64,000 nt of DNA from a virus. The stretch lies in the IMG/VR virus record IMGVR_UViG_3300012928_000001, positions 41,164 through 105,163 of that record. The stretch is one strand, 5' to 3'. Both the position numbers and the translations under genes were made by a program. Every line of letters starts with the position of its first letter. Position 1 is the first letter of the stretch. Of the stretch, positions 1 through 64,000 are shown piece by piece. The notes below the pieces were generated by a model, which saw only the letters and a program-made list of their open reading frames with translations, had not been told where the DNA came from and made no database searches.

Positions 1-39
1 GACGGGCGGCTCCCCCGTGCGCCCCGTTGCCGGCTCGTG

Positions 40-45
40 TAAGCT
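40..45 (+). promoter_or_regulatory. Possible -10 box for a leaderless fibre mRNA
   Basis: TAAGCT lies 6 nt before the GTG start of the fibre gene, a spacing close to that of the strong leaderless promoters found elsewhere in the window. The conserved GGCCTAC block and a clear -35 are absent, so this is a weak call by analogy. Confidence 0.3.
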
Positions 46-51
46 CGCCTC

Positions 52-1311
52 GTGGCAACGCTCACCGATGCTGATTGGTACACGCTCACCGGGGATACGT
101 ATGTCCAAAACACGGCGCAGCTTTTTGCCGCTAGTTTCGAGGACACGATCACTCGTGCGCTCGCAGTCTTTGGCCCACGCACTGGACCGTTTGGCGCCGA
201 GCTGGACAACGCGCAGCTTTACGGGATCTTGCAGACGCAGGGGATCACGTTCACGTCCGCGCAAGTGATCGACTCGGTCAACGTGCTTTTGCAGCGCGGG
301 ATCTTCTACCGCACGCTCGGCCCGAACCGTGCCGAGTACATCAAAGCCGAGAATCAGGTGCCGCCTTTTTCCGAGGGTGGTGCTGGCTTTGGCGACGCGG
401 CCACGAGCACGGCCGTCCCGGTGATCCGCCGCGGCCCTCAGGGGGAGCCCGGGCTGCAAGGCCCCGCCGGCCCCCAGGGGCCGCGAGGAATTCAGGGCAC
501 GACCGGCGTCCAGGGTCCCCAGGGAGCCACAGGCCCGGCCGGTGCCATGGGACCCCCAGGGCCCCAGGGCGACCCAGGGCCCGCGCTCGTGCCCGAGTCG
601 TTCGCGTGGGCGTCGACGCAGCTCATCACCGCGGTCGCCAACACCTTCTACCTCATCTTCCCGGGGGCGCCCTCGGGCATGTTGACGCTTCGGCTCCCGG
701 TCACGCCCCCGAACGGGACGCGGATCGGCCTGAGTCTCCCGACGAGCTCGCTCGCGGCGGCGGGGCAGCCCCTGACCTTGCTCGGCGGCGGCGCGACCAT
801 CTCGCTCCCGGTGGCCAATGAAGCCATGACTGTCCTCCTACAGCCAACCGATCCGCTGCTCCGCCCCGGCTTCGGATTGATCTTGACCTACTCGCAGAAT
901 GGCAATAGGTGGGTTACGTCTACCTGGTTTCAGGATGAGATCAATTTGCCGATTGGGCCTGATCGGCGAAACTCGTTTACGTCGACCGGAACTTACATCG
1001 ATCTCGAAACACTCGGTACGGTTGCCGAAGGCGAAGCGTTCACATTCGAGGGGTCGGTGTCCGCGAGCTATCAGACCGGAGCGGGCGCGCGCTTCGTGGA
1101 CATCATCCAAGTTCGTGGCACTGCTCGGCGCAACATGGGTGCACCCGGAACAACCGTGACAAGCAACATGCTTCCGAGCGGCAACCTACCCGGCGGCGAC
1201 GCGCGGATCTTCGTGGTCGCCGGACAGAACGACGTGCGTCTACAGGTTCGCACGACCACCGCGGGCCAGACGTTGATCGTCGCGTGGAATGGAATTTGGC
1301 GATCGCTGTGA
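52..1311 (+). CDS. Tail fibre-like protein with collagen-like Gly-X-Y repeats
   Basis: The protein has 419 residues and starts at GTG. Residues of roughly 127-178 form an uninterrupted Gly-X-Y tract ([19 protein letters not shown] and so on), the signature of a collagen-like trimeric stalk. The N-terminal ~120 residues are a non-repetitive, probably attaching domain. The C-terminal ~240 residues look beta-rich and may be the receptor-facing head. Phage collagen-like proteins are usually fibres or head decorations. No SD sequence is obvious, and a possible -10 box lies just upstream. It sits apart from the main tail cluster, next to small zinc-binding proteins, so its exact virion position is unknown. 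Confidence 0.6.
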
Positions 1312-1336
1312 CTCGCATGATCGTTCGGCCTACAGT
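1308..1336 (+). promoter_or_regulatory. Leaderless-type phage promoter (GTGACT / 17 bp / TACAGT)
   Basis: The -35 GTGACT is at 1308-1313 and overlaps the TGA stop of the fibre gene. A 17-bp spacer leads to the -10 TACAGT at 1331-1336. After 5 nt the GTG start follows at 1342. The -10 is embedded in a perfect inverted repeat, GGCCTAC-A-GTAGGCC. The start codon falls where transcription should begin, so a leaderless mRNA is predicted. Confidence 0.8.
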
Positions 1337-1341
1337 AGGCC

Positions 1342-1626
1342 GTGCCACGCAAAAAGACATACGACCCCAGCCGGGGTAAGCAGACCTGCAAGCGCTGCGG
1401 CACCGAAGCCCGGCCGCTCCGCCACAACAAAACGTGCGCGCTTTGTGGGGTCACGTGTTGCATGAATCAGCCCGGCACCGTCTCCGGCTTGGTCTGCGAA
1501 AAGCCGACCCGGCAGTCTCGCCGTAGCCGCCGGATAAACCCGGAGGGCGTGTGGGTGACCAAGGTTTTTTGCTCACAAAAATGCGTCGACAACTTCGCCG
1601 TTGTGCAGACGATCAGAGGTCTTTGA
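1342..1626 (+). CDS. Small Cys-rich, probably zinc-binding protein
   Basis: This 94-residue basic protein carries three Cys groups: CKRC near residues 14-17, CALC/CC near 31-38 and a FCSQKC group near 78-83. They are arranged like a zinc ribbon or treble clef. An Arg/Lys-rich stretch around residues 55-62 suggests nucleic-acid contact. I cannot assign a family. The GTG start is chosen because it lies 5 nt after a strong -10 box. The next gene starts 1 nt after the stop, so the two are probably co-transcribed. Confidence 0.7.
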   Translation: MPRKKTYDPSRGKQTCKRCGTEARPLRHNKTCALCGVTCCMNQPGTVSGLVCEKPTRQSRRSRRINPEGVWVTKVFCSQKCVDNFAVVQTIRGL

Positions 1627-1627
1627 C

Positions 1628-1999
1628 ATGAACGAAAACGAGCTACTTCAATCCGTATTCAGCAAATGCCCCGTGTGCGAGGGCCCGGTCGACATCACCA
1701 CGGCGGAGACCGTGAGCGTGCCGCGAACAGACGGGGGCGACTTCACCGAAGTCGTGGTGGTCTGCTCGGAGAGCTGCGCCGCCGCGGCCGAGACCATCGC
1801 AGCGATCGAGGCCGACGACGGCCGCCACCGCGAGCACGAGGAAGAGCCCGAGGCCGACGTGAAGCCCGGAGCCAAGTTCCACGCGTACACGCTCGACGAG
1901 TTCAAGCGGCCCGAGCCTGACGAGGCCGACGACATCTCGCGCAAGTCGATGGCCGAGCTCATGGCCGGCGAGCTCCAAGAGCGCAGCGACGCATACTGA
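1628..1999 (+). CDS. Hypothetical acidic protein with N-terminal zinc-ribbon Cys pairs
   Basis: The protein has 123 residues. It opens with a CPVCEG knuckle near residues 14-19, paired with a CSESC motif near 50-54, which looks like a small zinc ribbon. The rest is strongly acidic, with many Glu and Asp between residues 65 and 110. The ATG at 1628 is preceded by AGAGG at good SD distance, so unlike its upstream partner it has a normal ribosome-binding site. The function is unknown. Confidence 0.65.
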   Translation: MNENELLQSVFSKCPVCEGPVDITTAETVSVPRTDGGDFTEVVVVCSESCAAAAETIAAIEADDGRHREHEEEPEADVKPGAKFHAYTLDEFKRPEPDEADDISRKSMAELMAGELQERSDAY

Positions 2000-2025
2000 C
2001 TCGGGTGTGGTAGGCTGGGCGCTCC

Positions 2026-2592
2026 ATGACCGCGCCTAACCTCGAACACATCGTGACGCCGTTGCGCCAGTTCGCCGTCCCGATTTCCGACCTGACCCCG
2101 GACCCGAAAAACGTCCGAATCCACAGCAAGCGCAACCGCGATGCGCTGCGCGTCAGCTTGACGAAATACGGGTTCATTGAGCCGATCATCGTCCAGCGGC
2201 AGGGCATGATCATCCGCGCGGGGAACTGTCGCACGAAGCTCGCGGGAGAGCTCGGATGGACCCACGTCCCCGCGCTCATCGTCGACCACAACGACGTCGA
2301 GGCGACGGCCTTCGCCATCACGCACAATCGCACAGGCGAGCTCGGCGAGTGGGATGAGAAGGCCCTCGCGCAACAGCTCGCGGAGCTGCAAGCGAGCTCG
2401 ATCGAGCTGTTCACGACGACGGGTTTTGACGCGGCCGAGGTCGATAGGCTGCTCGGGACCCCGCTCGTGATTCCTGACGACCCCGTCGAAGAGCTGACCC
2501 CGCCGGACAGCTTCCCGGAGATCGACGGGACCGAGCCCACCGATCACCGCTGCCCCTCGTGCGGCTACGAATGGAACGGGAAGTCGAAGTGA
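2026..2592 (+). CDS. ParB/Srx-fold domain protein with C-terminal zinc ribbon
   Basis: This 188-residue protein has an N-terminal ParB-like fold. Residues ~15-90 contain LTPDPKNVRIHSKRN, then GFIEPIIVQ, then the RAGNCRTKLAGELGW helix that matches the G-x-x-R box (here RAGNCR). A C-terminal CPSCGYEWNG ribbon lies near residues 177-186. ParB-like domains of this kind are common in phages beside DNA methylases and may act as CTP-dependent clamps or nucleases. Its neighbours downstream include a C5 methyltransferase. A weak TAGGCT -10 lies 9 nt before the ATG. Confidence 0.7.
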   Translation: MTAPNLEHIVTPLRQFAVPISDLTPDPKNVRIHSKRNRDALRVSLTKYGFIEPIIVQRQGMIIRAGNCRTKLAGELGWTHVPALIVDHNDVEATAFAITHNRTGELGEWDEKALAQQLAELQASSIELFTTTGFDAAEVDRLLGTPLVIPDDPVEELTPPDSFPEIDGTEPTDHRCPSCGYEWNGKSK

Positions 2593-2843
2593 TCGAGCAG
2601 CTCCGCCGTCGGCTCGACTATACCGACCGCCTACTGGTCCGGCTGCTCTCGCAGCGGTCGGGTCTCGTGGCCAAGGTCCAGCGCGCCCGCGCAGCCGGGG
2701 GCGGGCCCTCGCGGGACCCTGAGCGTGAGGAGGTCGTGCGAGCCCGCGCCGAGCAGCTCGCCCGCGAGCTCGGGGGCTACCCGCCCGATGTTGTGCTCAC
2801 GATCTTCGAGATTCTGTTCGCCAACGCGGAGCGGGCCCAATGA
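2589..2843 (+). CDS. Chorismate mutase type II-like protein
   Basis: The start chosen is GTG 2589, giving a GTGA overlap with the ParB-like stop; an in-frame ATG at 2571 is an alternative. The ~84 residues match the AroQ chorismate mutase helical pattern. There is an LRRRLDYTDRLLVRLL first helix, a central basic segment, DPEREE corresponding to the D-x-x-R-E active-site helix, and a C-terminal Gln. The lysine usual in helix 1 appears to be replaced by Arg (KVQRAR). The family converts chorismate to prephenate. Such a gene is unexpected in a phage, so the role here is inferred and a repurposed helical protein is possible. Confidence 0.6.
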   Translation: MIEQLRRRLDYTDRLLVRLLSQRSGLVAKVQRARAAGGGPSRDPEREEVVRARAEQLARELGGYPPDVVLTIFEILFANAERAQ

Positions 2844-3928
2844 AGCCGCCGTACTACGTGCCGACCATGGCTGTGGTCGAGGCCGCGCGGGGGACCAATG
2901 GCTACACCGCGGTCTCGACGTTCTCGGGCGCGGGCGGCAGCTGTCTCGGGCACACCCTCGCCGGCTTCGCTGTGCTGTGGGCGAATGAGTTCATTCCCGC
3001 TGCGCAAGATACCTACATGCGGAATCATCCTACCTCGCATCTCGATACCCGAGACGTGCGAGAGGTGCAGGGCGCCGACATCCTGAACGCGGTCGGAAAA
3101 GACATCGGGGAGATCGATCTTTTCGATGGCAGCCCGCCGTGCTCCGCGTTCTCGAATGCGGGGAGTCGGGGCCAGCAGTGGGGAAAGATCAAAGGCTACA
3201 GCGACACCAAACAGCGGGTTGATGATCTGCTCTTCGAGTTCGCGCGTCTCGTCGCGTTCACGCGCCCGCGGGTGTTCGTCGCTGAGAACGTTGGGGGGTT
3301 GCTCCGCGGTAAGGGGTTGGGACGGTTTCGGGAGCTCGTCAAGCGTCTGCCGGGGTACACGATCCGCGCTCAGACCATGGACGCGGTTTGGATGGGCGTC
3401 CCCCAACGCCGCGAGCGGGCGATCATCATCGGTGTTCGCAGTGATCTAGGAGTGCCGCCAGCATTCCCGAAGCCGCTGAAATACTACTACACGGCCGGAG
3501 ACGCGCTCCCGTGGCTACGCGCTCCCGCGGGCACCCGCGTTGCGCGTCTGGGCGAGATCACCGATCGCGTCCCTCTAGCCAAGAGCCGGCGCGAGGGCAA
3601 AAAGTACAACACCTACGAAGTGCTCCCACATAGGCCCTGTCCCACCGTCACCGTGGCGAGCGATGGCAATGACCTGTTTATCATCGGTCCGACTGAGCAG
3701 GAAGCCAATGCTGGCATCATCGCGCCCGCGGACCCGCGGAAGATCAATATCTCCGAGCTCCGCCGCCTGTGTGGCTTTCCTCCAGACTTCCAGCCTACTG
3801 GGTCGTTCTCGAAGCAATATGAGCGACTCGGCCGCGCTGTTCCGCCACCCATGATGTGCGCCGTAGCCTCGACGATCCGCGATGCTGTGCTACGAAAAGC
3901 AGACCATGGGCAGCAACAGCAGCATTGA
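2840..3928 (+). CDS. DNA (cytosine-5) methyltransferase
   Basis: This 362-residue protein starts in an ATGA overlap with the preceding gene. The motif series is that of C5 methylases. TFSGAGGSCLGH (~27-40) is motif I. GSPPCSAFS (~96-104) carries the catalytic Pro-Cys of motif IV. AENVGG (~150) is motif VI. QRRERAIIIG (~190) is motif VIII. A C-terminal LRRLCGFPPDF corresponds to motif X. It should transfer methyl from SAM to C5 of cytosine in a specific sequence. No restriction partner is adjacent, so protection of phage DNA is the likely role. Confidence 0.9.
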   Translation: MKPPYYVPTMAVVEAARGTNGYTAVSTFSGAGGSCLGHTLAGFAVLWANEFIPAAQDTYMRNHPTSHLDTRDVREVQGADILNAVGKDIGEIDLFDGSPPCSAFSNAGSRGQQWGKIKGYSDTKQRVDDLLFEFARLVAFTRPRVFVAENVGGLLRGKGLGRFRELVKRLPGYTIRAQTMDAVWMGVPQRRERAIIIGVRSDLGVPPAFPKPLKYYYTAGDALPWLRAPAGTRVARLGEITDRVPLAKSRREGKKYNTYEVLPHRPCPTVTVASDGNDLFIIGPTEQEANAGIIAPADPRKINISELRRLCGFPPDFQPTGSFSKQYERLGRAVPPPMMCAVASTIRDAVLRKADHGQQQQH

Positions 3929-4619
3929 TCACACCCCCGAGGACCGCTGGGTCTTTGACGAGTCCGTCGCGGATTGCTTCGAGGACATGTTGTCCCGATC
4001 CATCCCACAACACGACGAGATGCGCCGACTCGTCGGCAACGTCGGCGGGGTCGGGGTGGCCGACGGGACCCTTGTCGTTGACTTGGGATGTAGCCTCGGT
4101 CAGGCGATTGTCGACGTGCGCCGAGTAGCTCTCTCGCGTGGCATCAATGCGGTGTATCATGGGCTGGAGACGAGCGCTCCGATGCTTGATCGTGCCAAAG
4201 CGCGATTCGACTCTGTCGATGTCTTTGTAACGAACGAAGATGTGCGGACATGGAACGGCGACAACTGTAGCGTGGTGCTGGCAGTGCTTACGCTACAGTT
4301 CATCCCGATCAACTACCGACAGCAAATCATCCGCAACGTATTCGAGTCCCTGAACCCCGGTGGGCGCTTCGTGCTCGTCGAGAAAGTGCTGGGCGAAGGG
4401 GCGCAGGTCGATGATCTCATGGTCGCGCACTATCACCACAACAAACTCCAACAGGGCTATTCGAGGCAAGCTGTACGAGCGAAAGCGGAGTCCCTCGAAG
4501 GTGTGTTGGTCCCGGTGACTGCTGGCATGAACGAATCGATGCTTCGCCGTGCGGGCTTCCGTGAGGTAGACTGCTTTTGGCGATGGATGAATTTCGCGGC
4601 ATGGGTGGCGATCAAGTAG
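3906..4619 (+). CDS. CmoA-like SAM-dependent methyltransferase
   Basis: The chosen ATG at 3906 gives 237 residues and overlaps the methylase gene by 23 nt. The SAM-binding motif VVDLGCSLGQ lies near residues 54-63. The N-terminal RWVFDESVADCFEDML then RSIP pattern resembles CmoA, the tRNA carboxy-SAM synthase family. Further hallmarks are ...VLAVLTLQFI and LNPGGRFVLVEK. Whether it acts on SAM (carboxy-SAM), tRNA or a nucleotide cannot be told from sequence. Its position right after the C5 methylase suggests a modification pathway. Confidence 0.65.
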   Translation: MGSNSSIDHTPEDRWVFDESVADCFEDMLSRSIPQHDEMRRLVGNVGGVGVADGTLVVDLGCSLGQAIVDVRRVALSRGINAVYHGLETSAPMLDRAKARFDSVDVFVTNEDVRTWNGDNCSVVLAVLTLQFIPINYRQQIIRNVFESLNPGGRFVLVEKVLGEGAQVDDLMVAHYHHNKLQQGYSRQAVRAKAESLEGVLVPVTAGMNESMLRRAGFREVDCFWRWMNFAAWVAIK

Positions 4620-4813
4620 CCTGCGAACACCCGAGCCCCACAGAGCTCGTGCCCGGCGTGAAGTTGTGTCGGGGCTGTGGGGCTCTCCATGTGAACGGTC
4701 GATGGGGGCGCGTCCCGTTGCCCCCAAAGCCGTGCTGTGAGGAGTGCGAGCAGAACCGTCGACGGCTCGCCGATACTTGGTACAGAGAGCGTAAGTGTGC
4801 AGGTTGCAAATGA
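4583..4813 (+). CDS. Small Cys-rich zinc-finger-like protein
   Basis: The protein has about 76 residues from ATG 4583; ATG 4601 is equally possible. It contains CEH, CRGCG, CCEEC and a C-terminal CAGCK. These Cys pairs are spaced like a zinc ribbon or HNH-type treble clef. The surrounding residues are basic (QNRRR, YRERK). It overlaps the end of the methyltransferase gene. No family was recognised. Confidence 0.5.
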   Translation: MDEFRGMGGDQVACEHPSPTELVPGVKLCRGCGALHVNGRWGRVPLPPKPCCEECEQNRRRLADTWYRERKCAGCK

Positions 4814-5132
4814 GATCCGGCGCGCGTTTCTCCGCGCCCAAATGCGCGTTGATCTGGAGCGCAACCTAGACGCGCTAGCAGATGCGCATGGGGTGAGCGT
4901 CGAGTACGTCGCGGGTATGATCAAACACGTGATCGAGACCTGCGCGGGGGACCACGTTGACATGCTCTTCGCCGTAGACAGTCGGCTCCAGCGGGGCGTG
5001 CATGTCGAGCCCGTCGCGCCCCTGACCGAGACCGTCAACAAAGTACAGGCGGCGCTGTCGTCAGGCCTGAAAGACGTGGTATCGTCTGGCCCGAATGCGC
5101 TACAGCGTGAAAGTCTTCGCCGTCCGGTGTGA
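4797..5132 (+). CDS. Hypothetical helical protein
   Basis: The GTG start at 4797 gives 111 residues and a short overlap with the preceding gene. The N-terminal half is predicted helical with heptad-like Arg, Leu and Ala spacing (NEIRRAFLRAQMRVDLERNL) followed by DAHGVSVEYVAGMIKHVI. No motif was recognised. The start could be elsewhere, because the frame is open further upstream. Confidence 0.4.
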   Translation: MQVANEIRRAFLRAQMRVDLERNLDALADAHGVSVEYVAGMIKHVIETCAGDHVDMLFAVDSRLQRGVHVEPVAPLTETVNKVQAALSSGLKDVVSSGPNALQRESLRRPV

Positions 5133-5331
5133 CGAGAAGGGCCGGCGCCTGCCCACCCCCGAGGGCAAAAAGCCCTACGTCGCCCAGGACCGGGTTCACG
5201 TCGAGGCCCAGGGACACGATGCCGCCAAGGCAGCTGCGCGCGCCGAGCTGTCCAAGGGCCGTGGCCGGGTCATCTCGATCAACTTCGAAAGCGATACCGC
5301 GCTCGTGGCGTACGTGGAGAGCAGCAAATGA
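5095..5331 (+). CDS. Small hypothetical protein
   Basis: This 78-residue protein begins MRYSVKVFAVRCDEKGRR and ends in a predicted beta strand. It has the look of a small beta-alpha-beta domain. It overlaps its upstream neighbour in another frame. Its stop overlaps the next ATG (ATGA), indicating translational coupling. No function can be assigned. Confidence 0.5.
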   Translation: MRYSVKVFAVRCDEKGRRLPTPEGKKPYVAQDRVHVEAQGHDAAKAAARAELSKGRGRVISINFESDTALVAYVESSK

Positions 5332-5693
5332 GTCGCCGTGCAATCATTGGTAACGAGGCCGATCTAACGCGGCATCTCCCGACCGACCCCAACGACCCCG
5401 ACACGCTCGTCACGGGCAATTCGGAGACCTACGATGTGTCGCGGTTTCAGATGCAGACGGCGGCGGTACACTTCGGTTTTGACGCGGGCTCTTCTGGCGA
5501 CTACACGCTACAGGGAGCCGTTGGTAGTTCGAGTCCTTGGGTGGATATTCAATCGAACATCACAAGCGATACGCTGATCAACTTCTCGGAGCCGCCGAAT
5601 AATCATTACTGGGCTCGGTTGCGTGTTGTTGTGAATACTGTAGGCGCCGAAGATGATACAATCACCCTCGGCGCGCACGAGTACGTTTGGTAG
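5328..5693 (+). CDS. Hypothetical beta-rich virion-like protein
   Basis: The protein has 121 residues, rich in Ser, Thr, Gly and Asn and predicted mostly beta. It contains QTAAVHFGFDAGSSGDYTLQG and a C-terminal TITLGAHEYVW. Such composition is typical of phage structural proteins. The ATGA overlap ties it to the preceding gene, and it lies directly before the head module. Confidence 0.5.
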   Translation: MSRRAIIGNEADLTRHLPTDPNDPDTLVTGNSETYDVSRFQMQTAAVHFGFDAGSSGDYTLQGAVGSSSPWVDIQSNITSDTLINFSEPPNNHYWARLRVVVNTVGAEDDTITLGAHEYVW

Positions 5694-5713
5694 TCGCAAA
5701 AAGGAAATAAAAG

Positions 5714-6628
5714 ATGCCCGGCCGCAATCCAGTTTTTCCTGCCCCGCGAGATATTCGTCGTCAAACGTACTATCCCGGCGTTTCGCTATCGCTTGCCGAG
5801 ATGGTCGCGCTCGGCCATATCGCGGGCGCAAAAATTGTGCACTTTACCGGACGCCGAGAAGATGTAGACGGTGAGGCCGAAGCATGGTCGGCACTCCTAC
5901 CGACTACGCGTGCCCCATACCGGCCCGATATTTCTGGCGGACCTATTGGGTGGACTCCCGAGCCTTTGACGGCGCAGAGTACTTCGTCAGATGACGGGGG
6001 CGCCGGATCGGGTGCGCAGGTACTACTAGTTGAATACCTGAACGCGGATGGGTTTGAACGCATTGGTCTCGCACTGCTCGCGGGAACGGGGACAGTACCG
6101 GTTCTCGAAGCAACGTCACAAGGTGTTGGTAATGCAAACACCATTGTCCCGTTGATGCCTCCAACGCCTGCTACGGGAGTACGCGTAAACCGCGTAACAG
6201 TAGTTGCCGGTGGTGTGCCAGCAGGGAACTGCACCGTCGAACTTGGTGGTCAAGCTGCACAGCGGCTGCTTCCGGGTCAAGCGCTGTCATCGACAAGTCG
6301 CTTTACTGTGCCACGTGGATTTATTGGGTTGATTCACGGTCTCGGCTATGGTGTTGATCGTGAACAGCGGGGGCTCGTGCGTGTTTATGCACAGCCGCTC
6401 GGGCGGCTGGACTATGAGTTCACCGCCTACGAGGCCAGTAACGGTGCCCTTGCGGTACCGCTTGCAGAGCCAATTCGGCTAGCACCGCTGGGTGAGTTGG
6501 GACTAACTTTTGAAAAGGACTCGGGTGGTGGAAACATCGATGTATCCAGCATTCTGCAACCGATCTTCCTCCCGGATCCCAACGACCCTGATCCAGCGCC
6601 AGAACGACAAGCGCCGCCGTTGGGCTGA
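5714..6628 (+). CDS. Hypothetical virion protein upstream of portal
   Basis: The protein has 304 residues. A good SD (AGGAA) precedes the ATG by about 8 nt. It is beta-rich with many Gly, Val and Pro and ends in a Pro/Asp-rich tail (DPNDPDPAPE). Codon usage between about 6000 and 6900 is less GC-biased than in the neighbouring genes. It directly precedes the portal and may be a head-associated or neck protein, but I do not recognise the family. Confidence 0.5.
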   Translation: MPGRNPVFPAPRDIRRQTYYPGVSLSLAEMVALGHIAGAKIVHFTGRREDVDGEAEAWSALLPTTRAPYRPDISGGPIGWTPEPLTAQSTSSDDGGAGSGAQVLLVEYLNADGFERIGLALLAGTGTVPVLEATSQGVGNANTIVPLMPPTPATGVRVNRVTVVAGGVPAGNCTVELGGQAAQRLLPGQALSSTSRFTVPRGFIGLIHGLGYGVDREQRGLVRVYAQPLGRLDYEFTAYEASNGALAVPLAEPIRLAPLGELGLTFEKDSGGGNIDVSSILQPIFLPDPNDPDPAPERQAPPLG

Positions 6629-6635
6629 GTAGAAC

Positions 6636-8615
6636 ATGAGTGCTCTAGACGCTTTTTTTGCTACTGAGTTGCCGCCTCAACGCTCCTCGGTAGAAAAAGT
6701 CGACACAGCAAATGACGCCGTAAGTAAGGGGTCTGTGCGTACGTCATACACGGGACGAGACGGTACAGAGCGAAGCAACGTACTACAGACAGACGCAGGG
6801 ACGCGACGGTTGTTCGCACGGCATGGTGCCATTGAGCCGCCTTTGGACCCTATTATGCTTGCGCATTTGCACGAGATGAGTGGGGCGCTGCGCTCAAACA
6901 TCGATGCATATGTCACTAACATTGACGGTTTCAGCCACACGTTTGAGCCGTCACTAGATCTTGACGATGACGAGACCCGCGAGCGCATCGCCCAGGCCAT
7001 GCTCGAAGAGCGGATCCTCGGGGTGGTCCAAGAGGCGAGTGTCGAGGAGCAGGCCAAGCGCCTGCTGAAAGAGTTCGCCGCCGCGAATGATGGGGAGGAT
7101 GGAGAGCCGACCGGGGCCGACGATCAAGCCCCCCTCGACGTCACGCCACCGACCGATGCCGAGGTCGAGGCACGGATCGACGCCATCCGCCGGGAGATGA
7201 TCCGCGAGCGCATGCGGCTCGAACGGTTTTTTGAGTTCTGCTGCGTCACGGAGAGTTTCATGTCTCTTCGCATGCGCACGCGGCAGGACATCGAGCTGAT
7301 CGGGAATGGCTATTGGGAGGTGCTGCGCAACTCCAACGGCGACATCGTGCAGTTCACGTATGTGCCAGCATTCACGGTGCGACTACTCCCGGCCGACAAG
7401 GACCCGATCGAGGTCGAGATGCCGGTGAAGCTCACCGCCATCACGGAGAACACCGAGACCGTCGTTCGCCGCTTCCGCCGATTCTTGCAGATCAGCGAGA
7501 CCCGCGAGCGCACGGTGATCTACTTCAAGGAGTTCGGCGACCCACGCGTGGTGAGCTCGAAGACCGGCGAGGTCTACGAAACCCCCGAACTACTGGCAAA
7601 GGCGGAGGGCGACACTCGCCCCGCTACCGAGATGATCCACTTCAAAGTTCACAACTCCCGGACGCCCTACGGCGTGCCCCGGTGGGCGAGTGAGCTGCTC
7701 GGAGTGCTCGGCAACCGCAACGCCGACGAGGTCAACCTCGCGTACTTCGAGAACCGTGCGATCCCGCCGATGATCCTCACCGTCTCGGGTGGTCGTCTCG
7801 CGGGTGACTCCGCGACGGTCTTTGAGAACTACTTCAAATCCCAGATCCGCGGCAAGCGGCACCATCACAGTGTGGCGATTGTCGAGGCCGAGCCCCCGGG
7901 ACTCGCGGGCGGCATGACGAACGGCACCGTCAAGCTCGACGTGATCAAGCTGCGCGATGTCCAGCAGGATGACGCGATGTTCATGGGCTACCGCGAGGCC
8001 AACGTCGACGCGATCGGCTCCGTGTTCCGCATGCCCCGGCTGCTCCGCGGCGACGTGCGAGACTTCAACCGCGCGACCGCCCAGACCGCCCTCGACTTCG
8101 CCGAAATGCAGGTGTTCGCACCGCTCCGCGCTGAGTTCGATTTCACGATCAACCGGCAGATCCTCGCCGACTTTGGCGTGCGGTTTTGGAAGTTCAAGAG
8201 CGGCACGCCGGACTTCTCCGACCCCGCCGAAGTGCTGCAAAATCTCCAGCTCGCGGAGAAGTACCTCGTGCCCAACGAACAGCGCGAGGCGGCCGCGGGA
8301 GCCCTCGGCCGCGAGCTCGAAAAGCTCGACGCGGCCTGGGCCCGGGAGCGTCCTCTCGCCGTCACGCTCGCCGCCATCGAGCGCAAGACGAACCTGGTCG
8401 ACGTCGACGGCGAGGCCCTGCCCGAGCAGGAGCCCCCGCCCCCACCCGAGGCCAAGCCGCTCGCGGGCGGGCCCCCAGGAGTCGACGAGGGCGAGGAAGA
8501 GCAGGCCAAGGCTATCCGCAAGAGCGTCGACGAGCGCGTGCGCGACCTGATCGAGCTGCGCGACGCCGCCGATCGGCTCGGGTTCCTGTCGACCAAGGAC
8601 ATGCTCGATGTGTGA
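6636..8615 (+). CDS. Portal protein (PBSX-like family)
   Basis: The protein has 659 residues. The segment HLHEMSGALRSNIDAYVTNI near residue 85 and the later EVNLAYFENRAIPPMILTVS are characteristic of PBSX/SPP1-type portals. Dodecameric portals form the DNA gate at the capsid vertex. It is longer than many portals, with acidic insertions around residues 145-180 and a Pro/Glu-rich C-terminal region. The MuF-like gene follows with an 8-nt overlap, a classic head-gene order. Confidence 0.85.
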   Translation: MSALDAFFATELPPQRSSVEKVDTANDAVSKGSVRTSYTGRDGTERSNVLQTDAGTRRLFARHGAIEPPLDPIMLAHLHEMSGALRSNIDAYVTNIDGFSHTFEPSLDLDDDETRERIAQAMLEERILGVVQEASVEEQAKRLLKEFAAANDGEDGEPTGADDQAPLDVTPPTDAEVEARIDAIRREMIRERMRLERFFEFCCVTESFMSLRMRTRQDIELIGNGYWEVLRNSNGDIVQFTYVPAFTVRLLPADKDPIEVEMPVKLTAITENTETVVRRFRRFLQISETRERTVIYFKEFGDPRVVSSKTGEVYETPELLAKAEGDTRPATEMIHFKVHNSRTPYGVPRWASELLGVLGNRNADEVNLAYFENRAIPPMILTVSGGRLAGDSATVFENYFKSQIRGKRHHHSVAIVEAEPPGLAGGMTNGTVKLDVIKLRDVQQDDAMFMGYREANVDAIGSVFRMPRLLRGDVRDFNRATAQTALDFAEMQVFAPLRAEFDFTINRQILADFGVRFWKFKSGTPDFSDPAEVLQNLQLAEKYLVPNEQREAAAGALGRELEKLDAAWARERPLAVTLAAIERKTNLVDVDGEALPEQEPPPPPEAKPLAGGPPGVDEGEEEQAKAIRKSVDERVRDLIELRDAADRLGFLSTKDMLDV

Positions 8616-9669
8616 CCTGCACGTCGACTGGCACGAGGCTGCCAAGGCGGCCGATGATCTGTTGCGGATGCTCCGAATCGACGTCTCGAAGGCGCTCGAT
8701 CCGATGGACCCGGACGACTTTATCAAGATCACCGCTCAGCTCTCGCGGGATCTCGAAGCAAAGCGCCGCGAGCTTGTCGCTGCCGATGTCGACGAAGCGC
8801 TCGCCGGCCTCGACGTCGATTGGGTCGGCCTCGATCCAGCGAGCCGGGACGCGCTCGTGCAGGCGACGAATCTTGCGATCACACAAGCCGAGCTCCGCAC
8901 GCTGCCGACCATCAACGCCACGATCACGACCAAGGCCGAGGCCACGATCAAGGGCGCCAAACAATCGGTATCCTCGACTTTCGATCTCAACATCGGAATC
9001 AGCACAGACTTGATCGACGAGACGGTGGTCAACTCGGTCGCTCGCCAAGATGTCTACTTTCGAACCGAGATCGGCAACCGCTCGCAGGCGTTCACACAGA
9101 AAGGTCAAAAGATCATTCGTGATGGTCTCGACCAAGGATTGCGCTCCGCCGACATCACCGCGGACCTTGTGAAGGCCGGACGGGCTGTCCACTTCGAGCG
9201 GTCCGCTCACTACATGCGCGTTGTGGCGACCCAGGCGATGAACTCCAGTCGCGTGTTTGGAGCGCTGCGCAGCTTCGACGCGGCGGGCTTCGAAACCTAC
9301 GCCTTCGACGCGGTGCTCGACGAGCGCACCACCGAGATTTGCCGAATGCTCGACGGCTCCGTGTTCCGTGTGGGCGCCGCTCTACAGCGCTTTGCAGACA
9401 TCGCGGCCAACCCCGACCCGGAAGCGGTGCGCGACCTGAAACCGTGGGTGCGCGAGCGCATCGACCCCGTGACCGGCAAGCGCGAGCTCTTCGTGCAGGA
9501 CCGGCAGGGCCACCGCACCAGGCTCGCCGTGGTCGAGTCCCCGGGCTTTGGGGTGGCCGATCGCGTCGGTGTGTACTCCGACAAATTGGCGATCCCGACC
9601 ATGGAGCAGCTCGGGATTAGCTATCCCCCCTTGCATGGATTGTGTCGGTCCACCATCATCCCAGAGTGA
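8608..9669 (+). CDS. Phage head morphogenesis protein, MuF-like
   Basis: This 353-residue protein ends with YPPLHGLCRSTIIPE, the hallmark of the SPP1 gp7 / Mu gpF family. Upstream is VLDERTTEICRMLDGSVF, which matches the conserved D-x-R-T-x-x-x-C core. These minor head proteins bind the portal and may enter the cell with the DNA. It overlaps the portal gene and precedes a small coupled gene. Confidence 0.85.
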   Translation: MCDLHVDWHEAAKAADDLLRMLRIDVSKALDPMDPDDFIKITAQLSRDLEAKRRELVAADVDEALAGLDVDWVGLDPASRDALVQATNLAITQAELRTLPTINATITTKAEATIKGAKQSVSSTFDLNIGISTDLIDETVVNSVARQDVYFRTEIGNRSQAFTQKGQKIIRDGLDQGLRSADITADLVKAGRAVHFERSAHYMRVVATQAMNSSRVFGALRSFDAAGFETYAFDAVLDERTTEICRMLDGSVFRVGAALQRFADIAANPDPEAVRDLKPWVRERIDPVTGKRELFVQDRQGHRTRLAVVESPGFGVADRVGVYSDKLAIPTMEQLGISYPPLHGLCRSTIIPE

Positions 9670-9671
9670 CC

Positions 9672-10004
9672 ATGCAGCTGGCGGACCTACACGACCAAGC
9701 CAACTTGGACCGCGTCGCCTCGGCCATCGCGCGCGCCGTGTCGATGTCCTATCTCGACGAGGACATCGGCGGCACGCAAACCGCCGACGAGACCAAGCGG
9801 CGCACCCAGCTGTGCACCGAGTATTTCAAGATCATGCGACACGACATGAACTGGTCGATCGCCAAGATCTGTGACCTCATGCCGCGTGTCCTCTTCGCCG
9901 CGATGATGGGCGAGGCTGACAAGTACATCGAATCCATGAACAAGCGCGCCTGGGCGCGGCCCGTTGAGTACCGCACCCCCGCGGGCCTGATCATCCCCAA
10001 CTGA
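9672..10004 (+). CDS. Small hypothetical head-region protein
   Basis: The protein has 111 residues from ATG 9672, 2 nt after the MuF-like stop. It is mostly helical (ANLDRVASAIARAVSMSYLD, then KICDLMPRVLFAAMMGEADK). No motif was recognised. Its position between the MuF-like and protease genes suggests a head assembly role. Confidence 0.5.
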   Translation: MQLADLHDQANLDRVASAIARAVSMSYLDEDIGGTQTADETKRRTQLCTEYFKIMRHDMNWSIAKICDLMPRVLFAAMMGEADKYIESMNKRAWARPVEYRTPAGLIIPN

Positions 10005-10012
10005 GAGCCATC

Positions 10013-10687
10013 ATGAAGAGCCAACTGACCGCCCTCCAGACCTCGCTTGCCGAAGTGCTCGGCGAGACGCCCGACACCGGCTTCGCCTGCGAGGTCATGA
10101 CTCCCGAGCAGCTGCTCACCTACGCCCACAGCGAAGTCGATCTCAGCAAGGCCGAGACCGACGACGAGGCGCGCCCGCGCCTGAGCCACCTGCTCAAGAA
10201 CGTCACGACGATGCTGAGCAAGAACGCCTTCGACGGCATGGGCACCGCCGTCCCCGTCTACCGCGGCGAGAACTCGCGCACGTCCATGACGGCCGCGTCC
10301 GAGATGAAGGCCGCCGACATGGGCAAGGGCATGGGCATGCGCGTCAGCTTCGAGTCCGCGAACACCGAGGCCAACCCGGGCAGCAACGCCTTCGGCCGCG
10401 GCGGCCCGCAGCACGGGAACATCGGCTACAGCTTCCGCGGCATGATCGGCAAGTCGGCCGACGGCGGCGGCGAGGAGCCGACCGAGGAGAACCGCTCCGA
10501 GACCGTCGAGGCCATCGCCAAGGCCGCCAAGAGCGACGCCAAGTTCCGCGAGATGCTGCTGGCGCAGCTCGCCGGTGAGGCCGACGACCCCGACGGCTCG
10601 CCCGCGACCAAGAGCAACCTCGGCGACGGGTGGCCCCGGGACATGGCCGCCGACGAGATCGACAACGATCCCGACCTCCAGTTCTGA
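10013..10687 (+). CDS. Hypothetical head protein with capsid-module C-terminal tail
   Basis: The protein has 224 residues with Met/Gly-rich stretches around residues 80-110 and a helical C-terminal part. Its last ~20 residues (GWPRDMAADEIDNDPDLQF) closely resemble the end of the protein at 11628-12797 (GWQVDMAADYNGEDFPADLKF). A shared terminal peptide on two neighbouring head genes suggests a common packaging or scaffold-binding signal. No known family was recognised. Confidence 0.55.
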   Translation: MKSQLTALQTSLAEVLGETPDTGFACEVMTPEQLLTYAHSEVDLSKAETDDEARPRLSHLLKNVTTMLSKNAFDGMGTAVPVYRGENSRTSMTAASEMKAADMGKGMGMRVSFESANTEANPGSNAFGRGGPQHGNIGYSFRGMIGKSADGGGEEPTEENRSETVEAIAKAAKSDAKFREMLLAQLAGEADDPDGSPATKSNLGDGWPRDMAADEIDNDPDLQF

Positions 10688-10695
10688 GGGCCAGC

Positions 10696-11586
10696 ATGCG
10701 CGCCCGAGTCCGCAAAGACAGGGGCGGCGAGCAGCTGCCCCCTTGGCCCGCGTTGGTGGCCGCCACGCTCCCGCGCGGGGTCGCCGTCGTCTCGCCCTAC
10801 GATGAGCCCGACGTTCCCGCGGCGCTGATCAAGGCGATGGCGAGCGACGCGGTGATCGTCCTCGACACGCCGAACGGCGAGCTCACCCCGGTGCTCGGCC
10901 TGCTCCCGACCCGCAAGGCCGGGAGCTTGGTCGGGTGCGCCGACTCGGCGGTCAACCGCCGGGCCCTGCTCGGCGCGGGCTTCAACGTCTTCAAGGTCCA
11001 CGGCGCCGCGTCGCGGTTGTTCGGGGCGACCTACGATCTCGCTGCCGCGCCGTGGGTCGACGTGATCAAGGCCGACCCCGTCTCGAAGCCCTTCGCCGGC
11101 TTCGAGGACTTCGGTGCGTGCGTCTCGGCTCAGCTCGCCGCGGGCAAGAGCCAAGAGAGCGCGGAGAGGATCTGCGGCTCCCTGCAAGCCGAGACCAAAA
11201 AGGCTTTTGATGATCGTCCCGTTCGCTTGATCAAGACGGCAGACGAGGGCGAAGAGCGGTTGGTGTACGGAATCGTGTTGGAGCCCAATGGGGTCGACGC
11301 ACAAGACGACACCATCTCCCCCGAGGAGATTCGACAGGCCGCGCACAAGTTCATGCAGTCCTACGGCAACGTGGGGCTACAGCATCAGACATTCATCAAC
11401 GGGCAGGCCCGGATCCTCGAAAGCTACATCGCTCCCGCCGACATGGTGATCGGTGGCTACGCGGTCCGCAAAGGGACTTGGCTGATGGCGATGCGCGTCA
11501 TCAGTGACGACATTTGGAAGGCCGTGAAGAGCGGTCTAATCACCGGGTTCTCGATTGGTGGGAGCGCCGTGCGAAAGCCGGCTTGA
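10696..11586 (+). CDS. XkdF-type prohead protease domain protein
   Basis: The chosen ATG at 10696 follows a GAGGG SD and gives 296 residues. Residues ~190-296 match the XkdF / peptidase S78-like phage protease domain: RLVYGIVLEPNGVDAQDD, then YGNVGLQHQ with the likely catalytic His, then GTWLMAMRVISDD and ITGFSIGGSAVRKP near the end. The N-terminal ~180 residues are an unrecognised domain. The family normally continues into an E-V-S-x-V-D-x-P-A-N segment, which here sits in the next gene. Confidence 0.7.
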   Translation: MRARVRKDRGGEQLPPWPALVAATLPRGVAVVSPYDEPDVPAALIKAMASDAVIVLDTPNGELTPVLGLLPTRKAGSLVGCADSAVNRRALLGAGFNVFKVHGAASRLFGATYDLAAAPWVDVIKADPVSKPFAGFEDFGACVSAQLAAGKSQESAERICGSLQAETKKAFDDRPVRLIKTADEGEERLVYGIVLEPNGVDAQDDTISPEEIRQAAHKFMQSYGNVGLQHQTFINGQARILESYIAPADMVIGGYAVRKGTWLMAMRVISDDIWKAVKSGLITGFSIGGSAVRKPA

Positions 11587-11627
11587 CAACCCACCAATCG
11601 CCAGACCAGAATCAGAGCACTCTCCCG

Positions 11628-12797
11628 ATGCCCGAGATGCAAACCGGCACCGTCTACCGCCTCCATGACCTCCTCGTGAAAGAGGTGTCCATGGTGGACG
11701 TCCCGGCCAACGAACGCCCCTTCTTGATCGTCAAGAGCGACGACATGACCAACCCCACCGCCACCACGAAGACCGACGAGAACGTCGACGCGGCCATGGG
11801 CGCGAAGGCAGCCACCGAGACGGCGCTGCTCACCGCGATCCACCCCGAGATCCAGCTCGCTTTTGGCGAGACGCTGGAGAAGGCCGGGCAACGAATCCTC
11901 GCGCTCGCGGGCGCGGTGAAGTCGGCCAAGGCCGCGGACACCGAGAAGCCGCAGATCCCCGCGAAGCTCATGGAGGAAGTCGTGAACATCACGGCCGCGC
12001 TCGGTGGGCTCGTGGGCGTCGACAAGGCCCCCGCGCCCCCGCAGCCCCCGGGTAAGAAGCCGCCCGGCGCCGGCCAGGGCCAGGCTCGCCCCGAGGGCGA
12101 GAGCACCGACGACGAGCTGCCCGAAGGCGGGAGCAACGTCGCCGGGGGCAAGGGCAAGGGCAAGCCGCAGTACAAGGCCGAGGAGCTCGACGCCCTCGTC
12201 AAGAGCATCGCCACCATGGAGAAGCTCGGCGACATCGACATGTCCGCGATGGGCATGCTCTACATGACCGCGGGCAAGGAAGCTCTCCGCACGGCGATGG
12301 ACGCTTGCTACGATGGCGACTACGCCAAGGCCGGCAACTACGCGGGCATGGCCTACAAGCTGCTCGGCAAGTACACCGGCGGCATGTCGATGGACATGAC
12401 GATGGCGGCCAAGATCGACGCGCTGCACAAGCAGCTCGGCGAGATGGTCGAGAACGGCGTCAGCAAGGCCGGGCGCAAGATGAGCTCGGCCCGCTTCGCC
12501 GAGTTCGACAAGTCGATCCGCGCCCTCCTGGAGCTCGCCGAGCAGGTCTCGCCCGGCTACCTGGAGTCGCTCGGCACCGTCGCCAAGGCGGCCCAACCCA
12601 AGCTCATGCGCGGGCTCGTCGAGCTCGTGCGCAAGCAAAAGGCCGAGCTCGCGGCGGCCACGGCCGCGCGCACCGAGAGCAACGCCAACCCCGTCGGCGA
12701 AGGTTCCGCCGCGCCCGAGGACAAGGACCCGGGCTGGCAAGTGGACATGGCCGCCGACTACAACGGGGAGGACTTCCCCGCTGACCTCAAGTTCTGA
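11628..12797 (+). CDS. Second part of XkdF-like protein / head scaffold candidate
   Basis: The protein has 389 residues from ATG 11628. It begins with LHDLLVKEVSMVDVPANERP, the segment that in XkdF-type proteases follows the catalytic domain, so the family appears split across two genes. The rest is a Pro/Gly-rich linker (residues ~135-180), then long helices typical of scaffolding proteins. It ends in the GW-x-x-DMAAD tail shared with the gene at 10013. It directly precedes the major capsid gene. Confidence 0.6.
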   Translation: MPEMQTGTVYRLHDLLVKEVSMVDVPANERPFLIVKSDDMTNPTATTKTDENVDAAMGAKAATETALLTAIHPEIQLAFGETLEKAGQRILALAGAVKSAKAADTEKPQIPAKLMEEVVNITAALGGLVGVDKAPAPPQPPGKKPPGAGQGQARPEGESTDDELPEGGSNVAGGKGKGKPQYKAEELDALVKSIATMEKLGDIDMSAMGMLYMTAGKEALRTAMDACYDGDYAKAGNYAGMAYKLLGKYTGGMSMDMTMAAKIDALHKQLGEMVENGVSKAGRKMSSARFAEFDKSIRALLELAEQVSPGYLESLGTVAKAAQPKLMRGLVELVRKQKAELAAATAARTESNANPVGEGSAAPEDKDPGWQVDMAADYNGEDFPADLKF

Positions 12798-12821
12798 TCC
12801 AGATCGAGACGAGACAAAACC

Positions 12822-13781
12822 ATGCGAGTGACCACCAACCGTGAAATTCTGACCAAGGCCAACCTGGAGCTCGCCGACCTCCAGAGCGACGGCGGCCTCC
12901 TCGTGCCTGAGCAGGCTCGACGGTTCATGCGGATTCTGATCTTGCGCTCTGTCGTGATCGGGATGAGCACGGTCGAGCCGATGAAGTCGCCCCGCAAGGA
13001 GATCGACAAGATCAACTTCGGGTCCCGCGTGCTCCGGGCCGCGAGCCCCGGCGTCGCCCTCGGCCACAACGACCGCAGCAAGCCCGACCTGTCCAAGGTC
13101 GAGCTCGACTCGAAGCTGTTCAAGGCCGAAGTGCGCCTGAACAACGAGGTCCTCGAAGACTCGATCGAGCAAGGCAACCTCCGCAACACGGTCATGCAAG
13201 AGTTGACCAAGGCCGTCGCGCGCGACATGGAGGACATGGTCATCAACGGCGACACCGACAGCTCGGTGCCCTTCTACGCCCAGTTCGACGGCATCCTCAA
13301 GCAGGCCACGAGCAACGTCGTCAACGCCAACGGGGCCAAGCTGTCCAAGTCGATCCTGCGCGACCTGAAGAAGGTCATGCCCAACCAGTTCCTGGTCTCG
13401 CCCAGCTCGATGCGCTACTACACGAGCGTCGACGCCGAGATCGACTTCCGCGACTCGATCGCGGACCGGGCCACCGACCTCGGCGACGTCGGCTTCGGCG
13501 GCAAGGTCGGCTCCGCGCCGACGGTCGCCTACACGGGCATCCCCGTGATGCCCGTGCCGATCTTCCCGGAGAACCTCGGCGCCAACACCAACCAGACCAA
13601 CGTGCTGTTCCTCGACCCGAAGAACGTGCACATCGGCATCCACCGCGAGATCCGCATGGAGACCGACAAGGACATCTCCGCGGGTCAGGTGATCATCGTG
13701 GTCACCCTCCGCTTCGACACCCGCTACGCGCACGAGCCCGCGGTCGCCAAGGCCACCAACGTCCTGACCGGCGTCGGCTGA
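12822..13781 (+). CDS. Major capsid protein (HK97-fold candidate)
   Basis: The protein has 319 residues. It starts with a helical arm, followed by DGGLLVPEQARRFMRI and EPMKSPRKEIDKINFG. The later VSPSSMRYYTSVDAEIDFRD and GIPVMPVPIFPEN are typical of XkdG-like phage capsid proteins. The C-terminal ISAGQVIIVVTLRFDTRYAHEPAVAKATNV is a strong beta segment. Its position after protease and scaffold genes supports the call. Confidence 0.8.
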   Translation: MRVTTNREILTKANLELADLQSDGGLLVPEQARRFMRILILRSVVIGMSTVEPMKSPRKEIDKINFGSRVLRAASPGVALGHNDRSKPDLSKVELDSKLFKAEVRLNNEVLEDSIEQGNLRNTVMQELTKAVARDMEDMVINGDTDSSVPFYAQFDGILKQATSNVVNANGAKLSKSILRDLKKVMPNQFLVSPSSMRYYTSVDAEIDFRDSIADRATDLGDVGFGGKVGSAPTVAYTGIPVMPVPIFPENLGANTNQTNVLFLDPKNVHIGIHREIRMETDKDISAGQVIIVVTLRFDTRYAHEPAVAKATNVLTGVG

Positions 13782-13838
13782 TCCTCGCCTCGCTACGCCA
13801 ACCCCTACCCGGTTCAACACCAACAGGAAGGACAGATC

Positions 13839-14165
13839 ATGCCCCTTGGAACTGCCACCCTCGGCTCTCGCTCCGGCGAGTCGGCGAGCCAGCCGACCTT
13901 CACCGAGATCCTCACCTTCGCGGGCGACGACGCCTACCCGGCCGGCGGCACCACCGGCTTCGCGGCCTACGTCGCGGCGGCGCGCTCGATCGAGAACTTC
14001 GAGGTACTCTCGGTCGTCACCCTCAACGCCCCCGCCAACCCCAACTACATGGAGTACGACAAGGCCAACGAAAAGCTGGTCGTGTACGTCCGCGCGACGG
14101 GGCTCCAGCGGGCCGCGGGCGACGACTCGGCCAACTCCTACACCGTCGCGGTCACGGGGCGCTGA
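13839..14165 (+). CDS. Small head protein, possible capsid decoration
   Basis: The protein has 108 residues, is rich in Ala, Gly and Thr and is predicted beta. It is preceded by a strong purine-rich SD (AGGAAGGA). It lies directly after the major capsid gene. Length and position fit a decoration or cement protein, but there is no diagnostic motif. Confidence 0.5.
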   Translation: MPLGTATLGSRSGESASQPTFTEILTFAGDDAYPAGGTTGFAAYVAAARSIENFEVLSVVTLNAPANPNYMEYDKANEKLVVYVRATGLQRAAGDDSANSYTVAVTGR

Positions 14166-14169
14166 GACC

Positions 14170-14409
14170 ATGGCCACCATCACCTCGAACATGTTCTCGG
14201 GTGGGGCCAACATCACCCCGAACGACTCCGCCGGTGTGCCGTCGCTCGCCACGGTCCTGCAAGACGTGGCCGACGACCTGACCGCGATCCGCACCGCGCT
14301 CACCGGTGCCGCGGCCAAGCTCGACGCGGACACGGGAGTCACCGACACCGACTACGCGGCGAACCTCAACACCGCGCTTGGCACCCAGAAGACGATCAAC
14401 GGCGGCTAG
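14170..14409 (+). CDS. Small hypothetical virion protein
   Basis: The protein has 79 residues from ATG 14170, 4 nt after the preceding stop. It contains an amphipathic helix (SLATVLQDVADDLTAIRTAL) flanked by Gly/Thr-rich ends. It is the last gene before a strong terminator, so it closes the capsid transcription unit. The function is unknown. Confidence 0.5.
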   Translation: MATITSNMFSGGANITPNDSAGVPSLATVLQDVADDLTAIRTALTGAAAKLDADTGVTDTDYAANLNTALGTQKTINGG

Positions 14410-14422
14410 CCGCTGACAACGA

Positions 14423-14452
14423 CCGACCGTGCATTCGCACGGTCGGATTTTT
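14423..14452 (+). terminator. Rho-independent terminator after capsid genes
   Basis: A perfect 10-bp stem, CCGACCGTGC / GCACGGTCGG, with an ATTC loop is followed by ATTTTTG. It separates the highly expressed capsid block from the next gene. Confidence 0.85.
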
Positions 14453-14488
14453 GTGGACCCTGACAAAACCCAAACCAGGAGATCATCG

Positions 14489-15025
14489 ATGCCCTACTAC
14501 GTTCGCCTCAAGCCCTACGACAAGTCGAAGGGATTCACCTGTCGCCGCTACATCACGCACGGCGTCCTCTTCGAGGGCGGCAAGTGGATGAAGCTCGCCA
14601 AGGATGCCGCGAGGGAACTCGCCAAGCACACGCAGCCGGGCTCGCGCCCGCACGTGCCGATCCCTCTCTTCGACATCGCGCCGAACCGCAAGGCCGCGCT
14701 CGCCATGGACCGCAAGGCGATCCCGCAGACCGAGGTGGACGGCGCCGTCGCGGTGACCGAGATGCGAGCCCTCCCCGTCGACAACCTCGCCGCCGACGAC
14801 GGCGAGCTCGACTTCGACCGGGCGCTCGCCGTCGAGAAAGCCCGCATGGCCCTCGAACAGGCCGAGGCCGTGGCCGCCGAGGGGGCCCAGGCCGACGCCC
14901 AGGCCCTCGCGCAGCTGGAGACCCAGGACCTGCCGACCGTCGCCGCCGCGGCCGAGACCGCGGCGCCCGAGGACGAGTCCAAGGCCGACGCGGACGCGCG
15001 CGCCCGCATGCGCCCGCGCAAGTAG
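14489..15025 (+). CDS. Hypothetical protein with Ala-rich helical C-terminus
   Basis: The ATG at 14489 follows an AGGAG SD and gives 178 residues. The N-terminal ~60 residues (YYVRLKPYDKSKGFTCRRY, VLFEGGKW) look like a small beta domain. The C-terminal ~90 residues are Ala/Glu-rich helices with coiled-coil character. It stands alone between two terminators. It may be a head-tail joining or scaffold-like component. No family was recognised. Confidence 0.5.
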   Translation: MPYYVRLKPYDKSKGFTCRRYITHGVLFEGGKWMKLAKDAARELAKHTQPGSRPHVPIPLFDIAPNRKAALAMDRKAIPQTEVDGAVAVTEMRALPVDNLAADDGELDFDRALAVEKARMALEQAEAVAAEGAQADAQALAQLETQDLPTVAAAAETAAPEDESKADADARARMRPRK

Positions 15026-15095
15026 TTGCGGCACACCGTCGCGCCGGGCACCATGGGATCGGCGCTCATGGACTCGGCGCCTCGCCAGCGTCACC

Positions 15096-15134
15096 GCTGC
15101 CCCCTTCGCACTCGCGTTGGGGGCAGCACTTTTT
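15096..15134 (+). terminator. Rho-independent terminator
   Basis: A 9-bp stem, GCTGCCCCC / GGGGGCAGC, with a 14-nt loop is followed by ACTTTTTG. It ends the transcript of the preceding single gene. Confidence 0.8.
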
Positions 15135-15163
15135 GCCCGAGGGACGCGCGCCCTCGCGTGGGG

Positions 15164-15169
15164 TAGACT
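15164..15169 (+). promoter_or_regulatory. Possible -10 box for a leaderless connector mRNA
   Basis: TAGACT lies 6 nt before the GTG start at 15176 and just downstream of a terminator, so a new transcript must start here. No convincing -35 or GGCCTAC block is present. Only the position supports it. Confidence 0.4.
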
Positions 15170-15175
15170 GAGCCC

Positions 15176-16312
15176 GTGGCCGCGTTGAAGCCTGGACAGA
15201 GCAGCTCGAAGACCGACCCCGCGCCCGCGGGCCTGTTCGGCTATCAGGAGCGCGACGTCGACGAGGGAGGCTTTTTCCGAGACCTCGCAGAGCTGGAGTA
15301 CCGGCTGGTCGACAGCAACGGAGCAGAGGCGCAGGCGTGGACCGTGGTCATCGTCGACCGCGACGCGGCGAACACCGACGCGGTGCTCGACGTCAAGCAA
15401 GGCCTGTACGCGCCGACCATCACGATCCCCGACCCGGCCGCGGTGGGGGAGTGGCGGATCGAGTGGCGCTTTCGCGTCGAGACCGGCGACCCGCAAAAGA
15501 CGAGCTTCACCCCGCTGTATGTCGTGGCCGCGGACCACCCGATCGCGGACGGCTACGTGCAGGTGCAAGAGATGCTCGACGAGGGCGTGCCCGTGGCCAT
15601 GTTCACGTTCACCCGGATCGCTCGCGCGATCAAGACGGCGAGCGAGCTCTTCGAGACTTGGACCGGCCGCCACTTCGAGCCCCGCTTGATCACCGTGGAC
15701 GTCGATGGCGAGGGCAGCCCGATCAAGCAAATGGGAATGCCCATCATCGGGCTCGCCAATGTTGAGTTCACGTTCACCACGTTCTCGCCCGCCGACCTGC
15801 CGATCGAAGAGGGCGATTTGCGGGTGTACAATCGGCACATCCGAAACGCGATGACCCAGCCCGACGACCGCGATGATCCGCGGATCGAGTTCCTGCGCAT
15901 CGAGAACTTTCGCTACCCCCGTGAAACCCTGCTCGGCGACACCGACTTGCTGAGCTCGACTATCGGCTTTCCCCTAAGCCAGCAGAACATCAAGATCTCG
16001 GGCATGTTCGGATTCACCGACCCCGACGGCTCCGCGTTCGGGCGCACGCCCTCGCTCGTGAAAGAGGCCGTGATGCGAATCGCCATGGGCAAGCTACAGC
16101 CCCTGTGGGTGACCACCGGCGGCGGGGCAAACATCGGAGTCACCGGCCCGGTTGCGAGCGAGCGCACCATTGATCAACACGTCACCTATGGTGACCTCGC
16201 GGACAAGGGAACGACGGGTGCATTCACCGGCTATTTCACGGGTGATCCTGCCATCGATCAGATCATCTCCACTTTCCGCCGCCCCCCGCGGCTGCGCTCG
16301 ACGAGTCCCTGA
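15176..16312 (+). CDS. Head-tail connector / adaptor protein
   Basis: The protein has 378 residues and a GTG start. The central segment MLDEGVPVAMFTFTRIARAI followed by ASELFETWTGRHFEPR matches the helical core of gp6-like head-tail adaptors, where a four-helix element stacks under the portal. The N-terminal ~120 residues form an extra beta domain resembling an Ig-like fold (WTVVIVDRDAANTD, WRIEWRFRVE). Its position before the stopper and tail completion genes fits. Confidence 0.65.
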   Translation: MAALKPGQSSSKTDPAPAGLFGYQERDVDEGGFFRDLAELEYRLVDSNGAEAQAWTVVIVDRDAANTDAVLDVKQGLYAPTITIPDPAAVGEWRIEWRFRVETGDPQKTSFTPLYVVAADHPIADGYVQVQEMLDEGVPVAMFTFTRIARAIKTASELFETWTGRHFEPRLITVDVDGEGSPIKQMGMPIIGLANVEFTFTTFSPADLPIEEGDLRVYNRHIRNAMTQPDDRDDPRIEFLRIENFRYPRETLLGDTDLLSSTIGFPLSQQNIKISGMFGFTDPDGSAFGRTPSLVKEAVMRIAMGKLQPLWVTTGGGANIGVTGPVASERTIDQHVTYGDLADKGTTGAFTGYFTGDPAIDQIISTFRRPPRLRSTSP

Positions 16313-16830
16313 TGCCCAACTATCGCGGACGCCTGATCTGGCCTTTCGTGGCCGACATCGCACGCCTCGACACGGCCGGCACCGTCGCGGAGCCTGGGGC
16401 GGGCAACGTCGTGACCGGCTATGACCCCGACTTCCGCGAGCCGGTGGTGTACGCGGCCGGAGACAGCCCACGCGCCGAGATCGAGGTGCTCGGCTTGCCC
16501 TGCCAAGTGCACCCAGACAAGGGCGATTTCAACAACCTGCAAATGATGCTGTCCGGCGCCGTCAAAGCGTACAGCCTGCATTTGTGCTTTCACTACATCG
16601 ACCTCGAAGCCCGCAATCTCGTCGACACGGACGGATCAGCGCTGATCAAGAACAACGATCGCCTGATTCGGATTCGGCACTTGATTACCGGTCAAATCGT
16701 GTCTGACTTCACCAACCGCCCGGTCTACGTGACCCAGCCGCAGGATCGCGGAATGGGCATGTCGGCGCTCAGTCGGAACCTGCTCATGGTGCGATTCGAA
16801 GAGCGCGAGACCAGCATTTTGTCTGTCTAA
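16312..16830 (+). CDS. Head-tail joining (stopper-like) protein
   Basis: The protein has 172 residues, starting at the ATG that overlaps the previous stop. It is predicted beta-rich (RAEIEVLGLPCQVHPDKGDF). Its order (after the adaptor, before the gpG/HK97 gp10-like gene) is that of a stopper. There is no diagnostic motif, so the call is by synteny. Confidence 0.5.
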   Translation: MPNYRGRLIWPFVADIARLDTAGTVAEPGAGNVVTGYDPDFREPVVYAAGDSPRAEIEVLGLPCQVHPDKGDFNNLQMMLSGAVKAYSLHLCFHYIDLEARNLVDTDGSALIKNNDRLIRIRHLITGQIVSDFTNRPVYVTQPQDRGMGMSALSRNLLMVRFEERETSILSV

Positions 16831-17441
16831 TGGTCGCCACCGTCAAACGCACTGGGGATTGGAAGCTGCTCAAGCGCACGCTGAGCGGGCTACCCACGCG
16901 CGTGAAGGCGGCACAGAAAATCGCCACCTTCGAGGAAGCGCATCACTATCGCCGGATGGTGCTCAAGGCGTTCAAAACCTCGGGCCGATCCAACGGCAAA
17001 GCGTGGGAGCCAAACAAGCGATCTGTGCTCGCAAACAAGGGGTCAAGCAAGCCACTGATCGACCGCGGCGACCTGCGAAACTCGATCGTGGTCGTGAAGC
17101 GCGGTAAAGGCTTTTGGGTGGGCGTGTCGAGCCGCAAGCGCAGCCGCGACGGCTCCCGGCTTGTCGACATCGCAGCGGTGCACGAGTTCGGCCGAGTCAT
17201 CGCTATGCAGGTCACCCCGAAAATGCACGCTTACGTGATGGCGCAGCTCGCCAAAAACGGGGGAGGTGGTGGCGGTGGCTCGGGCAAATTCAAGCCCGGT
17301 GCGATCATCGTGATCAAGATCCCTGAGCGGTCATTCCTCCGCGCTACCGCGAAAGCCCACTTCAAACCGGCGCAAGTTCAGGTTCGGATGGTCAAGCGTA
17401 TGTCTCGGCTACTCGGGGGCGCATTCAGGGGGCCCCGCTAA
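16830..17441 (+). CDS. Tail completion / virion morphogenesis protein (Mu gpG / HK97 gp10-like)
   Basis: The protein has 203 residues and is basic. Residues 45-120 show the family pattern: GRSNGKAWEPNKRSVLAN, PLIDRGDLRNSIVV, then VDIAAVHEFGRVI, and finally IPERSFLRATAKAH. A Gly run of eight residues lies near 145-152, an unusual linker inserted before the last strand. It starts in a TAATG overlap with the previous gene. Confidence 0.75.
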   Translation: MVATVKRTGDWKLLKRTLSGLPTRVKAAQKIATFEEAHHYRRMVLKAFKTSGRSNGKAWEPNKRSVLANKGSSKPLIDRGDLRNSIVVVKRGKGFWVGVSSRKRSRDGSRLVDIAAVHEFGRVIAMQVTPKMHAYVMAQLAKNGGGGGGGSGKFKPGAIIVIKIPERSFLRATAKAHFKPAQVQVRMVKRMSRLLGGAFRGPR

Positions 17442-18418
17442 TGGCTGTCCCGACTATCGACACCATCGCGCCCACCGAGGGCGCGCCCACGGGCGGGCAG
17501 GTGATCGAGATCAACGGCACCAACTTTCAGATGCCGCCCGCGCCTCCGGCTGAGGGCGTTGTTCCGATCCCCGCCCCGACGGTCCGGGTCACCTTCGCTG
17601 GAGTCGCGGCACCCGTCGTGGCTGTCGTGAGCGAGACGCGGTTGTTTGTCCGCGTGCCTCGAATCTCCATGCCCGTGGTCAGCGGTCTGACTCAGGGCAG
17701 CTTGGCCGCTGACGTCGTGGTCGAGAACATCGACACCGACGGCGTGCTGATTCCCGGCGAGACCGTGACGCTCGCGGGCGGGTACACCTACCAACGGCCG
17801 CGCCTCGGGACCGCGGCCGAGTCGTCGCTTGCGTCGGTGGTCCGGCAGCTGTTGCGCCGCCTCAAGTCGGAGGTGATCGGCGAGGTCATCCTCTCGATGC
17901 ACACCGATTACGACCGCGACACTGGCACGATTGCAACCGACGTTGCGGTCGTTCCCGCGATGGTCCTCGTCGGCCCAACGCTGACCAAAAACACGATCTT
18001 CACTGAGAACGCGCCGACCACTAACATTTTCGGGAATGACGAATTCGGGGAGCGTCGACGCGCGATTTATTTCGACGTTGGATTCGACGTCATCTTGATC
18101 ACGCAAAGCGATGTCCAGCTTTTGAACTTGATGGAGCTGACGACTACGGTCATTGATCGAAGCTCTGCGTTTCAGTTCTCCAGCCCGGCATTGCCAGCAG
18201 GATTCCAGCTCAACTTGGAGTGGACCGACGGGCTCGCGGTCTCAAAGCAGACGAATCAGCTGAATTCCAATGTGCGCGTGGCCGAGGGAACGTTTACAAT
18301 CATCGGGCTCCCGTTCAACACCCTGATTGGCAGCACCCGCGACGCGATTCAGGAAGTCGGCGCCGCGCTTGCTGGCTCGCCCAGCTTGCAAACCCCCCAG
18401 AACTTCGGCGACACTTAG
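17441..18418 (+). CDS. Tail terminator-like protein with N-terminal IPT/TIG domain
   Basis: The protein has 325 residues. Residues 1-110 resemble an Ig-like IPT/TIG module: PTIDTIAPTEGAPTGGQVIEI, then VTFAGVAAPVVAVVSETRLFV. Residues ~125-325 are an unassigned phage domain that by order should be the tail terminator or a neck protein. IPT/TIG domains on phage virions usually mediate weak surface contact. Confidence 0.5.
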   Translation: MAVPTIDTIAPTEGAPTGGQVIEINGTNFQMPPAPPAEGVVPIPAPTVRVTFAGVAAPVVAVVSETRLFVRVPRISMPVVSGLTQGSLAADVVVENIDTDGVLIPGETVTLAGGYTYQRPRLGTAAESSLASVVRQLLRRLKSEVIGEVILSMHTDYDRDTGTIATDVAVVPAMVLVGPTLTKNTIFTENAPTTNIFGNDEFGERRRAIYFDVGFDVILITQSDVQLLNLMELTTTVIDRSSAFQFSSPALPAGFQLNLEWTDGLAVSKQTNQLNSNVRVAEGTFTIIGLPFNTLIGSTRDAIQEVGAALAGSPSLQTPQNFGDT

Positions 18419-18433
18419 GTCGCCGGTCGAGTC

Positions 18434-18781
18434 ATGCCCAAGTTGTACACGCTCAAGTCCCGGGCGAAGCGCATCCTCACGGTGCAGCTCCCCGCCAGCC
18501 TCGCGTCGCCGCGCTTCCCCGCGCAGACCCAGACCGTCTACCGCACGCGCCGGGTCCCGAAGTCGGACGAGCGCGTCGTGCGTGGCGAGGCGCACCGCTT
18601 CCCGCCCACGATGACCATCCTCCCCGGCGAGGCCCTCGACAACCTGCCCCAGACCATCGCCGAGCTCCCGGCGGTGCGAGCCCTCGCCCTGGGCCGCGAG
18701 CTCGTCATCATCGAGCAGACGCCCGCCCCCGCGCCCACCCGCGCCCCCTCGACTCGCCGCGTCCGTCGGCGCAAGGACTGA
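18434..18781 (+). CDS. Small hypothetical tail protein
   Basis: The protein has 115 residues and is very basic, ending in an Arg/Pro-rich tail (PTRAPSTRRVRRRKD). The N-terminal part is beta-like (KRILTVQLPASLASPRFPAQ). It sits between the terminator-like gene and the sheath, where many contractile phages carry a small gene of unknown role. Confidence 0.5.
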   Translation: MPKLYTLKSRAKRILTVQLPASLASPRFPAQTQTVYRTRRVPKSDERVVRGEAHRFPPTMTILPGEALDNLPQTIAELPAVRALALGRELVIIEQTPAPAPTRAPSTRRVRRRKD

Positions 18782-18784
18782 CCC

Positions 18785-21037
18785 ATGCCCGAGCTGCTTT
18801 CGTCCAAGATCATCATCCGCGAAGAGCCCCCGCAGATCCGCAGCATCACCGCGCTGCCCACCGCCGTCCTCGGCATGATCGGCATCACCCAACGGGGCCC
18901 CGTGGGCCAGCCGGTGCTCGTGCTGTCCTTCGAGGAATGGCGCAACACCTTCGGCGGCTACACCCTCACGAGCCGCGACACGATCGCCGCGGTCGAGGGC
19001 TTTTTCGAAGAGGGCGGCCAGTTCCTCTGGTTCACCCGGACGGTGCACTACACCGACGTCACCGACAACACCACGAGCACGTCGACGCGTGGCTCGGTCG
19101 ACCTGAGCACGCTGCTACTCGCGGCCCAGGGCGCCCAGGCCCTGAGCACCCTCGCCGGCCCCTTCTCGCTCCCCGACGGCGCCACCATCACCACGAGCGA
19201 GGACGGCAACGCCGCGGTCACCACGACGATCAACGGCGGCCCCGCGCAGGTCACCGCCGTGGCCGCGGGCAACGTCGCGCTCGCCGACGGACAGACGCTC
19301 ACCCTGCGCGTGAACAACGGGCCCGAGCAGACGCTCACCCTGCAAGCCGCGAGCTTCGCCAACATCGCCGCCGCGACCCCGGCCGAGGTGGCTACGGTGA
19401 TCTCCGCCTTCACGGGGGCCACGGGCGACGTCGATGGGACTTCGCCGCGCCTGTCCACCGACGGGGCCGGCAACGGATTCTCGATCCAGGTCACCGGCGG
19501 CACCGCCAACGCCGTACTGCAATTCCCGACCACCGTCCAGAACGGCACGGGCAACGTCGGCAACCTCGCCGCCATCTCGAACGCCGAGCTCATCTCGCTG
19601 GTCGAGGCCGCGACCACGGGCCTCTCGGGCTCGGAGATCAACAGCCGACTCGCCATCACCACCGACGCCACCGGGGCCGCCAAGACCCTGACCATCGGCG
19701 GCACTGCGGCGGCCACCCTCGGGCTCCCGACCGCCGAGCAGACCGGCGCCGACGCGGTGGCGGCTACGCCAACCCTGCGCGTCCAGGGACGCTGGGATGG
19801 GGCCTACACCGACGACCTCACGGTGAGCATCACCGCCGCGAGCTCGGGCGAGGCCGACCGCTTCAACCTCGTCATCCGCGAGAGCGGGGTCATCCGCGAG
19901 ACCTGGGCCAACCTGTCCATGCTCGACACGGACCCCAACTACGTCGAGACGGTGATCAACGCGGAGATCCCCGCGGGCTCGGTCTACATCACCGTGACCG
20001 ACCTCGACGCGGGCCTGGGCTCGCCCACCAACGACCGCCCCGCGACGCTCGCCAACACGGCGATCCCCGGCGGCGGCGACGGGCTCGTGGGCATCGCGGA
20101 CACCGACTTCATCGGCGATGTCGACGAAAAGACCGGTCTCTACGCCCTCGACGCGGACAACTCCCAGCCGATCACGCTGCTCGCCTCGCCGGCTCGCATC
20201 ACTGCGGTCGTGCACAACGCGATGTTGACCTACGCGGAGATCCACCGGAACGGCTCGATGCTCGCGCTCATCGACGCGCCCGCGGGGAGCACCGCCCAGG
20301 GCATCGTCGACTACGTGCGCGAGCAAGCGCTACTCGAAGGCGCGAGCGAGTTCGGGGCGCTCTACTGGCCCCACGTCCGCGTGATCAACCCGAACACCAC
20401 GCTGTTTGGGGATCAGGACTACATCACCATCCCCCCGTGTGGGCACGTGGCGGGCGCCATGGCGCGCACCGACGCGAGTCAGCCGGGCGGCGTATACCTG
20501 ACTCCCGCGGGGCAGGAGAACGGCCGGCTGCGGTCGATCGTGGGCTTCGAGATCCTGCCCGGTCGGCAGATCCCCGAGAGCTTCGACGAGACCAAACGCG
20601 ATCTCGTCGTGCCCGCGCGCGTCAACCCGCTCGACGCGAACGGAGGACTCCGCATCATCGACGGCGCGCGCACGCTCCGGGCCGACGGGTCCTTCCCCTT
20701 CGTGGGTGAACGCCGCGGCGTGATCTTCATCGAGCAGAGCGTCAAGGCGGGGATCGAGTTCGCTCGCTTCGCCAATCACGACGCCCGCTTGCGGGCCGAG
20801 GTGGCGCGCGTGATCGACAAGTTCCTCGCGGACCAGATGAGCGTCGGAGCCTTCCGCACGCGCAACCCCGAGACCGCCTACTTCGTCGACGTCGGCGAAG
20901 GCCTCAACCCGCCCAGCGTCGTCTTCAACGGCGAGCTTCGGGCGCGCATCGGGCTCGCCACGCAAAAGCCGGCCGAGTTCATCACCCTGACCTTCACCCA
21001 AGACACGCGCGCGCTCACCCAAGAGCTCTCGCAGTAA
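18785..21037 (+). CDS. Contractile tail sheath protein
   Basis: The protein has 750 residues. The N-terminus (PTAVLGMIGITQRGPVGQPV, FGGYTLTSRDTIAAVEGFF) and the C-terminal half (YWPHVRVINP, IPPCGHVAGAMARTD, WTRTL-like GLRIIDGARTLRADGSFPFV, then RRGVIFIEQSVKAGIEFARF) are diagnostic of contractile sheath proteins. Between residues ~150 and 325 it carries an insertion made of two tandem DG-x-L modules, also seen in other tail proteins of this window. It is longer than a minimal sheath because of this insertion. Confidence 0.92.
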   Translation: MPELLSSKIIIREEPPQIRSITALPTAVLGMIGITQRGPVGQPVLVLSFEEWRNTFGGYTLTSRDTIAAVEGFFEEGGQFLWFTRTVHYTDVTDNTTSTSTRGSVDLSTLLLAAQGAQALSTLAGPFSLPDGATITTSEDGNAAVTTTINGGPAQVTAVAAGNVALADGQTLTLRVNNGPEQTLTLQAASFANIAAATPAEVATVISAFTGATGDVDGTSPRLSTDGAGNGFSIQVTGGTANAVLQFPTTVQNGTGNVGNLAAISNAELISLVEAATTGLSGSEINSRLAITTDATGAAKTLTIGGTAAATLGLPTAEQTGADAVAATPTLRVQGRWDGAYTDDLTVSITAASSGEADRFNLVIRESGVIRETWANLSMLDTDPNYVETVINAEIPAGSVYITVTDLDAGLGSPTNDRPATLANTAIPGGGDGLVGIADTDFIGDVDEKTGLYALDADNSQPITLLASPARITAVVHNAMLTYAEIHRNGSMLALIDAPAGSTAQGIVDYVREQALLEGASEFGALYWPHVRVINPNTTLFGDQDYITIPPCGHVAGAMARTDASQPGGVYLTPAGQENGRLRSIVGFEILPGRQIPESFDETKRDLVVPARVNPLDANGGLRIIDGARTLRADGSFPFVGERRGVIFIEQSVKAGIEFARFANHDARLRAEVARVIDKFLADQMSVGAFRTRNPETAYFVDVGEGLNPPSVVFNGELRARIGLATQKPAEFITLTFTQDTRALTQELSQ

Positions 21038-21050
21038 TCGGAGCTGATCA

Positions 21051-21518
21051 ATGCCAGTCGTCGGAGCCCCTCGCGTTTTTGAGGATCGATTCAAGTACCG
21101 CGTCGAGATCGATGGGGTCGCGCACGCGGGATTCAACAAGTGCAGCGCCCTCGAAGCTGAGATCGACAAGATCGAGTACCGGGAGGGCGGGCGGCTCACG
21201 CCGCAAAAGAGTCCCGGGCTCGTCAACATTTCCGACATCACGCTCGAACGCGGCGCCGTCTCGTCGGATTCGGATCTCTACGATTGGTTCACGCAGGTCG
21301 TGGATCTCGTGGCGAACACCGGACAGATCGAGGACACCTTTCGGCGCAACTTCGACATCGTGGTGCTCGACCGGGACAACAACCCGATCAAGCGGTGGCG
21401 GTGCACCGACGCGTGGCCGACCAAGTTCACCGCGGGCGATTGGGACAACGACGCGAGCGAGCACAACATCGAGATGGTCGTGGTCACCATGAACTCGTTC
21501 CGTCGCGTGCCTGTCTGA
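21051..21518 (+). CDS. Tail tube protein
   Basis: The protein has 155 residues. RFKYRVEIDGVAHAGFNKCS, IEYREGGRLTPQKSPGLVN and a C-terminal HNIEMVVVTMNSFRRV match the contractile-phage tube family (T4 gp19-like). It polymerises inside the sheath. It directly follows the sheath gene and is closed by a terminator. Confidence 0.9.
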   Translation: MPVVGAPRVFEDRFKYRVEIDGVAHAGFNKCSALEAEIDKIEYREGGRLTPQKSPGLVNISDITLERGAVSSDSDLYDWFTQVVDLVANTGQIEDTFRRNFDIVVLDRDNNPIKRWRCTDAWPTKFTAGDWDNDASEHNIEMVVVTMNSFRRVPV

Positions 21519-21541
21519 GCCTCGCCGGCTCGTGGCGACCT

Positions 21542-21570
21542 AGGGCCTGCGAGAGCGGGCCCTTTGTCTT
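21542..21570 (+). terminator. Terminator after sheath-tube genes
   Basis: A 6-bp stem, AGGGCC / GGCCCT, with a 10-nt loop is followed by TTGTCTT. It lies directly downstream of the tube gene. The stem is short, so termination may be partial. Confidence 0.6.
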
Positions 21571-21596
21571 GGGCTGCGCCAGCCCCCGACCGCGTG

Positions 21597-21602
21597 TATC
21601 AT
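21597..21602 (+). promoter_or_regulatory. Possible -10 box before chaperone-like gene
   Basis: TATCAT lies 10 nt upstream of the ATG at 21613 and 27 nt after a terminator. It predicts a leader of about 3-5 nt. No -35 of the main family is visible, so support is positional only. Confidence 0.3.
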
Positions 21603-21612
21603 TGCCAGCACC

Positions 21613-22431
21613 ATGGGACGCCAAATCACCACCACCACCCCGTCTGGACTCATCGCCACCGTGCGCGGCTTGAAGGGCGCCGAAATCAACCTCTTCGCCA
21701 ACAAGACCGAGGCCGAGCAGCGCAACGTCGGCATGGAGCTGCTCGACAGCATCACGCTCTCGGTCGAGGACGCGGGCCCGCTGTACGAGCTCGACGACAA
21801 GGGCCGCCCGGACTGGGAAAAGCTGATCGACGCCGATCGCTTTTGGCTCTACATGTTCGGGCGGATCGCCACCTACGGGGCCGACTACGTCTTCCGCTAC
21901 CAATGCGGCAAGGCGACGTGTCGGCATCGCTTCGGATGGGGCGTGCAGCTCGATCGGGACTTGAAGCAAAAGCAGCTGCCCGCAAGGAGCATCGAGCAGT
22001 TCCTCGAAGGGAACTGCTTTGGTCCGATCCACTTCGGCGACGACGAGATCCACTTTCAGCTGCTCACGGGTGAGATCGAAAAGGCCGGACTCGCCATGAA
22101 GAACCGGCGCCCCGACGAAGCGACTACGCTCACCGTGGCCAACCGGATCAAGGCCCTCAACGCCGACGAGTCAAAGGTCAACATCCACAATTGGGTGAAG
22201 GCGCTCGACCTGCTCGACCTGCTCGACCTGATCGACGAGCTCGATCGGGTCGACGGCGGCATCGACACGGACATTGAAATCCAGTGTCCCAAATGCGGGC
22301 ACATCCAGGAGGTGCGCCTCCCTTTGGGCGTCGATTTCTGGACCCCGGACAAGCGGCTGCGCTCGCTCGTGAAGAAGGGCGTGAAGATCCCGGAGGGCGG
22401 TGGGCATATCCGGCTGAGCTCGGATTCCTGA
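21613..22431 (+). CDS. Baseplate/tail assembly chaperone-like protein with zinc finger
   Basis: The protein has 272 residues. The N-terminus ITTTTPSGLIATVRGLKGAE followed by a helical region resembles the T4 gp51-like assembly proteins of contractile systems. Two Cys pairs are visible: C-x4-C (CGKATC) near residue 98 and CPKCGH near residue 225, which may hold a zinc. A leucine-rich repeat of LLDLLDLIDELD lies near 197-210. It sits between the tube and tape-measure genes, where tail chaperones are found. Confidence 0.6.
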   Translation: MGRQITTTTPSGLIATVRGLKGAEINLFANKTEAEQRNVGMELLDSITLSVEDAGPLYELDDKGRPDWEKLIDADRFWLYMFGRIATYGADYVFRYQCGKATCRHRFGWGVQLDRDLKQKQLPARSIEQFLEGNCFGPIHFGDDEIHFQLLTGEIEKAGLAMKNRRPDEATTLTVANRIKALNADESKVNIHNWVKALDLLDLLDLIDELDRVDGGIDTDIEIQCPKCGHIQEVRLPLGVDFWTPDKRLRSLVKKGVKIPEGGGHIRLSSDS

Positions 22432-22469
22432 GCGTCTTTCCTCTCCCAGATCTCAAAGACTACTGGGAG

Positions 22470-22667
22470 ATGGCGTTCAATCTCACCTATCAGCGATACC
22501 CCGGTTCAGGTACTACGCTTACCCTCGCCGATGTACACGCAATGGATTGGGATCAGATTCTGTGGTGGTCAAAGCGACTACGTCGCGCGTGGGATGAGGA
22601 AGTCTCCGCACTGAGTGGGCGCAAAGAACTCGATCAACTGAACGACGATCACCAACTAGACGAATGA
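22470..22667 (+). CDS. Small tail assembly protein, possibly a frameshift product
   Basis: From ATG 22470 the product has 65 residues (MAFNLTYQRYPGSGTTLTLA, then DWDQILWWSKRLRRAWDEEV). The frame is open upstream to about 22284 and lies in the -1 frame relative to the preceding gene, overlapping it by some 150 nt. Tail chaperones are often expressed as a -1 frameshift fusion, so this could be the T part of a G-T pair. I found no classical X-XXY-YYZ slippery site, and the SD before ATG 22470 is too close, so the start is uncertain. Confidence 0.5.
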   Translation: MAFNLTYQRYPGSGTTLTLADVHAMDWDQILWWSKRLRRAWDEEVSALSGRKELDQLNDDHQLDE

Positions 22668-22685
22668 CAGCAGAGGTGTGAGCAC

Positions 22686-25427
22686 ATGGCATTGAACGGA
22701 CTCGGCCTAGGGCTCACCTTTTCCGCGGCGGATCTTGCTAGCGGACCGATCCGGCGACTGACTCACTCGGTCGCTTCCTTGGACATCGCGTTGACGCGAG
22801 TGACCAAGCGGATCGCAGGATTCAACGCTTCGCAGCGCGGCATGGTCCGCGCTGCCCGTGGCGCCCAAAAGCGCATCAACGGCAAGACCGCGGCCCTGAG
22901 TCAGGCGAACGTGGTCATGGTCGAGCACGCCGCACGGACGCGGCAGGTTGCCCAAGCGCAGCGGGCCACGACGGGAAGCACCGGGGCGATGGTCAAGCGC
23001 TTCGGCACGCTTGCCGTGGCCGCGGGCGCGACGTTCCTCGCATTCCGTGCGGCGGATTTTGCGAGCAACTTCAATCAGCAGCTAGTCGCCACCCAAAAGA
23101 TCATGGGGGCGACGGACGAGCAGCTCGGCGCCATGGAGGAGAAAATCCTCGATGTCGGGTTGCGTACCAAGTTCTCCCCTGACGAGATCGTCGAGGGAAT
23201 GAAAAACCTTGGCTCTGCTGGCCTCGCTGCCGGGGAGGCCATGGCTGCCATCGAGCCCGCGGCCTTGCTCGCCACCGCCGGACAGATCGGGCTGGACAGC
23301 GCGAGCCGGGCGATCGTCGGTACCCTCAAGTCGTTCTCGCTCGAAGCGGACCAGGCGGGCATCGTCGCAGACAAGCTGGCGCGAACGACTCAGCTGTCCA
23401 ACTTGCAGGCCGCGGATTTCGAGATCGGCCTCTCGAAGGCGGCGGCGTCCATGGGTGCGTTCGAGCAGAGCATGGACGACACGCTAGTCGGCCTCGGTGC
23501 TCTGCGAAATGCCAACATTGATGCGAGCTCGGCGAGTACTGCCTTGCGCGAGTCGGTGCGTCGCGTGTTCGCGGACAAGCGCGCGCGGGAGCAGCTCAAG
23601 GGCTTGGGGATCGACGTCGACAAGCTCAATGAGAGCGAGCACGGCCTCATTGACACGATCTTTGAAGTCGACGCAGCGACCAAGGACATGACCAAATCGC
23701 AGCGCGATGCGAAGGTCGCTGCGATTTTCGGCGCGCGTGGCCTGCTCGCGTTCAACTCCATCTCGAAGCTCACTCACCGCACCATGCGGGACGGGCAAGA
23801 GGTAACGCTCAAGGGCGCCGAGGCCTTCGAGGTGATGCGCGAGAAGGTCGCCAACGCCGATGGCACCGTCAAGGATTTCAATGATGCGATGTTGGACACC
23901 TTCGAGGGTCAAAAGCAGATCCTCTCGGGCGCCGTCGACACGTTGCGTGTGGTCCTCGGCCAAGGGTTCGCGCGCGTCCTAAAGCCGGTTGTGCGATTCA
24001 CCGCCGAGTCGGTGGGCAAGATCGCCAAGTTCATCAAAGAGCTCTCGCCGCAGACCAAAGAAGCGGTAGCCAAGCTCGCCGGCTTCACCGGCGTCGTGCT
24101 CGGGCTCGTCGGTGCTGTCATCGCGGTGGGTGCTCCTGTGGCCGCTGTGATTGCCGGCATCGGTACCGCGGTGGTCGGGGTCAAACGCATCATCGATACC
24201 AACGTGGGCGGCATCGGTGATCGTTTCCGCGGGCTGCTCGCTAGCGCCAAGCTCTTTTTCCGCGGGTTCTCGCAGCTCATCACGGACGGCTTTTTGTCCG
24301 GCGAGACGCTGGCGTCGCTGCAAGAAGAGGAGAACGCCAATGTGCTGACCGCCCTTGTGCGGCTCGTGCAGATCGGCCATCGGATCCAGCGATTCTGGGG
24401 CGGAATTCAAGAGGGATTCAGGACCGCGATGGAAGGCGCCGCGCCGACCTTCGAGGCGCTACAGAACGCCTTCGATGAGCTGGGGAAAGCGCTTGGGTTT
24501 GCGGGTGATGAGTTCACCGCGATCAAGACTCCCAGCGAGCGCTTCGCCGCTGCGGGTCGAGTCATCGGGAAGATCCTCGCGCGCTTGGTCGAGGGCGGGG
24601 CACAGTTCCTCGTGTTTTGGCTTCGCTTCCGCGCCGGTCTCGTGAAGGGCGTCCGCACGGTGCTCACCGCTGCGCGTCCGGCCCTCGACAATCTGCGCGT
24701 CGCGTTCGGGCGACTCGTGGAGGCCGGCGGTAGCATCCTGCGCGTGCTCGGGCTCGTGGATGGTGGATTTGGGAAGTCGGGGGATACCGTCGACATGCTC
24801 GCCCAGGTTCTCGTTAGCCTGATTCAGTACGTGCTGATCCCGATGATCAATGCGTGGGCGTGGGTGTTCGAAAAGACGGCGAAGGTGTGGCGCGCCTTCG
24901 CTATCGGAATCGCCATCGTGCGCGCCCTGATCAACGCAGGGATTTGGCTCAAAGATACGATCGTCGACGGCATCGCGGGGGCCTTCGATTTCATCGCCGA
25001 AAAGGTGCCCGTGCTCGGAAAGGTGATCGACGTATTCGATCGCATCGTCGACCGCATCACCCAGGCCCGCGACCGCATCCGAGAGTTCCGGCAGCTCGTC
25101 AGCTTCGGCGGCGAGGGGGGCGTTCGAGACCAGGTCCGTGGGGCCATCGGCGCCCGCGTGAACACCTTCCTGGGCTCGGCGCTGGGGGTCGACCAAAACG
25201 CCGGAGCAGCCGCGTCAGCGGCCGGCACACAGCGCGCCCGCGAGTTCGCGGACCAGGCCCAGGCTCAGGCCTCGGCGCTCGCCCAGGAGATGCGGAAGAC
25301 CGCGGGCGGCGGCGAGAAGGCCAACGGGCAGGCGACCAACGTGACGCTCATGCTCGACAGCGAGGTTCTGCTCGAAGTTCTCACCAACGCGCAACAGACC
25401 GCGACCGCGGCCGGATTCGGAGGCTAG
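22686..25427 (+). CDS. Tail tape measure protein
   Basis: The protein has 913 residues and is largely helical. The N-terminal helical region holds Arg/Lys-rich coils. LAVAAGATFLAFRAADFASNF and later FTGVVLGLVGAVIAVGAPVA are hydrophobic segments. KIMGATDEQLGAMEEKIL and RTKFSPDEIVEGMKNLGSAG are typical of the phage tape-measure core. Using the usual rule of about 1.5 angstrom per residue, the tail would be near 140 nm. It is followed by the hub genes. Confidence 0.88.
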   Translation: MALNGLGLGLTFSAADLASGPIRRLTHSVASLDIALTRVTKRIAGFNASQRGMVRAARGAQKRINGKTAALSQANVVMVEHAARTRQVAQAQRATTGSTGAMVKRFGTLAVAAGATFLAFRAADFASNFNQQLVATQKIMGATDEQLGAMEEKILDVGLRTKFSPDEIVEGMKNLGSAGLAAGEAMAAIEPAALLATAGQIGLDSASRAIVGTLKSFSLEADQAGIVADKLARTTQLSNLQAADFEIGLSKAAASMGAFEQSMDDTLVGLGALRNANIDASSASTALRESVRRVFADKRAREQLKGLGIDVDKLNESEHGLIDTIFEVDAATKDMTKSQRDAKVAAIFGARGLLAFNSISKLTHRTMRDGQEVTLKGAEAFEVMREKVANADGTVKDFNDAMLDTFEGQKQILSGAVDTLRVVLGQGFARVLKPVVRFTAESVGKIAKFIKELSPQTKEAVAKLAGFTGVVLGLVGAVIAVGAPVAAVIAGIGTAVVGVKRIIDTNVGGIGDRFRGLLASAKLFFRGFSQLITDGFLSGETLASLQEEENANVLTALVRLVQIGHRIQRFWGGIQEGFRTAMEGAAPTFEALQNAFDELGKALGFAGDEFTAIKTPSERFAAAGRVIGKILARLVEGGAQFLVFWLRFRAGLVKGVRTVLTAARPALDNLRVAFGRLVEAGGSILRVLGLVDGGFGKSGDTVDMLAQVLVSLIQYVLIPMINAWAWVFEKTAKVWRAFAIGIAIVRALINAGIWLKDTIVDGIAGAFDFIAEKVPVLGKVIDVFDRIVDRITQARDRIREFRQLVSFGGEGGVRDQVRGAIGARVNTFLGSALGVDQNAGAAASAAGTQRAREFADQAQAQASALAQEMRKTAGGGEKANGQATNVTLMLDSEVLLEVLTNAQQTATAAGFGG

Positions 25428-25430
25428 ATC

Positions 25431-25958
25431 ATGTCACTCGACATTGCCAACTCTCGCCCCGAGCGACTGAACATCGCCAATCTACAGACCGGCGATGGCT
25501 ACTACATGCAGTTCAACCCTACGGAGTTGAAGCGGCAAACCGCGATCAACTACCAACGCCACGAGGTCATTGGGCAGTCCTACCGCCCGCTCGACTACAC
25601 GGGTACGAACAATCAGACGCTCTCGTTTTCGGTGTACTTCCGAGCCGAAAATCGCCAGCAACAGCAGGGGATGGAAGAGGTGATGCGCTTCCTCGAATCG
25701 CTCGGGTACCCGCCCGAGGACGCCGACGCGCTCGTCGAAGCTCGCCCGCCCCGATGCTTGATCGTGTGGCCGAACACCCTGTCGATCACCGCGGTGCTCA
25801 CCAACTACGATGAGACCCGCGAGATGTTCGATCTACAGGGCCGCACGATTCAGGCCACCGTGCGGCTGACCTGGGAAGAGGTCTCCATCGAGCGACTCAC
25901 CCAAGAGCGCATCCGTGAACAGGGCGCGCAGCGATCCACCCAGGATTGGAGGGGCTAA
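25431..25958 (+). CDS. Contractile-system tube-initiator/hub protein (CIS tube-like)
   Basis: The protein has 175 residues. YYMQFNPTELKRQTAINYQR, TLSFSVYFRAENRQQQQG and PPRCLIVWPN match the hub-associated tube protein that precedes a LysM protein in contractile injection systems. The next gene starts on its stop codon. Confidence 0.72.
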   Translation: MSLDIANSRPERLNIANLQTGDGYYMQFNPTELKRQTAINYQRHEVIGQSYRPLDYTGTNNQTLSFSVYFRAENRQQQQGMEEVMRFLESLGYPPEDADALVEARPPRCLIVWPNTLSITAVLTNYDETREMFDLQGRTIQATVRLTWEEVSIERLTQERIREQGAQRSTQDWRG

Positions 25959-26302
25959 TGCCACCCCGCGAGAACAGCCGATACGCATTCACGACTGCGC
26001 GCCGAGACGCGGAATCGCAAAAGCTACTCCTCGGCCCACGCACCCCGTTTCGCTATGAGGCGCGAGCCGACAACCGCACGCACGTCGTGCAGTCCGGCGA
26101 CACGCTTTGGAACCTCGCGGCGCGCTACTTTCAGCCGCTCGGCGGGCTGCCCATTCGTAGCGCGGCGATGCTGTACTGGATCATTCAGGACTATCAGCCT
26201 GTCCCTATTCACGACCCAACTATTCGCCTGCAAGAGGGAACGACCCTCGTGATCCCGTCCGTTGCTTTCGTGATTGACCGAGTCTTCACCGAGGCCCAAT
26301 GA
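25958..26302 (+). CDS. LysM-domain baseplate protein
   Basis: The ATG at 25958 overlaps the previous TAA. The protein has 114 residues. THVVQSGDTLWNLAARYF at residues ~42-59 and GTTLVIPS near 98-105 define a LysM fold. In contractile phages this small protein binds the hub and may contact peptidoglycan. It is located between the tube initiator and the hub gene. Confidence 0.8.
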   Translation: MPPRENSRYAFTTARRDAESQKLLLGPRTPFRYEARADNRTHVVQSGDTLWNLAARYFQPLGGLPIRSAAMLYWIIQDYQPVPIHDPTIRLQEGTTLVIPSVAFVIDRVFTEAQ

Positions 26303-27831
26303 CCAACCCTCGCGCGCCATGGTACCAGGTCGTGCTGATCCAGACGGGGGCACAGCGCGGCGCGTTGCTCGACTTGACTAGCGATGTGAAGTCTTTTCAG
26401 TTCCAAGATAACGAACGAAAGACGGACAAGCTAAAGCTGACAGTCGACAATTTCGACCTGCGCAACTTCGACAACCCCGTGTGGCGTCATGGCGCACGCC
26501 TGCGCGTCGCGTTCGGCAACGGCATCTCGGCCGCCCCGGCGCGAATCATGGTGGTCAAGAAGGTCACCGGCGGGATCAATCTGAACGTCGAGGCGAACGA
26601 CCTCGCGGTGATGATGGACACCCGCAAAAACCGGAACGTGTATGAGAACATGACGCGCTCCGAAGTGGTGACAGAGATCGCCGCACGCTACGGATTCTCG
26701 GCGGACAACATTCAGGAGACCACCGAGGTTTTCGAGATCATGAATCAGGGCAACTTGAGTGACGCGGAGTACGTCCGAAAGCTGGCCCACTTGCAGGGGT
26801 ATCAGTTTTTCGTCGACTTCGACGGGCTGCATTGGCACGAGCGCCGCGCCGGCCAAGCCCCCATTCGCACGCTCCACTACTACGCCGCCGATCCGCGCAA
26901 TGAGGGCGACATCAAATCGTTCAACGTCGAGAACGACATCACCCGCAAGCCCGGGCGCGTGCGCGTGCAGTCGCGCGACCCGATGGAGCAGACCGAGATT
27001 GAAGCGGTCGCGGACAACACTACCGACACATCGCGCGATGTGCTCCAGCCATTGATGGGTGTGATCGACCCGGAGATCGGCGTGCTGACTACGCAATCCG
27101 ATGTCAGCTATGAGACCACCATCGCAAGCAACGTCCAGACCGCCGAGGACGCGGAGACCGAGGCCACCGGCAAATTCCGACTCGCCACACAACGCGCGGT
27201 CAAAATGAACCTGACGATTCGCGGCGCGCCGGAGCTGCTCGCAAAGTCGGTGGTCAACATCACCGGCATGGGCCGCCGACTCTCGGGCAAGTACTACGTG
27301 CGCAACGTGAGCCACACGATCTCAGCGGGTGGCGGCTATTCGTGCAACCTCAAGATGATCACAGACGGGTACCAAAGCGGGAACGGCTCGGGCGGGGCCG
27401 CGGGCGCGGACATCGAGTCGCTGCTACAGAGCTGCGTCGCGGAGCTCCAGGCTGCGCGCGCGAGCGTGCTTGGAGTGGGCCCCCTAGAGCAACAGGTCGC
27501 CCGCTCGATCGATCGGCTCATGCAGGCGCTGGGGGTCGTGGGCCAGGGCGCGGGCGCGGAGCAAGCCACCCTCGCGCTCGCGCAGGCAGCCAACGCAGAT
27601 CGGCTCGCGCAGGCCGGAGCCAACGCGGGCCTGTCCAACGTCACCGCCGCCGCTGCGAGCTGCGCGAGCGTGCTCCGGCAGCTCGCCACCCAGGCCGACG
27701 CCGAAGCCGAGGGCAACATCAACACGCGCGAGGAGGGCGACGCCGGGGCCAGGACCGCGGTCGCCGACATCGACGGCGAGACAGGCGAGCTCATCACGCG
27801 CTACATTGGGACGCGAGGCCGCGATGCCTAG
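26299..27831 (+). CDS. Baseplate hub protein (gpD / gp27-like)
   Basis: The protein has 510 residues. The N-terminal YQVVLIQTGAQRGALLDLTS and VKSFQFQDNERKTDKLKLTV, together with YRKLAHLQGYQFFVD-like text (YVRKLAHLQGYQFFVDFDG), are typical of late-control gpD hub proteins. The C-terminal ~130 residues are an Ala/Gln-rich helical extension absent from compact gpD proteins. It starts in an ATGA overlap and ends overlapping the spike gene. Confidence 0.82.
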   Translation: MTNPRAPWYQVVLIQTGAQRGALLDLTSDVKSFQFQDNERKTDKLKLTVDNFDLRNFDNPVWRHGARLRVAFGNGISAAPARIMVVKKVTGGINLNVEANDLAVMMDTRKNRNVYENMTRSEVVTEIAARYGFSADNIQETTEVFEIMNQGNLSDAEYVRKLAHLQGYQFFVDFDGLHWHERRAGQAPIRTLHYYAADPRNEGDIKSFNVENDITRKPGRVRVQSRDPMEQTEIEAVADNTTDTSRDVLQPLMGVIDPEIGVLTTQSDVSYETTIASNVQTAEDAETEATGKFRLATQRAVKMNLTIRGAPELLAKSVVNITGMGRRLSGKYYVRNVSHTISAGGGYSCNLKMITDGYQSGNGSGGAAGADIESLLQSCVAELQAARASVLGVGPLEQQVARSIDRLMQALGVVGQGAGAEQATLALAQAANADRLAQAGANAGLSNVTAAAASCASVLRQLATQADAEAEGNINTREEGDAGARTAVADIDGETGELITRYIGTRGRDA

Positions 27832-28468
27832 CCATCTGGACGTAGGAGACCCCACCGACGACCGCTTCCCCGATGTGCGGTACAACGGAATTTTCGAGGG
27901 GCAGGTGATCGAGAACCGGGACCCGCAGGGGCTCGGGCGCGTGCGCGTGACCGTGCCGGGCATCATCGATCGGCCGGGCTCCGCGTGGGCGTTCCCCACG
28001 GGCGGAGTCGGGGGCGGCACGGCCAAGCGCGGGGCCTTCGACGTGCCCCCCATCGGCGCCGCGGTCTACGTCTTCTTTCTCGCGGGCGACGTCGACAAGC
28101 CGCGATTCTTCGCCGGCCACTACGGCGCCCCCGGGGGCGAGCGCGAGACCCCGACCGAAGCCGCCAAGGCCTTCGACGAGGATGGGCCCGAGGGCGCGAC
28201 CCAGGTCAAGACTTGGGAGACGGAGAAGTTCGCACTGGTCTTTGACGACCGCGATCAAAAGTCGCGCTTTTACATCTACACCACGTCACGGGGGCAAGAG
28301 CTCGACGGCAACGCCCTGATGATCGAGCTCGACAATGAGCAAGGCACCATCGCCATTTCGGCAACCGCCGCTATCTCGCTGCGCACGCTCGGGCACGTCG
28401 AGATCGACGCGCTCACCTGCAACATCATGGGCCGCAAAGTGCTGCGAATCCCAGGCAAGCCGATCTAG
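27824..28468 (+). CDS. Baseplate spike protein (gpV / gp5 OB-fold)
   Basis: The ATG at 27824 gives 214 residues. YNGIFEGQVIENRDPQGLGRV followed by VTVPGI and VPPIGAAVYVFFLAGDVDKP is the OB-fold signature of gpV/gp5 spikes. ISATAAISLRTLGHVEIDAL at the C-terminus is the beta-helix needle. The spike punctures the outer membrane. It is short, with no lysozyme domain visible. Confidence 0.85.
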   Translation: MPSHLDVGDPTDDRFPDVRYNGIFEGQVIENRDPQGLGRVRVTVPGIIDRPGSAWAFPTGGVGGGTAKRGAFDVPPIGAAVYVFFLAGDVDKPRFFAGHYGAPGGERETPTEAAKAFDEDGPEGATQVKTWETEKFALVFDDRDQKSRFYIYTTSRGQELDGNALMIELDNEQGTIAISATAAISLRTLGHVEIDALTCNIMGRKVLRIPGKPI

Positions 28469-28470
28469 TC

Positions 28471-29247
28471 ATGCCGCTGCCCGATCTCAGCACTTTCTGC
28501 ATCGACCTCGACGTCACGCCGGGCGAGCTTTGCTTGACCTTCCCCGGCGGGGCCGAGGTCTGCGTGCAGTACCCGAGTCTCGTCCCGCCGACGCCGGATG
28601 AGCTCGTCCGGCAGCTGTTCGCTCAGGCCAACGCTGCACTCGCTCCACTCAACCCCTTTTTCAACGTCATCGACGTAATCGTCGCAATCTTCGATTGCAT
28701 CAAAGCGATTAGCACTCTCAACCCCGAGGAGATCGCCGCGTGTCTGCCTAACTTGGCTGAGCGCATCGGTGCATTGCTGCGCCTGATCCCGCAGTTGAGT
28801 TTGCCGATTCTGATCGCGCAGTTCATCGACCTTTTGCTGATCTACCTGCGGGGCTACCGAGCACAGCTCATCGGCCAACGTGAGTACCTGCTACGCATCT
28901 TGGCGGCCGAGACCGCAGCACAGCGGCCGGGCAACATCGGCTTGTCCTCCGTGATCGTCTGCGCCAAAGATGACTTTCGCAAGCTCATCGAGTACGGCAA
29001 CGAATCCGCGACTCCGATCAATCGCCTGATCGGGTTGATCAACCTGTTCATGGAGAGCATCGGGCTGGGCCAGTACGGGATCCCGTCGCTCGCCAACATC
29101 GACCCCGACGCGATCGACGACTCCGTGCAGGCCCTCGACCTCGCCATCGAGACGCTGTCGGTGCTCCGCGCCGCGCTCGCGCCCCTGCTCGGCGAAATCT
29201 CGGCGCCCTTCGAGGCCGCCGCCGACATCGTGGAGGGCAACGCCTGA
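28471..29247 (+). CDS. Hypothetical hydrophobic baseplate-region protein
   Basis: The protein has 258 residues, with hydrophobic helices near residues 60-85 (FFNVIDVIVAIFDCI) and 105-130 (LSLPILIAQFIDLLLIYL). Several Cys residues are present. It sits between the spike and gp25-like genes, a slot often filled by a baseplate component of unknown function. It could interact with the membrane or the tape measure during injection. Confidence 0.5.
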   Translation: MPLPDLSTFCIDLDVTPGELCLTFPGGAEVCVQYPSLVPPTPDELVRQLFAQANAALAPLNPFFNVIDVIVAIFDCIKAISTLNPEEIAACLPNLAERIGALLRLIPQLSLPILIAQFIDLLLIYLRGYRAQLIGQREYLLRILAAETAAQRPGNIGLSSVIVCAKDDFRKLIEYGNESATPINRLIGLINLFMESIGLGQYGIPSLANIDPDAIDDSVQALDLAIETLSVLRAALAPLLGEISAPFEAAADIVEGNA

Positions 29248-30047
29248 TGCCGACCTTCCTCAACCCCGAGCCCGCGCCCGGGACCCAGCTCGCCCGCGTC
29301 GACGCGCTGCACTTCGAGGTCACCGACCCCGCCGGCCTCGCCAGCGTGTTCGTCTGGGTGAGCTTCGCTGACGGCACCACAGAGGTGGTGTGGACCGGCG
29401 ACGGCTTCGGCCCCCGCTACAGCGCGAGCACGAGCGAGGCCATCCCCACGGGGCGCGACTTCACGGTCCGGCGCGTGGGCGGCTGGGCCCTCGCGCCCAT
29501 GCTCCGCGCCACGGCGATCGCCACCGACGGCGGCGCCGCCCAGCTCTCCGTTGACTACGAGCTCGCCGCCGCCGAGACCACCGAGCCCGCGGCCGTGGTC
29601 GGGGCCGAGCTCCCCCCGGTCGCCGCGACCGACCTCGCCGCCGTGGTCGTGGGCCGGGGCCTGCTCGCGCCGCTGCGCCGCGACGGCAAGGGCGACTTCG
29701 CCAACGCGTCGGGGCTCGACGTCCTGCGCTCGAACGTGGGGCTGGTCCTGGGCACCATCGGGAGCTCGAATTACACCCGCGGCGAGCTCCCTTGGCGGCC
29801 CGAGTTCGGCTCGCTGCTCCACCTGCTCCGGCACAAGAACAACGACCAACTCACGCGGTCTCTCGCGCGCCAATACGTCATCGACGCGATCACCTTTTGG
29901 GAGCCGCGCGTGCGCGTGCGTCGGGTCGAGATTGGGCAAGAGGGGGCCCGCCTCTCGCTGCTCGTGCGCTACGATGTGCTTAGTCGTCGGCGCGGGGGAA
30001 TCCTGGCGCGAGGCGAAGAAGTCTCGACCGACATGGAGCTTTTTTGA
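29247..30047 (+). CDS. Baseplate wedge protein gp25-like with N-terminal extension
   Basis: The protein has 266 residues. The C-terminal ~130 residues match the gp25/GPW fold: YTRGELPWRPEFGSLLHLL, then RHKNNDQLTRSLARQYVIDA and FWEPRVRVRRVEI. The N-terminal ~110 residues form an extra beta domain of Ig-like character (FEVTDPAGLASVFVWVSFAD), roughly doubling the usual gp25 length. It starts in a TGATG overlap and precedes the baseplate J gene, the classic order. Confidence 0.8.
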   Translation: MPTFLNPEPAPGTQLARVDALHFEVTDPAGLASVFVWVSFADGTTEVVWTGDGFGPRYSASTSEAIPTGRDFTVRRVGGWALAPMLRATAIATDGGAAQLSVDYELAAAETTEPAAVVGAELPPVAATDLAAVVVGRGLLAPLRRDGKGDFANASGLDVLRSNVGLVLGTIGSSNYTRGELPWRPEFGSLLHLLRHKNNDQLTRSLARQYVIDAITFWEPRVRVRRVEIGQEGARLSLLVRYDVLSRRRGGILARGEEVSTDMELF

Positions 30048-31567
30048 TGGCGCTTCTCCCCGCGAACCTCGACTACACCGACAAGGATTTCACGGCGCTA
30101 CGCGAGCGCCTGATCAACCTGATCCGCACGGTGTTCCCCGACTGGACCGACGTCGACGTTGCCAACTTCGGCAACGTGATGCTGGAGTGCTTTGCATTCG
30201 TCGGCGACGTGCTGACGAACTACCAAGACAATCAGTCCCGCGAAAGTCGACTGATCGAGGCGCTGATTCGCCGCAACGTGATCGCCCTCGCCGCGCATCT
30301 CGGCTACACCCCGCGGACCGCCGCGCCGGCCACGGCCGACGTGCTCTTCGCCCTCGACTCGACCCCGGCCAACGACGTGACCATCCCCGCCGGCACCGTC
30401 GTGCGCACGCGCGACGTCACCGGGGCGATCGACTTTCAGCTACTCCTCGACCTCGTCATCGCGGCCGGCTCCGTCCCGCCCCAGGCCTTCGGCACCGTCG
30501 AGAACAGCACCACGATCCTCGGCGAGACCTTCCAGAGCACGGGCCTCGCCAATCAGCGGGTCCAGCTCGCGCGGACGCCCTACATCGACGACACAGCGGT
30601 AGTGTCGGCAGCCAACGGAGCGTTCACGCAGGTCTCGAATTTTCTGAGCTCGACGAGCGCGGACCGGCACTACGTCGTGACCATCGACGAGACCGACCGC
30701 GCCCGGCTGACCTTCGGCAACGGGGTAAACGGCCAAGTGCCGACGGGGGCGATCTCCGTCGCCTACAAGATCGGCGGCGGCTTGGCGGGCAACGTCGAGG
30801 CGAACAACATCACCACGATCGTCGGGCAGTTCACTGACGCGCTGTCCAACCCCGTGCGCGTGAGCGTGACCAACCCGGGCAAGGCGAGCGGGGGAGCCAA
30901 CCGCGAGACCGTCGCGCAGATCAAGCAAAACGCTCCGGCCTCTGTCCGGGTAAGCGATCGCACCGTCGCGCTCGAAGACTACACCATCCACGCCGAAGAG
31001 CTTTCCTCGGTCGCGCGGGCGCTCATGGTCACCTCGGACCAGCTCCCCGGTCTGCCCGAGAACCGCGGCCGGCTCTACATCGTACCTGTGGGCGGGGGCC
31101 TCCCCTCGGCCGCGCTCAAAGCCCAGGTGCTCGCCGCGGTCACGGTCGACAAGCCGAAGACGATCACGTTTCAGGTGTCCGTGCGCGACCCCCAATACCT
31201 GACGGTCGACATCACTTGCACGGTCTTTTTCACGACGGAAGCGGACCCGCAAAACGTCGCCAATCTGATTCGCACTCGACTCGCCGATTTCTTCCGCATC
31301 CAAAACACCGACGGCACAAAGAACACGCAAATCGGCTTCGGCCTCGACTACGTCACCGACACGATCACCACGACCCCGCCCGAGATCCCGCTTAGCGATG
31401 TGCAGAATGTCGTGCGCGACACAACGGGCGTGCGCAAACTGGGCGATCGCGCTGTCGACTTCACGCTCAACGAAGTTCACGCGGATCTGCTCATTGGCGC
31501 GATCGAGTTCCCACAGTTGGGCAATGTCGTGATCATGAACGGCGCAACGGGGCAGCTAGTCACGTGA
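30047..31567 (+). CDS. Baseplate J-like wedge protein (gp6/gp47 family)
   Basis: The protein has 506 residues from ATG 30047, which overlaps the previous stop. DYTDKDFTALRERLINLIRT, YQDNQSRESRLIEALIRRNV and the ALAAHLGYTPRTAAPA segment are diagnostic of the J/gp47 family. TIPAGTVVRTRD and LTFGNGVNGQVPTGAISVAY are further family motifs. The protein forms the wedge ring. Confidence 0.88.
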   Translation: MALLPANLDYTDKDFTALRERLINLIRTVFPDWTDVDVANFGNVMLECFAFVGDVLTNYQDNQSRESRLIEALIRRNVIALAAHLGYTPRTAAPATADVLFALDSTPANDVTIPAGTVVRTRDVTGAIDFQLLLDLVIAAGSVPPQAFGTVENSTTILGETFQSTGLANQRVQLARTPYIDDTAVVSAANGAFTQVSNFLSSTSADRHYVVTIDETDRARLTFGNGVNGQVPTGAISVAYKIGGGLAGNVEANNITTIVGQFTDALSNPVRVSVTNPGKASGGANRETVAQIKQNAPASVRVSDRTVALEDYTIHAEELSSVARALMVTSDQLPGLPENRGRLYIVPVGGGLPSAALKAQVLAAVTVDKPKTITFQVSVRDPQYLTVDITCTVFFTTEADPQNVANLIRTRLADFFRIQNTDGTKNTQIGFGLDYVTDTITTTPPEIPLSDVQNVVRDTTGVRKLGDRAVDFTLNEVHADLLIGAIEFPQLGNVVIMNGATGQLVT

Positions 31568-32679
31568 CAGTTCAAAACGCCAGCTTTGAGGTCCCCGACG
31601 GGACCCAGCCCGAGATCACGGGCGAAGCGTCGGAGCCGTTCGCCCTCATTGATGGGACGTTCCTCGACATCGAGATCACGGACGCGGGCCCGTTCAGTCG
31701 TGTCTATCGATGGGCGGTCAATGATGCCGATTTCGCGGACATCGACAACGCGACCGCCAACGAGATCCGCGACTCGATTTTGGCGACTCCAGAGATCGGG
31801 TTCGAAGCACAATCCGCCAACGGACAGGTCACGATCAGCTCGATCTACAACGGGTCAACGCTGCGCGTCGTCGGTGGGCAGGTTCAAGACGATCTCAAGC
31901 TGTCGACCGAGGCCGTCCAGGGACGGACCTTCTTCGGCCCCGGCCAAGCGTGGACCGTCGCCGTCGTCGGGGGCTACCTCGAATGGGCCGGCTTCGGGGC
32001 CAGCCCCGAGCTCGCCGTCGAGAGCTTCGAAACGGGCTGGGGCGCGGGGAGTCAAAACTACCTCGACGTGTTCACGGAGACCTTCGAGGGCGGATGGGAC
32101 ATCGCTGCGATCTCGGGCACCATCGAGGCCGGCCTATTTGCGCCCAGCAATGTCCCGGTCGAGACCTTCGAAGAAGGTTGGGGGGTCAACGCTTCGCAGC
32201 TCTTCACCGATGCGCTCTTCGATCTGGGCCTCGCATCTGCCGAGGATTTCGAAGACGGGTGGGATATCGTCGCTGTCGCACCGACCTTCACCGATGGATC
32301 CTTCGCCGGCTCCGGCGTGGCCGAGACCTTCGAGCCCACCAACTTGGCGATGCACGTCATCACCGTGAATCAGGCCATCTCGGGCATCTACAGGGCGTTT
32401 GTCTCGGGTACGCCCTATCAAATCATCGCAGGCGCTGGGGCCACGGCGACCACGATTGCGTCCGCTCTTGCTACTGAGCTCTCAGCTGGTACTCAGGTAA
32501 ACGGAGTGCTCGCCGGGACCAACCGTGTCAACGTCGCGCCGCAAGAGCCGGCCCCAGGAATCGTCCCGGTCATCACCGTGCAAGGACCATCGAGCGGCTC
32601 GATTTCTGTCGTGCTCGCCAAGGACGCTCCATCGCTCGGCCTGGTCTGGGTCGGCGAAGACATCAACCCGACAATCTAG
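31564..32679 (+). CDS. Tail protein with DG module and ETFE-GW tandem repeats
   Basis: The GTG start lies in a GTGA overlap with the baseplate J stop. The protein has 371 residues. Residues ~28-125 carry the DG-type module shared with the sheath and the gpI-like protein. Residues ~150-255 hold four to five copies of an E-x-F-E-x-GW motif at 20-28-residue spacing. The C-terminal part (SGIYRAFVSGTPYQIIAGAG) is another beta module. Probably an exposed tail or baseplate appendage; no family was recognised. Confidence 0.55.
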   Translation: MTVQNASFEVPDGTQPEITGEASEPFALIDGTFLDIEITDAGPFSRVYRWAVNDADFADIDNATANEIRDSILATPEIGFEAQSANGQVTISSIYNGSTLRVVGGQVQDDLKLSTEAVQGRTFFGPGQAWTVAVVGGYLEWAGFGASPELAVESFETGWGAGSQNYLDVFTETFEGGWDIAAISGTIEAGLFAPSNVPVETFEEGWGVNASQLFTDALFDLGLASAEDFEDGWDIVAVAPTFTDGSFAGSGVAETFEPTNLAMHVITVNQAISGIYRAFVSGTPYQIIAGAGATATTIASALATELSAGTQVNGVLAGTNRVNVAPQEPAPGIVPVITVQGPSSGSISVVLAKDAPSLGLVWVGEDINPTI

Positions 32680-32682
32680 ATC

Positions 32683-33384
32683 ATGGCGTCTTCCGACTTT
32701 GCTGCTCTCACCGATGGAGTCCCCGCCGCGAGCTTCGCCCGCGGCACGACGCAAGGCGTAACCCCGCCGCCGGGGGGCGGCTCGCGGGTCTACGCGTACA
32801 ACTCGATCGTCGGGGGCACAACCGGCGCCGCGGGCCTCAAGTACACCGCGGTCAACTTCGATCCGCACTCGAACGGCGGGCGCATCTCGGGCGCGCTGAT
32901 CCGCCTCCCCTCGGGCAACGCGACCGGCTTCGCTCCGATGCTCTTCGCAAGCTTGCAAGGCAACTCGGTCAACGACACGGGCTATCTGATCGGGCTCAGC
33001 GACGCGGATCCCCACTTCATCGTGCTGCGCAAGGGCTCGCCCTCCGCGGGCCTCCCCGATGGCACGCCCGGCGCGAACGGGATCTTGCGCCGGAGCTCGG
33101 AGAGCTACGCAAACAACACGTGGCTACACCTGCGCCTCGACGTCGAGGTGACCGGCACCGGCGACACGCTGCTCACCGTGTTCCAAAATGACCTCAACAC
33201 CAACGACGTCGACAGCCCCGTGTGGGTGGCCGTCCCGGGCATGGATCAGTTTGTCGATGACGTCGCCCAGATCAACTCCGGCACCGCCCCGCTCGTGGGT
33301 GGCCGGAGCGGCTTCGCGTTCTGGGCCAACGACATCACGCGCCGGGCCGCGGTCGATCACCTCACCATCGCAAGGCAGCAGTGA
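32683..33384 (+). CDS. Tail protein with jelly-roll-like domain
   Basis: The protein has 233 residues, Gly/Asn-rich and beta-predicted. YANNTWLHLRLDVEVTGTGD and VGGRSGFAFWANDITRRAAV are typical of concanavalin-like laminin-G folds that bind sugars. It is flanked by baseplate and gpI-like genes, so it may be an adhesin or baseplate decoration. The fold call is by look only. Confidence 0.5.
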   Translation: MASSDFAALTDGVPAASFARGTTQGVTPPPGGGSRVYAYNSIVGGTTGAAGLKYTAVNFDPHSNGGRISGALIRLPSGNATGFAPMLFASLQGNSVNDTGYLIGLSDADPHFIVLRKGSPSAGLPDGTPGANGILRRSSESYANNTWLHLRLDVEVTGTGDTLLTVFQNDLNTNDVDSPVWVAVPGMDQFVDDVAQINSGTAPLVGGRSGFAFWANDITRRAAVDHLTIARQQ

Positions 33385-33617
33385 TGCCCATCTCCGACAG
33401 CGACAACACGATCCCACTGACTCGGCCAGCTCCGAATCAAAAAGTGATCGACACTTTGGAGGCGTGTCTCGCCGCTGCGAAGCGTGGCGAGTTGACGTCC
33501 ATCATCGTCATTGGCGAAAGCGTCGCCGATGGCATCACCTCGATCTCGACTGAGATGATTCGCCCGTTCACGGTGCTCGGTCATCTCGAAGCCGTGAAGC
33601 TCTCGCTGCTTTCCTGA
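33384..33617 (+). CDS. Small hypothetical protein in tail cluster
   Basis: The protein has 77 residues from ATG 33384 (TGATG overlap). The sequence has LEACLAAAKRGELTSIIVIG then MIRPFTVLGHLEAVKLSLL. Similar small proteins are frequent among phage tail genes, but their role is not known to me. The composition and codon usage look genuine. Confidence 0.5.
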   Translation: MPISDSDNTIPLTRPAPNQKVIDTLEACLAAAKRGELTSIIVIGESVADGITSISTEMIRPFTVLGHLEAVKLSLLS

Positions 33618-33621
33618 CGCG

Positions 33622-35745
33622 ATGCCCTTCAACGCTTTCAGCTATCGCCATGATGCCCAACTCCGCCAAGATCCAGCTCAGGATCATTCTGTTGGCGAGC
33701 TGGATGGGTATCCAGCGCGCGTTGAAAGCCGGAGCCCTGTCGCCGCCAACGCGCCGAACACCTACCCGCTGAGCGACGGCGACGAGCTCATCGTCGAGCT
33801 CAACGGGACCGAGGAGACCATCACCCTCGACGCGGCCGACTTCACCGACATCTCGATCGCCACCGCGGCCGAGCTCGCTGCCGCCTTCGAGGCCGTCGAG
33901 GGCCTGGGCTCTGACCCCGTCGGCTCGCGCGTCCGCATCGAGACCGAGGCCCTGGGCCCGGGCGCCTCGCTGCGTGTCGTCGGGGGCTCGGCCAACGACG
34001 CGCTGCTCTTCCCGACCACCGAGGCCCGGGGCCAGCTGTCCCGCACCACCTTGGTCCTGGGAATCGACCAACCCGGGGTGACGGAGCGCCTGGTCCCGGG
34101 CGACCTCGTGCGTGTGTCCCAGGCCCTCACCTTCGACGAGAGCCGGCTTGTGCTCGTCGGGCGGGCGCACATCCCCGAGCTCCCTACGGGCGTTTCGTGG
34201 CGCCTCTCGCTGCGCGTGGGCGGGGTCGTGGCCCACTCGCTGACCTGGGACACAAGCGGGACGTTCGAGCTCGGCGATTTCGGGTTCTCCGCCGCGCAGC
34301 AACAGGGCGCCGCGACCTTTGAAATTCAGCTGGAGCCCCTCGGGCTCCCGGCCGCCGGTCTCGACGTCGAGCTCCCCCGCGTGCTCATCGACCTCGTGCG
34401 CTCCGTGAACACGGACCAGGTGCAGGTCCTGAATCGCTCGCCGCTTCCGGGACAGTTGGACGTCGACGCGAGCTCAGGCCTCACCATCGAGCTCGACCTT
34501 GCGAGCGCGCTCCCGGGCGTGGCCGTGGACGTGGCCGCGACTGCGGTGTTGATCGACGGCGTGCTCGCCTTCGACGGGACAAACATCCTCGCCCCGTGGG
34601 ACGCCCCCGGCTCTGCCGTGACCGCGGGACAGATTTACAACGTCGGTGCCACCGACCTGCGCCTGGTCTTCGTGTCTGCCGAGATCTTCGAGTCCGAGCA
34701 GGTTGTGGGCGTGGTCGTGGACACCCAGCATGTTGGCGCCGCCACGAACACCCAAGCGTCGTGGACTTTCACGACGGCAGACACCGTCGACCTCGCCGTG
34801 GTCGAGGCCCAGGCCCGGGACAAGCTCACCGTGCGCGTGACCTTCAACGACGACGTGGGCGCGGGCGCCCTGCTCCCGGCGAACTATCTCTTCGAGACCC
34901 TCACGGCGCCCGCGGTGACCGTGGTCGCCCAGAGCGTGGCCGCGGTGGGGACCACCGCCGTCGACGTCACCGTCGATCTGGAGTGGAGCCAGGGCGCGTC
35001 CTACCGGGTGACCGTGGTCAACGTCCAGGACACGAGCGAGAACCCCCTCGACGCCGACGCGAGCACGGCCGAGTTCGCGGGCTTCCTGCCCGAGATCCCC
35101 GCGGGCCGCTTCTTTCAGCTCTGGGAGTTCTTCCCAGGTATCTCGCGGCGCGGAGACGACACGGACGATCTTCGAAACTGGGTGGGGTGCCTGCAAGACG
35201 TGGTCGACTTGCTGCTTTGCAGTATCGACGAGTGGGTCGAGATTATCGACATCGACCTCGCACCGATTACGTTCATCGACGCGATTCTTTGCGACCTTGG
35301 AAACCCCTTCGATTTCGTCGAGCTGAGCGACACGGACAAGCGCCGGCTCGCGCTGATCTTGATCGAGATCTACAAGGGCAAGGGAACGGAAGTCGGGCTC
35401 ATCGACGCGGTGCGCTTCCTCGTCGGGGTCGAGATCACGCTCGACATCATAAACGCTCAAACAGGCTTTTGGGTTGTTGGGGTCAGCGAGCTCGGCATCG
35501 ACACCGAGCTGGCCCCGCCCACCGGCTCGCCGTTGTGGTACTCGTTCTGGATCGACTCGCCCGTCGATCTCACCGACGAGCAGCGTGATCAGATTCTCAA
35601 GATCGCAACATACATGAAAGCGGCGCACGAACACATCTTGGGAATCCGCGAACCGAGTACCACCGACGACACGGACCCGGTATACTGGAATCTCGAAATC
35701 CCGACCTTGGGCGAGCTCGGAAAGACCACGATTCTCGGAGACTGA
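33622..35745 (+). CDS. gpI-like tail protein with large N-terminal extension
   Basis: The protein has 707 residues. The last ~230 match the P2 gpI-like tail domain: GRFFQLWEFFPGISRRGDDT, then LGNPFDFVELSDTDKRRLAL, then YKGKGTEVGLIDAVRFLVGV. The N-terminal ~480 residues are a chain of beta modules. The first, residues ~47-140, is the DG module shared with the sheath. The protein is far longer than typical gpI, suggesting several exposed Ig-like domains between baseplate and fibre. Confidence 0.75.
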   Translation: MPFNAFSYRHDAQLRQDPAQDHSVGELDGYPARVESRSPVAANAPNTYPLSDGDELIVELNGTEETITLDAADFTDISIATAAELAAAFEAVEGLGSDPVGSRVRIETEALGPGASLRVVGGSANDALLFPTTEARGQLSRTTLVLGIDQPGVTERLVPGDLVRVSQALTFDESRLVLVGRAHIPELPTGVSWRLSLRVGGVVAHSLTWDTSGTFELGDFGFSAAQQQGAATFEIQLEPLGLPAAGLDVELPRVLIDLVRSVNTDQVQVLNRSPLPGQLDVDASSGLTIELDLASALPGVAVDVAATAVLIDGVLAFDGTNILAPWDAPGSAVTAGQIYNVGATDLRLVFVSAEIFESEQVVGVVVDTQHVGAATNTQASWTFTTADTVDLAVVEAQARDKLTVRVTFNDDVGAGALLPANYLFETLTAPAVTVVAQSVAAVGTTAVDVTVDLEWSQGASYRVTVVNVQDTSENPLDADASTAEFAGFLPEIPAGRFFQLWEFFPGISRRGDDTDDLRNWVGCLQDVVDLLLCSIDEWVEIIDIDLAPITFIDAILCDLGNPFDFVELSDTDKRRLALILIEIYKGKGTEVGLIDAVRFLVGVEITLDIINAQTGFWVVGVSELGIDTELAPPTGSPLWYSFWIDSPVDLTDEQRDQILKIATYMKAAHEHILGIREPSTTDDTDPVYWNLEIPTLGELGKTTILGD

Positions 35746-35748
35746 GCA

Positions 35749-37044
35749 ATGCAGCGATTCGATTTCTACTTTGGCCAACTGGTCCGACAAGAGGACCTCG
35801 ACAACGCTTTCGACGGCGCCGAGAATGCCGACCGGGCGATCGTCACCGACCAAGGGATCGCGGGGATCAACGCGGGTCTCGCCGTCACCCCGAGCGCTGT
35901 CCCCAACCTACAAGTGGAGGTGAGCGGGGGCCGTGGCTACGATCAACAGGGCCGGCGCATCTTCGTCGGCGCGACGCAGACGGTGAACCTCGCCGATGCG
36001 CTCCCGGTCGGCGCAGGCAATCAGCGCTACGTGGCCATCGTGGTCCAGTTCGTGCGGGCCCTCAGCGACCCGCGGACCGACGACAACGACGTCACGATCC
36101 AGTACAACCGCGCTGAGTCCTTCGTGCTCACGACGGTGCTCGGCGAGGAGGCCGGCGCCAACCCGGCGCGCCCGGCCAAGCCCGCCGATGGGCTCGTGCT
36201 CGCCGACGTGTTGCTCGCTCAAGGGCAGGCTACCATCCTCGCGTCGCACATCGACACGACCACCAACGGGCGCCGTGACCACGCCTTCGAACTCACCGGC
36301 TCGACCCCGGCGCAGGTGAAGGCCGGACGCTTCGAAGAGGTGGGCCAGGCTCTCCTCGACCAACTCAACTCGCACGTCACCGGGGCCGCCAACGCCCACA
36401 ACGCGGAGGCGATCGACTTCGACACCGACGACGTGCCGGGCGCGTTCTCGACGGTCGACGACGCCGACAACGTACAGGTTGCCATCATCAACCTGATGGA
36501 AGATCTGCAAGGCGGGGCCCTCACCGCCGCGCAGGTCACCGCGACCGACCCGGGCCTACCGGGCACCGTCGGCAACGTCCAAGAGGCCATTGCCGCGGGC
36601 CTGTCCAACGACGTCGTGGGCGGCATCTGGGGCATCGTCAACGTCTCGGGCGCCCCCACGCTCGTCGCCGGCAGCGGGGTCTCGCTCAACCTGAACAGCG
36701 CGGCGACGTACGTCACCAACAACGGCCCTCTCACGACAGCCACTTACACGCGCCTAGAATTCCAGATCGACCTTGCCGCAGTGGGAGTCACGGGCACGGT
36801 CTCGCGGGTCATCGTCACGGCCAACTATGCGGACAACAGCAGTAACCGTGCGCGTCCGCGATGGTGCACGGTGAAGCTGGGCAGCGACCTCGCAGCGAAT
36901 CAGCACTTTGGGATCGACCTCCACACCACGAGCGCGCAGCCCCAGGAGACGAACGGATTCTCTTTCTCGAATCGACCGATCGACCTTGCCGGCGGTGCGA
37001 ACGGAGGAGAGATCCACTTCCACGTCAAAGTGATTCTCGCCTGA
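35749..37044 (+). CDS. Tail fibre protein
   Basis: The protein has 431 residues. The N-terminus QRFDFYFGQLVRQEDLDNAF is typical of the baseplate-binding end of phage fibres. The middle is beta-rich with repeated T-x-x-x-G patterns, and the C-terminus (GANGGEIHFHVKVILA) resembles a trimeric tip. It is the last gene of the structural cluster, directly after the gpI-like gene. Confidence 0.7.
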   Translation: MQRFDFYFGQLVRQEDLDNAFDGAENADRAIVTDQGIAGINAGLAVTPSAVPNLQVEVSGGRGYDQQGRRIFVGATQTVNLADALPVGAGNQRYVAIVVQFVRALSDPRTDDNDVTIQYNRAESFVLTTVLGEEAGANPARPAKPADGLVLADVLLAQGQATILASHIDTTTNGRRDHAFELTGSTPAQVKAGRFEEVGQALLDQLNSHVTGAANAHNAEAIDFDTDDVPGAFSTVDDADNVQVAIINLMEDLQGGALTAAQVTATDPGLPGTVGNVQEAIAAGLSNDVVGGIWGIVNVSGAPTLVAGSGVSLNLNSAATYVTNNGPLTTATYTRLEFQIDLAAVGVTGTVSRVIVTANYADNSSNRARPRWCTVKLGSDLAANQHFGIDLHTTSAQPQETNGFSFSNRPIDLAGGANGGEIHFHVKVILA

Positions 37045-37047
37045 TCT

Positions 37048-37076
37048 GTGATTCTGGTGCGGGATCGGCCTACAGT
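37048..37076 (+). promoter_or_regulatory. Leaderless-type phage promoter (GTGATT / 17 bp / TACAGT)
   Basis: The -35 GTGATT is at 37048-37053 and the -10 TACAGT is at 37071-37076 inside ATCGGCCTACAGT. After 5 nt comes the ATG at 37082. It starts the lysis-like group separately from the structural genes. Confidence 0.8.
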
Positions 37077-37081
37077 TGATC

Positions 37082-37471
37082 ATGCAAAAGATCATCACCA
37101 TCACCATCGCCGCCCTATTCACCCTCGCCTGTGATCCTCTACCCGCCGAGGGCCTGGATACAAGCCCCCTCCGTGAGGGGGCCGACGAGGACTGGGCGTG
37201 CCGAGATGCCTACTACTGCGCCCGGGAGTGCATGTCGCCGGTCTTCTACGGGGACGGCGCAGTCACAGCCGCGCTCGGGGACGTGCACGCCTGCGTCGAT
37301 GCCTGTACCGTCGGGGACGATGGTCGCTTTGAGACCTTTTGGACCGTGGCCAACTCGGTGTGCGGTCCCGAAATACCCGGCCAGGTCGTTCCCGACGGGC
37401 AGCACCGCGAGTGCCTGCTCGACGAGTGGTACGATCTCGACGGCCCACTCGATGATTGCCTCGCGGATTAG
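37082..37471 (+). CDS. Cys-rich lipoprotein
   Basis: The start ATG 37082 is fixed by the leaderless promoter; an earlier in-frame TTG lies inside the -10 region. The protein has 129 residues. A short signal peptide ends in the lipobox TLAC near residues 13-16. The mature part holds about eight further Cys, probably disulfide-bonded. It could be an outer-membrane component such as an o-spanin or a superinfection-exclusion lipoprotein. The next gene encodes a membrane-anchored coiled-coil protein. Confidence 0.65.
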   Translation: MQKIITITIAALFTLACDPLPAEGLDTSPLREGADEDWACRDAYYCARECMSPVFYGDGAVTAALGDVHACVDACTVGDDGRFETFWTVANSVCGPEIPGQVVPDGQHRECLLDEWYDLDGPLDDCLAD

Positions 37472-37473
37472 CC

Positions 37474-38019
37474 ATGCATGACGAACGCGCCTCTCTGTCG
37501 AGCTCTGCTCTCTTTGCAGACCCCAGCTTGCGTGTGATCCAAACGCAGCACGGGAGGCGTGACGCTGCGACCCCGACTCCGGCGCCCCCTCCCCCGCAGC
37601 CAAAATGGACCCTCGGCCACAAGCTCACGCTCGCGGGCCTGATCGTGACCGGGATCCCGATGTTCATCGCGGCCATGTTTTGGCTCTTCAACTACGGTGG
37701 CACAGTCGAGCGCGTGAAGGCTGAACAGGCCGACCAAAAAGCGAAGATCGAGAGCACGGCGAAGACGCTCGCGGATCACATCGAGGCCTCGAAAAAGCAG
37801 TGGCAAGAGCACAGCGAAGCCGAGGACGCGCGATGGGACGAGATCCAAAACGCGGTGATCGAGAATCAGGTTTTGATGGTCGAGTCCGTCGATCACATCA
37901 CCGAGCAGTTGGGCAAGATGTCGAGCGAAGCCGCCGCCGTCGAGGAACCCGCGGTGTTGGAGCAAGCGCGCGAGAGCGCGGTCAAGGCCAAGGCCCGCGA
38001 GCGCTTGTTTTCTGATTGA
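37474..38019 (+). CDS. Membrane-anchored coiled-coil protein, possible i-spanin
   Basis: The protein has 181 residues. A Pro-rich N-terminal segment (~35-48) precedes one transmembrane helix near 55-75 (LAGLIVTGIPMFIAAMFWLF). A long charged helix follows (VERVKAEQADQKAKIESTAK). The layout of cytosolic N-terminus, one TM and a periplasmic coiled coil is that of inner-membrane spanins, and a lipoprotein gene sits right upstream. No endolysin lies nearby, so this remains a hypothesis. Confidence 0.55.
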   Translation: MHDERASLSSSALFADPSLRVIQTQHGRRDAATPTPAPPPPQPKWTLGHKLTLAGLIVTGIPMFIAAMFWLFNYGGTVERVKAEQADQKAKIESTAKTLADHIEASKKQWQEHSEAEDARWDEIQNAVIENQVLMVESVDHITEQLGKMSSEAAAVEEPAVLEQARESAVKAKARERLFSD

Positions 38020-38039
38020 GCCTGGGCCAGCATCTAGTC

Positions 38040-38387
38040 ATGCGCCGCCATGGTAAAGACATCGGATTCGCGGGAGCCACCTCGGCCTACTTCGCTTGGG
38101 CCGCGGCGAACCCTGAACTCAACCCCGTTGATCCAGCCATCGCAGGCTTGATCATCGGGGCGGTGTACATCGCCCTAGGGTTGTGGCGCGCGTGGGCAGA
38201 CGACGGAAAGATCACCCCCGATGAAGTGGGCGAGATCTTGGGCATACCACGCGGCCGAGGCCGTCGACCCGACCAAGGTCAAGCCGCCGAGCAGCCCGAC
38301 CGCAGTCAAAAAAGTGCCGGAATAGGGAGTCACACCCCATTGCACCGTTCGGAGAATGACCGCCCCAAGCAAACGCGGAACGGGTAA
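38040..38387 (+). CDS. Small membrane protein, holin-like
   Basis: From ATG 38040 the protein has 115 residues; a TTG at 38016 overlapping the previous stop is an alternative. Two hydrophobic segments are visible, FAGATSAYFAWAAAN (~9-23) and AIAGLIIGAVYIALGLWRAW (~30-50). They are followed by a charged tail. The size and topology fit a small holin. The tail contains an EF-hand-like DDGKITPDE segment. The call rests on position and topology. Confidence 0.5.
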   Translation: MRRHGKDIGFAGATSAYFAWAAANPELNPVDPAIAGLIIGAVYIALGLWRAWADDGKITPDEVGEILGIPRGRGRRPDQGQAAEQPDRSQKSAGIGSHTPLHRSENDRPKQTRNG

Positions 38388-38467
38388 CGCCCATTCCCTC
38401 GACGTCGATCGATCACGCGCGAGCAAGTAGACAGGCCGAACGGGAGAGCCACTCTTCGGGCCGGCAT

Positions 38468-38535
38468 AAAAAGGGGCACGGAGCTAGGCGTCGGGGAGAC
38501 CATCTCCCCTAACATGAACACGTGCCTAGTCCGTG
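38468..38535 (-). terminator. Structured terminator of the tRNA-like RNA unit
   Basis: In the leftward direction CACGGACTAGGC (38535-38524) pairs with GCCTAG-C-TCCGTG (38489-38477), forming a 12-bp stem with one bulged base. The loop holds a second perfect hairpin, GGGGAGA-TGG-TCTCCCC. The stem is followed by CCCC and five T. It lies 3 nt after the third RNA. Confidence 0.7.
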
Positions 38536-38538
38536 TAT

Positions 38539-38698
38539 AGCTCGGGGACGGAGTTGCACCGCCATCCTCCTACGCCAGTAGCGTAGGCCACACGAGGGCA
38601 CACTACCAAGAGCGAACCGGTGCAACATGCTCACACCGACGGGGTTTTTCAGTCCGTCACTCTCAGATCCTCGTGGGGTAGGTACTACACCCCCAAGC
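38539..38698 (-). ncRNA. Expanded tRNA-like RNA 3 (160 nt)
   Basis: The 5' end GCTTGGG (38698-38692) pairs fully, with one G-U, with CCCGAGC (38546-38540). The 3' part has a T-arm GGCGG-TGCAACT-CCGTC, and just before it a perfect anticodon-like arm with stem CCTACG/CGTAGG and 7-nt loop CTACTGG (T at position 33, triplet ACT). Roughly 100 nt of extra sequence lie between the 5' acceptor strand and this arm. No CCA is encoded. It starts 4 nt after RNA 2. Confidence 0.5.
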
Positions 38699-38702
38699 AA
38701 AG

Positions 38703-38901
38703 CCCTGCTGGCAGGATTTGAACCTGCATCGGCATCTCCCGGCTTTACCGACGCGGCACGCGTGGATCTCATCTCCCGGTCAATGTCAGCCAAAGCCATC
38801 AGCCGACTACGGGTTTAGAGGATCATTGCGTACATCATCGGGTAGAGATGACTCCCCTCCGATCGGTATCGGAGTGCACTTCCCAATATGCTCACAGCAG
38901 G
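38703..38901 (-). ncRNA. Expanded tRNA-like RNA 2 (199 nt)
   Basis: CCTGCTG (38901-38895) is perfectly complementary to CAGCAGG (38710-38704). Next comes a D-arm-like hairpin (GCA, 10-nt loop with GGG, TGC), then a 5-bp arm CTCCG/CGGAG with an 8-nt loop. About 115 nt of extra sequence precede a canonical T-arm GCAGG-TTCAAAT-CCTGC. The order acceptor, D-arm, anticodon-like arm, insert, T-arm, acceptor suggests an insert in the variable region. Confidence 0.55.
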
Positions 38902-38904
38902 AAT

Positions 38905-39098
38905 GTCGCCGACGGGGATTCGAACCCACGCTGCCTTGTCTCGACTCGACCGATACGGTGTTCTGACCTGCGCTTACTGATCACGGGGAGCCTTGAATCG
39001 TCCAGCCCCTAGCAGTCGCTCGCGGATCAAATGGTGGCATCGGATAGACAGGATTCCCGTTTCGCGGCGGGCGCACTAGCCATTGTGCCTTCGACGAC
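38905..39098 (-). ncRNA. Expanded tRNA-like RNA 1 (194 nt), 5' end at the inferred transcription start
   Basis: GTCGTCGA (39098-39091) pairs over 8 bp, with one G-U, with TCGGCGAC (38912-38905). The extra G-1:C73-type pair is otherwise known from histidine tRNA. A full D-arm follows: GCAC, loop AATGGCTA, GTGC. Then comes an arm CCCG/CGGG with an 8-nt loop. About 110 nt later is the T-loop TTCGAAT, with three clean stem pairs. The first base is exactly 5 nt after the -10 box, where transcription is inferred to start. Confidence 0.55.
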
Positions 39099-39103
39099 AA
39101 ACT

Positions 39104-39132
39104 ACCGTAGCCCGAATGGGCTACGGAGTCAC
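39104..39132 (-). promoter_or_regulatory. Phage promoter driving the tRNA-like RNA unit (GTGACT / 17 bp / TACGGT)
   Basis: On the minus strand the -35 GTGACT is at 39132-39127 and the -10 TACGGT at 39109-39104, with a 17-bp spacer, within TTCGGGCTACGGT. The spacer forms part of a 9-bp hairpin CCGTAGCCC/GGGCTACGG that could also stop the upstream leftward transcript. No start codon follows at +6; the acceptor-like G of RNA 1 does. Confidence 0.7.
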
Positions 39133-39151
39133 AGATCGTCCGAGAAAAATC

Positions 39152-39757
39152 TCAGACTCCGAGGTTGGGCGGGTTGGGCTCGAAGACCACGCCCATCCGC
39201 TCGCGCTCGGTGGTGTCCTTGCCGAGCTCTTCGTAGAAGCGATCGAAGGTCGCTTGATCCTTCGTGAAGAGCGCGTACAGGTGAGGGTGCCGCGGCTGCG
39301 GCTGCAAGATGGGCGAGCCGCCGCCCTCGCGGTCCGGGGCGTAGGACTTGATCCGCGCGCGGAGCAGGCAGACGCTCGCCGCGAACTCGGGCAGGTAGGT
39401 GTGAAACCAGGCCCGGTCCGTGGCCGCCGGGAGCAGGGCCAGCACCGTCGAGCCGCGCTGGGCCTCGATCGACGCTTTCTGAACCCACCGGCTCAGCGGG
39501 TACCACTCGAAGTTGGGCTCTTCCTCGGGCCGGCGCTCGCCGTGCGTCGGGTTGAGCAACACGCGAGGACCCCAGGCCAAGCGCATCCCGTCGTTCTCCG
39601 CGGTGTCGCCAAAGCAGACCCGGTCGGCCTTGAGGAACTGGTCCGGGTGACCGCACGGATCGTCGGTCGGCTGACCGCCGAGGATCCGATAGGCGCGCTC
39701 GCACTCTTCGGGCGGGAGTAGGTAGTCGTATTCGATGATCTTGGGGGGCTTGCTCAT
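39152..39757 (-). CDS. Dam-like N6-adenine methyltransferase family protein, altered catalytic motif
   Basis: The protein has 201 residues from the ATG at 39757, which overlaps the upstream stop (ATGA). The layout resembles phage Dam proteins: CFGDTAENDGMRLAWGPRVL followed by LNPTHGER, where the catalytic D/N-PP-Y/W tetrapeptide is expected, then WFHTYLPEFAASVCLLRARI. The motif reads NPTH, so catalysis is doubtful or altered. It could be an inactive relative. It is the last gene of the leftward operon. Confidence 0.5.
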   Translation of the reverse strand: MSKPPKIIEYDYLLPPEECERAYRILGGQPTDDPCGHPDQFLKADRVCFGDTAENDGMRLAWGPRVLLNPTHGERRPEEEPNFEWYPLSRWVQKASIEAQRGSTVLALLPAATDRAWFHTYLPEFAASVCLLRARIKSYAPDREGGGSPILQPQPRHPHLYALFTKDQATFDRFYEELGKDTTERERMGVVFEPNPPNLGV

Positions 39758-40164
39758 GGGCTTGCGTCCTCTTCCTGGGTGAAGCCGAGACACGCACTCA
39801 CCGTGGTAAGCAGTAGCGGTGCCTCGACGATGGCGCGCCCGATCGTACATGCCTCGCGCATGAGACAATTCGGGCACAAGTGATTCTCGCTGCGCAGCGC
39901 TTCGAGTGCGCTCGCCGTGTCGGGAGTGTCGGTCTCGACCGGGGCCGCGGACTCCCACAGAGCATCGAGCGCCTTGGCCTGTGTGGGATCGGTGTAGTCC
40001 GTGAATGTCGCCATGTTATCGCGGTCTGCCGCGTGCATGCCAGCCATGGCATCCTCGGCAGTCTGCACGGCGAGTTGGGCGTTGTGAGCCTCGATCTCTC
40101 CTCGCTGCCCCTCGTCGCTCACCCACCGAACGATGGTGCCGTCAATCCACACTTGATATCGCAT
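39754..40164 (-). CDS. Hypothetical protein with four-Cys motif
   Basis: The protein has 136 residues from the ATG at 40164. The N-terminus MRYQVWIDGTIVRWVSDEGQ looks beta-like. A CPNC-x5-C...C cluster near residues 97-125 could hold zinc or an iron-sulfur centre. Its start overlaps the RuvC-like gene by 23 nt, and it is coupled to the Dam-like gene downstream. No family was recognised. Confidence 0.5.
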   Translation of the reverse strand: MRYQVWIDGTIVRWVSDEGQRGEIEAHNAQLAVQTAEDAMAGMHAADRDNMATFTDYTDPTQAKALDALWESAAPVETDTPDTASALEALRSENHLCPNCLMREACTIGRAIVEAPLLLTTVSACLGFTQEEDASP

Positions 40165-40660
40165 CTTTTTCCCAGTAATCGCGGTAGTAGACCCCGAGGC
40201 CGATCCCGATCGCCGCGGCCTCGTCGTCGGGCATCTCTCGGGCGTACCGAGATCCAATGATCTCAGTGTACTCGGTTTTGCTGGCGTTGCCAGCCCCGCA
40301 GACAAGCTTTTTCCACACACCGACATTCACCTCGATCAAGGGAACGTCGAGGTCTCCCATCACGAGTTCTGTGTGCGCGTGCATGCCTCCCCACACGTGC
40401 GCGGATGCGGTGCTAGTGTGGCGCTTCACGCCCTCGAAGGCGCACACGATCTCGCGCTTGGGATGCTTCTCGCGGGTCTCTGTGACGAGCTGGGTCAGGT
40501 AGCGCCGGAGCAGCCACCATCGCCCCCACGAGAGCTTGGCCCACGCGCCGGCTTTCAGCTTGAACACGCCCGAGTCCAGGCACTCGACACCATCGAGCAC
40601 GGCAAAGCCGTAGCTGTTGCCGTAGTCGGCACCGATGATCAGCGGCCGGTTGTCAGCCAC
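40142..40660 (-). CDS. RuvC-like Holliday junction resolvase
   Basis: The GTG start at 40660 gives 172 residues and overlaps the thymidylate kinase gene. The RNase H-like fold is indicated by IIGADYGNSYGFAVLDG (first Asp), CAFEGVKRH (central Glu) and DDEAAAIGIGLG (C-terminal acidic pair). In RuvC these acidic residues bind two metal ions and cut four-way junctions. Its role would be resolving branched phage DNA before packaging, consistent with the RecA/SbcCD genes further on. Confidence 0.75.
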   Translation of the reverse strand: MADNRPLIIGADYGNSYGFAVLDGVECLDSGVFKLKAGAWAKLSWGRWWLLRRYLTQLVTETREKHPKREIVCAFEGVKRHTSTASAHVWGGMHAHTELVMGDLDVPLIEVNVGVWKKLVCGAGNASKTEYTEIIGSRYAREMPDDEAAAIGIGLGVYYRDYWEKDAISSVD

Positions 40661-41262
40661 TGATCGACCCTCGCGGTCACGGCATCCGCGACGCTGTAGA
40701 TGCTGCCGTCGCCGTCGACGAGCCCGAGCCGGTCTGGGTGTCGCTCGCACAACGTAACGTAGGCCTCGCGCGCGCTCGACATGCGCTCGAAGTTCTCGAA
40801 GCGGTCGGGCTGCGCGTCGTCGCGGCTCAACATGCGATTCAACGCGAGCCCCGGATCGAGATCGATGACCACGGTGAAGTCGGGCCGCGTGTTCTCCGGG
40901 GAGATGTGCGCGTGTGCTGGATTGTCGACGCCGTGGTAGGCGTAGGAGCTCCACACAGAGCGATCGGAGACAAAGACGAGCTCGCCCTCGCCCCCTTGCT
41001 TGTCGCGCGCGTCGGCTTGCCTCGCCATCATCATGCAGTGGATGATTCGGTCGGCCGCGAAAAGCACGTTGAGCTCGACCTCGCTGATCGTCGGCGCGAT
41101 GAGCTGCTCACGGATGAGCTGCCCGATTGGTCCGTCCGTAGGCTCGCGGACCAATCGGGCGTCAAAGCCCGCGCGGGTGAGATGCTCGACCAGCAGCTGG
41201 GTTTGGGTCCCCTTGCCGCATCCGTCGATGCCCTCGACCGCGATGTGCGTGTAGGCCCTCAC
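40639..41262 (-). CDS. tmk: Thymidylate kinase
   Basis: The protein has 207 residues. The P-loop EGIDGCGKGTQTQLL lies at residues ~10-24. VREPTDGPIGQLIREQL matches the dTMP-binding region, SDRSVWSSYAYHGV the DR(Y/S) motif, and VVIDLDPGLALNR follows. The enzyme phosphorylates dTMP to dTDP. It is coupled by an ATGA overlap to the small gene downstream and by overlap to the resolvase. Confidence 0.9.
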   Translation of the reverse strand: MRAYTHIAVEGIDGCGKGTQTQLLVEHLTRAGFDARLVREPTDGPIGQLIREQLIAPTISEVELNVLFAADRIIHCMMMARQADARDKQGGEGELVFVSDRSVWSSYAYHGVDNPAHAHISPENTRPDFTVVIDLDPGLALNRMLSRDDAQPDRFENFERMSSAREAYVTLCERHPDRLGLVDGDGSIYSVADAVTARVDQWLTTGR

Positions 41263-41474
41263 TTGGCCTTGAGCTCCGCGTCGATGGTCTCCTCAGGGGG
41301 AAGGGCCATGAACTCGGGGATCGTCATGGTCCCGAGGTACCGGTCGCCACGCGTGACCACGTAGCGACAAGCGGCGGCACGGTCGAGCTCCTCACGCTCG
41401 GCCAGACGACGCGCGGCGACGGGATCCCCCGCAGCGGCGCGCATTTCGATGGTAGTGGCGTCGGTGTACATCAT
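41259..41474 (-). CDS. Small hypothetical protein
   Basis: The protein has 71 residues from the ATG at 41474 (ATG 41471 also possible). It begins MMYTDATTIEMRAAAGDPVAA and is Ala/Arg/Glu-rich and helical with a short beta element (CRYVVTRGDRYLGTMTIPEF). It lies directly after a terminator hairpin and overlaps the kinase start by 4 nt. No function is apparent. Confidence 0.5.
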   Translation of the reverse strand: MMYTDATTIEMRAAAGDPVAARRLAEREELDRAAACRYVVTRGDRYLGTMTIPEFMALPPEETIDAELKAK

Positions 41475-41477
41475 GGC

Positions 41478-41507
41478 AAAACTCCCGGTGACTGGATCAC
41501 CGGGAGT
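41478..41507 (-). terminator. Hairpin terminator between VWA gene and kinase operon
   Basis: A perfect 11-bp stem, ACTCCCGGTGA / TCACCGGGAGT, with a 5-nt loop. On the minus strand it is followed by TTTG. It ends the VWA gene transcript or attenuates the small gene that starts a few nt later. Confidence 0.7.
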
Positions 41508-41530
41508 CTGGCACAGATGTCTTGATCCGG

Positions 41531-42952
41531 CTAGTCGCGGACCCAGATTTTTTCGCCGTAGTTGATCTTGCTGTCGTATCCGCCGCCCTCGACCCAGGGC
41601 TCGCACGCATGGTCGCCGACGAGGACCCAGATCACCTTGAAGCCCTTCGGCGGGAGCGCGGGGCCAGGTCCTCCGCCGTCGGTGAGGACCACGAGCAGGT
41701 TCACGTCGTCGAGCCTCTCGACCGCCTCGAAGATCGGGGTGAAGTAGGTCCCCCCGCCGCCCTTCAAGCTCTTGCCGAGCTCCGTCCAGCTGTGGACTTT
41801 CTTGGCGCCGCCGTGGACCTTGGCGTCGCAGCTCAGGAACTGGATGTCGTCGACCTCTTCGAGGATGCCCTTGCACTCCGCGAGCGCGAGCGCGAGATCG
41901 TCTTGTCCCATGCTCCCCGACGTGTCGACCGCGACCGCGACCTTGGGTTGCATGCCCACCATGGTGGGCAGGATGGGGTGCCCGGGGCCGTAGCCCAGGG
42001 CGCCCTGTTGACGCGAGGGGCGGTGCAGGGAGTAGTCCATCATCCCCGCGATGTGCTGCACCGCGCCGCGCAGGGTCTTGCGGAGCTCATCCTGCCAGCG
42101 GATCTTTGGCGGCTTGATCTTGTCCTCCGCCCAGACCGCCCAGCCCTTGGGGACCGAGCCGCGCCCGTTTTGCTTGGCGTAGCTCTGGACCTGCTCCGCG
42201 GTTTCCTTGCGGAGCTGCTCCAGCTCCGACTCGCTGCGCCCGCCCTCGGTCGGGTTGGCCCCGTTGCCGGCCCCGTCGTTGGCGATGCCCTCGCCGTCTC
42301 CGTCGCCGTTGCCGTTGCCGTCGCCGTTGCCGTCGCCCTGTCCTGGGTTCCCGCTGCCGTCGCTCGTGTAGTTCTCCTCGCCGGGGAGCGGGTTCCCAGC
42401 TCCGCCGCCGCACATGCCCGAGCCCGGGCGCGCGCCCGGGACGGCCTTGGGCGGATTGTCCATGGCGAGCAGCGCGTGATAGTAGACGACTTCCGGCAAT
42501 CCGGTTTCCATGGGTTCCATGGTCTGCGGATGCGTGATCTTGTGGGGCAACATGTCCGACGGTAGCGGCTTCAACCCCGCGGCGATCAAGTCGTCATTGA
42601 TCGCCGCGTCATAGGCCAGATTCGCAATCTGCGGATTCCACCCATTGGCGATCGTCATGGTGACGTGATCTCGAATGATGTGCATCGTCTCGTGCAGCAG
42701 CCCGAACTCGACATCCGCGAGTGACCACTTTTCGATGACATCGGGATCGTAGAGCAAGATCGCCGTGCGCGTGACCGCCATGCCGGCGCCCATCTTGGCC
42801 ATCATGCCGGGCACGGCTCGGGGGATGAGACTGAGCAGCGCCGTGCCGAAGTAGGGGAGTCGACGACGCGCGATGAATCGCGCCGTCATGATTTTCTGAT
42901 CGTGCGACAGGTGTTCGGCGTTGGCGTTGGTGAAGCGGCTTCGACGGCTCAT
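41531..42952 (-). CDS. VWA-domain protein with N-terminal HExxH metallopeptidase-like domain
   Basis: The protein has 473 residues and its start is fixed by a leaderless promoter. HETMH at residues 87-91 is a zinc-peptidase type HExxH in a DUF2201-like N-terminal region. A Gly/Asp/Asn-repeat linker spans ~205-245. The C-terminal ~130 residues are a VWA fold with the MIDAS motif DTSGSMG near 340-347 and VVLTDGGG later. Such proteins pair with MoxR AAA+ ATPases as chaperone systems, and a MoxR-like gene lies two genes upstream. Confidence 0.78.
   Translation of the reverse strand: MSRRSRFTNANAEHLSHDQKIMTARFIARRRLPYFGTALLSLIPRAVPGMMAKMGAGMAVTRTAILLYDPDVIEKWSLADVEFGLLHETMHIIRDHVTMTIANGWNPQIANLAYDAAINDDLIAAGLKPLPSDMLPHKITHPQTMEPMETGLPEVVYYHALLAMDNPPKAVPGARPGSGMCGGGAGNPLPGEENYTSDGSGNPGQGDGNGDGNGNGDGDGEGIANDGAGNGANPTEGGRSESELEQLRKETAEQVQSYAKQNGRGSVPKGWAVWAEDKIKPPKIRWQDELRKTLRGAVQHIAGMMDYSLHRPSRQQGALGYGPGHPILPTMVGMQPKVAVAVDTSGSMGQDDLALALAECKGILEEVDDIQFLSCDAKVHGGAKKVHSWTELGKSLKGGGGTYFTPIFEAVERLDDVNLLVVLTDGGGPGPALPPKGFKVIWVLVGDHACEPWVEGGGYDSKINYGEKIWVRD
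42291..42340. repeat. Short tandem GCCGTT/GCCGTC repeat inside the VWA gene
   Basis: About eight copies of a 6-bp unit encode a Gly-Asp / Gly-Asn linker between the HExxH and VWA domains. It is in frame and could vary in length by slippage. It is low-complexity coding sequence, not an intergenic array. Confidence 0.7.
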
Positions 42953-43857
42953 ACTTTACTGTAGGCCGAAAGCGCCTGTCGGTCACAGAATAGCATCGCA
43001 GTATCTTCGAGTCCTTGATTGAGCGCCGCGATCACGTGCGCGAGATGCTTTTCGGATTTGCGGTGTGCTAGGGTCGCTTTGGACCTACAGAGCACGCACG
43101 CTGTGTCGATTTTGGGTGGAGGCGGATCGTTGACGTGCGACTCGTCGCGTTGGTACACGCTTTTCGCCATGCGCTTGACGCCGTTGTGGTACAGCCGCCA
43201 CCGCGGCATCGGGCCAGGGCAGAACACCGCAACTTGGTAGTTGTGGTCAACTTTGATGATCCACTTGGGCGGGTAGCGAATCCTCGGTGTCGTCGAGAGC
43301 ATGGGCTGCACACCGGGCATGTCCTCGATCGTCACGGGCATACGCTGATCAGTCCCGTTGGTAAGCCGTCGCTGTATGAGCTCCTTAGCCCGCGCTTTGG
43401 TGAGCTGGAACTGACCCCACTGGACGCGCGCCGGTTGCTTGCGTTGCAGGCGCGAGCGTGCACGCCGAATATGTAGTGCCTGTTTGCGCAAGGCCAGGGC
43501 CACGTTCTGCAACATGCCCAATCCAGCGTTGTCTTCGAATACAGCCTTACCGGTGTATGCTGACACCTGGGCCAGCTCAGACACTGGGCCGTCTTCGATG
43601 ATGTGTGCTTTGACTTTCTCGATTATTCCAAAGCACGATTCGTTGAATACCTCGGGCTCTGCGATCGCGCTGAGAGCCCCGATCGAGTCCCCCGAGAACC
43701 GATCATAGCATTCTGAGTACACACCGAGCAGCTGCATCCTCCCGGACACCGTGAAGCGCACGTCGTGCTCACCGTCAGGGTGATAGGGGCAAGGCACCCG
43801 CACCGTAACGGTGAGCTCCGTCTGATCTACTCGCCAACTCTGTTTGCGCTTGGCCAT
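42949..43857 (-). CDS. Hypothetical protein of the MoxR-VWA operon
   Basis: The protein has 302 residues from the ATG at 43857. It starts MAKRKQSWRVDQTELTVTVR, then CPYHPDGEHDVRFTVSGRMQ. A helical Arg/Gln-rich middle (HIRRARSRLQRKQPARVQWG) and a late CVLC pair follow. The open frame runs further upstream, but that part crosses a tRNA-like gene and a terminator, so I exclude it. It ends in an ATGA overlap with the VWA gene. No family was recognised. Confidence 0.6.
   Translation of the reverse strand: MAKRKQSWRVDQTELTVTVRVPCPYHPDGEHDVRFTVSGRMQLLGVYSECYDRFSGDSIGALSAIAEPEVFNESCFGIIEKVKAHIIEDGPVSELAQVSAYTGKAVFEDNAGLGMLQNVALALRKQALHIRRARSRLQRKQPARVQWGQFQLTKARAKELIQRRLTNGTDQRMPVTIEDMPGVQPMLSTTPRIRYPPKWIIKVDHNYQVAVFCPGPMPRWRLYHNGVKRMAKSVYQRDESHVNDPPPPKIDTACVLCRSKATLAHRKSEKHLAHVIAALNQGLEDTAMLFCDRQALSAYSKV
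42958..42986 (-). promoter_or_regulatory. Leaderless-type phage promoter of the VWA gene (GTGACC / 17 bp / TACAGT)
   Basis: On the minus strand the -35 GTGACC is at 42986-42981 and the -10 TACAGT at 42963-42958. AAAGT (5 nt) follows, then the ATG at 42952. It lies inside the end of the upstream gene, so the VWA gene can be transcribed on its own. Confidence 0.8.
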
Positions 43858-43858
43858 A

Positions 43859-43925
43859 TGAGCCGACAGGGAATCGAACCCCGCACGCACGGAAGCCATC
43901 GCCCGTGGTCCCCAGGACTCAGCCC
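43859..43925 (-). tRNA. Compact tRNA-like gene with shortened D-arm
   Basis: The molecule is 67 nt. The acceptor GGGCTGA / TCGGCTC pairs at all seven positions (two G-U). A T-arm CGGGG-TTCGATT-CCCTG is canonical. A 5-bp arm CACGG/CCGTG stands where the anticodon stem should be, with an oversized loop that includes GATGGC. The D-region is reduced to a GTCC-TGG-GGAC hairpin. The anticodon is unclear (GGC if T33 is the one before it). No CCA is encoded. The ATG of the next gene lies 1 nt after the discriminator base. Confidence 0.45.
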
Positions 43926-43951
43926 GAAAAGGTGCCGCCCCGGAGGGCGGC
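43926..43951 (-). terminator. Terminator after the MoxR-like gene
   Basis: On the minus strand GCCGCCC / GGGCGGC forms a 7-bp stem with a short loop, followed by ACCTTTTC. It lies between the MoxR stop and the tRNA-like gene. Confidence 0.6.
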
Positions 43952-43955
43952 GAGC

Positions 43956-45161
43956 TCAGTAGAGGTTCATCAGGCCCGCGGCTTCGAGCATCGGCCGGAG
44001 GGCGCCGACCTGGGTGGCCCCGTGGACGCCGATCAGGCCGCGGTCGATCAGGACCTTGGCGGGATGCAGCGCCGCGTCGCCGGCCGTCTTCGAGACCTCG
44101 CCGATGAGGCGCCACAAGGCCTGCCCTCGCGCGTCGCGGTTGGGGCAGTCGTCGGAGCCCACGAGGGTCGCGCAGCTCCGCATCACCGCTTGGGTGATGT
44201 CGGGGCGATCCTTGCGGTGCTTCCAGGTGACCTTGCCGTCGAGCAGGTCGGTCGTCTTGGGCAAGTCGAGCCTGTTGCGGTAGGCGACGTACTCGCCGTG
44301 CACCTTCGAGCCCACGAAGCTGGCCATGAGCGCGTCGATCTGCGCGGGCGAACACCCGTTCGCGTAGCCGGCGGCCTGGGCCCGGATCGCCATCTCCCAC
44401 GAGCGCGCCGAGGGCCACGCCCCCGCGGCGCTGGGGTCGGTCGCCTTGGGCATGCGGTTGAGCAGCTCGGTGCGGTTCTCGATGAACGCCGTCACGACGC
44501 CCGCCGACTGGGCGTAGGCCTCGGGCCACGCCTTGCGCATGCGGGTGGTCTCGGTGGCGTAGCGCTCGGCCATCTCCTCGGTCGACGGCTTGGGCTGCCC
44601 GGAGCTGCCGCCCGCGATCATGTAGGCCGACCACTGCCGCGCCGACGCCCCGGCGAAGTTGGTGTGTCCGAAGCGGTTGGCGAGGGCGGGCGTCAGATCG
44701 TAGCCGCCGCTCGCCATCTCGGGCGGGTTGGCGTCGAGCAGGAAGCGGACCCCCGGGGGGAGGTGGAACCCGCCGACGACACCTTCGTTCACGACGCGGA
44801 GCAGGGCGCCCTGGGTCGCGGGCGTGCAGGTCGTGACTTCGTTGATCAAGATGATCACGCCCATGCCCGCCTCGACGGCGCGCGCCGCCTCGACGGCCCA
44901 GTCGGGCACGGCGAAGCGCGTGATCATGACGTCTTGACCCATGAGCTTGGTACGCTCCGGGATCGGCAGACCCAGGAAGTCACTGGGCTGCATGAGCGCG
45001 GCGGACAGGGTGATCACGACCATTCCCAGGCTCTCGCCGATCTGGCGGAGGATCCCGGTCTTGCCGACGCCGGGGACGCCCATGGTGAGGATGGGCAGAC
45101 CCTCGCGGTCGTTGAGCCCCTCGGCGAGTAGTGCGGTCTCGATGATTTTGTGACTGAACAT
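43956..45161 (-). CDS. MoxR-type AAA+ ATPase
   Basis: The protein has 401 residues. The Walker A GVPGVGKT is at residues 28-35 and the Walker B-like VIILINEV at ~102-109. The segment TPATQGALLRVVNEG and the Asn-Pro-rich sensor (LLDANPPEMASGGYDL) are typical of MoxR proteins. These ATPases work with VWA partners to insert metals or remodel complexes, and a VWA gene follows in the same direction. Start ATG 45161 has purine-rich SD-like sequences upstream. Confidence 0.8.
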   Translation of the reverse strand: MFSHKIIETALLAEGLNDREGLPILTMGVPGVGKTGILRQIGESLGMVVITLSAALMQPSDFLGLPIPERTKLMGQDVMITRFAVPDWAVEAARAVEAGMGVIILINEVTTCTPATQGALLRVVNEGVVGGFHLPPGVRFLLDANPPEMASGGYDLTPALANRFGHTNFAGASARQWSAYMIAGGSSGQPKPSTEEMAERYATETTRMRKAWPEAYAQSAGVVTAFIENRTELLNRMPKATDPSAAGAWPSARSWEMAIRAQAAGYANGCSPAQIDALMASFVGSKVHGEYVAYRNRLDLPKTTDLLDGKVTWKHRKDRPDITQAVMRSCATLVGSDDCPNRDARGQALWRLIGEVSKTAGDAALHPAKVLIDRGLIGVHGATQVGALRPMLEAAGLMNLY

Positions 45162-45205
45162 GGCTTCTCGTTTTTCTCCGCCGGGTGATGTTGCGGCGGT
45201 GACCT

Positions 45206-45234
45206 ACTGTAGGCCGTTCGGAAGTGCGACGCAC
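45206..45234 (-). promoter_or_regulatory. Phage promoter of the MoxR operon (degenerate -35)
   Basis: On the minus strand TACAGT (45211-45206) lies within ACGGCCTACAGTAGG, the family block. The expected -35 position reads GTGCGT, four of six matches. Transcription should start near 45200, giving a leader of about 39 nt with an SD, unlike the leaderless members. Confidence 0.6.
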
Positions 45235-45247
45235 AACTCGCACAACT
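45232..45247. promoter_or_regulatory. CACAACT direct repeat (9-bp period), copy 1
   Basis: CACAACT occurs at 45232-45238 and 45241-45247. It lies between the divergent MoxR promoter and the rightward gene at 45384, and overlaps the MoxR -35 region. Likely binding site of a regulator that contacts one helix face. Confidence 0.5.
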
Positions 45248-45383
45248 TTTTTTCAAAAAGGGACTAGACACGCGCAACTGTCCGTGCAACATTTCGAGTC
45301 CACCAACCGAAACCGAGCGCAAGAGAATGGCACAACGGAAACGCCGACTCCCACCGCCTCGCATCGAAGAACGACGAGTCAAC

Positions 45384-45926
45384 ATGAGCACCGACACCAC
45401 CCCCGAGACCCCCCAGGCCCAGGCCGCCCCCAAGACCAAGCGCACGCGTCAGCCCGCCCACATCGAGTACGCCGGTCGCATCGACAGCTTCGTCGATCGC
45501 GTCGGCGGGGCCGAGCGCAAGAAGACCCTGCTGTCCGACCTCGACACCTGGATCCTCCACGCCACCGACGACAAGGTCAAGGCCACGCTGACCGAGCTCC
45601 GCGAGCAGGCCGAGCAGATGAACAAGCTGGGCCAGGCGATGTCCCTGACCCTCGTGAACCTCCCCGACGGCTTCTACAAGAAGCCCTCCCGGAAGGCCCC
45701 CAAGAAGGCCGAGGTGACGCCCTTCACCGTCGGCTGCACGCTGCGGGTCAAGGACGAGTACCGCACCGCGAGCTCGCCCTACGAGCGACTCGGCATGCCC
45801 TACGACGGGCTGGTCTACCTCGGCGACCGGGCGAAGTTCGTCCGCGTCTCCTACACCGGCCCCGACGGCAAGGAAGAGCAGTCGATGTTGCCCCGCAACA
45901 ACGTCGAGCTCATGCCCGCGGGCTGA
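45384..45926 (+). CDS. Hypothetical early protein
   Basis: The protein has 180 residues from ATG 45384. An in-frame ATG at 45327 is rejected because the leader GAACGACGA just before 45384 also precedes the next gene's ATG. The N-terminus is Pro/Ala/Lys-rich, the middle helical (TDDKVKATLTELREQAEQMN). The C-terminal part has RVSYTGPDGKEEQSMLPRNN, a small beta domain. No family was recognised. Confidence 0.55.
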   Translation: MSTDTTPETPQAQAAPKTKRTRQPAHIEYAGRIDSFVDRVGGAERKKTLLSDLDTWILHATDDKVKATLTELREQAEQMNKLGQAMSLTLVNLPDGFYKKPSRKAPKKAEVTPFTVGCTLRVKDEYRTASSPYERLGMPYDGLVYLGDRAKFVRVSYTGPDGKEEQSMLPRNNVELMPAG

Positions 45927-45935
45927 TCCTCGATC

Positions 45936-45959
45936 GAGCCCCGGGCGTGCCCGGGGCTC
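45936..45959 (+). other. Perfect GC hairpin before the tRNA-like gene
   Basis: GAGCCCCGGGC / GCCCGGGGCTC is an 11-bp perfect stem with a 2-nt GT centre. There is no T tract after it, so it is not a simple terminator. It lies 6 nt before the tRNA-like gene and could be a processing or transcription barrier. Confidence 0.5.
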
Positions 45960-45965
45960 CCCCAT

Positions 45966-46036
45966 GACCGCGTACGCCAACGGTAGAGCGCAGAACTAGC
46001 TAGTCTGGGTTGCGGGTTCGAATCCCGCCGCGGATC
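45966..46036 (+). tRNA. tRNA-like gene, about 71 nt, anticodon probably AGC
   Basis: The T-arm GCGGG-TTCGAAT-CCCGC and the D-arm (CGC, loop CAACGGTAGA, GCG) are canonical. An anticodon-type arm CAGAA/GTCTG encloses the loop CTAGCTA. The acceptor GACCGCG / CGCGGAT has five pairs, one G-U and one mismatch. Position 26 and part of the variable loop appear missing, and position 37 is T. The anticodon AGC (Ala) is a literal reading and is uncertain. A terminator follows. Confidence 0.5.
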
Positions 46037-46042
46037 GATGTA

Positions 46043-46069
46043 AAGGCCGGATGATCTCCGGCCTTGTTT
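46043..46069 (+). terminator. Terminator after the tRNA-like gene
   Basis: AAGGCCGG / CCGGCCTT forms an 8-bp stem with a 7-nt loop, followed by GTTTA. It lies 6 nt after the tRNA-like 3' end. Confidence 0.75.
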
Positions 46070-46081
46070 AGGCCCCACCTG

Positions 46082-46105
46082 CACAACTAACACAACTTCA
46101 CAACG
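46082..46105. promoter_or_regulatory. CACAACT direct repeat, copy 2 (three units)
   Basis: CACAACT occurs at 46082-46088 and 46091-46097, with CACAACG at 46099-46105. It lies 12 nt before the ATG of the gene at 46118. Confidence 0.5.
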
Positions 46106-46117
46106 AACGACGAATCC

Positions 46118-47014
46118 ATGACCACCGAATCCCCACTCTCGAAAGACGTGTTCGCGCTCAGCGAGCACAACAACTGCTCTGGCGCGCTCGTGTACTGGAG
46201 TCTCTCCAGCGGCACGAACGGCCCCGCCCTGATCGACGCCCTCGAAGGCCAAGGCCTGCGCGCCGCCGACGGGCCCAAGCTCCCCGCGCCCGCGCGGTGC
46301 CTGACCCGCGCGGCGAAGGCCATCGCCCAGGAGCAGCGCGGCTCGATCCACCGACACAACGGCGTGTTGTGGTGCGTCGACAGCGAGGCCCTCGAAGTCG
46401 ACGGCGCCCCGGTCTACCGCGCCAGCTGGGGCGTCAAGCTGGGTGAGATCGGGATGCCCGAGTGGTACCCGGGCCACCGCGGCGAGGCATCGGACGCGAC
46501 CCGCGAGAACCTGCGCGACCGCTACATGTCGCTACTCGACGGCGAGCTCTCCACGGGTGACGTGTCCTCGTGGCTGCTCGACACGACCGAGCGCATGTTC
46601 GGCCTCATGCTGCGCCGCACGGGCGGGATCTACTTCATCCCGCACTCGACCCTCGACGACTTCACGAAGCGCGTGCAGGCGCTGCACAGCGTGAGCGCCT
46701 GCAAGGTCTACATGATCCCGGCCATGCACGCGAGCATGGGCGTCGCGGCCCTCGTCGACGCGCTCGCGGCCGAGGTGGCCGAGCTCGCGGATCGGACCTT
46801 CGCGGAGCTCGACTCCGGCGACCTGGGAGCCCGCGCCATCGAGACCCGGACCCGCCGGGCTGAGGCCCTGCTCGGCAAGGTCGAGCACTTCGAGAAGCTG
46901 CTCGACACGTCCCTCGACGAGCTCACGGAGCGCGCCAAAAAGCTGGCCGCGGCCTCGACCGCGGCTCACATCGCGGCCATGTCCAAGGCCGACGCCGGGA
47001 TCAGCCCGACCTGA
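46118..47014 (+). CDS. Hypothetical phage protein of the MoxR neighbourhood
   Basis: The protein has 298 residues. The N-terminus holds SGALVYWSLSSGTNGPALID. The middle is mixed (YRASWGVKLGEIG, TTERMFGLMLRRTGGIYFIP). The C-terminal ~80 residues form a long charged helix (ARAIETRTRRAEALLGKVEH). I recall similar DUF-type proteins in phages, but do not name a family. It has a CACAACT box and the GAACGACGA leader, and is closed by a terminator. Confidence 0.6.
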   Translation: MTTESPLSKDVFALSEHNNCSGALVYWSLSSGTNGPALIDALEGQGLRAADGPKLPAPARCLTRAAKAIAQEQRGSIHRHNGVLWCVDSEALEVDGAPVYRASWGVKLGEIGMPEWYPGHRGEASDATRENLRDRYMSLLDGELSTGDVSSWLLDTTERMFGLMLRRTGGIYFIPHSTLDDFTKRVQALHSVSACKVYMIPAMHASMGVAALVDALAAEVAELADRTFAELDSGDLGARAIETRTRRAEALLGKVEHFEKLLDTSLDELTERAKKLAAASTAAHIAAMSKADAGISPT

Positions 47015-47026
47015 AAACGGGCGAGA

Positions 47027-47052
47027 GGACGGGTTGACGCCCGTCCTTTCTT
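47027..47052 (+). terminator. Rho-independent terminator
   Basis: GGACGGG / CCCGTCC forms a 7-bp perfect stem with a 6-nt loop, followed by TTTCTT. It isolates the gene at 46118 from the sigma-like gene. Confidence 0.75.
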
Positions 47053-47064
47053 GCGGTACACCTG

Positions 47065-47089
47065 CACAACTACCACAACTTGCACATCT
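47065..47089. promoter_or_regulatory. CACAACT direct repeat, copy 3
   Basis: CACAACT occurs at 47065-47071 and 47074-47080, with a partial third unit CACATCT at 47083-47089, all at a 9-bp period. It precedes the sigma-like gene and follows a terminator. Confidence 0.5.
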
Positions 47090-47112
47090 CCATCGACCAA
47101 AGATCACTCGCC

Positions 47113-47778
47113 ATGTACACGCCCACCGCCAACGAAGTTCACGAAATCGCCGAAGCCGTCGCCAAGTATTGGCGCACCCGCGGGATCACTTTCTACCCGT
47201 ACAACGATCTCTATCAGGACGCTTGCCTTGCGATCTTGGAGGCCGCGCGCAAGTTCGATGAGGACCACGGCGCGACGTTCAGGAACTACGCCTACACCGT
47301 CGCGTCGCGGGCGACCCGGGCGAGCTTCACCCGCGCCCGCGTGGCGGTGTCCGGGCGCTCGAACGGCGCAACGACGACCCTGGGCAAGGCGCACAACACC
47401 GCCGACATGGACAAGGCCGCGACCCGCGTCGTGAACAACACCGGATTCAACGGCCTCGATTTCGACGCGGTGCTCGCCGCGGTCGAGATCACCGACCAGG
47501 TATTCGAGCGCCTCGACTTGTTGTGCGAGAAAGACTCCAGCATCGCCTACGTGCGCCCGTGCCTGACCTACGAATGCGCGCCCGAGGATCTGCTCAACGA
47601 AGAAGAGGGCTGGACCAAAGACAGGATCCGCGTGGCCTGTCAGCGTGCGCGCCGACACCTTCGCCGCTCCCCGGAGCTGCGCCGCTACGCGGAGGAAGTC
47701 CGCGAGCTCTGTGACACAGGGCTCCGCCTCGCGGCGGCCGACATGACCACGACGCTTTGGGACTCCGCCACGGCCTGA
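47113..47778 (+). CDS. Sigma-70-like transcription factor
   Basis: The protein has 221 residues from ATG 47113. Residues ~25-75 match sigma-70 region 2: YNDLYQDACLAILEAARKFD, followed by GATFRNYAYTVASRATRASF. The C-terminal WTKDRIRVACQRARRHLRRS may be a reduced region 4, although no full HTH is visible. It could be the factor that reads the GTGACY/TACRGT promoters of this phage, but this is inference. An RNA polymerase-associated regulator is the alternative. Confidence 0.6.
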   Translation: MYTPTANEVHEIAEAVAKYWRTRGITFYPYNDLYQDACLAILEAARKFDEDHGATFRNYAYTVASRATRASFTRARVAVSGRSNGATTTLGKAHNTADMDKAATRVVNNTGFNGLDFDAVLAAVEITDQVFERLDLLCEKDSSIAYVRPCLTYECAPEDLLNEEEGWTKDRIRVACQRARRHLRRSPELRRYAEEVRELCDTGLRLAAADMTTTLWDSATA

Positions 47779-47783
47779 GCTGG

Positions 47784-47799
47784 CACAAGTCGCACAAGT
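47784..47799. promoter_or_regulatory. CACAAGT direct repeat, copy 4 (variant)
   Basis: CACAAGT occurs at 47784-47790 and 47793-47799 with the same 9-bp period. It ends 4 bp before a TATGCT -10 box. Confidence 0.5.
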
Positions 47800-47803
47800 T
47801 CGG

Positions 47804-47809
47804 TATGCT
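47804..47809 (+). promoter_or_regulatory. -10 box TATGCT of a leaderless ParB-like gene
   Basis: TATGCT lies 6 nt before the GTG start at 47816. The upstream CACAAGT repeats occupy the place of a -35, suggesting activator-dependent, leaderless transcription. Confidence 0.5.
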
Positions 47810-47815
47810 CCCGCG

Positions 47816-48448
47816 GTGTCCAACACCGCGCCCGAAGTCCGAATGATTGATCTCGACCTTTTGGTCGAGATGGATAGCACAAACCCCAATGTCCTCGCCC
47901 CTGATCGGTTCGCCCTACTCGTCCGCGGGATCGAGGAGCATGGGTTTGTGCAAAACGTGCTCGTGTACCCGCGCGATGACAAGTTCGTCATCATCGACGG
48001 CGTGCACCGGTGCAAGGCCGCACGCGATGCGGGACTCAAAGAAGTGCTATGCATGATCGTCCCGCCCGACCGCGCGAGGGTTCTCCGCCTCGCGCTAAAC
48101 AAGCTCCGCGGCGAGCTGAATCATGCCGTGGTCGCGGAGGATCTCCTACACCTGAGCAGCGTCGAGAGCTACGATCTCGAAGCGCTCACGCTCACCGGGT
48201 TCACCGACGCGGAGTGCACGGCCCTCCTCGACATGGCAGCCACCGACGACAGCGAGACCGAGTCTCTACTGGCCGGGGTCGCCCTAGACTCGGTCCCCGA
48301 AGAAGAGGTGAAGCCGAAAACCTACAGCTTCACCGTGAAGTTCGCCACCGAATCGATGCGCGCCAAGTTCAAAGAACGGCTCGCACTCGTGCCCGGCCTT
48401 GACGACGTCGAACGTCTGCTACACTTGATCGAGAATCAAAGCCCATGA
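47816..48448 (+). CDS. ParB/Srx-fold domain protein (second in window)
   Basis: The GTG start gives 210 residues. Residues 10-95 form a ParB-like fold: MIDLDLLVEMDSTNPNVLAP, GFVQNVLVYPRDDKFVIIDG, then HRCKAARDAGL. The C-terminal ~80 residues include a small HTH-like stretch and a beta segment (KTYSFTVKFATESMRAKFKE). The stop overlaps the next ATG. The family includes CTP-hydrolysing clamps and nucleases; the role here is unknown. Confidence 0.7.
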   Translation: MSNTAPEVRMIDLDLLVEMDSTNPNVLAPDRFALLVRGIEEHGFVQNVLVYPRDDKFVIIDGVHRCKAARDAGLKEVLCMIVPPDRARVLRLALNKLRGELNHAVVAEDLLHLSSVESYDLEALTLTGFTDAECTALLDMAATDDSETESLLAGVALDSVPEEEVKPKTYSFTVKFATESMRAKFKERLALVPGLDDVERLLHLIENQSP

Positions 48449-48741
48449 CACACTCCCGCACAACTCCCGATGATCTACGCGCCCAAGGCTGGGTGTATTG
48501 CTCCGAAGCGGCCCGCCTCACCGGTTTGGCCGTGCAGACCCTCTACCGCTGGATCGAGGCCGGCCTCGTTCCCGGCGAGCGCGTTGGCGGCTATCGGCTG
48601 TGCATCCACTGGGATAAGCTGCTCAAGCATATCGGCAAAGCCACGTGTAAGGCGCGGTTCATCACGCCCGAGCTCGACCCGGAGTCGTGGGCGAAGCAAG
48701 GCGAGGATCCCAAAGAGCGCGAGCGCATCGAGGCGGACTGA
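48445..48741 (+). CDS. Excisionase/MerR-type helix-turn-helix protein
   Basis: The protein has 98 residues. WVYCSEAARLTGLAVQTLYR followed by WIEAGLVPGERVGGYRLCIH is a winged HTH of the excisionase family (residues ~16-55). The C-terminal tail is acidic. It starts on the ParB-like stop (ATGA) and is coupled to the helicase gene. Likely a small DNA-binding regulator or helicase loader accessory. Confidence 0.65.
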   Translation: MTHSRTTPDDLRAQGWVYCSEAARLTGLAVQTLYRWIEAGLVPGERVGGYRLCIHWDKLLKHIGKATCKARFITPELDPESWAKQGEDPKERERIEAD

Positions 48742-50156
48742 TGCTGCTCAGCATCGGGAACACCCGCACCACTGTTGACGCTTTGCCGCGCCAGCTCGCG
48801 TGGCTCGGGGCCCTGCTCTCGTTCACTGATCAGAGCAAGGCTTTCCAGCAGCGCGGGGGCAGGGCCGTGCGCGTCGAGGTCCCGGCGGTCTCGCTGCTCG
48901 AAAAGGACAGGCTCACGGGGAAGCACACCTTTCCCGCGGGCCTGTCCGCACACGTCGTGAGCGAGGCCAAGAAAGCCGGGGTCTCGGTCGCCTTCGCGGA
49001 CGCCCGCACGCGCCCCGTAGAGCCCGATCTCAGCGTCGAGACGGCATGGCTCCGGCCATACCAACGCGAGGCCGCAGAGACCGCCGTGGCGAAGACCAAG
49101 GGCATCATCAAGCTGCCCACGGGCACGGGGAAGACAGAGATCGCCGTGGCGATCTCGATGCTCCTACCCGGCGCCCGGGTCCTGATGATCACCCCCGAAA
49201 AGGACCTGCTCCACAACGCCGCGAGGCGCTTCGAGAAACGCACCGGGGACACGGCGGGGCGCATCGGTGACGGAATCTTCCGGCTGGGAGACTTCACCGC
49301 CGCGACCTTCCAGACCCTCGCCGCCGGCTTGCGCAAGGGAGATCCCAAGCTGCGCAAGTACATGCAAACCGTGCACGCGATGATCATCGACGAAGTGCAC
49401 CAACTCCCCGCCGACAGCTTCTATTCGGCGGCGCAGGCGATTCCTGCCTACTGGCGAATTGGGATGAGCGGAACACCACTCGCCCGAGGTGACCGAAAGG
49501 GCCTGTTCTCGGTCGCGGCTTGCGGGTCGATCATCTATCAGCAAAGCCCTGATTACTTCATCGAGCGCGGATGGATGAGCCGACCCAAAATCAAGCTCGT
49601 CAAGTGCGTGCAGGGAGGCGATGCGGCGAACTGGCAAAAGAGCCATGCGCAGTTCATCGTGAAGTCGAATCAGCGAAACAAGCTGCTCACCCGCATGGTA
49701 CGTGCATGCGCCAAACCGGCGCTGCTATTCGTGCGCCAAAAGAAGCACGGCCGCGAGATGCTCGATCGTCTGCGCGCGGCTGGGTTGCGTGCTGAGTTCG
49801 TCTGGGGCGAGTCCTCGATGGCTGAGCGCGACTTGGCGATCAAGAAACTGGAATGGGGCGACCTAGACGTCATTGTCTGCTCAAAGGTGTTCGTCACCGG
49901 GACAGACATTCCAGACCTGGCCGGCATGGTCAACGCCATGGGCGGCAAGTCGACGATCGAGACATTGCAGCGACTCGGCCGCGGTACTCGGGTGACCAAG
50001 ACCAAAACCGAGTTCGAACTTTGGGACGTCCTAGACGTCGCAGAATCGCCGGTGAACACGTCGGGGAATCGGTGGTCCCACCGCCACAGCCTCGAACGAA
50101 AAAATGTCTACCTCGCGCAAGGCTACGAGGTTATCATTCACGACGACGTACTGTGA
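48741..50156 (+). CDS. SF2 DNA/RNA helicase (UvsW-like)
   Basis: The ATG at 48741 overlaps the previous stop; the protein has 471 residues. Walker A LPTGTGKTE lies near 125-133, DEVH near 216-219 and IGMSGTPLARGD (motif III) near 235-246. VFVTGTDIPDLAGMVNAMGG and TLQRLGRGTR are motifs V and VI. Phage UvsW-type helicases branch-migrate recombination intermediates and remove R-loops. Coupled small zinc-finger gene downstream. Confidence 0.85.
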   Translation: MLLSIGNTRTTVDALPRQLAWLGALLSFTDQSKAFQQRGGRAVRVEVPAVSLLEKDRLTGKHTFPAGLSAHVVSEAKKAGVSVAFADARTRPVEPDLSVETAWLRPYQREAAETAVAKTKGIIKLPTGTGKTEIAVAISMLLPGARVLMITPEKDLLHNAARRFEKRTGDTAGRIGDGIFRLGDFTAATFQTLAAGLRKGDPKLRKYMQTVHAMIIDEVHQLPADSFYSAAQAIPAYWRIGMSGTPLARGDRKGLFSVAACGSIIYQQSPDYFIERGWMSRPKIKLVKCVQGGDAANWQKSHAQFIVKSNQRNKLLTRMVRACAKPALLFVRQKKHGREMLDRLRAAGLRAEFVWGESSMAERDLAIKKLEWGDLDVIVCSKVFVTGTDIPDLAGMVNAMGGKSTIETLQRLGRGTRVTKTKTEFELWDVLDVAESPVNTSGNRWSHRHSLERKNVYLAQGYEVIIHDDVL

Positions 50157-50362
50157 TGATTCGGCACTGCTACGTCTGCGGGGCCGAGCACGAGGAAGAT
50201 CGCGGGGCTCACCTGTTTTGGTCTGGACCCTACACATTCGCGCTCACAGTCTATCTGTGCTCCGCGGGATGCTGGGTCACGCTGCAATGGGACACGCCGA
50301 AAGATCTACGTGAAGAGCGATTGCGTCTAGCGCTCGCCCGCGCAGCTGCTAGCCCTAAATAA
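50156..50362 (+). CDS. Small Cys-rich zinc-finger protein
   Basis: The protein has 68 residues from the ATG at 50156 (TGATG overlap). CYVCG near residues 4-8 and CSAGCW near 33-38 form a likely treble-clef pair. It has no other domain. The same two-Cys-pair layout recurs in several small proteins of this phage. Its tight coupling to the helicase gene suggests an accessory role. Confidence 0.55.
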   Translation: MIRHCYVCGAEHEEDRGAHLFWSGPYTFALTVYLCSAGCWVTLQWDTPKDLREERLRLALARAAASPK

Positions 50363-50367
50363 GAGAA

Positions 50368-50408
50368 GCCCCACACCCCCCTTGCTTGCCGGCTCAGGGG
50401 TGTGGGGC
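50368..50408 (+). other. Perfect 12-bp hairpin before the replication gene
   Basis: GCCCCACACCCC / GGGGTGTGGGGC pair perfectly around a 17-nt loop. No T tract follows. The stem ends 21 nt before the GTG of the initiator-like gene, with an SD (GAGGAG) between. It may be an attenuator, a protein-binding site or an RNA stabiliser. Confidence 0.6.
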
Positions 50409-50429
50409 GCGTCCTAGAGGAGACGTGAG

Positions 50430-51659
50430 GTGAAAACATACCACACCCTGAGCCCCCGCGGCCAGCAACTACCCGCAAAAATCCGCACCCTGATTAGGGT
50501 GCTTTTGGCGCAAGGGTACGATCACGAGCTCGCCCTAAACATAGAGTATCTCGCTACAGCCCTAAAGGTGCACCGTGCTACCGCTTATCGCCAGCTGCAT
50601 AAGGCCGAGCGATTGGGGGTAATCGAGATCGATAAGGGGTCCAGTCCTTTGGGTGGGGTCCGTCCCCACCCAAAGGTGATGTTGCCGTCCCGTCACAATT
50701 GGTCTATTCGCGTGAATCCGTGGTGCTACGAGCCTGTAGCGAAAAATCAGACTGGGGCAAATTCCAAAATGCGACAGCTTAATTATAATTCTCTTAATTC
50801 TACTCAAGAGAAAGAAGGAGATAAGGGAAAAGAGGAAAAAGAAAAAGATAAATGCGGTCGCATTTTTGCGGCTCCATGGCCACTCTCTACCCCACTACCG
50901 GCTAAGCAAGGTGCCGATATCGTAGATCCCGAATACACCCCTTCGGCATACGAGGAAGAGGAGTTCGAGTCTCGATTCGATGCACTCCTCTCCGGCTCGG
51001 CCCCAGGACAGCGAAAGCTTGCTGAGGCATCATGGGCCGGGCTCGGTATGCTCCCTGACTTCCCAGACCGGGGGTTCTGTCGATTCGCCAACACCCCCGC
51101 GCTTCCGCAGTTCACCGGCAACATGAAATGGGACATCTCTATCATACTCTGCGCCTATCGCTGCATCATCAAAAAGATGTACGGCAAGCGCGTTCGGCTT
51201 GACAACAAAGTGCGCTTTCGAATGAAGCCTGTTGTGCTGGCGCTAATCCAGCATGGCGTGAAAAGCCCATACCCTTGGGGAATGCAGCGCACACAGCAAT
51301 ACCGATTCGCTCACGGACCGGACAAAAAGCCTTCGATCGACGCGATCTTCTCCGGGCCGGCGGTCGCGGCTCAGGTTGCGAATTTCGAGGCTTACGCGGT
51401 ATCCTACGGCCTTTCACGGCAAATCATGGCCCCCTCACACCGCGAGGCCGTCACTCGGTGGTATCAAGCAAAAGCAATTGCGCTGTGTCTCGCACCGCCG
51501 AACGGCCTACAGAGGGAGACCGCCATCGCGGCGCTCGTCGGTCCGGCTGAGCTCGCGCGGTTGCGGCGGCAAGCTGAGGCTGAGGTTGTGCGGATTGAGG
51601 CCGATCTACTTCGTCGCATGCAAGCCAACGATTGGATCTGGGGGGACGTGAGTGTCTGA
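50430..51659 (+). CDS. Replication initiator-like protein with N-terminal winged HTH
   Basis: The GTG start follows a GAGGAG SD. The protein has 409 residues. Residues ~20-75 form a winged HTH (LALNIEYLATALKVHRATAY, RQLHKAERLGVIEIDKGS). A Lys/Glu-rich linker (~125-140) follows, then an all-alpha region containing MKWDISIILCAYRCIIKKMY. It lies directly before the DnaB-like helicase and primase, as lambda O-type initiators do. The gene contains an AT-rich segment that could be the origin. Confidence 0.6.
   Translation: MKTYHTLSPRGQQLPAKIRTLIRVLLAQGYDHELALNIEYLATALKVHRATAYRQLHKAERLGVIEIDKGSSPLGGVRPHPKVMLPSRHNWSIRVNPWCYEPVAKNQTGANSKMRQLNYNSLNSTQEKEGDKGKEEKEKDKCGRIFAAPWPLSTPLPAKQGADIVDPEYTPSAYEEEEFESRFDALLSGSAPGQRKLAEASWAGLGMLPDFPDRGFCRFANTPALPQFTGNMKWDISIILCAYRCIIKKMYGKRVRLDNKVRFRMKPVVLALIQHGVKSPYPWGMQRTQQYRFAHGPDKKPSIDAIFSGPAVAAQVANFEAYAVSYGLSRQIMAPSHREAVTRWYQAKAIALCLAPPNGLQRETAIAALVGPAELARLRRQAEAEVVRIEADLLRRMQANDWIWGDVSV
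50745..50866 (+). other. Candidate replication origin: AT-rich tract in the initiator gene
   Basis: The stretch is strikingly A-rich within a GC-rich genome. It has two AAATGCG units (50767-50773, 50850-50856) and a palindrome AAATGCG-GT-CGCATTT (50850-50865), with TAATTATAATT between. An origin inside the initiator gene is a known lambda-type arrangement. The repeats are few, so this stays tentative. Confidence 0.4.
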
Positions 51660-53013
51660 CGATCAAGTGATTGAGCCCTACGGGCTGCACGCCATGTTTG
51701 AGCGTGACTTGCTGTACACGCTCGCAAACGACACCGCGGCCTATGGTCGCGTAGGTGAGTACATCGAGCCAGAAGCGTTCTCTGATCCGCTGTCGCCAAT
51801 CGTCTGCAAGGTCATTGCGCAGTGCATCGCATCGACCGGCCGACCCCCAGGGGGGATGTCCGCGTTCCTGCAAGAGCTGGAGAACCTCGCAGCATCCGGC
51901 GGGATCAGCTTCGATCAGCGCGCGGCCGTTGCAGCCAACATGGTCGCGGCAAGTCAGACGGGATTCGACCCCGAAACCGTCGTGGCTCAGTTCGGCGCGG
52001 TGATCAAGAGTCGTCGGAACCGCACGGCGATTGAGAGCGCCATCCTGGCGCACAGCAATCCCGACGCGCTCGTCGAGATCGGGCAACAGCTACAAAACAA
52101 CGCGCAGATCGGCGTGGTCGACGTGAGCGTGGGCGATGACTTGTCCTCGCTGCAAGCTGACCTCGAAGAGACCGCCAACGTGCCGCGGCTGTCCTTTGGC
52201 TGCCCGGAGCTCGACGCGGCCACGGGCGGCGGACGGGCCCAAGGCGAGTTCGGTTTTGTGCTCGGTCCGCCGAAGACGGGCAAGTCCGCGTGGCTGGTCC
52301 AGGATGCGGTTACGGCCGTGCGCCAAGGTCTGAACACGGTTGTGATCACACTGGAGTTGCCAAGCGTGCGATGGCGTGCCCGATTCTTGGCGGGCATCAC
52401 TGCTGTGCCCACTAACGCGATTATCAAACACCCGAAGACCACAATCGCGTGGAAGGTCTTCGACGATATGAAAGGGATGGCGCAAGACACTGGGCTACCC
52501 TTCGGCCGATTCCAGATCAAGAAAATGCCGGCCGGCTCTACCACGCTGCTCGATGTCCTCTCCTACGTTTCGCGTGTCGAGCAACATTGGGGCGAGCAAG
52601 CCGACGTCGTGGTCATCGATTACATGGACAAGATGCGCGGCCAAGACACGACGAAAGGCATGTACGAGCAAATGCTCGAAGTCTATGAGGGTGGTCGCCT
52701 CTGGGCCGAGCTGAATGGTCGATGGATGTCGACTGCGAGCCAGACAAAGGGGCACGTGAAAGAGGGTGATATGCCCAACTTGGCCGACTGCGCTGATTCG
52801 CAAAACAAGGTGCGCGTAACTGACTGGATGCTCGGCATCCAAAAGATGCTGGACCCCACGCTAATCGGGCAAGTCTCGCTCCGCCTGATCGCGGGTCGCA
52901 ACTACGAAGAGACCAACGTGCTCGGCCCGTATAAGGGCGGTGCAGAGTTTGGCGTGTTCCTGCACGGGGTTGCCGGCAATAACGCACTCATCAACGTGAT
53001 CCAGAAAGTATGA
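51652..53013 (+). CDS. DnaB-like replicative helicase
   Basis: The GTG start overlaps the previous stop. The protein has 453 residues. Walker A GPPKTGKSA lies at ~204-212, and VVVIDYMDKMRG at ~320-331 is Walker B. The N-terminal ~150 residues are the helical domain. It belongs to the RecA-fold replicative helicases that unwind ahead of the fork. The primase gene follows in an ATGA overlap. Confidence 0.85.
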   Translation: MSDDQVIEPYGLHAMFERDLLYTLANDTAAYGRVGEYIEPEAFSDPLSPIVCKVIAQCIASTGRPPGGMSAFLQELENLAASGGISFDQRAAVAANMVAASQTGFDPETVVAQFGAVIKSRRNRTAIESAILAHSNPDALVEIGQQLQNNAQIGVVDVSVGDDLSSLQADLEETANVPRLSFGCPELDAATGGGRAQGEFGFVLGPPKTGKSAWLVQDAVTAVRQGLNTVVITLELPSVRWRARFLAGITAVPTNAIIKHPKTTIAWKVFDDMKGMAQDTGLPFGRFQIKKMPAGSTTLLDVLSYVSRVEQHWGEQADVVVIDYMDKMRGQDTTKGMYEQMLEVYEGGRLWAELNGRWMSTASQTKGHVKEGDMPNLADCADSQNKVRVTDWMLGIQKMLDPTLIGQVSLRLIAGRNYEETNVLGPYKGGAEFGVFLHGVAGNNALINVIQKV

Positions 53014-53906
53014 ACCGCGACGAGATGGTGATTGAGGCCGTGCAGCACGGTCGTCGGAACGCGTCCGGGTGGGTGCGGGTCACGTGCCCGTTTTGCCCGA
53101 CGCGTCGCAACTCGCCGGACCGCAAGCAATCATTCGCGTTCAACCCTTCGACGTCGGGCTTTGTCTGCAACCGCTGCCGGATCAAGGGGCGCCTGTTCTC
53201 CGCGTACACCGGGACGTTTAACGGTCCGCAACGCGAGGCGCTTTCCATCCATGCTGAGGCGGCCGGGTTCGCCTCGCTCTCTGACCTGTCCGTGATTCGT
53301 TCGCAGTCCGCCAAGCCGGCTTACACCTATCTCGCATCGCGTGGCTTCACGATGTCAGACATCGAGGCCGCGGATATGCGCGTCGCACTGTACGGCAAAT
53401 ACTCTGGCCGAATCATCATTCCCCACCGCGAGGCCGATGGGTCATGGTGGGGTTTCTCTGCGCGGATCTGGAAGCGCAAGATTGACCCGGGTTGCCGCAA
53501 AGTCCTCTACCCACCCGGCATGGATCGTCAGCGTCTCTACAACGCGCCCGCGTTGCTCGAAGAGACAGATCGTATGTTGCTTGTGGTAGAGGGTGTGCTA
53601 GATGCAACATGGTACCTGCCCGATGTCGTGGCCTCCCTAGGCCTCCCGATCATGTCGCATTTCGAGCGCTTGGTACGATTCGCCAAACGCCCTGTCTGCT
53701 TTGCCCTCGACGGCGACGCATGGGAGACCGGCCGCGCATGGATGCAGCTTGGTCGGTTCCGCGGGCGCAAAGACTTCTACGCCGTCCGGCTCCCCCCGGG
53801 CGAAGATCCAAACAGCATCGATCCTCAATGGCTATTCGATCAAGTCGAAGGCCTCACCACAATCAACGCAATCAAGCGAACCCCGAAAGCAGCGCTTCTC
53901 CCATGA
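53010..53906 (+). CDS. DNA primase (zinc finger plus Toprim)
   Basis: The protein has 298 residues. VTCPFCPTRRNSPDRKQSFA followed by CNRC (residues ~25-58) is the CHC2-type zinc finger. ESGRIII-like RIIIPHREADGSWWGFSARI and VVEGVLDATWYLPDV (~190-204) with CFALDGDAWETG are the Toprim motifs. A primase this short resembles T7/SPP1-type enzymes. It is coupled to the helicase gene. Confidence 0.82.
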   Translation: MNRDEMVIEAVQHGRRNASGWVRVTCPFCPTRRNSPDRKQSFAFNPSTSGFVCNRCRIKGRLFSAYTGTFNGPQREALSIHAEAAGFASLSDLSVIRSQSAKPAYTYLASRGFTMSDIEAADMRVALYGKYSGRIIIPHREADGSWWGFSARIWKRKIDPGCRKVLYPPGMDRQRLYNAPALLEETDRMLLVVEGVLDATWYLPDVVASLGLPIMSHFERLVRFAKRPVCFALDGDAWETGRAWMQLGRFRGRKDFYAVRLPPGEDPNSIDPQWLFDQVEGLTTINAIKRTPKAALLP

Positions 53907-55039
53907 TCACCGATCTGCAAGCTCTTCTCACCACCATCGGTCCTGACAAATACAAGACCCTCGACATCAACGAACTCGTGCGCATGCAAGTCGAGCTGGC
54001 GCGCATCGACCTCGAAGGCGCCAAGCTCCAGCGCCTGAACGATCAAGACCTCGACGCGCAGCACCGGTCGGTCGCGTCTCCCGCTCCCGCTCCCGCTCCC
54101 GCGCCGACCCCCGCTCCCGAGCCTGTCGAGACTTTCGTGGCCGCGGCCGAGCCTGCGCCGGCCCCCGCCGCGCCCAAGATCACCATCGTGCCCGCTCCCG
54201 AGCTCGTCGACCGACCGCCGACCCCCGAGCCCGCGCCGCCGACCCCCGAGCCCGCTCCCGAGCCCGCGCCGCCGACCCCCGAGCCCGCGCCGGTGGTGCA
54301 CGCGACCATGCCGGAGCCTGCGCCCGCACCCGCTCCCGAGCCCGCGCCGACCCCTGCACCCCCGGCGCCCTCGCCTGTCCCCGCTCCGGCGATCCAGGCC
54401 CGCGCCGCCGCCCTGCCCAAGCCCCTGACCCCGCCCGAGCCCGCGCCGACCCCTGCGCCTGCTGAGGCCCCCGAGCACGCCGTCGAGACGCTCAAGTGCG
54501 GTCACGAATGGTACGTCAACATGCCCGCCCGCGAGCACCCCACGGCGCTCTCTGGGGTCGCGCACCAAAAGGCGATCCAGTTGACCGAGTGGGGCGGCCG
54601 AAAAGTCGTGAATCGGACCGAGAATGAGCTCTACTATCGACTCGATCTCGACAACGGCGATTTCGTGCGCATCGAATTCGACGGGCACGACTGGTATGAG
54701 GCCGGTCGTGCGAACAACGACGGCGACATGCTGCCGATCTTCAAACACCCCAAGGGCGCGAGCGAACCGGTCGCGTCGCTCCGGGGCGAGACGGCCGCAC
54801 GCGTCGCTATCAACGTGATCATGAGCGAGGGCGCCGGGGTCACGAGCTGGCGCCGACGGACGGGCATCCCCCAGGCTCCCAGCTTCCCCGAGGCCGTGCG
54901 CTTCGCCGAGCTCGATGCGAAGATGCGACACTACACGGGCGAGCCCTTCCTGCCCAAGTACACCGGCGATGACATGTTCATCATGGAGCTGTCGGCCTAC
55001 CTCAATCGGCAAAACACCGAGCTTCTCATCGAGGACTGA
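53903..55039 (+). CDS. Hypothetical protein with long Pro-Ala repeat linker
   Basis: The protein has 378 residues from an ATGA overlap. A helical N-terminus (DINELVRMQVELARIDLEGA) is followed by residues ~55-195 of PAPAPEP-type repeats. The C-terminal ~180 residues are a folded domain (CGHEWYVNMPAREHPTALSG). Such a linker keeps two domains apart, as in SSB or TonB-like proteins. It lies between primase and polymerase, so a replication accessory role is plausible. Confidence 0.55.
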   Translation: MITDLQALLTTIGPDKYKTLDINELVRMQVELARIDLEGAKLQRLNDQDLDAQHRSVASPAPAPAPAPTPAPEPVETFVAAAEPAPAPAAPKITIVPAPELVDRPPTPEPAPPTPEPAPEPAPPTPEPAPVVHATMPEPAPAPAPEPAPTPAPPAPSPVPAPAIQARAAALPKPLTPPEPAPTPAPAEAPEHAVETLKCGHEWYVNMPAREHPTALSGVAHQKAIQLTEWGGRKVVNRTENELYYRLDLDNGDFVRIEFDGHDWYEAGRANNDGDMLPIFKHPKGASEPVASLRGETAARVAINVIMSEGAGVTSWRRRTGIPQAPSFPEAVRFAELDAKMRHYTGEPFLPKYTGDDMFIMELSAYLNRQNTELLIED

Positions 55040-55042
55040 TCC

Positions 55043-57739
55043 ATGCGTCGCTTGCCGCTGTACACCACACGGGCGCAACCCATCGACCGGATTGCTGGCC
55101 TCGATCGAAACCCGAAGTGTACAGCGTGCGACCGACATAAGTCCTCTCGCCTTGTCTGTATTCAAGCGCAAGCCGTGCCGCGCGGGCCCGTCCAGGGCGG
55201 CGCCCTGATCGTCGGTGATTGGCCAACGGTCGGGGAGGAAGGGGCCGGGGTCGTGTTCTCCTCGGAGGTGAACTCGCAACTGCGCGCGTTCATTGAGTAC
55301 AACTATCAGGGCACCGTGGTCTACGCGTCCGCGGTGGGCTGCTCGGCTCGCGGCGAAGCGCCATCCGACAAGGAGATTGCCGCTTGTCGGCCCTACCTCA
55401 AAGCGATCATCGACGAAGCGAAACCTGAGCGCATCATCTGTCTTGGCAAGGTCGCTTATCGCTCGGTGCTCGGGACGAAAACGCCGGCGAAAGACAGCCG
55501 ACGCGGATACAATCACCTCGAAGACGGTACACCCGTTTTCATGTTTCCGACTGCGCGCTCGCAGTATGTAAACGTGTTTCATCGGCGGTGCTTTCTTGGC
55601 GACATGGTGTGGGCACTGCAAGCAAGCCCCGAACCTGCGCCGTTCGATATGCAGGTCGAGATCATCGAGACCGCCGACGACGCAAAGCTGGCATGCGACG
55701 AGCTGCGCAAGGGTGGGCGGTTCTCATACGACACGGAGACCTCGGGCCTGATCGGCTCGGATTTCTTCCGCGTGCTGTGTCTCGCCGCCGCTACGGCGGA
55801 CGCCGGTCGGGTGTTTCTGTGGGATTGGCAAGCGCTCCTCTCAGTCCGCGAGGATCTGGTCGAGCTCATGCGCGACGACACGGTCAAGAAGACCGGCCAC
55901 AACCTCAAGTACGATCTCAAAGCGGCGGCGCATGGCATCGCCGGGTTGATCGATGACTTTGGGCGGTTGCTCGTCAAAGGCGTCGACACCGACACGCTGC
56001 TACTGACGAAAATGCTCGACTCCGAAGTGCTCTGTCGCCTGGAGTATCAGGCCGAGCGCGTCGGGATGGGCGGGCACAAGGAAGAGAACAAAGCCGCGCT
56101 TGACATGGCCGTCGCGTCCATCCGAGCGGCGCGAGCGAAGCCTCGGCAACGCATCTTCCCCGGACTGTTCGAACCCGCAATGGAGGCCGCGCTGCGGCAC
56201 CCGCTCGTCGATGAAAAGTCGTTCGCGTTCGGGCTCATCCCGCCCACGATCTTGCACCGTTACTGTGCGCTCGACACCGTAGCCACTGCGCGGCTTCGGA
56301 ATCTCATGCACCCGGACATCGAGCGCGCAGACCATCACCGGCTCGTGAACTCGACATTCGTCCGGCCGTCGACGGGGGCGCTCGCACAGATCGAGAGCTG
56401 GGGCATGAGCGCGAGTCCAGACGCGGCACGGCTCGCGGGGCTACACCTTCGCACCGAGCGGGACAAGGCGATGACCAAGATTCGCGCGCTCGGATGCGAC
56501 ATCAACATCGCGTCGCCCGCCCAGCTGTCAGAGTACTTGTTTGGTCGGCTCGGGTTGCCGGTCTACGGGCGCACGCCGACCGGCGGCGCCTCGACCAAGG
56601 CGGAGTTTTTGAAGCCGCTCGCGGAAAAGCACCCCGTCGTCGAGCCGCTGCTACTGCACTCGAAGCTCGACAAGCTGATCGGCACATACGCCGACGGCTT
56701 GATCCCACACATTCGCAACGGACGGATCTACACCAACATCAATCAGGACGGCACGCGTTCTGGCCGATGGTCTTCGAGCTCGCCCAACTTGCAGAACATC
56801 CCGTCGGGCGGACCTTGGGCTAAGTACATCAAATCGATTTTCACCGCGCCGCCTGGACACCTGCTAATCCAGCTCGACTATTCGCAGCTAGAGCTTCGAG
56901 TCGCCGCCATGCTCACCGGCGATCCGAAGATGATCCAGATCTACAAAGACGGGCAAGATTTCCACCGCCGAACCGCGGAGCTCATCGCCCCGGCGATGTG
57001 GAAAATCGACGCGAGCCAGGTGACCAAGGATCACCGTCGCTCGGCAAAGGCCTTCAACTTCGGCGTTTGGTACGGGCAGGGAGACGGCACCATCGCCAAG
57101 AATCTTGCTGTGTCGCGCAAGATCGCGGCGCAGCTTCGCCACGAAGTTCTCGGACAGTTCACCGAGGCGGGACCGTGGATCGACGGGCGGAAAACCTACG
57201 CGCAGATGCACGGAATCACGTGGACCTATTGGGATGGTCAGCACGCCCGCGTTCGGCAGCTCCCCGACATCGTCTCTTACGATGACAAGCTCAAGTCGAC
57301 CGCCATGAACGGCAGTTTCAATACCGCAGTTCAGGGCACCGCCGCGCTGTTCATGGAGCGCACAATCGGCGAGGTCGTTCGTTGGATCTTGTCTTCTGGT
57401 CTGCCCGTCCGCGTCACCAACACAGTCCACGATTCCATCATCCTCGAAGTGCCGTTCCGTCTCGTGAATCTTGTGATTGACGTGGTGACGGACATCATGG
57501 AGAGTTGGCCTAGCGGCCCCGTGCCGCTCGTCGCTGACGCGGAGATTGGATCCACCTGGGCCAGCTTGCGTGACTACGCGTTGATCAAGAAAGTCGCCAA
57601 CTTCACCGCTCGGAACATGTTCACCGACGAGGAGATCTGCAAGGTGCTCGGCATCCTCACCGACCCCCCGACCAAGGCCCCGGATTTGGTCGAGCTCGGC
57701 GAGCTCCGGCGCCTCGCAAAACTCGTCGGCCGGCTGTGA
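55043..57739 (+). CDS. UDG-DNA polymerase I fusion
   Basis: The protein has 898 residues. Residues ~25-170 resemble family-4 uracil-DNA glycosylase: CTACDRH, IVGDWPTVGEEGAG, VGCSARGEAP and CRPYL supply the four iron-sulfur Cys. Residues ~205-420 are a 3'-5' exonuclease (FSYDTETSGL, TGHNLKYDLKAA, HRYCALDTVA). Residues ~500-898 are a PolA polymerase with motifs LDYSQLELRV, KAFNFGVWYG (Phe at the ddNTP-discriminating position) and VHDSIILE. The fusion is reminiscent of SPO1-type polymerases. Confidence 0.85.
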   Translation: MRRLPLYTTRAQPIDRIAGLDRNPKCTACDRHKSSRLVCIQAQAVPRGPVQGGALIVGDWPTVGEEGAGVVFSSEVNSQLRAFIEYNYQGTVVYASAVGCSARGEAPSDKEIAACRPYLKAIIDEAKPERIICLGKVAYRSVLGTKTPAKDSRRGYNHLEDGTPVFMFPTARSQYVNVFHRRCFLGDMVWALQASPEPAPFDMQVEIIETADDAKLACDELRKGGRFSYDTETSGLIGSDFFRVLCLAAATADAGRVFLWDWQALLSVREDLVELMRDDTVKKTGHNLKYDLKAAAHGIAGLIDDFGRLLVKGVDTDTLLLTKMLDSEVLCRLEYQAERVGMGGHKEENKAALDMAVASIRAARAKPRQRIFPGLFEPAMEAALRHPLVDEKSFAFGLIPPTILHRYCALDTVATARLRNLMHPDIERADHHRLVNSTFVRPSTGALAQIESWGMSASPDAARLAGLHLRTERDKAMTKIRALGCDINIASPAQLSEYLFGRLGLPVYGRTPTGGASTKAEFLKPLAEKHPVVEPLLLHSKLDKLIGTYADGLIPHIRNGRIYTNINQDGTRSGRWSSSSPNLQNIPSGGPWAKYIKSIFTAPPGHLLIQLDYSQLELRVAAMLTGDPKMIQIYKDGQDFHRRTAELIAPAMWKIDASQVTKDHRRSAKAFNFGVWYGQGDGTIAKNLAVSRKIAAQLRHEVLGQFTEAGPWIDGRKTYAQMHGITWTYWDGQHARVRQLPDIVSYDDKLKSTAMNGSFNTAVQGTAALFMERTIGEVVRWILSSGLPVRVTNTVHDSIILEVPFRLVNLVIDVVTDIMESWPSGPVPLVADAEIGSTWASLRDYALIKKVANFTARNMFTDEEICKVLGILTDPPTKAPDLVELGELRRLAKLVGRL

Positions 57740-57764
57740 CTCGCAGCCCCGTTCGGCCTACGGT
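57736..57764 (+). promoter_or_regulatory. Leaderless-type phage promoter (GTGACT / 17 bp / TACGGT)
   Basis: The -35 GTGACT is at 57736-57741 and overlaps the polymerase stop. The -10 TACGGT is at 57759-57764 inside TTCGGCCTACGGT. Five nt separate it from the ATG at 57770. Confidence 0.8.
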
Positions 57765-57769
57765 ATCCC

Positions 57770-58213
57770 ATGACGAATCAGTCCTCCACGGCCCCCGCAA
57801 ACGCGGCTGCGCCCTTCGAGCCTCTGACCCTCGACCCCGACAACCTCGACGCGGAGCTGGTCCGCATCGTGCCCGAGTTCTCCCGCGCGACCTTCGAGCT
57901 CGCCTCGGCCAACCTCGTCGTCGCTTCGGCCAAGGCCGCCCGCGACTCTCTCGAAGCCAAGTACACCGTCGACTTTCGCACGACGGCCGAGATCCAGGGA
58001 GGCCGCACGAGCCAAGCTCTGATCGAGGCCAAGGTGGCGGGACTCGCCGACGTCCAGCGCGTGCGCCATGAGTACATCCGCGCCGTCGCGGCCCGTGACG
58101 GGATCAAAGCGCACGTCGAGTCGCTGCGCATGAAGCAACAGGCCCTGGAGCTGCTCATGCGCTCGCGGGTCGCCGAGATGCGCATCTACGGGTACCAGCA
58201 GACCACCGCTTGA
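57770..58213 (+). CDS. Hypothetical helical protein (early)
   Basis: The protein has 147 residues, leaderless. It is almost wholly helical: ANLVVASAKAARDSLEAKYT, RHEYIRAVAARDGIKAHVES, then MKQQALELLMRSRVAEMRIY. Likely coiled coil. It lies between polymerase and SSB. No family was recognised. Confidence 0.55.
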   Translation: MTNQSSTAPANAAAPFEPLTLDPDNLDAELVRIVPEFSRATFELASANLVVASAKAARDSLEAKYTVDFRTTAEIQGGRTSQALIEAKVAGLADVQRVRHEYIRAVAARDGIKAHVESLRMKQQALELLMRSRVAEMRIYGYQQTTA

Positions 58214-58217
58214 TCTT

Positions 58218-58258
58218 CACCACTCTCACCACTTCACTACTCACCACACCAACGAAAG
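58218..58258 (+). promoter_or_regulatory. G-poor leader of the SSB gene, possible autoregulatory site
   Basis: About 40 nt of CA/CT repeats (CACCACTCTCACCACTTC and so on) are essentially free of G in a GC-rich genome, so this RNA is unstructured. It lies just before the SSB start. SSB proteins can repress their own mRNA by binding unstructured leader, as T4 gp32 does. Confidence 0.45.
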
Positions 58259-58272
58259 CAAACCGCTACACC

Positions 58273-59064
58273 ATGTCCAACATCGCAAACACGTTTGGCT
58301 CCTTCGGAGCCGAGGGGGCCAAGACCACCGCACAGGCCATGAGCTCCGGGGACTGGATCAAGTTCGACAAGGGCGTGCCCAAGTTGATCCGCATCCTCCC
58401 GCCGCTCGCCGGAGAGTCGCTCCCCTGGGTGCTGATCTATCAGCACTTCATCAAGGTCGGTGACAAGCGTCTCACCGTCAACTGCCCGCGCAAGATGAAC
58501 GTTGGCCCGTGCCCGATCTGCGAGGAGTACGATCGGCTCATGGCCACCGGCAACCCCACCGACGAGGCCGCGGCCAAGGAGAACTTCCGTCCCAGCTTCC
58601 GCGCCATCGCCCGCGCCATCGACCGCGAGCGCCCCGGCATGGTCCGCCCCGTCGGCCTGTCCGGGACCGTCGTCGGCCTGCTCAACACGATCGTCAAGGG
58701 CAAGCCCCCGGCGGTGCAGGGCGTCGACTTCACGCATCACGAGCACGGCTATGACCTGCTCATCGAGTACCTGGGCACATCGCCGTGGTACACGGCTCAA
58801 AAGGTCGATCAGCCCTCGCCCATCGCTTCGAGCGAGGCCGGCATCCTCGACATCGCGGCGAAGATGAAAGCCGTCAACCTGGCCGACAAGGCCAAGGTCT
58901 TCGACTACAACGTGCTGCAAGCCAAGCTCGCCGAGCTGCTCGGCGGCGGCGGCTCGGCGGCGCAGCCCGTCGGCGGCTTCGCGGCCATGCCCGGGGGCCA
59001 ACCCCAGCCGGCCCTCGGCGCGACCCCGGGGTCGACGATCAACACCTCCAAGGCTCCGTTCTGA
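58273..59064 (+). CDS. Phage single-stranded DNA-binding protein (gp32-like)
   Basis: The ATG at 58273 gives 263 residues. [20 protein letters not shown] (~73-92) is the zinc-binding loop of gp32-type SSBs. [20 protein letters not shown] and [15 protein letters not shown] are OB-fold strands. The C-terminal ~50 residues are Gly/Pro-rich. It would coat single strands at the fork. A strong terminator follows. Confidence 0.72.
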
Positions 59065-59083
59065 GCCACCCCCTGAGCAACGC

Positions 59084-59119
59084 GAGGGCGCCGTCAGCAT
59101 TGGCGGCGCCCTCTCTTTT
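59084..59119 (+). terminator. Rho-independent terminator after SSB
   Basis: GAGGGCGCCG / CGGCGCCCTC is a perfect 10-bp stem with a 10-nt loop, followed by TCTTTTG. Confidence 0.85.
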
Positions 59120-59128
59120 GGTGATGCC

Positions 59129-60121
59129 ATGAGCGACGACAAGAAGAAAAAGAAGAACGACAAGACGATCGAAGAGCAGATCGCGGAGCGCTTCGGAGGG
59201 GCGTTCATCGCCCCAGGCCAAGCTGGTCCCGTCGAGCCCGTCGACGCGATCCCCACGGGCTCGATCGGCCTCGATCACATCCTCGGGATCGGCGGTCTCC
59301 CCCGTGGGCGCATCGTCGAGATCTACGGGCCCGAGGCCTCGGGAAAGACCACGCTCACCCTGCACTTGACAGCGCAGGCGCAAAAGATGGGTCTGGCCTG
59401 CGCGTTCATCGATGCCGAGCATGCGCTTGACCGCAACTACGCGGAAGCGCTCGGGGTGGACATGGGCAAGGTCGGGATTTCGCAACCCGACTGCGGCGAG
59501 GATGGGCTGGAGATCGCCGACATGCTCGCCCACTCCGGCAAGTACGGTCTGATCGTGATTGACTCGGTCGCCGCGCTCACGCCCAAGGCCGAAATCGAGG
59601 GCGACATGGGGGCCAAGCATGTCGGTCTACAGGCGCGGATGATGAGCCAAGCGCTGCGCAAGATGACCGCCGCAGCGCACAAGGGCAACACGCTGATCGT
59701 GTTCATCAATCAGCTGCGCTCAAAGATCGGCGTGATGTTCGGGAGTCCCGAGACCACGACCGGTGGCAACGCGCTGAAATACTACGCGTCGGTTCGTCTC
59801 GACATTCGCCGGATCGGGAAGATCAAGAAAGGCGAAAAAATCGTCGGCAACCGAACGCGGGTCAAGCTCGCCAAAAACAAGCTGGCGCCGCCGTTCCAAG
59901 AGGTCGAGTTTGACATTGAGTTCGGCAAGGGGATCTCGCGGTCAAAGGAGCTCATCGAGCTCGGCACCGAGTCAGGGGTCATCGACAAAGCTGGCGCGTG
60001 GTACAGTTTCGCCGGTGAGAGGATCGGGCAAGGCCGCGAGCGTGCCGCGGAGTGGCTCGAAGCGAATCCCGAGGTCTCGGAGCAAATCGAGGCCCTGATC
60101 CTGATGTCTCTCGAAAGCTAG
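59129..60121 (+). CDS. recA: RecA recombinase
   Basis: The protein has 330 residues. A Lys-rich N-terminus precedes GPEASGKTT (~67-75). [40 protein letters not shown] and [20 protein letters not shown] are RecA core motifs. It is close in length to bacterial RecA, without the long C-terminal acidic tail. It drives homologous recombination and recombination-dependent replication with SbcCD, RuvC-like and UvsW-like proteins here. Confidence 0.95.
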
Positions 60122-60123
60122 CT

Positions 60124-60152
60124 GTGACCCACGGGCCCGATCGGCCTACAGT
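60124..60152 (+). promoter_or_regulatory. Leaderless-type phage promoter (GTGACC / 17 bp / TACAGT)
   Basis: The -35 GTGACC is at 60124-60129 and the -10 TACAGT at 60147-60152, within ATCGGCCTACAGTAG. Five nt separate it from the GTG at 60158. It starts just after the RecA stop. Confidence 0.8.
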
Positions 60153-60157
60153 AGACC

Positions 60158-60523
60158 GTGCAAGCCATGCCAGAAAACACCGCCCCCGAGACCCTCCGCT
60201 CTGGGGTCATGCTGCCGACCGAGCACGGACCACTCCCGGCCTCGATCATCAGGATCAAGGCCAGCGAGATCATGTGCGGCGACTGTCTCATGTCGCCGCA
60301 CTTCAAACCCGCTCGCGTCGGGTTCCGCGAGATCACGGACACGGGCTTTCGGTTCTGGGATGAACACGCCCACGGGCACGACTACACCCCCGACGAGATC
60401 GTGCAGGTTGTGCGTCTCGACGGGCTGCGCTTTCAGGCATGGCCGACCGACGCGACTTGCCGCGCGTGGCTCGACAGCGCCGCCGAGCACTTCGCCGCCC
60501 ATCACAGCGCGGACCTGAACTAG
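60158..60523 (+). CDS. Hypothetical protein
   Basis: The GTG start is dictated by the leaderless promoter; ATG 60167 is an alternative. The protein has 121 residues, with KASEIMCGDCLMSPHFKPAR (one CGDC pair) and a C-terminal His-rich stretch (AEHFAAHHSADLN). The CGDC pair may be redox-active or metal-binding. No family was recognised. It precedes the SbcD gene by 2 nt. Confidence 0.6.
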   Translation: MQAMPENTAPETLRSGVMLPTEHGPLPASIIRIKASEIMCGDCLMSPHFKPARVGFREITDTGFRFWDEHAHGHDYTPDEIVQVVRLDGLRFQAWPTDATCRAWLDSAAEHFAAHHSADLN

Positions 60524-60525
60524 CC

Positions 60526-61617
60526 GTGACCCTGATCGGCTACATCGCTGACGTTCACGTCGGCAACATGGCCAAGGGCAAGGGCGAGACCGTCGCGGGA
60601 GTCAACGCCCGGGCCCGCGACACGCTCGCCGCCCTCGCGCGCGCCGTCGAGGAAGCGACCGCTCGGGGCTGCACGGTCCTCGCTGTGGCCGGCGACCTCT
60701 TCCACTACGCCCGCGTCGAGCCTCAGATTGTCGCGGCCGTACAGCGGATTCTGACGCTTCCTGCGGTGGTCATCGTCGGCAATCACGACGTGGCTTCCCT
60801 CGCCCCCGGGGACCACGCCATCGCGCCGCTCGGGGACCACGTGACCCTCGTCGAGAGGGCCTCTGTGGTCCCCGTGGGCGACGTCGACATGCTCGCCGTA
60901 CCCTTCGAGCCCGGACCCCCCATGGAGTGGCTCCCTGGGCGGCTGGAGTCCCTCCGACAGCTCCGCCGCCCGGGGGCCCGATCCCACCTCATGCTGCACA
61001 TGGGGATCAGCGACCTCGACACGCCGTACTTTCTCGATCAGAGCGCCGGGCACATCGCGGTCGTGCGCCTGCGCGAGCTCATGGAGAAGCACTCGATCGA
61101 CTGGGCGTTCGCGGGGGATTGGCATCGCCACCAAAGCTGGCCCCACGAGCGCGGCGGCATCGTGCAGATCGGGTGCCTCTCGCCGAACCGCTACCCGCCC
61201 GGCGAGCACGAGCACGGACACATCGGGCCGCTGATCATCTCCTCGCCGACGGGCTTCGAGATCGTCGACATCCCGGGCCCGCGGTTCGTCAAACTCAAGT
61301 ACGGCGCCAGCGAGATCGAGTCCTACCCGCTGCCCCAAAACGCGGCGCCCCTGTACGTCAAACTGACGTGCAATGAGACGCAAGAGAAAGACGCCCGCGC
61401 GCTGCTCGAAGAGTTCCGCGCCCTCGGGCAGGTAGTCGACGCAGAGCTACACGTCGACCGCGTGCTACAGCGCGCCGCCCAACGCACGGCCTCCCACGAA
61501 GCTCGCACCGCGGGCTCAGTCGATGAGGCTTTGCGCGTGTACGTCGAGACGATGCCCGTCGCGGAGGGCGTTAGTCGTGATCAAGTTCTCCGCCTCGCAA
61601 GGAAGTACCTCGCATGA
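60526..61617 (+). CDS. SbcD/Mre11-like nuclease (T4 gp47-like)
   Basis: The GTG start gives 363 residues. Metallophosphoesterase motifs are IADVHVG (~8-14), GDLFHYARVE (~54), VGNHDV (~85) and GDWHRHQSW (~200). The enzyme is the nuclease half of the SbcCD/Mre11-Rad50 complex that processes ends and hairpins. The Rad50-like gene starts 4 nt before its stop (ATGA). Confidence 0.85.
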   Translation: MTLIGYIADVHVGNMAKGKGETVAGVNARARDTLAALARAVEEATARGCTVLAVAGDLFHYARVEPQIVAAVQRILTLPAVVIVGNHDVASLAPGDHAIAPLGDHVTLVERASVVPVGDVDMLAVPFEPGPPMEWLPGRLESLRQLRRPGARSHLMLHMGISDLDTPYFLDQSAGHIAVVRLRELMEKHSIDWAFAGDWHRHQSWPHERGGIVQIGCLSPNRYPPGEHEHGHIGPLIISSPTGFEIVDIPGPRFVKLKYGASEIESYPLPQNAAPLYVKLTCNETQEKDARALLEEFRALGQVVDAELHVDRVLQRAAQRTASHEARTAGSVDEALRVYVETMPVAEGVSRDQVLRLARKYLA

Positions 61618-63476
61618 GGATTCGAAAAGTTGAGGGCGTGTCGTTCATGCGGTGGGGGAATGTCGAGGTAGCGCTACCCGCTACCGGCGTTGTGCTCTTG
61701 CAAGGCGCGAACGGACACGGCAAGTCCACGATCATCGAAGCCATTTCGCACGCGTTGTGGGGCAAGTCCGTCCGCGGCGCCCCAGGTTGGCGCAAGGATG
61801 AGGCCGGCGGGGTCCGGGTCGAGCTCGACGGGCTCACCGTGCATCGCAGCGTCTCGGCCAAGGGCTCCGCCAAGCTCCGGTGGTCCCGCGCCGACGGGAG
61901 CGACGGGGCGGCCAACTACGCGACGCGCACGGCCTCCCAGGCCAAGCTCGAAGAGCTCGTCGGCACCCACGACGTCTGGGCCCGCTCCTGCGTCTTCAGC
62001 TCCCACGAGGCGGGCAGCTTCACCACGCTCACGGACAAGGGCCGCAAGGAGCTGCTCGAACGCATGCTCGCGCTGGAGCCCTTCGCCGTGGCCTACAAGA
62101 GCGCGACCCGGGACCGGACCGTCGCCGCGCAGGCCCGCGACCGCGCGACGCATGAGCTCGCCCTGCACCGCGCCAGGGTCACCGGGAAGGGCCGCGAGCT
62201 CGCCCAGGTCGAGGAGGCGATCGAGGGCTTCCCTGATGAGGCCGAGCTCGCCGAGCTGCGCAGGCGGGCGATCGCCCTCGCCGAGCAGGTCGAGGCCTCA
62301 GAGCGCGAGCTCGCCGAGCTGCAAGGCAACGCGGAGCGCGACGCACAGGCCCTGCAAACTCGCAGCGCCACCGCGCGGGCGGAGCTGGAGAAGCGCCACC
62401 ACGACGCGCAGCGCGAGCACGACAAGGCCCAGCACGCCGTTGCCCTCGCTCGGGAGAGCTGCGCCGTGGCCTCGGCCAGGGTCGCCGATCTCGAAGCGCG
62501 ACAGGCCTCGAAGCGCGAGCTGGGCCCCACCTGCCCCACGTGCGAGCAGGGCATCCCCCACGACCACCGCGACGCGATCTTCGAGGCCCTCGACATCGCC
62601 GTCGAGGTAGCGGAGGGCAAGCGCACCGCGGCCGAGAACGAGGTCAGCCGCTTGGTCGATGAGCTCGCCGCCGCGCGCAAGTCGGTCACCGCGATCGTCG
62701 AGGAGGCCCAGGCCCTGGCCCACGCCCTCGAAGAGGAGCGCAGTGGCATCCTTGGGCGAGCGCGCGGCGTCGGGGAGGCGATCATCCTGGAGCGCGATGG
62801 CAAGCTGCGCGAGCGCGCGTCTCTCGTGGGCCAGGGCAAGGCCCTGCGCGCGCGTCTCGAACAGCGCGAGCCATGGCTCGCCAAGGGCGAGACCCTGCGC
62901 GCGGAGCTGGACAGGCTCGAAGCCGAGACGCAGGCCCTCGAAGTCCGCGAGCGCGACACGATCCGCGAGCACGCGGAGCTTGACGCGGTGTGCTCGGTGC
63001 TCGGGCTCCGCGGGGTCCGGGCGAGCATCCTCGCCCAGGCCCTGGAGACCGTCGAGAGCGTCGCCAACGACTGGCTCGCCCGGCTGGGGTACGCCCATCT
63101 ACGCGTCAAGCTGAGCCCACAGAGCACGACCGCGGCCGGCAAGGTCCGCGACGTGATCGACTTCGCCGTCGAGGGAGCCGGGGGAGGCTACGGGTACAAG
63201 GCGAGCTCCGGGGGCGAGCGCCGCCGGATCGACATCGCAATTCTCCTCGCCCTCGCTGACGTCGCCGTCGGGCAGGTCGCCCCGGACTCGACCCTTTTCG
63301 TCGACGAGATTTTCGACGCCCTCGACAGCGAGGGTGTGGAGGCCACGGTCGCCGCTGTCGAGGAACTGGCCCGAGAGCGCTGCGTGGTCATCATTACGCA
63401 CAATCCACAGCTTGTGGACCAACTCCCGAGCGCGCAGCGCTACCGCGTTCAGGGCGGGTCGGTCGAGCCCGTCTAG
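61614..63476 (+). CDS. SbcC/Rad50-like ATPase (T4 gp46-like)
   Basis: The protein has 620 residues. Walker A GANGHGKST lies at ~32-40. The long middle is a coiled coil with the zinc-hook CPTCEQG near 306-312. SSGGERRRIDIAILLALADV (~531) is the ABC signature, and TLFVDEIFDALDSEGVEATV is Walker B. It is shorter than cellular Rad50 because the coils are short. It forms the end-processing complex with the gene upstream. Confidence 0.85.
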   Translation: MRIRKVEGVSFMRWGNVEVALPATGVVLLQGANGHGKSTIIEAISHALWGKSVRGAPGWRKDEAGGVRVELDGLTVHRSVSAKGSAKLRWSRADGSDGAANYATRTASQAKLEELVGTHDVWARSCVFSSHEAGSFTTLTDKGRKELLERMLALEPFAVAYKSATRDRTVAAQARDRATHELALHRARVTGKGRELAQVEEAIEGFPDEAELAELRRRAIALAEQVEASERELAELQGNAERDAQALQTRSATARAELEKRHHDAQREHDKAQHAVALARESCAVASARVADLEARQASKRELGPTCPTCEQGIPHDHRDAIFEALDIAVEVAEGKRTAAENEVSRLVDELAAARKSVTAIVEEAQALAHALEEERSGILGRARGVGEAIILERDGKLRERASLVGQGKALRARLEQREPWLAKGETLRAELDRLEAETQALEVRERDTIREHAELDAVCSVLGLRGVRASILAQALETVESVANDWLARLGYAHLRVKLSPQSTTAAGKVRDVIDFAVEGAGGGYGYKASSGGERRRIDIAILLALADVAVGQVAPDSTLFVDEIFDALDSEGVEATVAAVEELARERCVVIITHNPQLVDQLPSAQRYRVQGGSVEPV

Positions 63477-63493
63477 TTCGGTCAAGATCTTGT

Positions 63494-63522
63494 GTGACTC
63501 GCTTGCAGATTTGGCCTACGGT
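63494..63522 (+). promoter_or_regulatory. Leaderless-type phage promoter (GTGACT / 17 bp / TACGGT)
   Basis: The -35 GTGACT is at 63494-63499 and the -10 TACGGT at 63517-63522, within TTTGGCCTACGGT. Five nt separate it from the GTG at 63528. Confidence 0.8.
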
Positions 63523-63527
63523 TAGGC

Positions 63528-63899
63528 GTGCAGCAAGTCAAGATCATCGCTGACGAGGAGACCATTCGCCGAGTCGAGCCCGTGCTCGAAGCCCTGGGTT
63601 TTCAAGTCATCGCCACGACTCCCAGCCCCCTCGCCGCCACCTCCAAGGCCCGCCGAAAGCTCGCGCGACTGCTCGGCAGCGGCAAGCTGACCGAGCGTCT
63701 CGCCGAGACGGTCGAGCTCTATGCGATCGACGGGTTGCCGACCGATGTCGTCGCCGAGCGCTTGCAGATCAGCCGCGCAACCGTCAAGTGGCACTTGACC
63801 GCCGCGCGTGCACGGATCGGAGGACTCCCTCAACGCGCGGGCTCGCTAGTCCGCTACATGTTCGATCTCCCGCCCTCCACCGAGAACACCCCATCATGA
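63528..63899 (+). CDS. LuxR-type HTH transcription regulator
   Basis: The protein has 123 residues with a GTG start at the inferred transcription start. Residues ~62-95 hold an HTH of the LuxR/sigma-4 type: ELYAIDGLPTDVVAERLQIS, RATVKWHLTAARARI. The N-terminal ~55 residues are a short alpha/beta domain without obvious receiver motifs. Likely a phage regulator of late or early genes. The stop overlaps the next ATG. Confidence 0.7.
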   Translation: MQQVKIIADEETIRRVEPVLEALGFQVIATTPSPLAATSKARRKLARLLGSGKLTERLAETVELYAIDGLPTDVVAERLQISRATVKWHLTAARARIGGLPQRAGSLVRYMFDLPPSTENTPS

Positions 63900-64000
63900 G
63901 CCTCAACGACGACAACTTCACCCCCCGCTACTTGCTGCGCATCGCCTTCACGGCCGTGTGCATCCTCGGCCTGATCGGCCTCACCACCGCAGCGTTCGGC
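63896..64000 (+). CDS. Membrane protein, N-terminal fragment (runs off window)
   Basis: The ATG lies in an ATGA overlap with the preceding gene. The 35 residues visible include a transmembrane helix (LLRIAFTAVCILGLIGLTTA). The gene continues beyond the window end, so function cannot be told. Confidence 0.5.
   Translation, partial: MSLNDDNFTPRYLLRIAFTAVCILGLIGLTTAAFG

Follow-up and report, generated by a model that had tools for sequence, protein, structure and literature searches.

Does the non-coding stretch at ~38.1-39.2 kb of this phage window encode transfer RNAs disguised by extra sequence, or RNAs of tRNA shape that serve some other purpose? The window is the whole 64,000-nt stretch of DNA that was analysed, and runs from position 41164 to 105163 of a virus record of 105,163 bases (G000), the two ends of which have a repeat of ~123 bases in common. 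By its predicted proteins, with PHROGs matches to sheath, tape measure, baseplate, and portal proteins, the phage is an uncultivated, contractile-tailed 105-kb myophage. A previous reading of the DNA from its sequence alone (the sequence-only reading) proposed that three expanded tRNA-like RNAs lie in tandem on a non-coding transcript at this locus, and offered intron-bearing tRNAs, tRNAs with giant variable arms, or a new class of tRNA-like RNA as explanations. No other stretch of the phage genome runs as long without codon periodicity.

Architecture of the three RNAs

The assignment of the minus-strand segments 39098-38904, 38901-38703, and 38698-38539 as three tandem tRNA-like RNAs (RNA1, RNA2, and RNA3) holds, and they are very probably expanded tRNA-like RNAs belonging to a dedicated unit. 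Their lengths are ~195, 199, and 160 nt, two to three times that of a tRNA. The acceptor pairs and T-loops are found in all three where the sequence-only reading had placed them, and so is the tight tiling that it described, with spacers of TT (RNA1/RNA2) and CTTT (RNA2/RNA3) following one discriminator base. CCA is not encoded in any of the array RNAs.

In RNA1, the acceptor strands GTCGTCGA (39098-39091) and TCGGCGAC (38912-38905) form 8 bp including one G-U pair. A D-arm, GCAC-AATGGCTA-GTGC (39088-39073), is followed by an anticodon-position hairpin, CCCG-CCGCGAAA-CGGG (39071-39056), and by an insert of 125 nt (39055-38931) that separates this hairpin from the T-arm (38930-38913). The T-arm has the T-loop TTCGAAT and a T-stem with one bulged base, and the discriminator is an A at position 38904. 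RNA2 is built alike, with seven Watson-Crick pairs in the acceptor CCTGCTG/CAGCAGG (38901-38895/38710-38704), the D-arm GCAT-ATTGGGAA-GTGC (38891-38876), the anticodon-position hairpin CTCCG-ATACCGAT-CGGAG (38874-38857), an insert of 129 nt in the variable-arm position (38856-38728), a perfect T-arm GCAGG-TTCAAAT-CCTGC (38727-38711), and G as discriminator (38703). Both RNAs thus have the acceptor, the T-loop of TTCRANY type, and the GG in the D-loop that belong to a tRNA, and each folds alone and unconstrained into a cloverleaf. RNA2 is more stable than shuffled sequence (z -3.5); the folding energy of RNA1 is no better than that of shuffles (z 0.2).

The D-arm and anticodon-like hairpins that had been claimed for RNA1 and RNA2 are both in place, but the latter are not canonical anticodon arms. 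A 5-bp anticodon stem with a 7-nt loop and U33 is absent from both RNAs; the loop at this position in RNA1, CCGCGAAA, has 8 nt and no U33, and the 8-nt loop of RNA2, AUACCGAU, can be closed to give 7 bp and a tetraloop. The position of the inserts fits a giant variable arm in the predicted cloverleaves of RNA1 and RNA2. This part of the sequence-only reading can be retained for these two RNAs, and for a 205-nt RNA in a related phage (see below), but not for RNA3, where the expansion is on the D side.

RNA3 has the acceptor GCTTGGG/CCCGAGC (38698-38692/38546-38540) with one G-U pair, extra sequence of ~105 nt (38691-38587) closed by CACGAGG/CCTCGTG, an anticodon-like arm (38586-38570), the T-arm GGCGG-TGCAACT-CCGTC (38563-38547), and T as discriminator (38539). 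Its layout differs from that of RNA1 and RNA2 in that the expansion precedes the anticodon-like arm. That arm, CTACG-CTACTGG-CGTAG, is uninterrupted and is the clean 5-bp arm with a 7-nt loop noted before; with its CUACUGG loop, RNA3 is alone in the array in having a 7-nt anticodon-like loop. The roughly 100 nt of extra sequence noted in each unit is present in all three. RNA3 was found by a scan for acceptor and T-arm, which gives 0.9 hits per shuffled genome, and it is more stable than shuffles (z -3.0). It has the acceptor and T-arm, and lacks a GG-containing D-arm. Because of the acceptor, the T-arm, the anticodon-like arm, and a start 4 nt after RNA2, we regard RNA3 as a probable rather than proven tRNA-like unit. 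At a lowered threshold, ARAGORN proposes a 75-nt tRNA-Ser(ACT) as an alternative in the 3' half of RNA3, with two acceptor mismatches.

Comparison with random sequence and true tRNAs

The descriptor used for these RNAs consists of a 7-bp acceptor, a 2-3-nt linker, a D-stem with a GG loop, and a T-stem with a tRNA-type T-loop, within 64-330 nt. RNA1 and RNA2 were already known when it was drawn up, a bulged T-stem being permitted for RNA1, and it was then run on sequence that had played no part in its design; its strength therefore lies in the comparison with random and real sequence, and not in the choice of features. RNA1 scores 32.0 and RNA2 33.5, and true tRNAs from related phages, Streptomyces phage BRock, and bacterial contigs mostly score 30-35.5. 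Random sequence of matching trinucleotide composition (134 Mb) yields 15 hits of at least 28, 5 of at least 29, and none of 30 or higher. Chance pairing, about which the sequence-only reading had been cautious, is excluded as the origin of RNA1 and RNA2. The anticodon-position hairpin stands outside the descriptor criteria; it scores 8-9.5 in all four of the RNAs that exceed normal tRNA length, namely RNA1, RNA2, and one RNA from each of two relatives, and random positions each score at least 8 in 3% of cases. Rfam 15 gives no tRNA-like match to the array of the window, even at E 10.

Irregular tRNA-like genes are also found elsewhere in the phage. A 66-nt RNA on the minus strand (43860-43925), in the gap that separates the AAA ATPase gene from the following ORF, has a shortened D-arm and a long anticodon-position loop, and matches the Rfam family mascRNA-menRNA, which is tRNA-like, with 32.8 bits (E 3e-4), below the gathering score of 42.5. 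On the plus strand, ARAGORN finds a weak tRNA-Ala(AGC)-like gene (45966-46036) that has 25.0 bits with the Rfam tRNA model, below the gathering score of 29, and like the array RNAs does not encode CCA.

Predicted transcription unit and genomic setting

A 32-base motif with the consensus CTGTGACTCGCA-N8-CGGCCTACAGTA occurs in ~29 copies in the 105-kb phage, at scores of 17.6-47.0 against 12.7 or less in random sequence. Since the start codon mostly lies 4-5 nt past the end of the motif, the copies resemble promoters that drive leaderless messages. Nearly all of them are outside the structural genes, and an assignment to an early class would be a guess from gene position. The motif scan places copies at 39134 (-), 42988 (-), 45236 (-), 1306 (+), 57734 (+), 60122 (+), and 63492 (+), and in the left part of the record. 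On the minus strand, the copy CTGTGACTC-N9-TTCGGGCTACGGTA spans 39134-39103, and only GTTT separates its end from position 39098, the first base of RNA1. Judged from the promoter pattern, this base is the predicted transcription start, so the match between the 5' end of RNA1 and the start expected from the 29-copy promoter stands. The terminator-like hairpin that a terminator scan proposed at 39126-39105 sits inside the promoter.

Downstream of RNA3, sequence and fold point to an intrinsic terminator (38535-38468, minus strand), in which a long hairpin CACGGACTAGGC...GCCTAGCTCCGTG precedes the T-run CCCCTTTTT. From the promoter pattern and this terminator, we infer a unit of ~620-630 nt that starts at RNA1. 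Beyond this first terminator, a doubtful fourth unit (38322-38468, minus strand) has the pairing TGCCGG.../CCGGCA, a T-arm-like element TGGGG-TGTGACT-CCCTA, and a TTTTTT end. Its fold is no better than that of shuffles (z -0.2), and it is more likely a second terminator than a fourth RNA.

The array lies downstream of a Dam-like gene (39152-39757, minus strand) on the same strand. An AAA ATPase and a VWA/DUF2201 metallopeptidase-like protein, encoded near each other at 41531-45161 (-), are kept in most related phages. The DNA polymerase A of the phage (55043-57739, plus strand) has an N-terminal uracil-DNA-glycosylase-like domain within the same protein, a part that is also aligned by relatives. 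Outside the window, at record positions 38210-38345 and 29659-29800, transcripts predicted from promoters of the same class have no start codon at the usual spacing, and the former ends in a terminator-like hairpin; these are possibly additional small RNAs of the phage.

Occurrence in related phages

A search of cultured phages (50,697 phage records) found no DNA similar to the array segment. Searches with three proteins of the phage (DNA polymerase, AAA ATPase, and VWA protein) brought together ~45 records of related phages, along with another 70 loci. The Dam-like protein alone or the VWA protein alone gave no related loci, a search with a two-sequence Dam alignment returned only the relative G016, and a DNA polymerase search of genome contigs returned only cellular-type polymerases. 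A 24-nt match in two relatives was discarded, as it has no tRNA-like context there.

A truly comparable RNA of ~200 nt is present in only one of the ~45 related records, G032 (IMGVR_UViG_3300031873_000012; positions 21216-21420, minus strand). This 205-nt RNA scores 33.0 and has the same build as RNA1 and RNA2, with an insert of 139 nt; unlike in a tRNA, its acceptor helix extends to 11 bp. In the predicted folds of RNA1, RNA2, and the G032 RNA, a helix lying ~3 nt ahead of the T-arm closes the insert in every case. The insert sequences have no mutual resemblance and no conservation, and when taken alone they fold no better than shuffled sequence, with the RNA2 insert as a mild exception (z -1.9). 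MAFFT alignments of the three RNAs misplace the acceptor, and a covariance model from RNA1 and RNA2 with an N-filled insert was set aside because it did not recover the sequences it was built from. A covariation count on these RNAs would be circular, since the search itself had selected for acceptor, D, and T pairing.

At this locus, the record G046 is near-identical to G032 and is without a 223-nt stretch that holds the whole 205-nt RNA. This clean absence means that RNAs of this build are gained or lost as a unit. A one-spacer CRISPR-like mini-array directly adjoins the presence/absence site in both phages (L241 1101-1210 in G032 and L319 4070-4182 in G046); the spacers differ, and no spacer target was found among the sequences of this analysis.

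G016 shares synteny with the window along most of its length. It encodes an irregular tRNA of 103 nt in which the anticodon arm is lengthened (43180-43282, equal to L184 3180-3282; score 30.5). This RNA occupies the interval equivalent to that of the window array, downstream of the homologous Dam-like gene, from which a single small gene separates it. A second irregular tRNA-like RNA is found in the same record (102611-102691, minus strand), and ARAGORN calls neither of the two. ARAGORN also misses a tRNA-Tyr-like gene with a GTA loop and a long variable arm in G011 (52146-52227, plus strand).

Proposed function and alternative explanations

Our best reading, to which we assign a probability of about 0.5, is that the array RNAs are non-decoding tRNA mimics, made from a dedicated unit, that engage or sequester host tRNA-binding factors, probably as a decoy or a handle. 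Transcription from the promoter to the terminator would give the three tandem RNAs, RNA1 beginning at the transcription start; the release of RNA2 and RNA3 would fall to the RNase P and 3' tRNA-processing enzymes of the host, which would act on the acceptor/T-arm helices, and the host would also add CCA. Because RNA1 and RNA2 are without a normal anticodon loop, they are not expected to decode. The RNAs may engage or sequester processing or modification enzymes, EF-Tu, or a tRNA-targeting defence, and the long arm may serve as a steric block or as a payload. A mimic or decoy role as such is put forward tentatively, at less than even odds, and an anticodon-less decoy could not sponge anticodon nucleases. 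A wider possibility, which we also hold to be rather doubtful, is a sporadic new class of phage RNA: non-decoding tRNA mimics with an extra arm of 100-140 nt, transcribed as tandem units under a phage promoter, which come and go as discrete units in accessory hotspots and act in conflicts between phage and host or between phages by occupying tRNA-handling or tRNA-targeting proteins.

It is unlikely that the tRNA-like ends are processing signals only, for RNase P and 3' enzymes, and that the inserts, protected by these caps, are the working parts, for instance as regulatory RNAs that bind proteins or act by antisense. The acceptor and T-arm are indeed the best-kept parts, the inserts are wholly different in sequence and similar in length, and the tandem units have gaps of only 2-4 nt plus the discriminator base. 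Against this, the GG D-arm and the anticodon-position hairpin are kept and are not strictly needed by RNase P, and the inserts have neither a significant fold nor a match elsewhere.

Even less can be said for reading the whole unit as a single ornate RNA of ~620 nt, comparable to the phage RNAs GOLLD and ROOL, in which the tRNA-like modules would be structural T-loop elements. An own promoter and terminator, the size, the phage location, and a whole-RNA fold slightly better than shuffled (z -1.6) would agree with such an RNA. On the other hand, the units fold alone as cloverleaves with their own acceptor helices, a lone single unit exists in another phage, and no Rfam match is seen even at E 10; in Rfam 15 this includes the GOLLD and ROOL family models.

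One of the original suggestions, here taken as small spliced introns that interrupt otherwise decoding tRNAs, is very improbable. The inserts are of intron size, and with strongly lowered thresholds ARAGORN can force intron-bearing cloverleaves on RNA2; the anticodon assignments obtained in this way are mutually contradictory and were set aside. At default thresholds ARAGORN, with introns allowed, has no hit, and the Rfam group I and group II models find nothing in the array. A positive control, a 312-nt Skermanella tRNA found with the same descriptor, was recognised, as ARAGORN called it intron-bearing and its insert matches Rfam group I. To our knowledge, inserts of ~125 nt are smaller than any known self-splicing intron, which also speaks against this origin. 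Furthermore, RNA1 has no 3' anticodon strand near the T-arm, and the anticodon arm of RNA3 is uninterrupted, so that the insert positions differ among the units.

The idea that an ordinary phage tRNA array has taken up insertions, is decaying, and no longer functions can largely be dismissed, for although the other tRNA-like genes of the phage are irregular too and the G032/G046 pair indicates gain or loss, the helices are intact, the promoter placement is exact, and decay in the anticodon region only, with acceptor, D, and T elements kept side by side in RNA1 and RNA2, would be odd.

Because standard tRNA finders and Rfam miss such RNAs, despite tRNA-like elements that score like those of true tRNAs, tRNA mimicry in phage genomes may so far have gone partly unrecorded, and the descriptor is applicable to any phage collection. 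If the RNAs bind host tRNA factors and do not decode, they would provide ready-made probes of the host protein targeted in infection, and would be a natural example of a tRNA elbow that accommodates a 130-nt arm.

Comparison with known systems

The predicted folds of RNA1 and RNA2 resemble class II tRNAs (Leu, Ser, Tyr) and tRNA-Sec in being five-stem cloverleaves with an arm between the anticodon and T stems. Natural variable arms reach about 25 nt, and the arms of RNA1 and RNA2 are far outside the class in length; unlike class II tRNAs, these RNAs also lack a normal 7-nt anticodon loop. In tmRNA, tRNA-like ends similarly surround a long internal domain. A tmRNA has no D-stem, is 250-400 nt long, and contains a tag ORF and pseudoknots; both ARAGORN and Rfam are negative for tmRNA on the array. 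The bacterial Y RNA YrlA is likewise a non-decoding RNA with a tRNA elbow, but its tRNA mimic is internal and the RNA ends in a Ro-binding stem, whereas the ends of the array RNAs form an acceptor. No TROVE/Ro60 gene was detected in the phage, and a control genome gave a positive result. The mascRNA-menRNA family (MALAT1/MEN beta) comprises non-decoding tRNA-like RNAs that are compact and eukaryotic, whereas RNA1-RNA3 are expanded and have no match to the model, which the 66-nt RNA of the phage matches below threshold. The phage tRNAs that evade retrons and other defences are, like the array, phage-encoded and involved in host conflict, but they are ordinary tRNAs and not expanded (PMC11555353).

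The closest published precedent, compared here by description, is the set of irregular/allo-tRNA polycistrons from soil metatranscriptomes (Mukai et al. 2017; reviewed in PMC7609411). These also consist of irregular tRNA-like RNAs in tandem with an extra stem, and the array likewise has five-stem layouts in tandem. The irregular tRNAs were not charged by E. coli enzymes in vitro, and a link to mobile or toxin-antitoxin elements has been proposed (PMC7609411). They have an extra loop between the acceptor and the D-arm and 8/4 acceptor branches; the review puts the variable arms of natural class II tRNAs at 10 nt or more (PMC7609411). The array differs in its added arm of 105-129 nt, in the location of this arm between the anticodon place and the T-arm in RNA1 and RNA2, and in its phage promoter.
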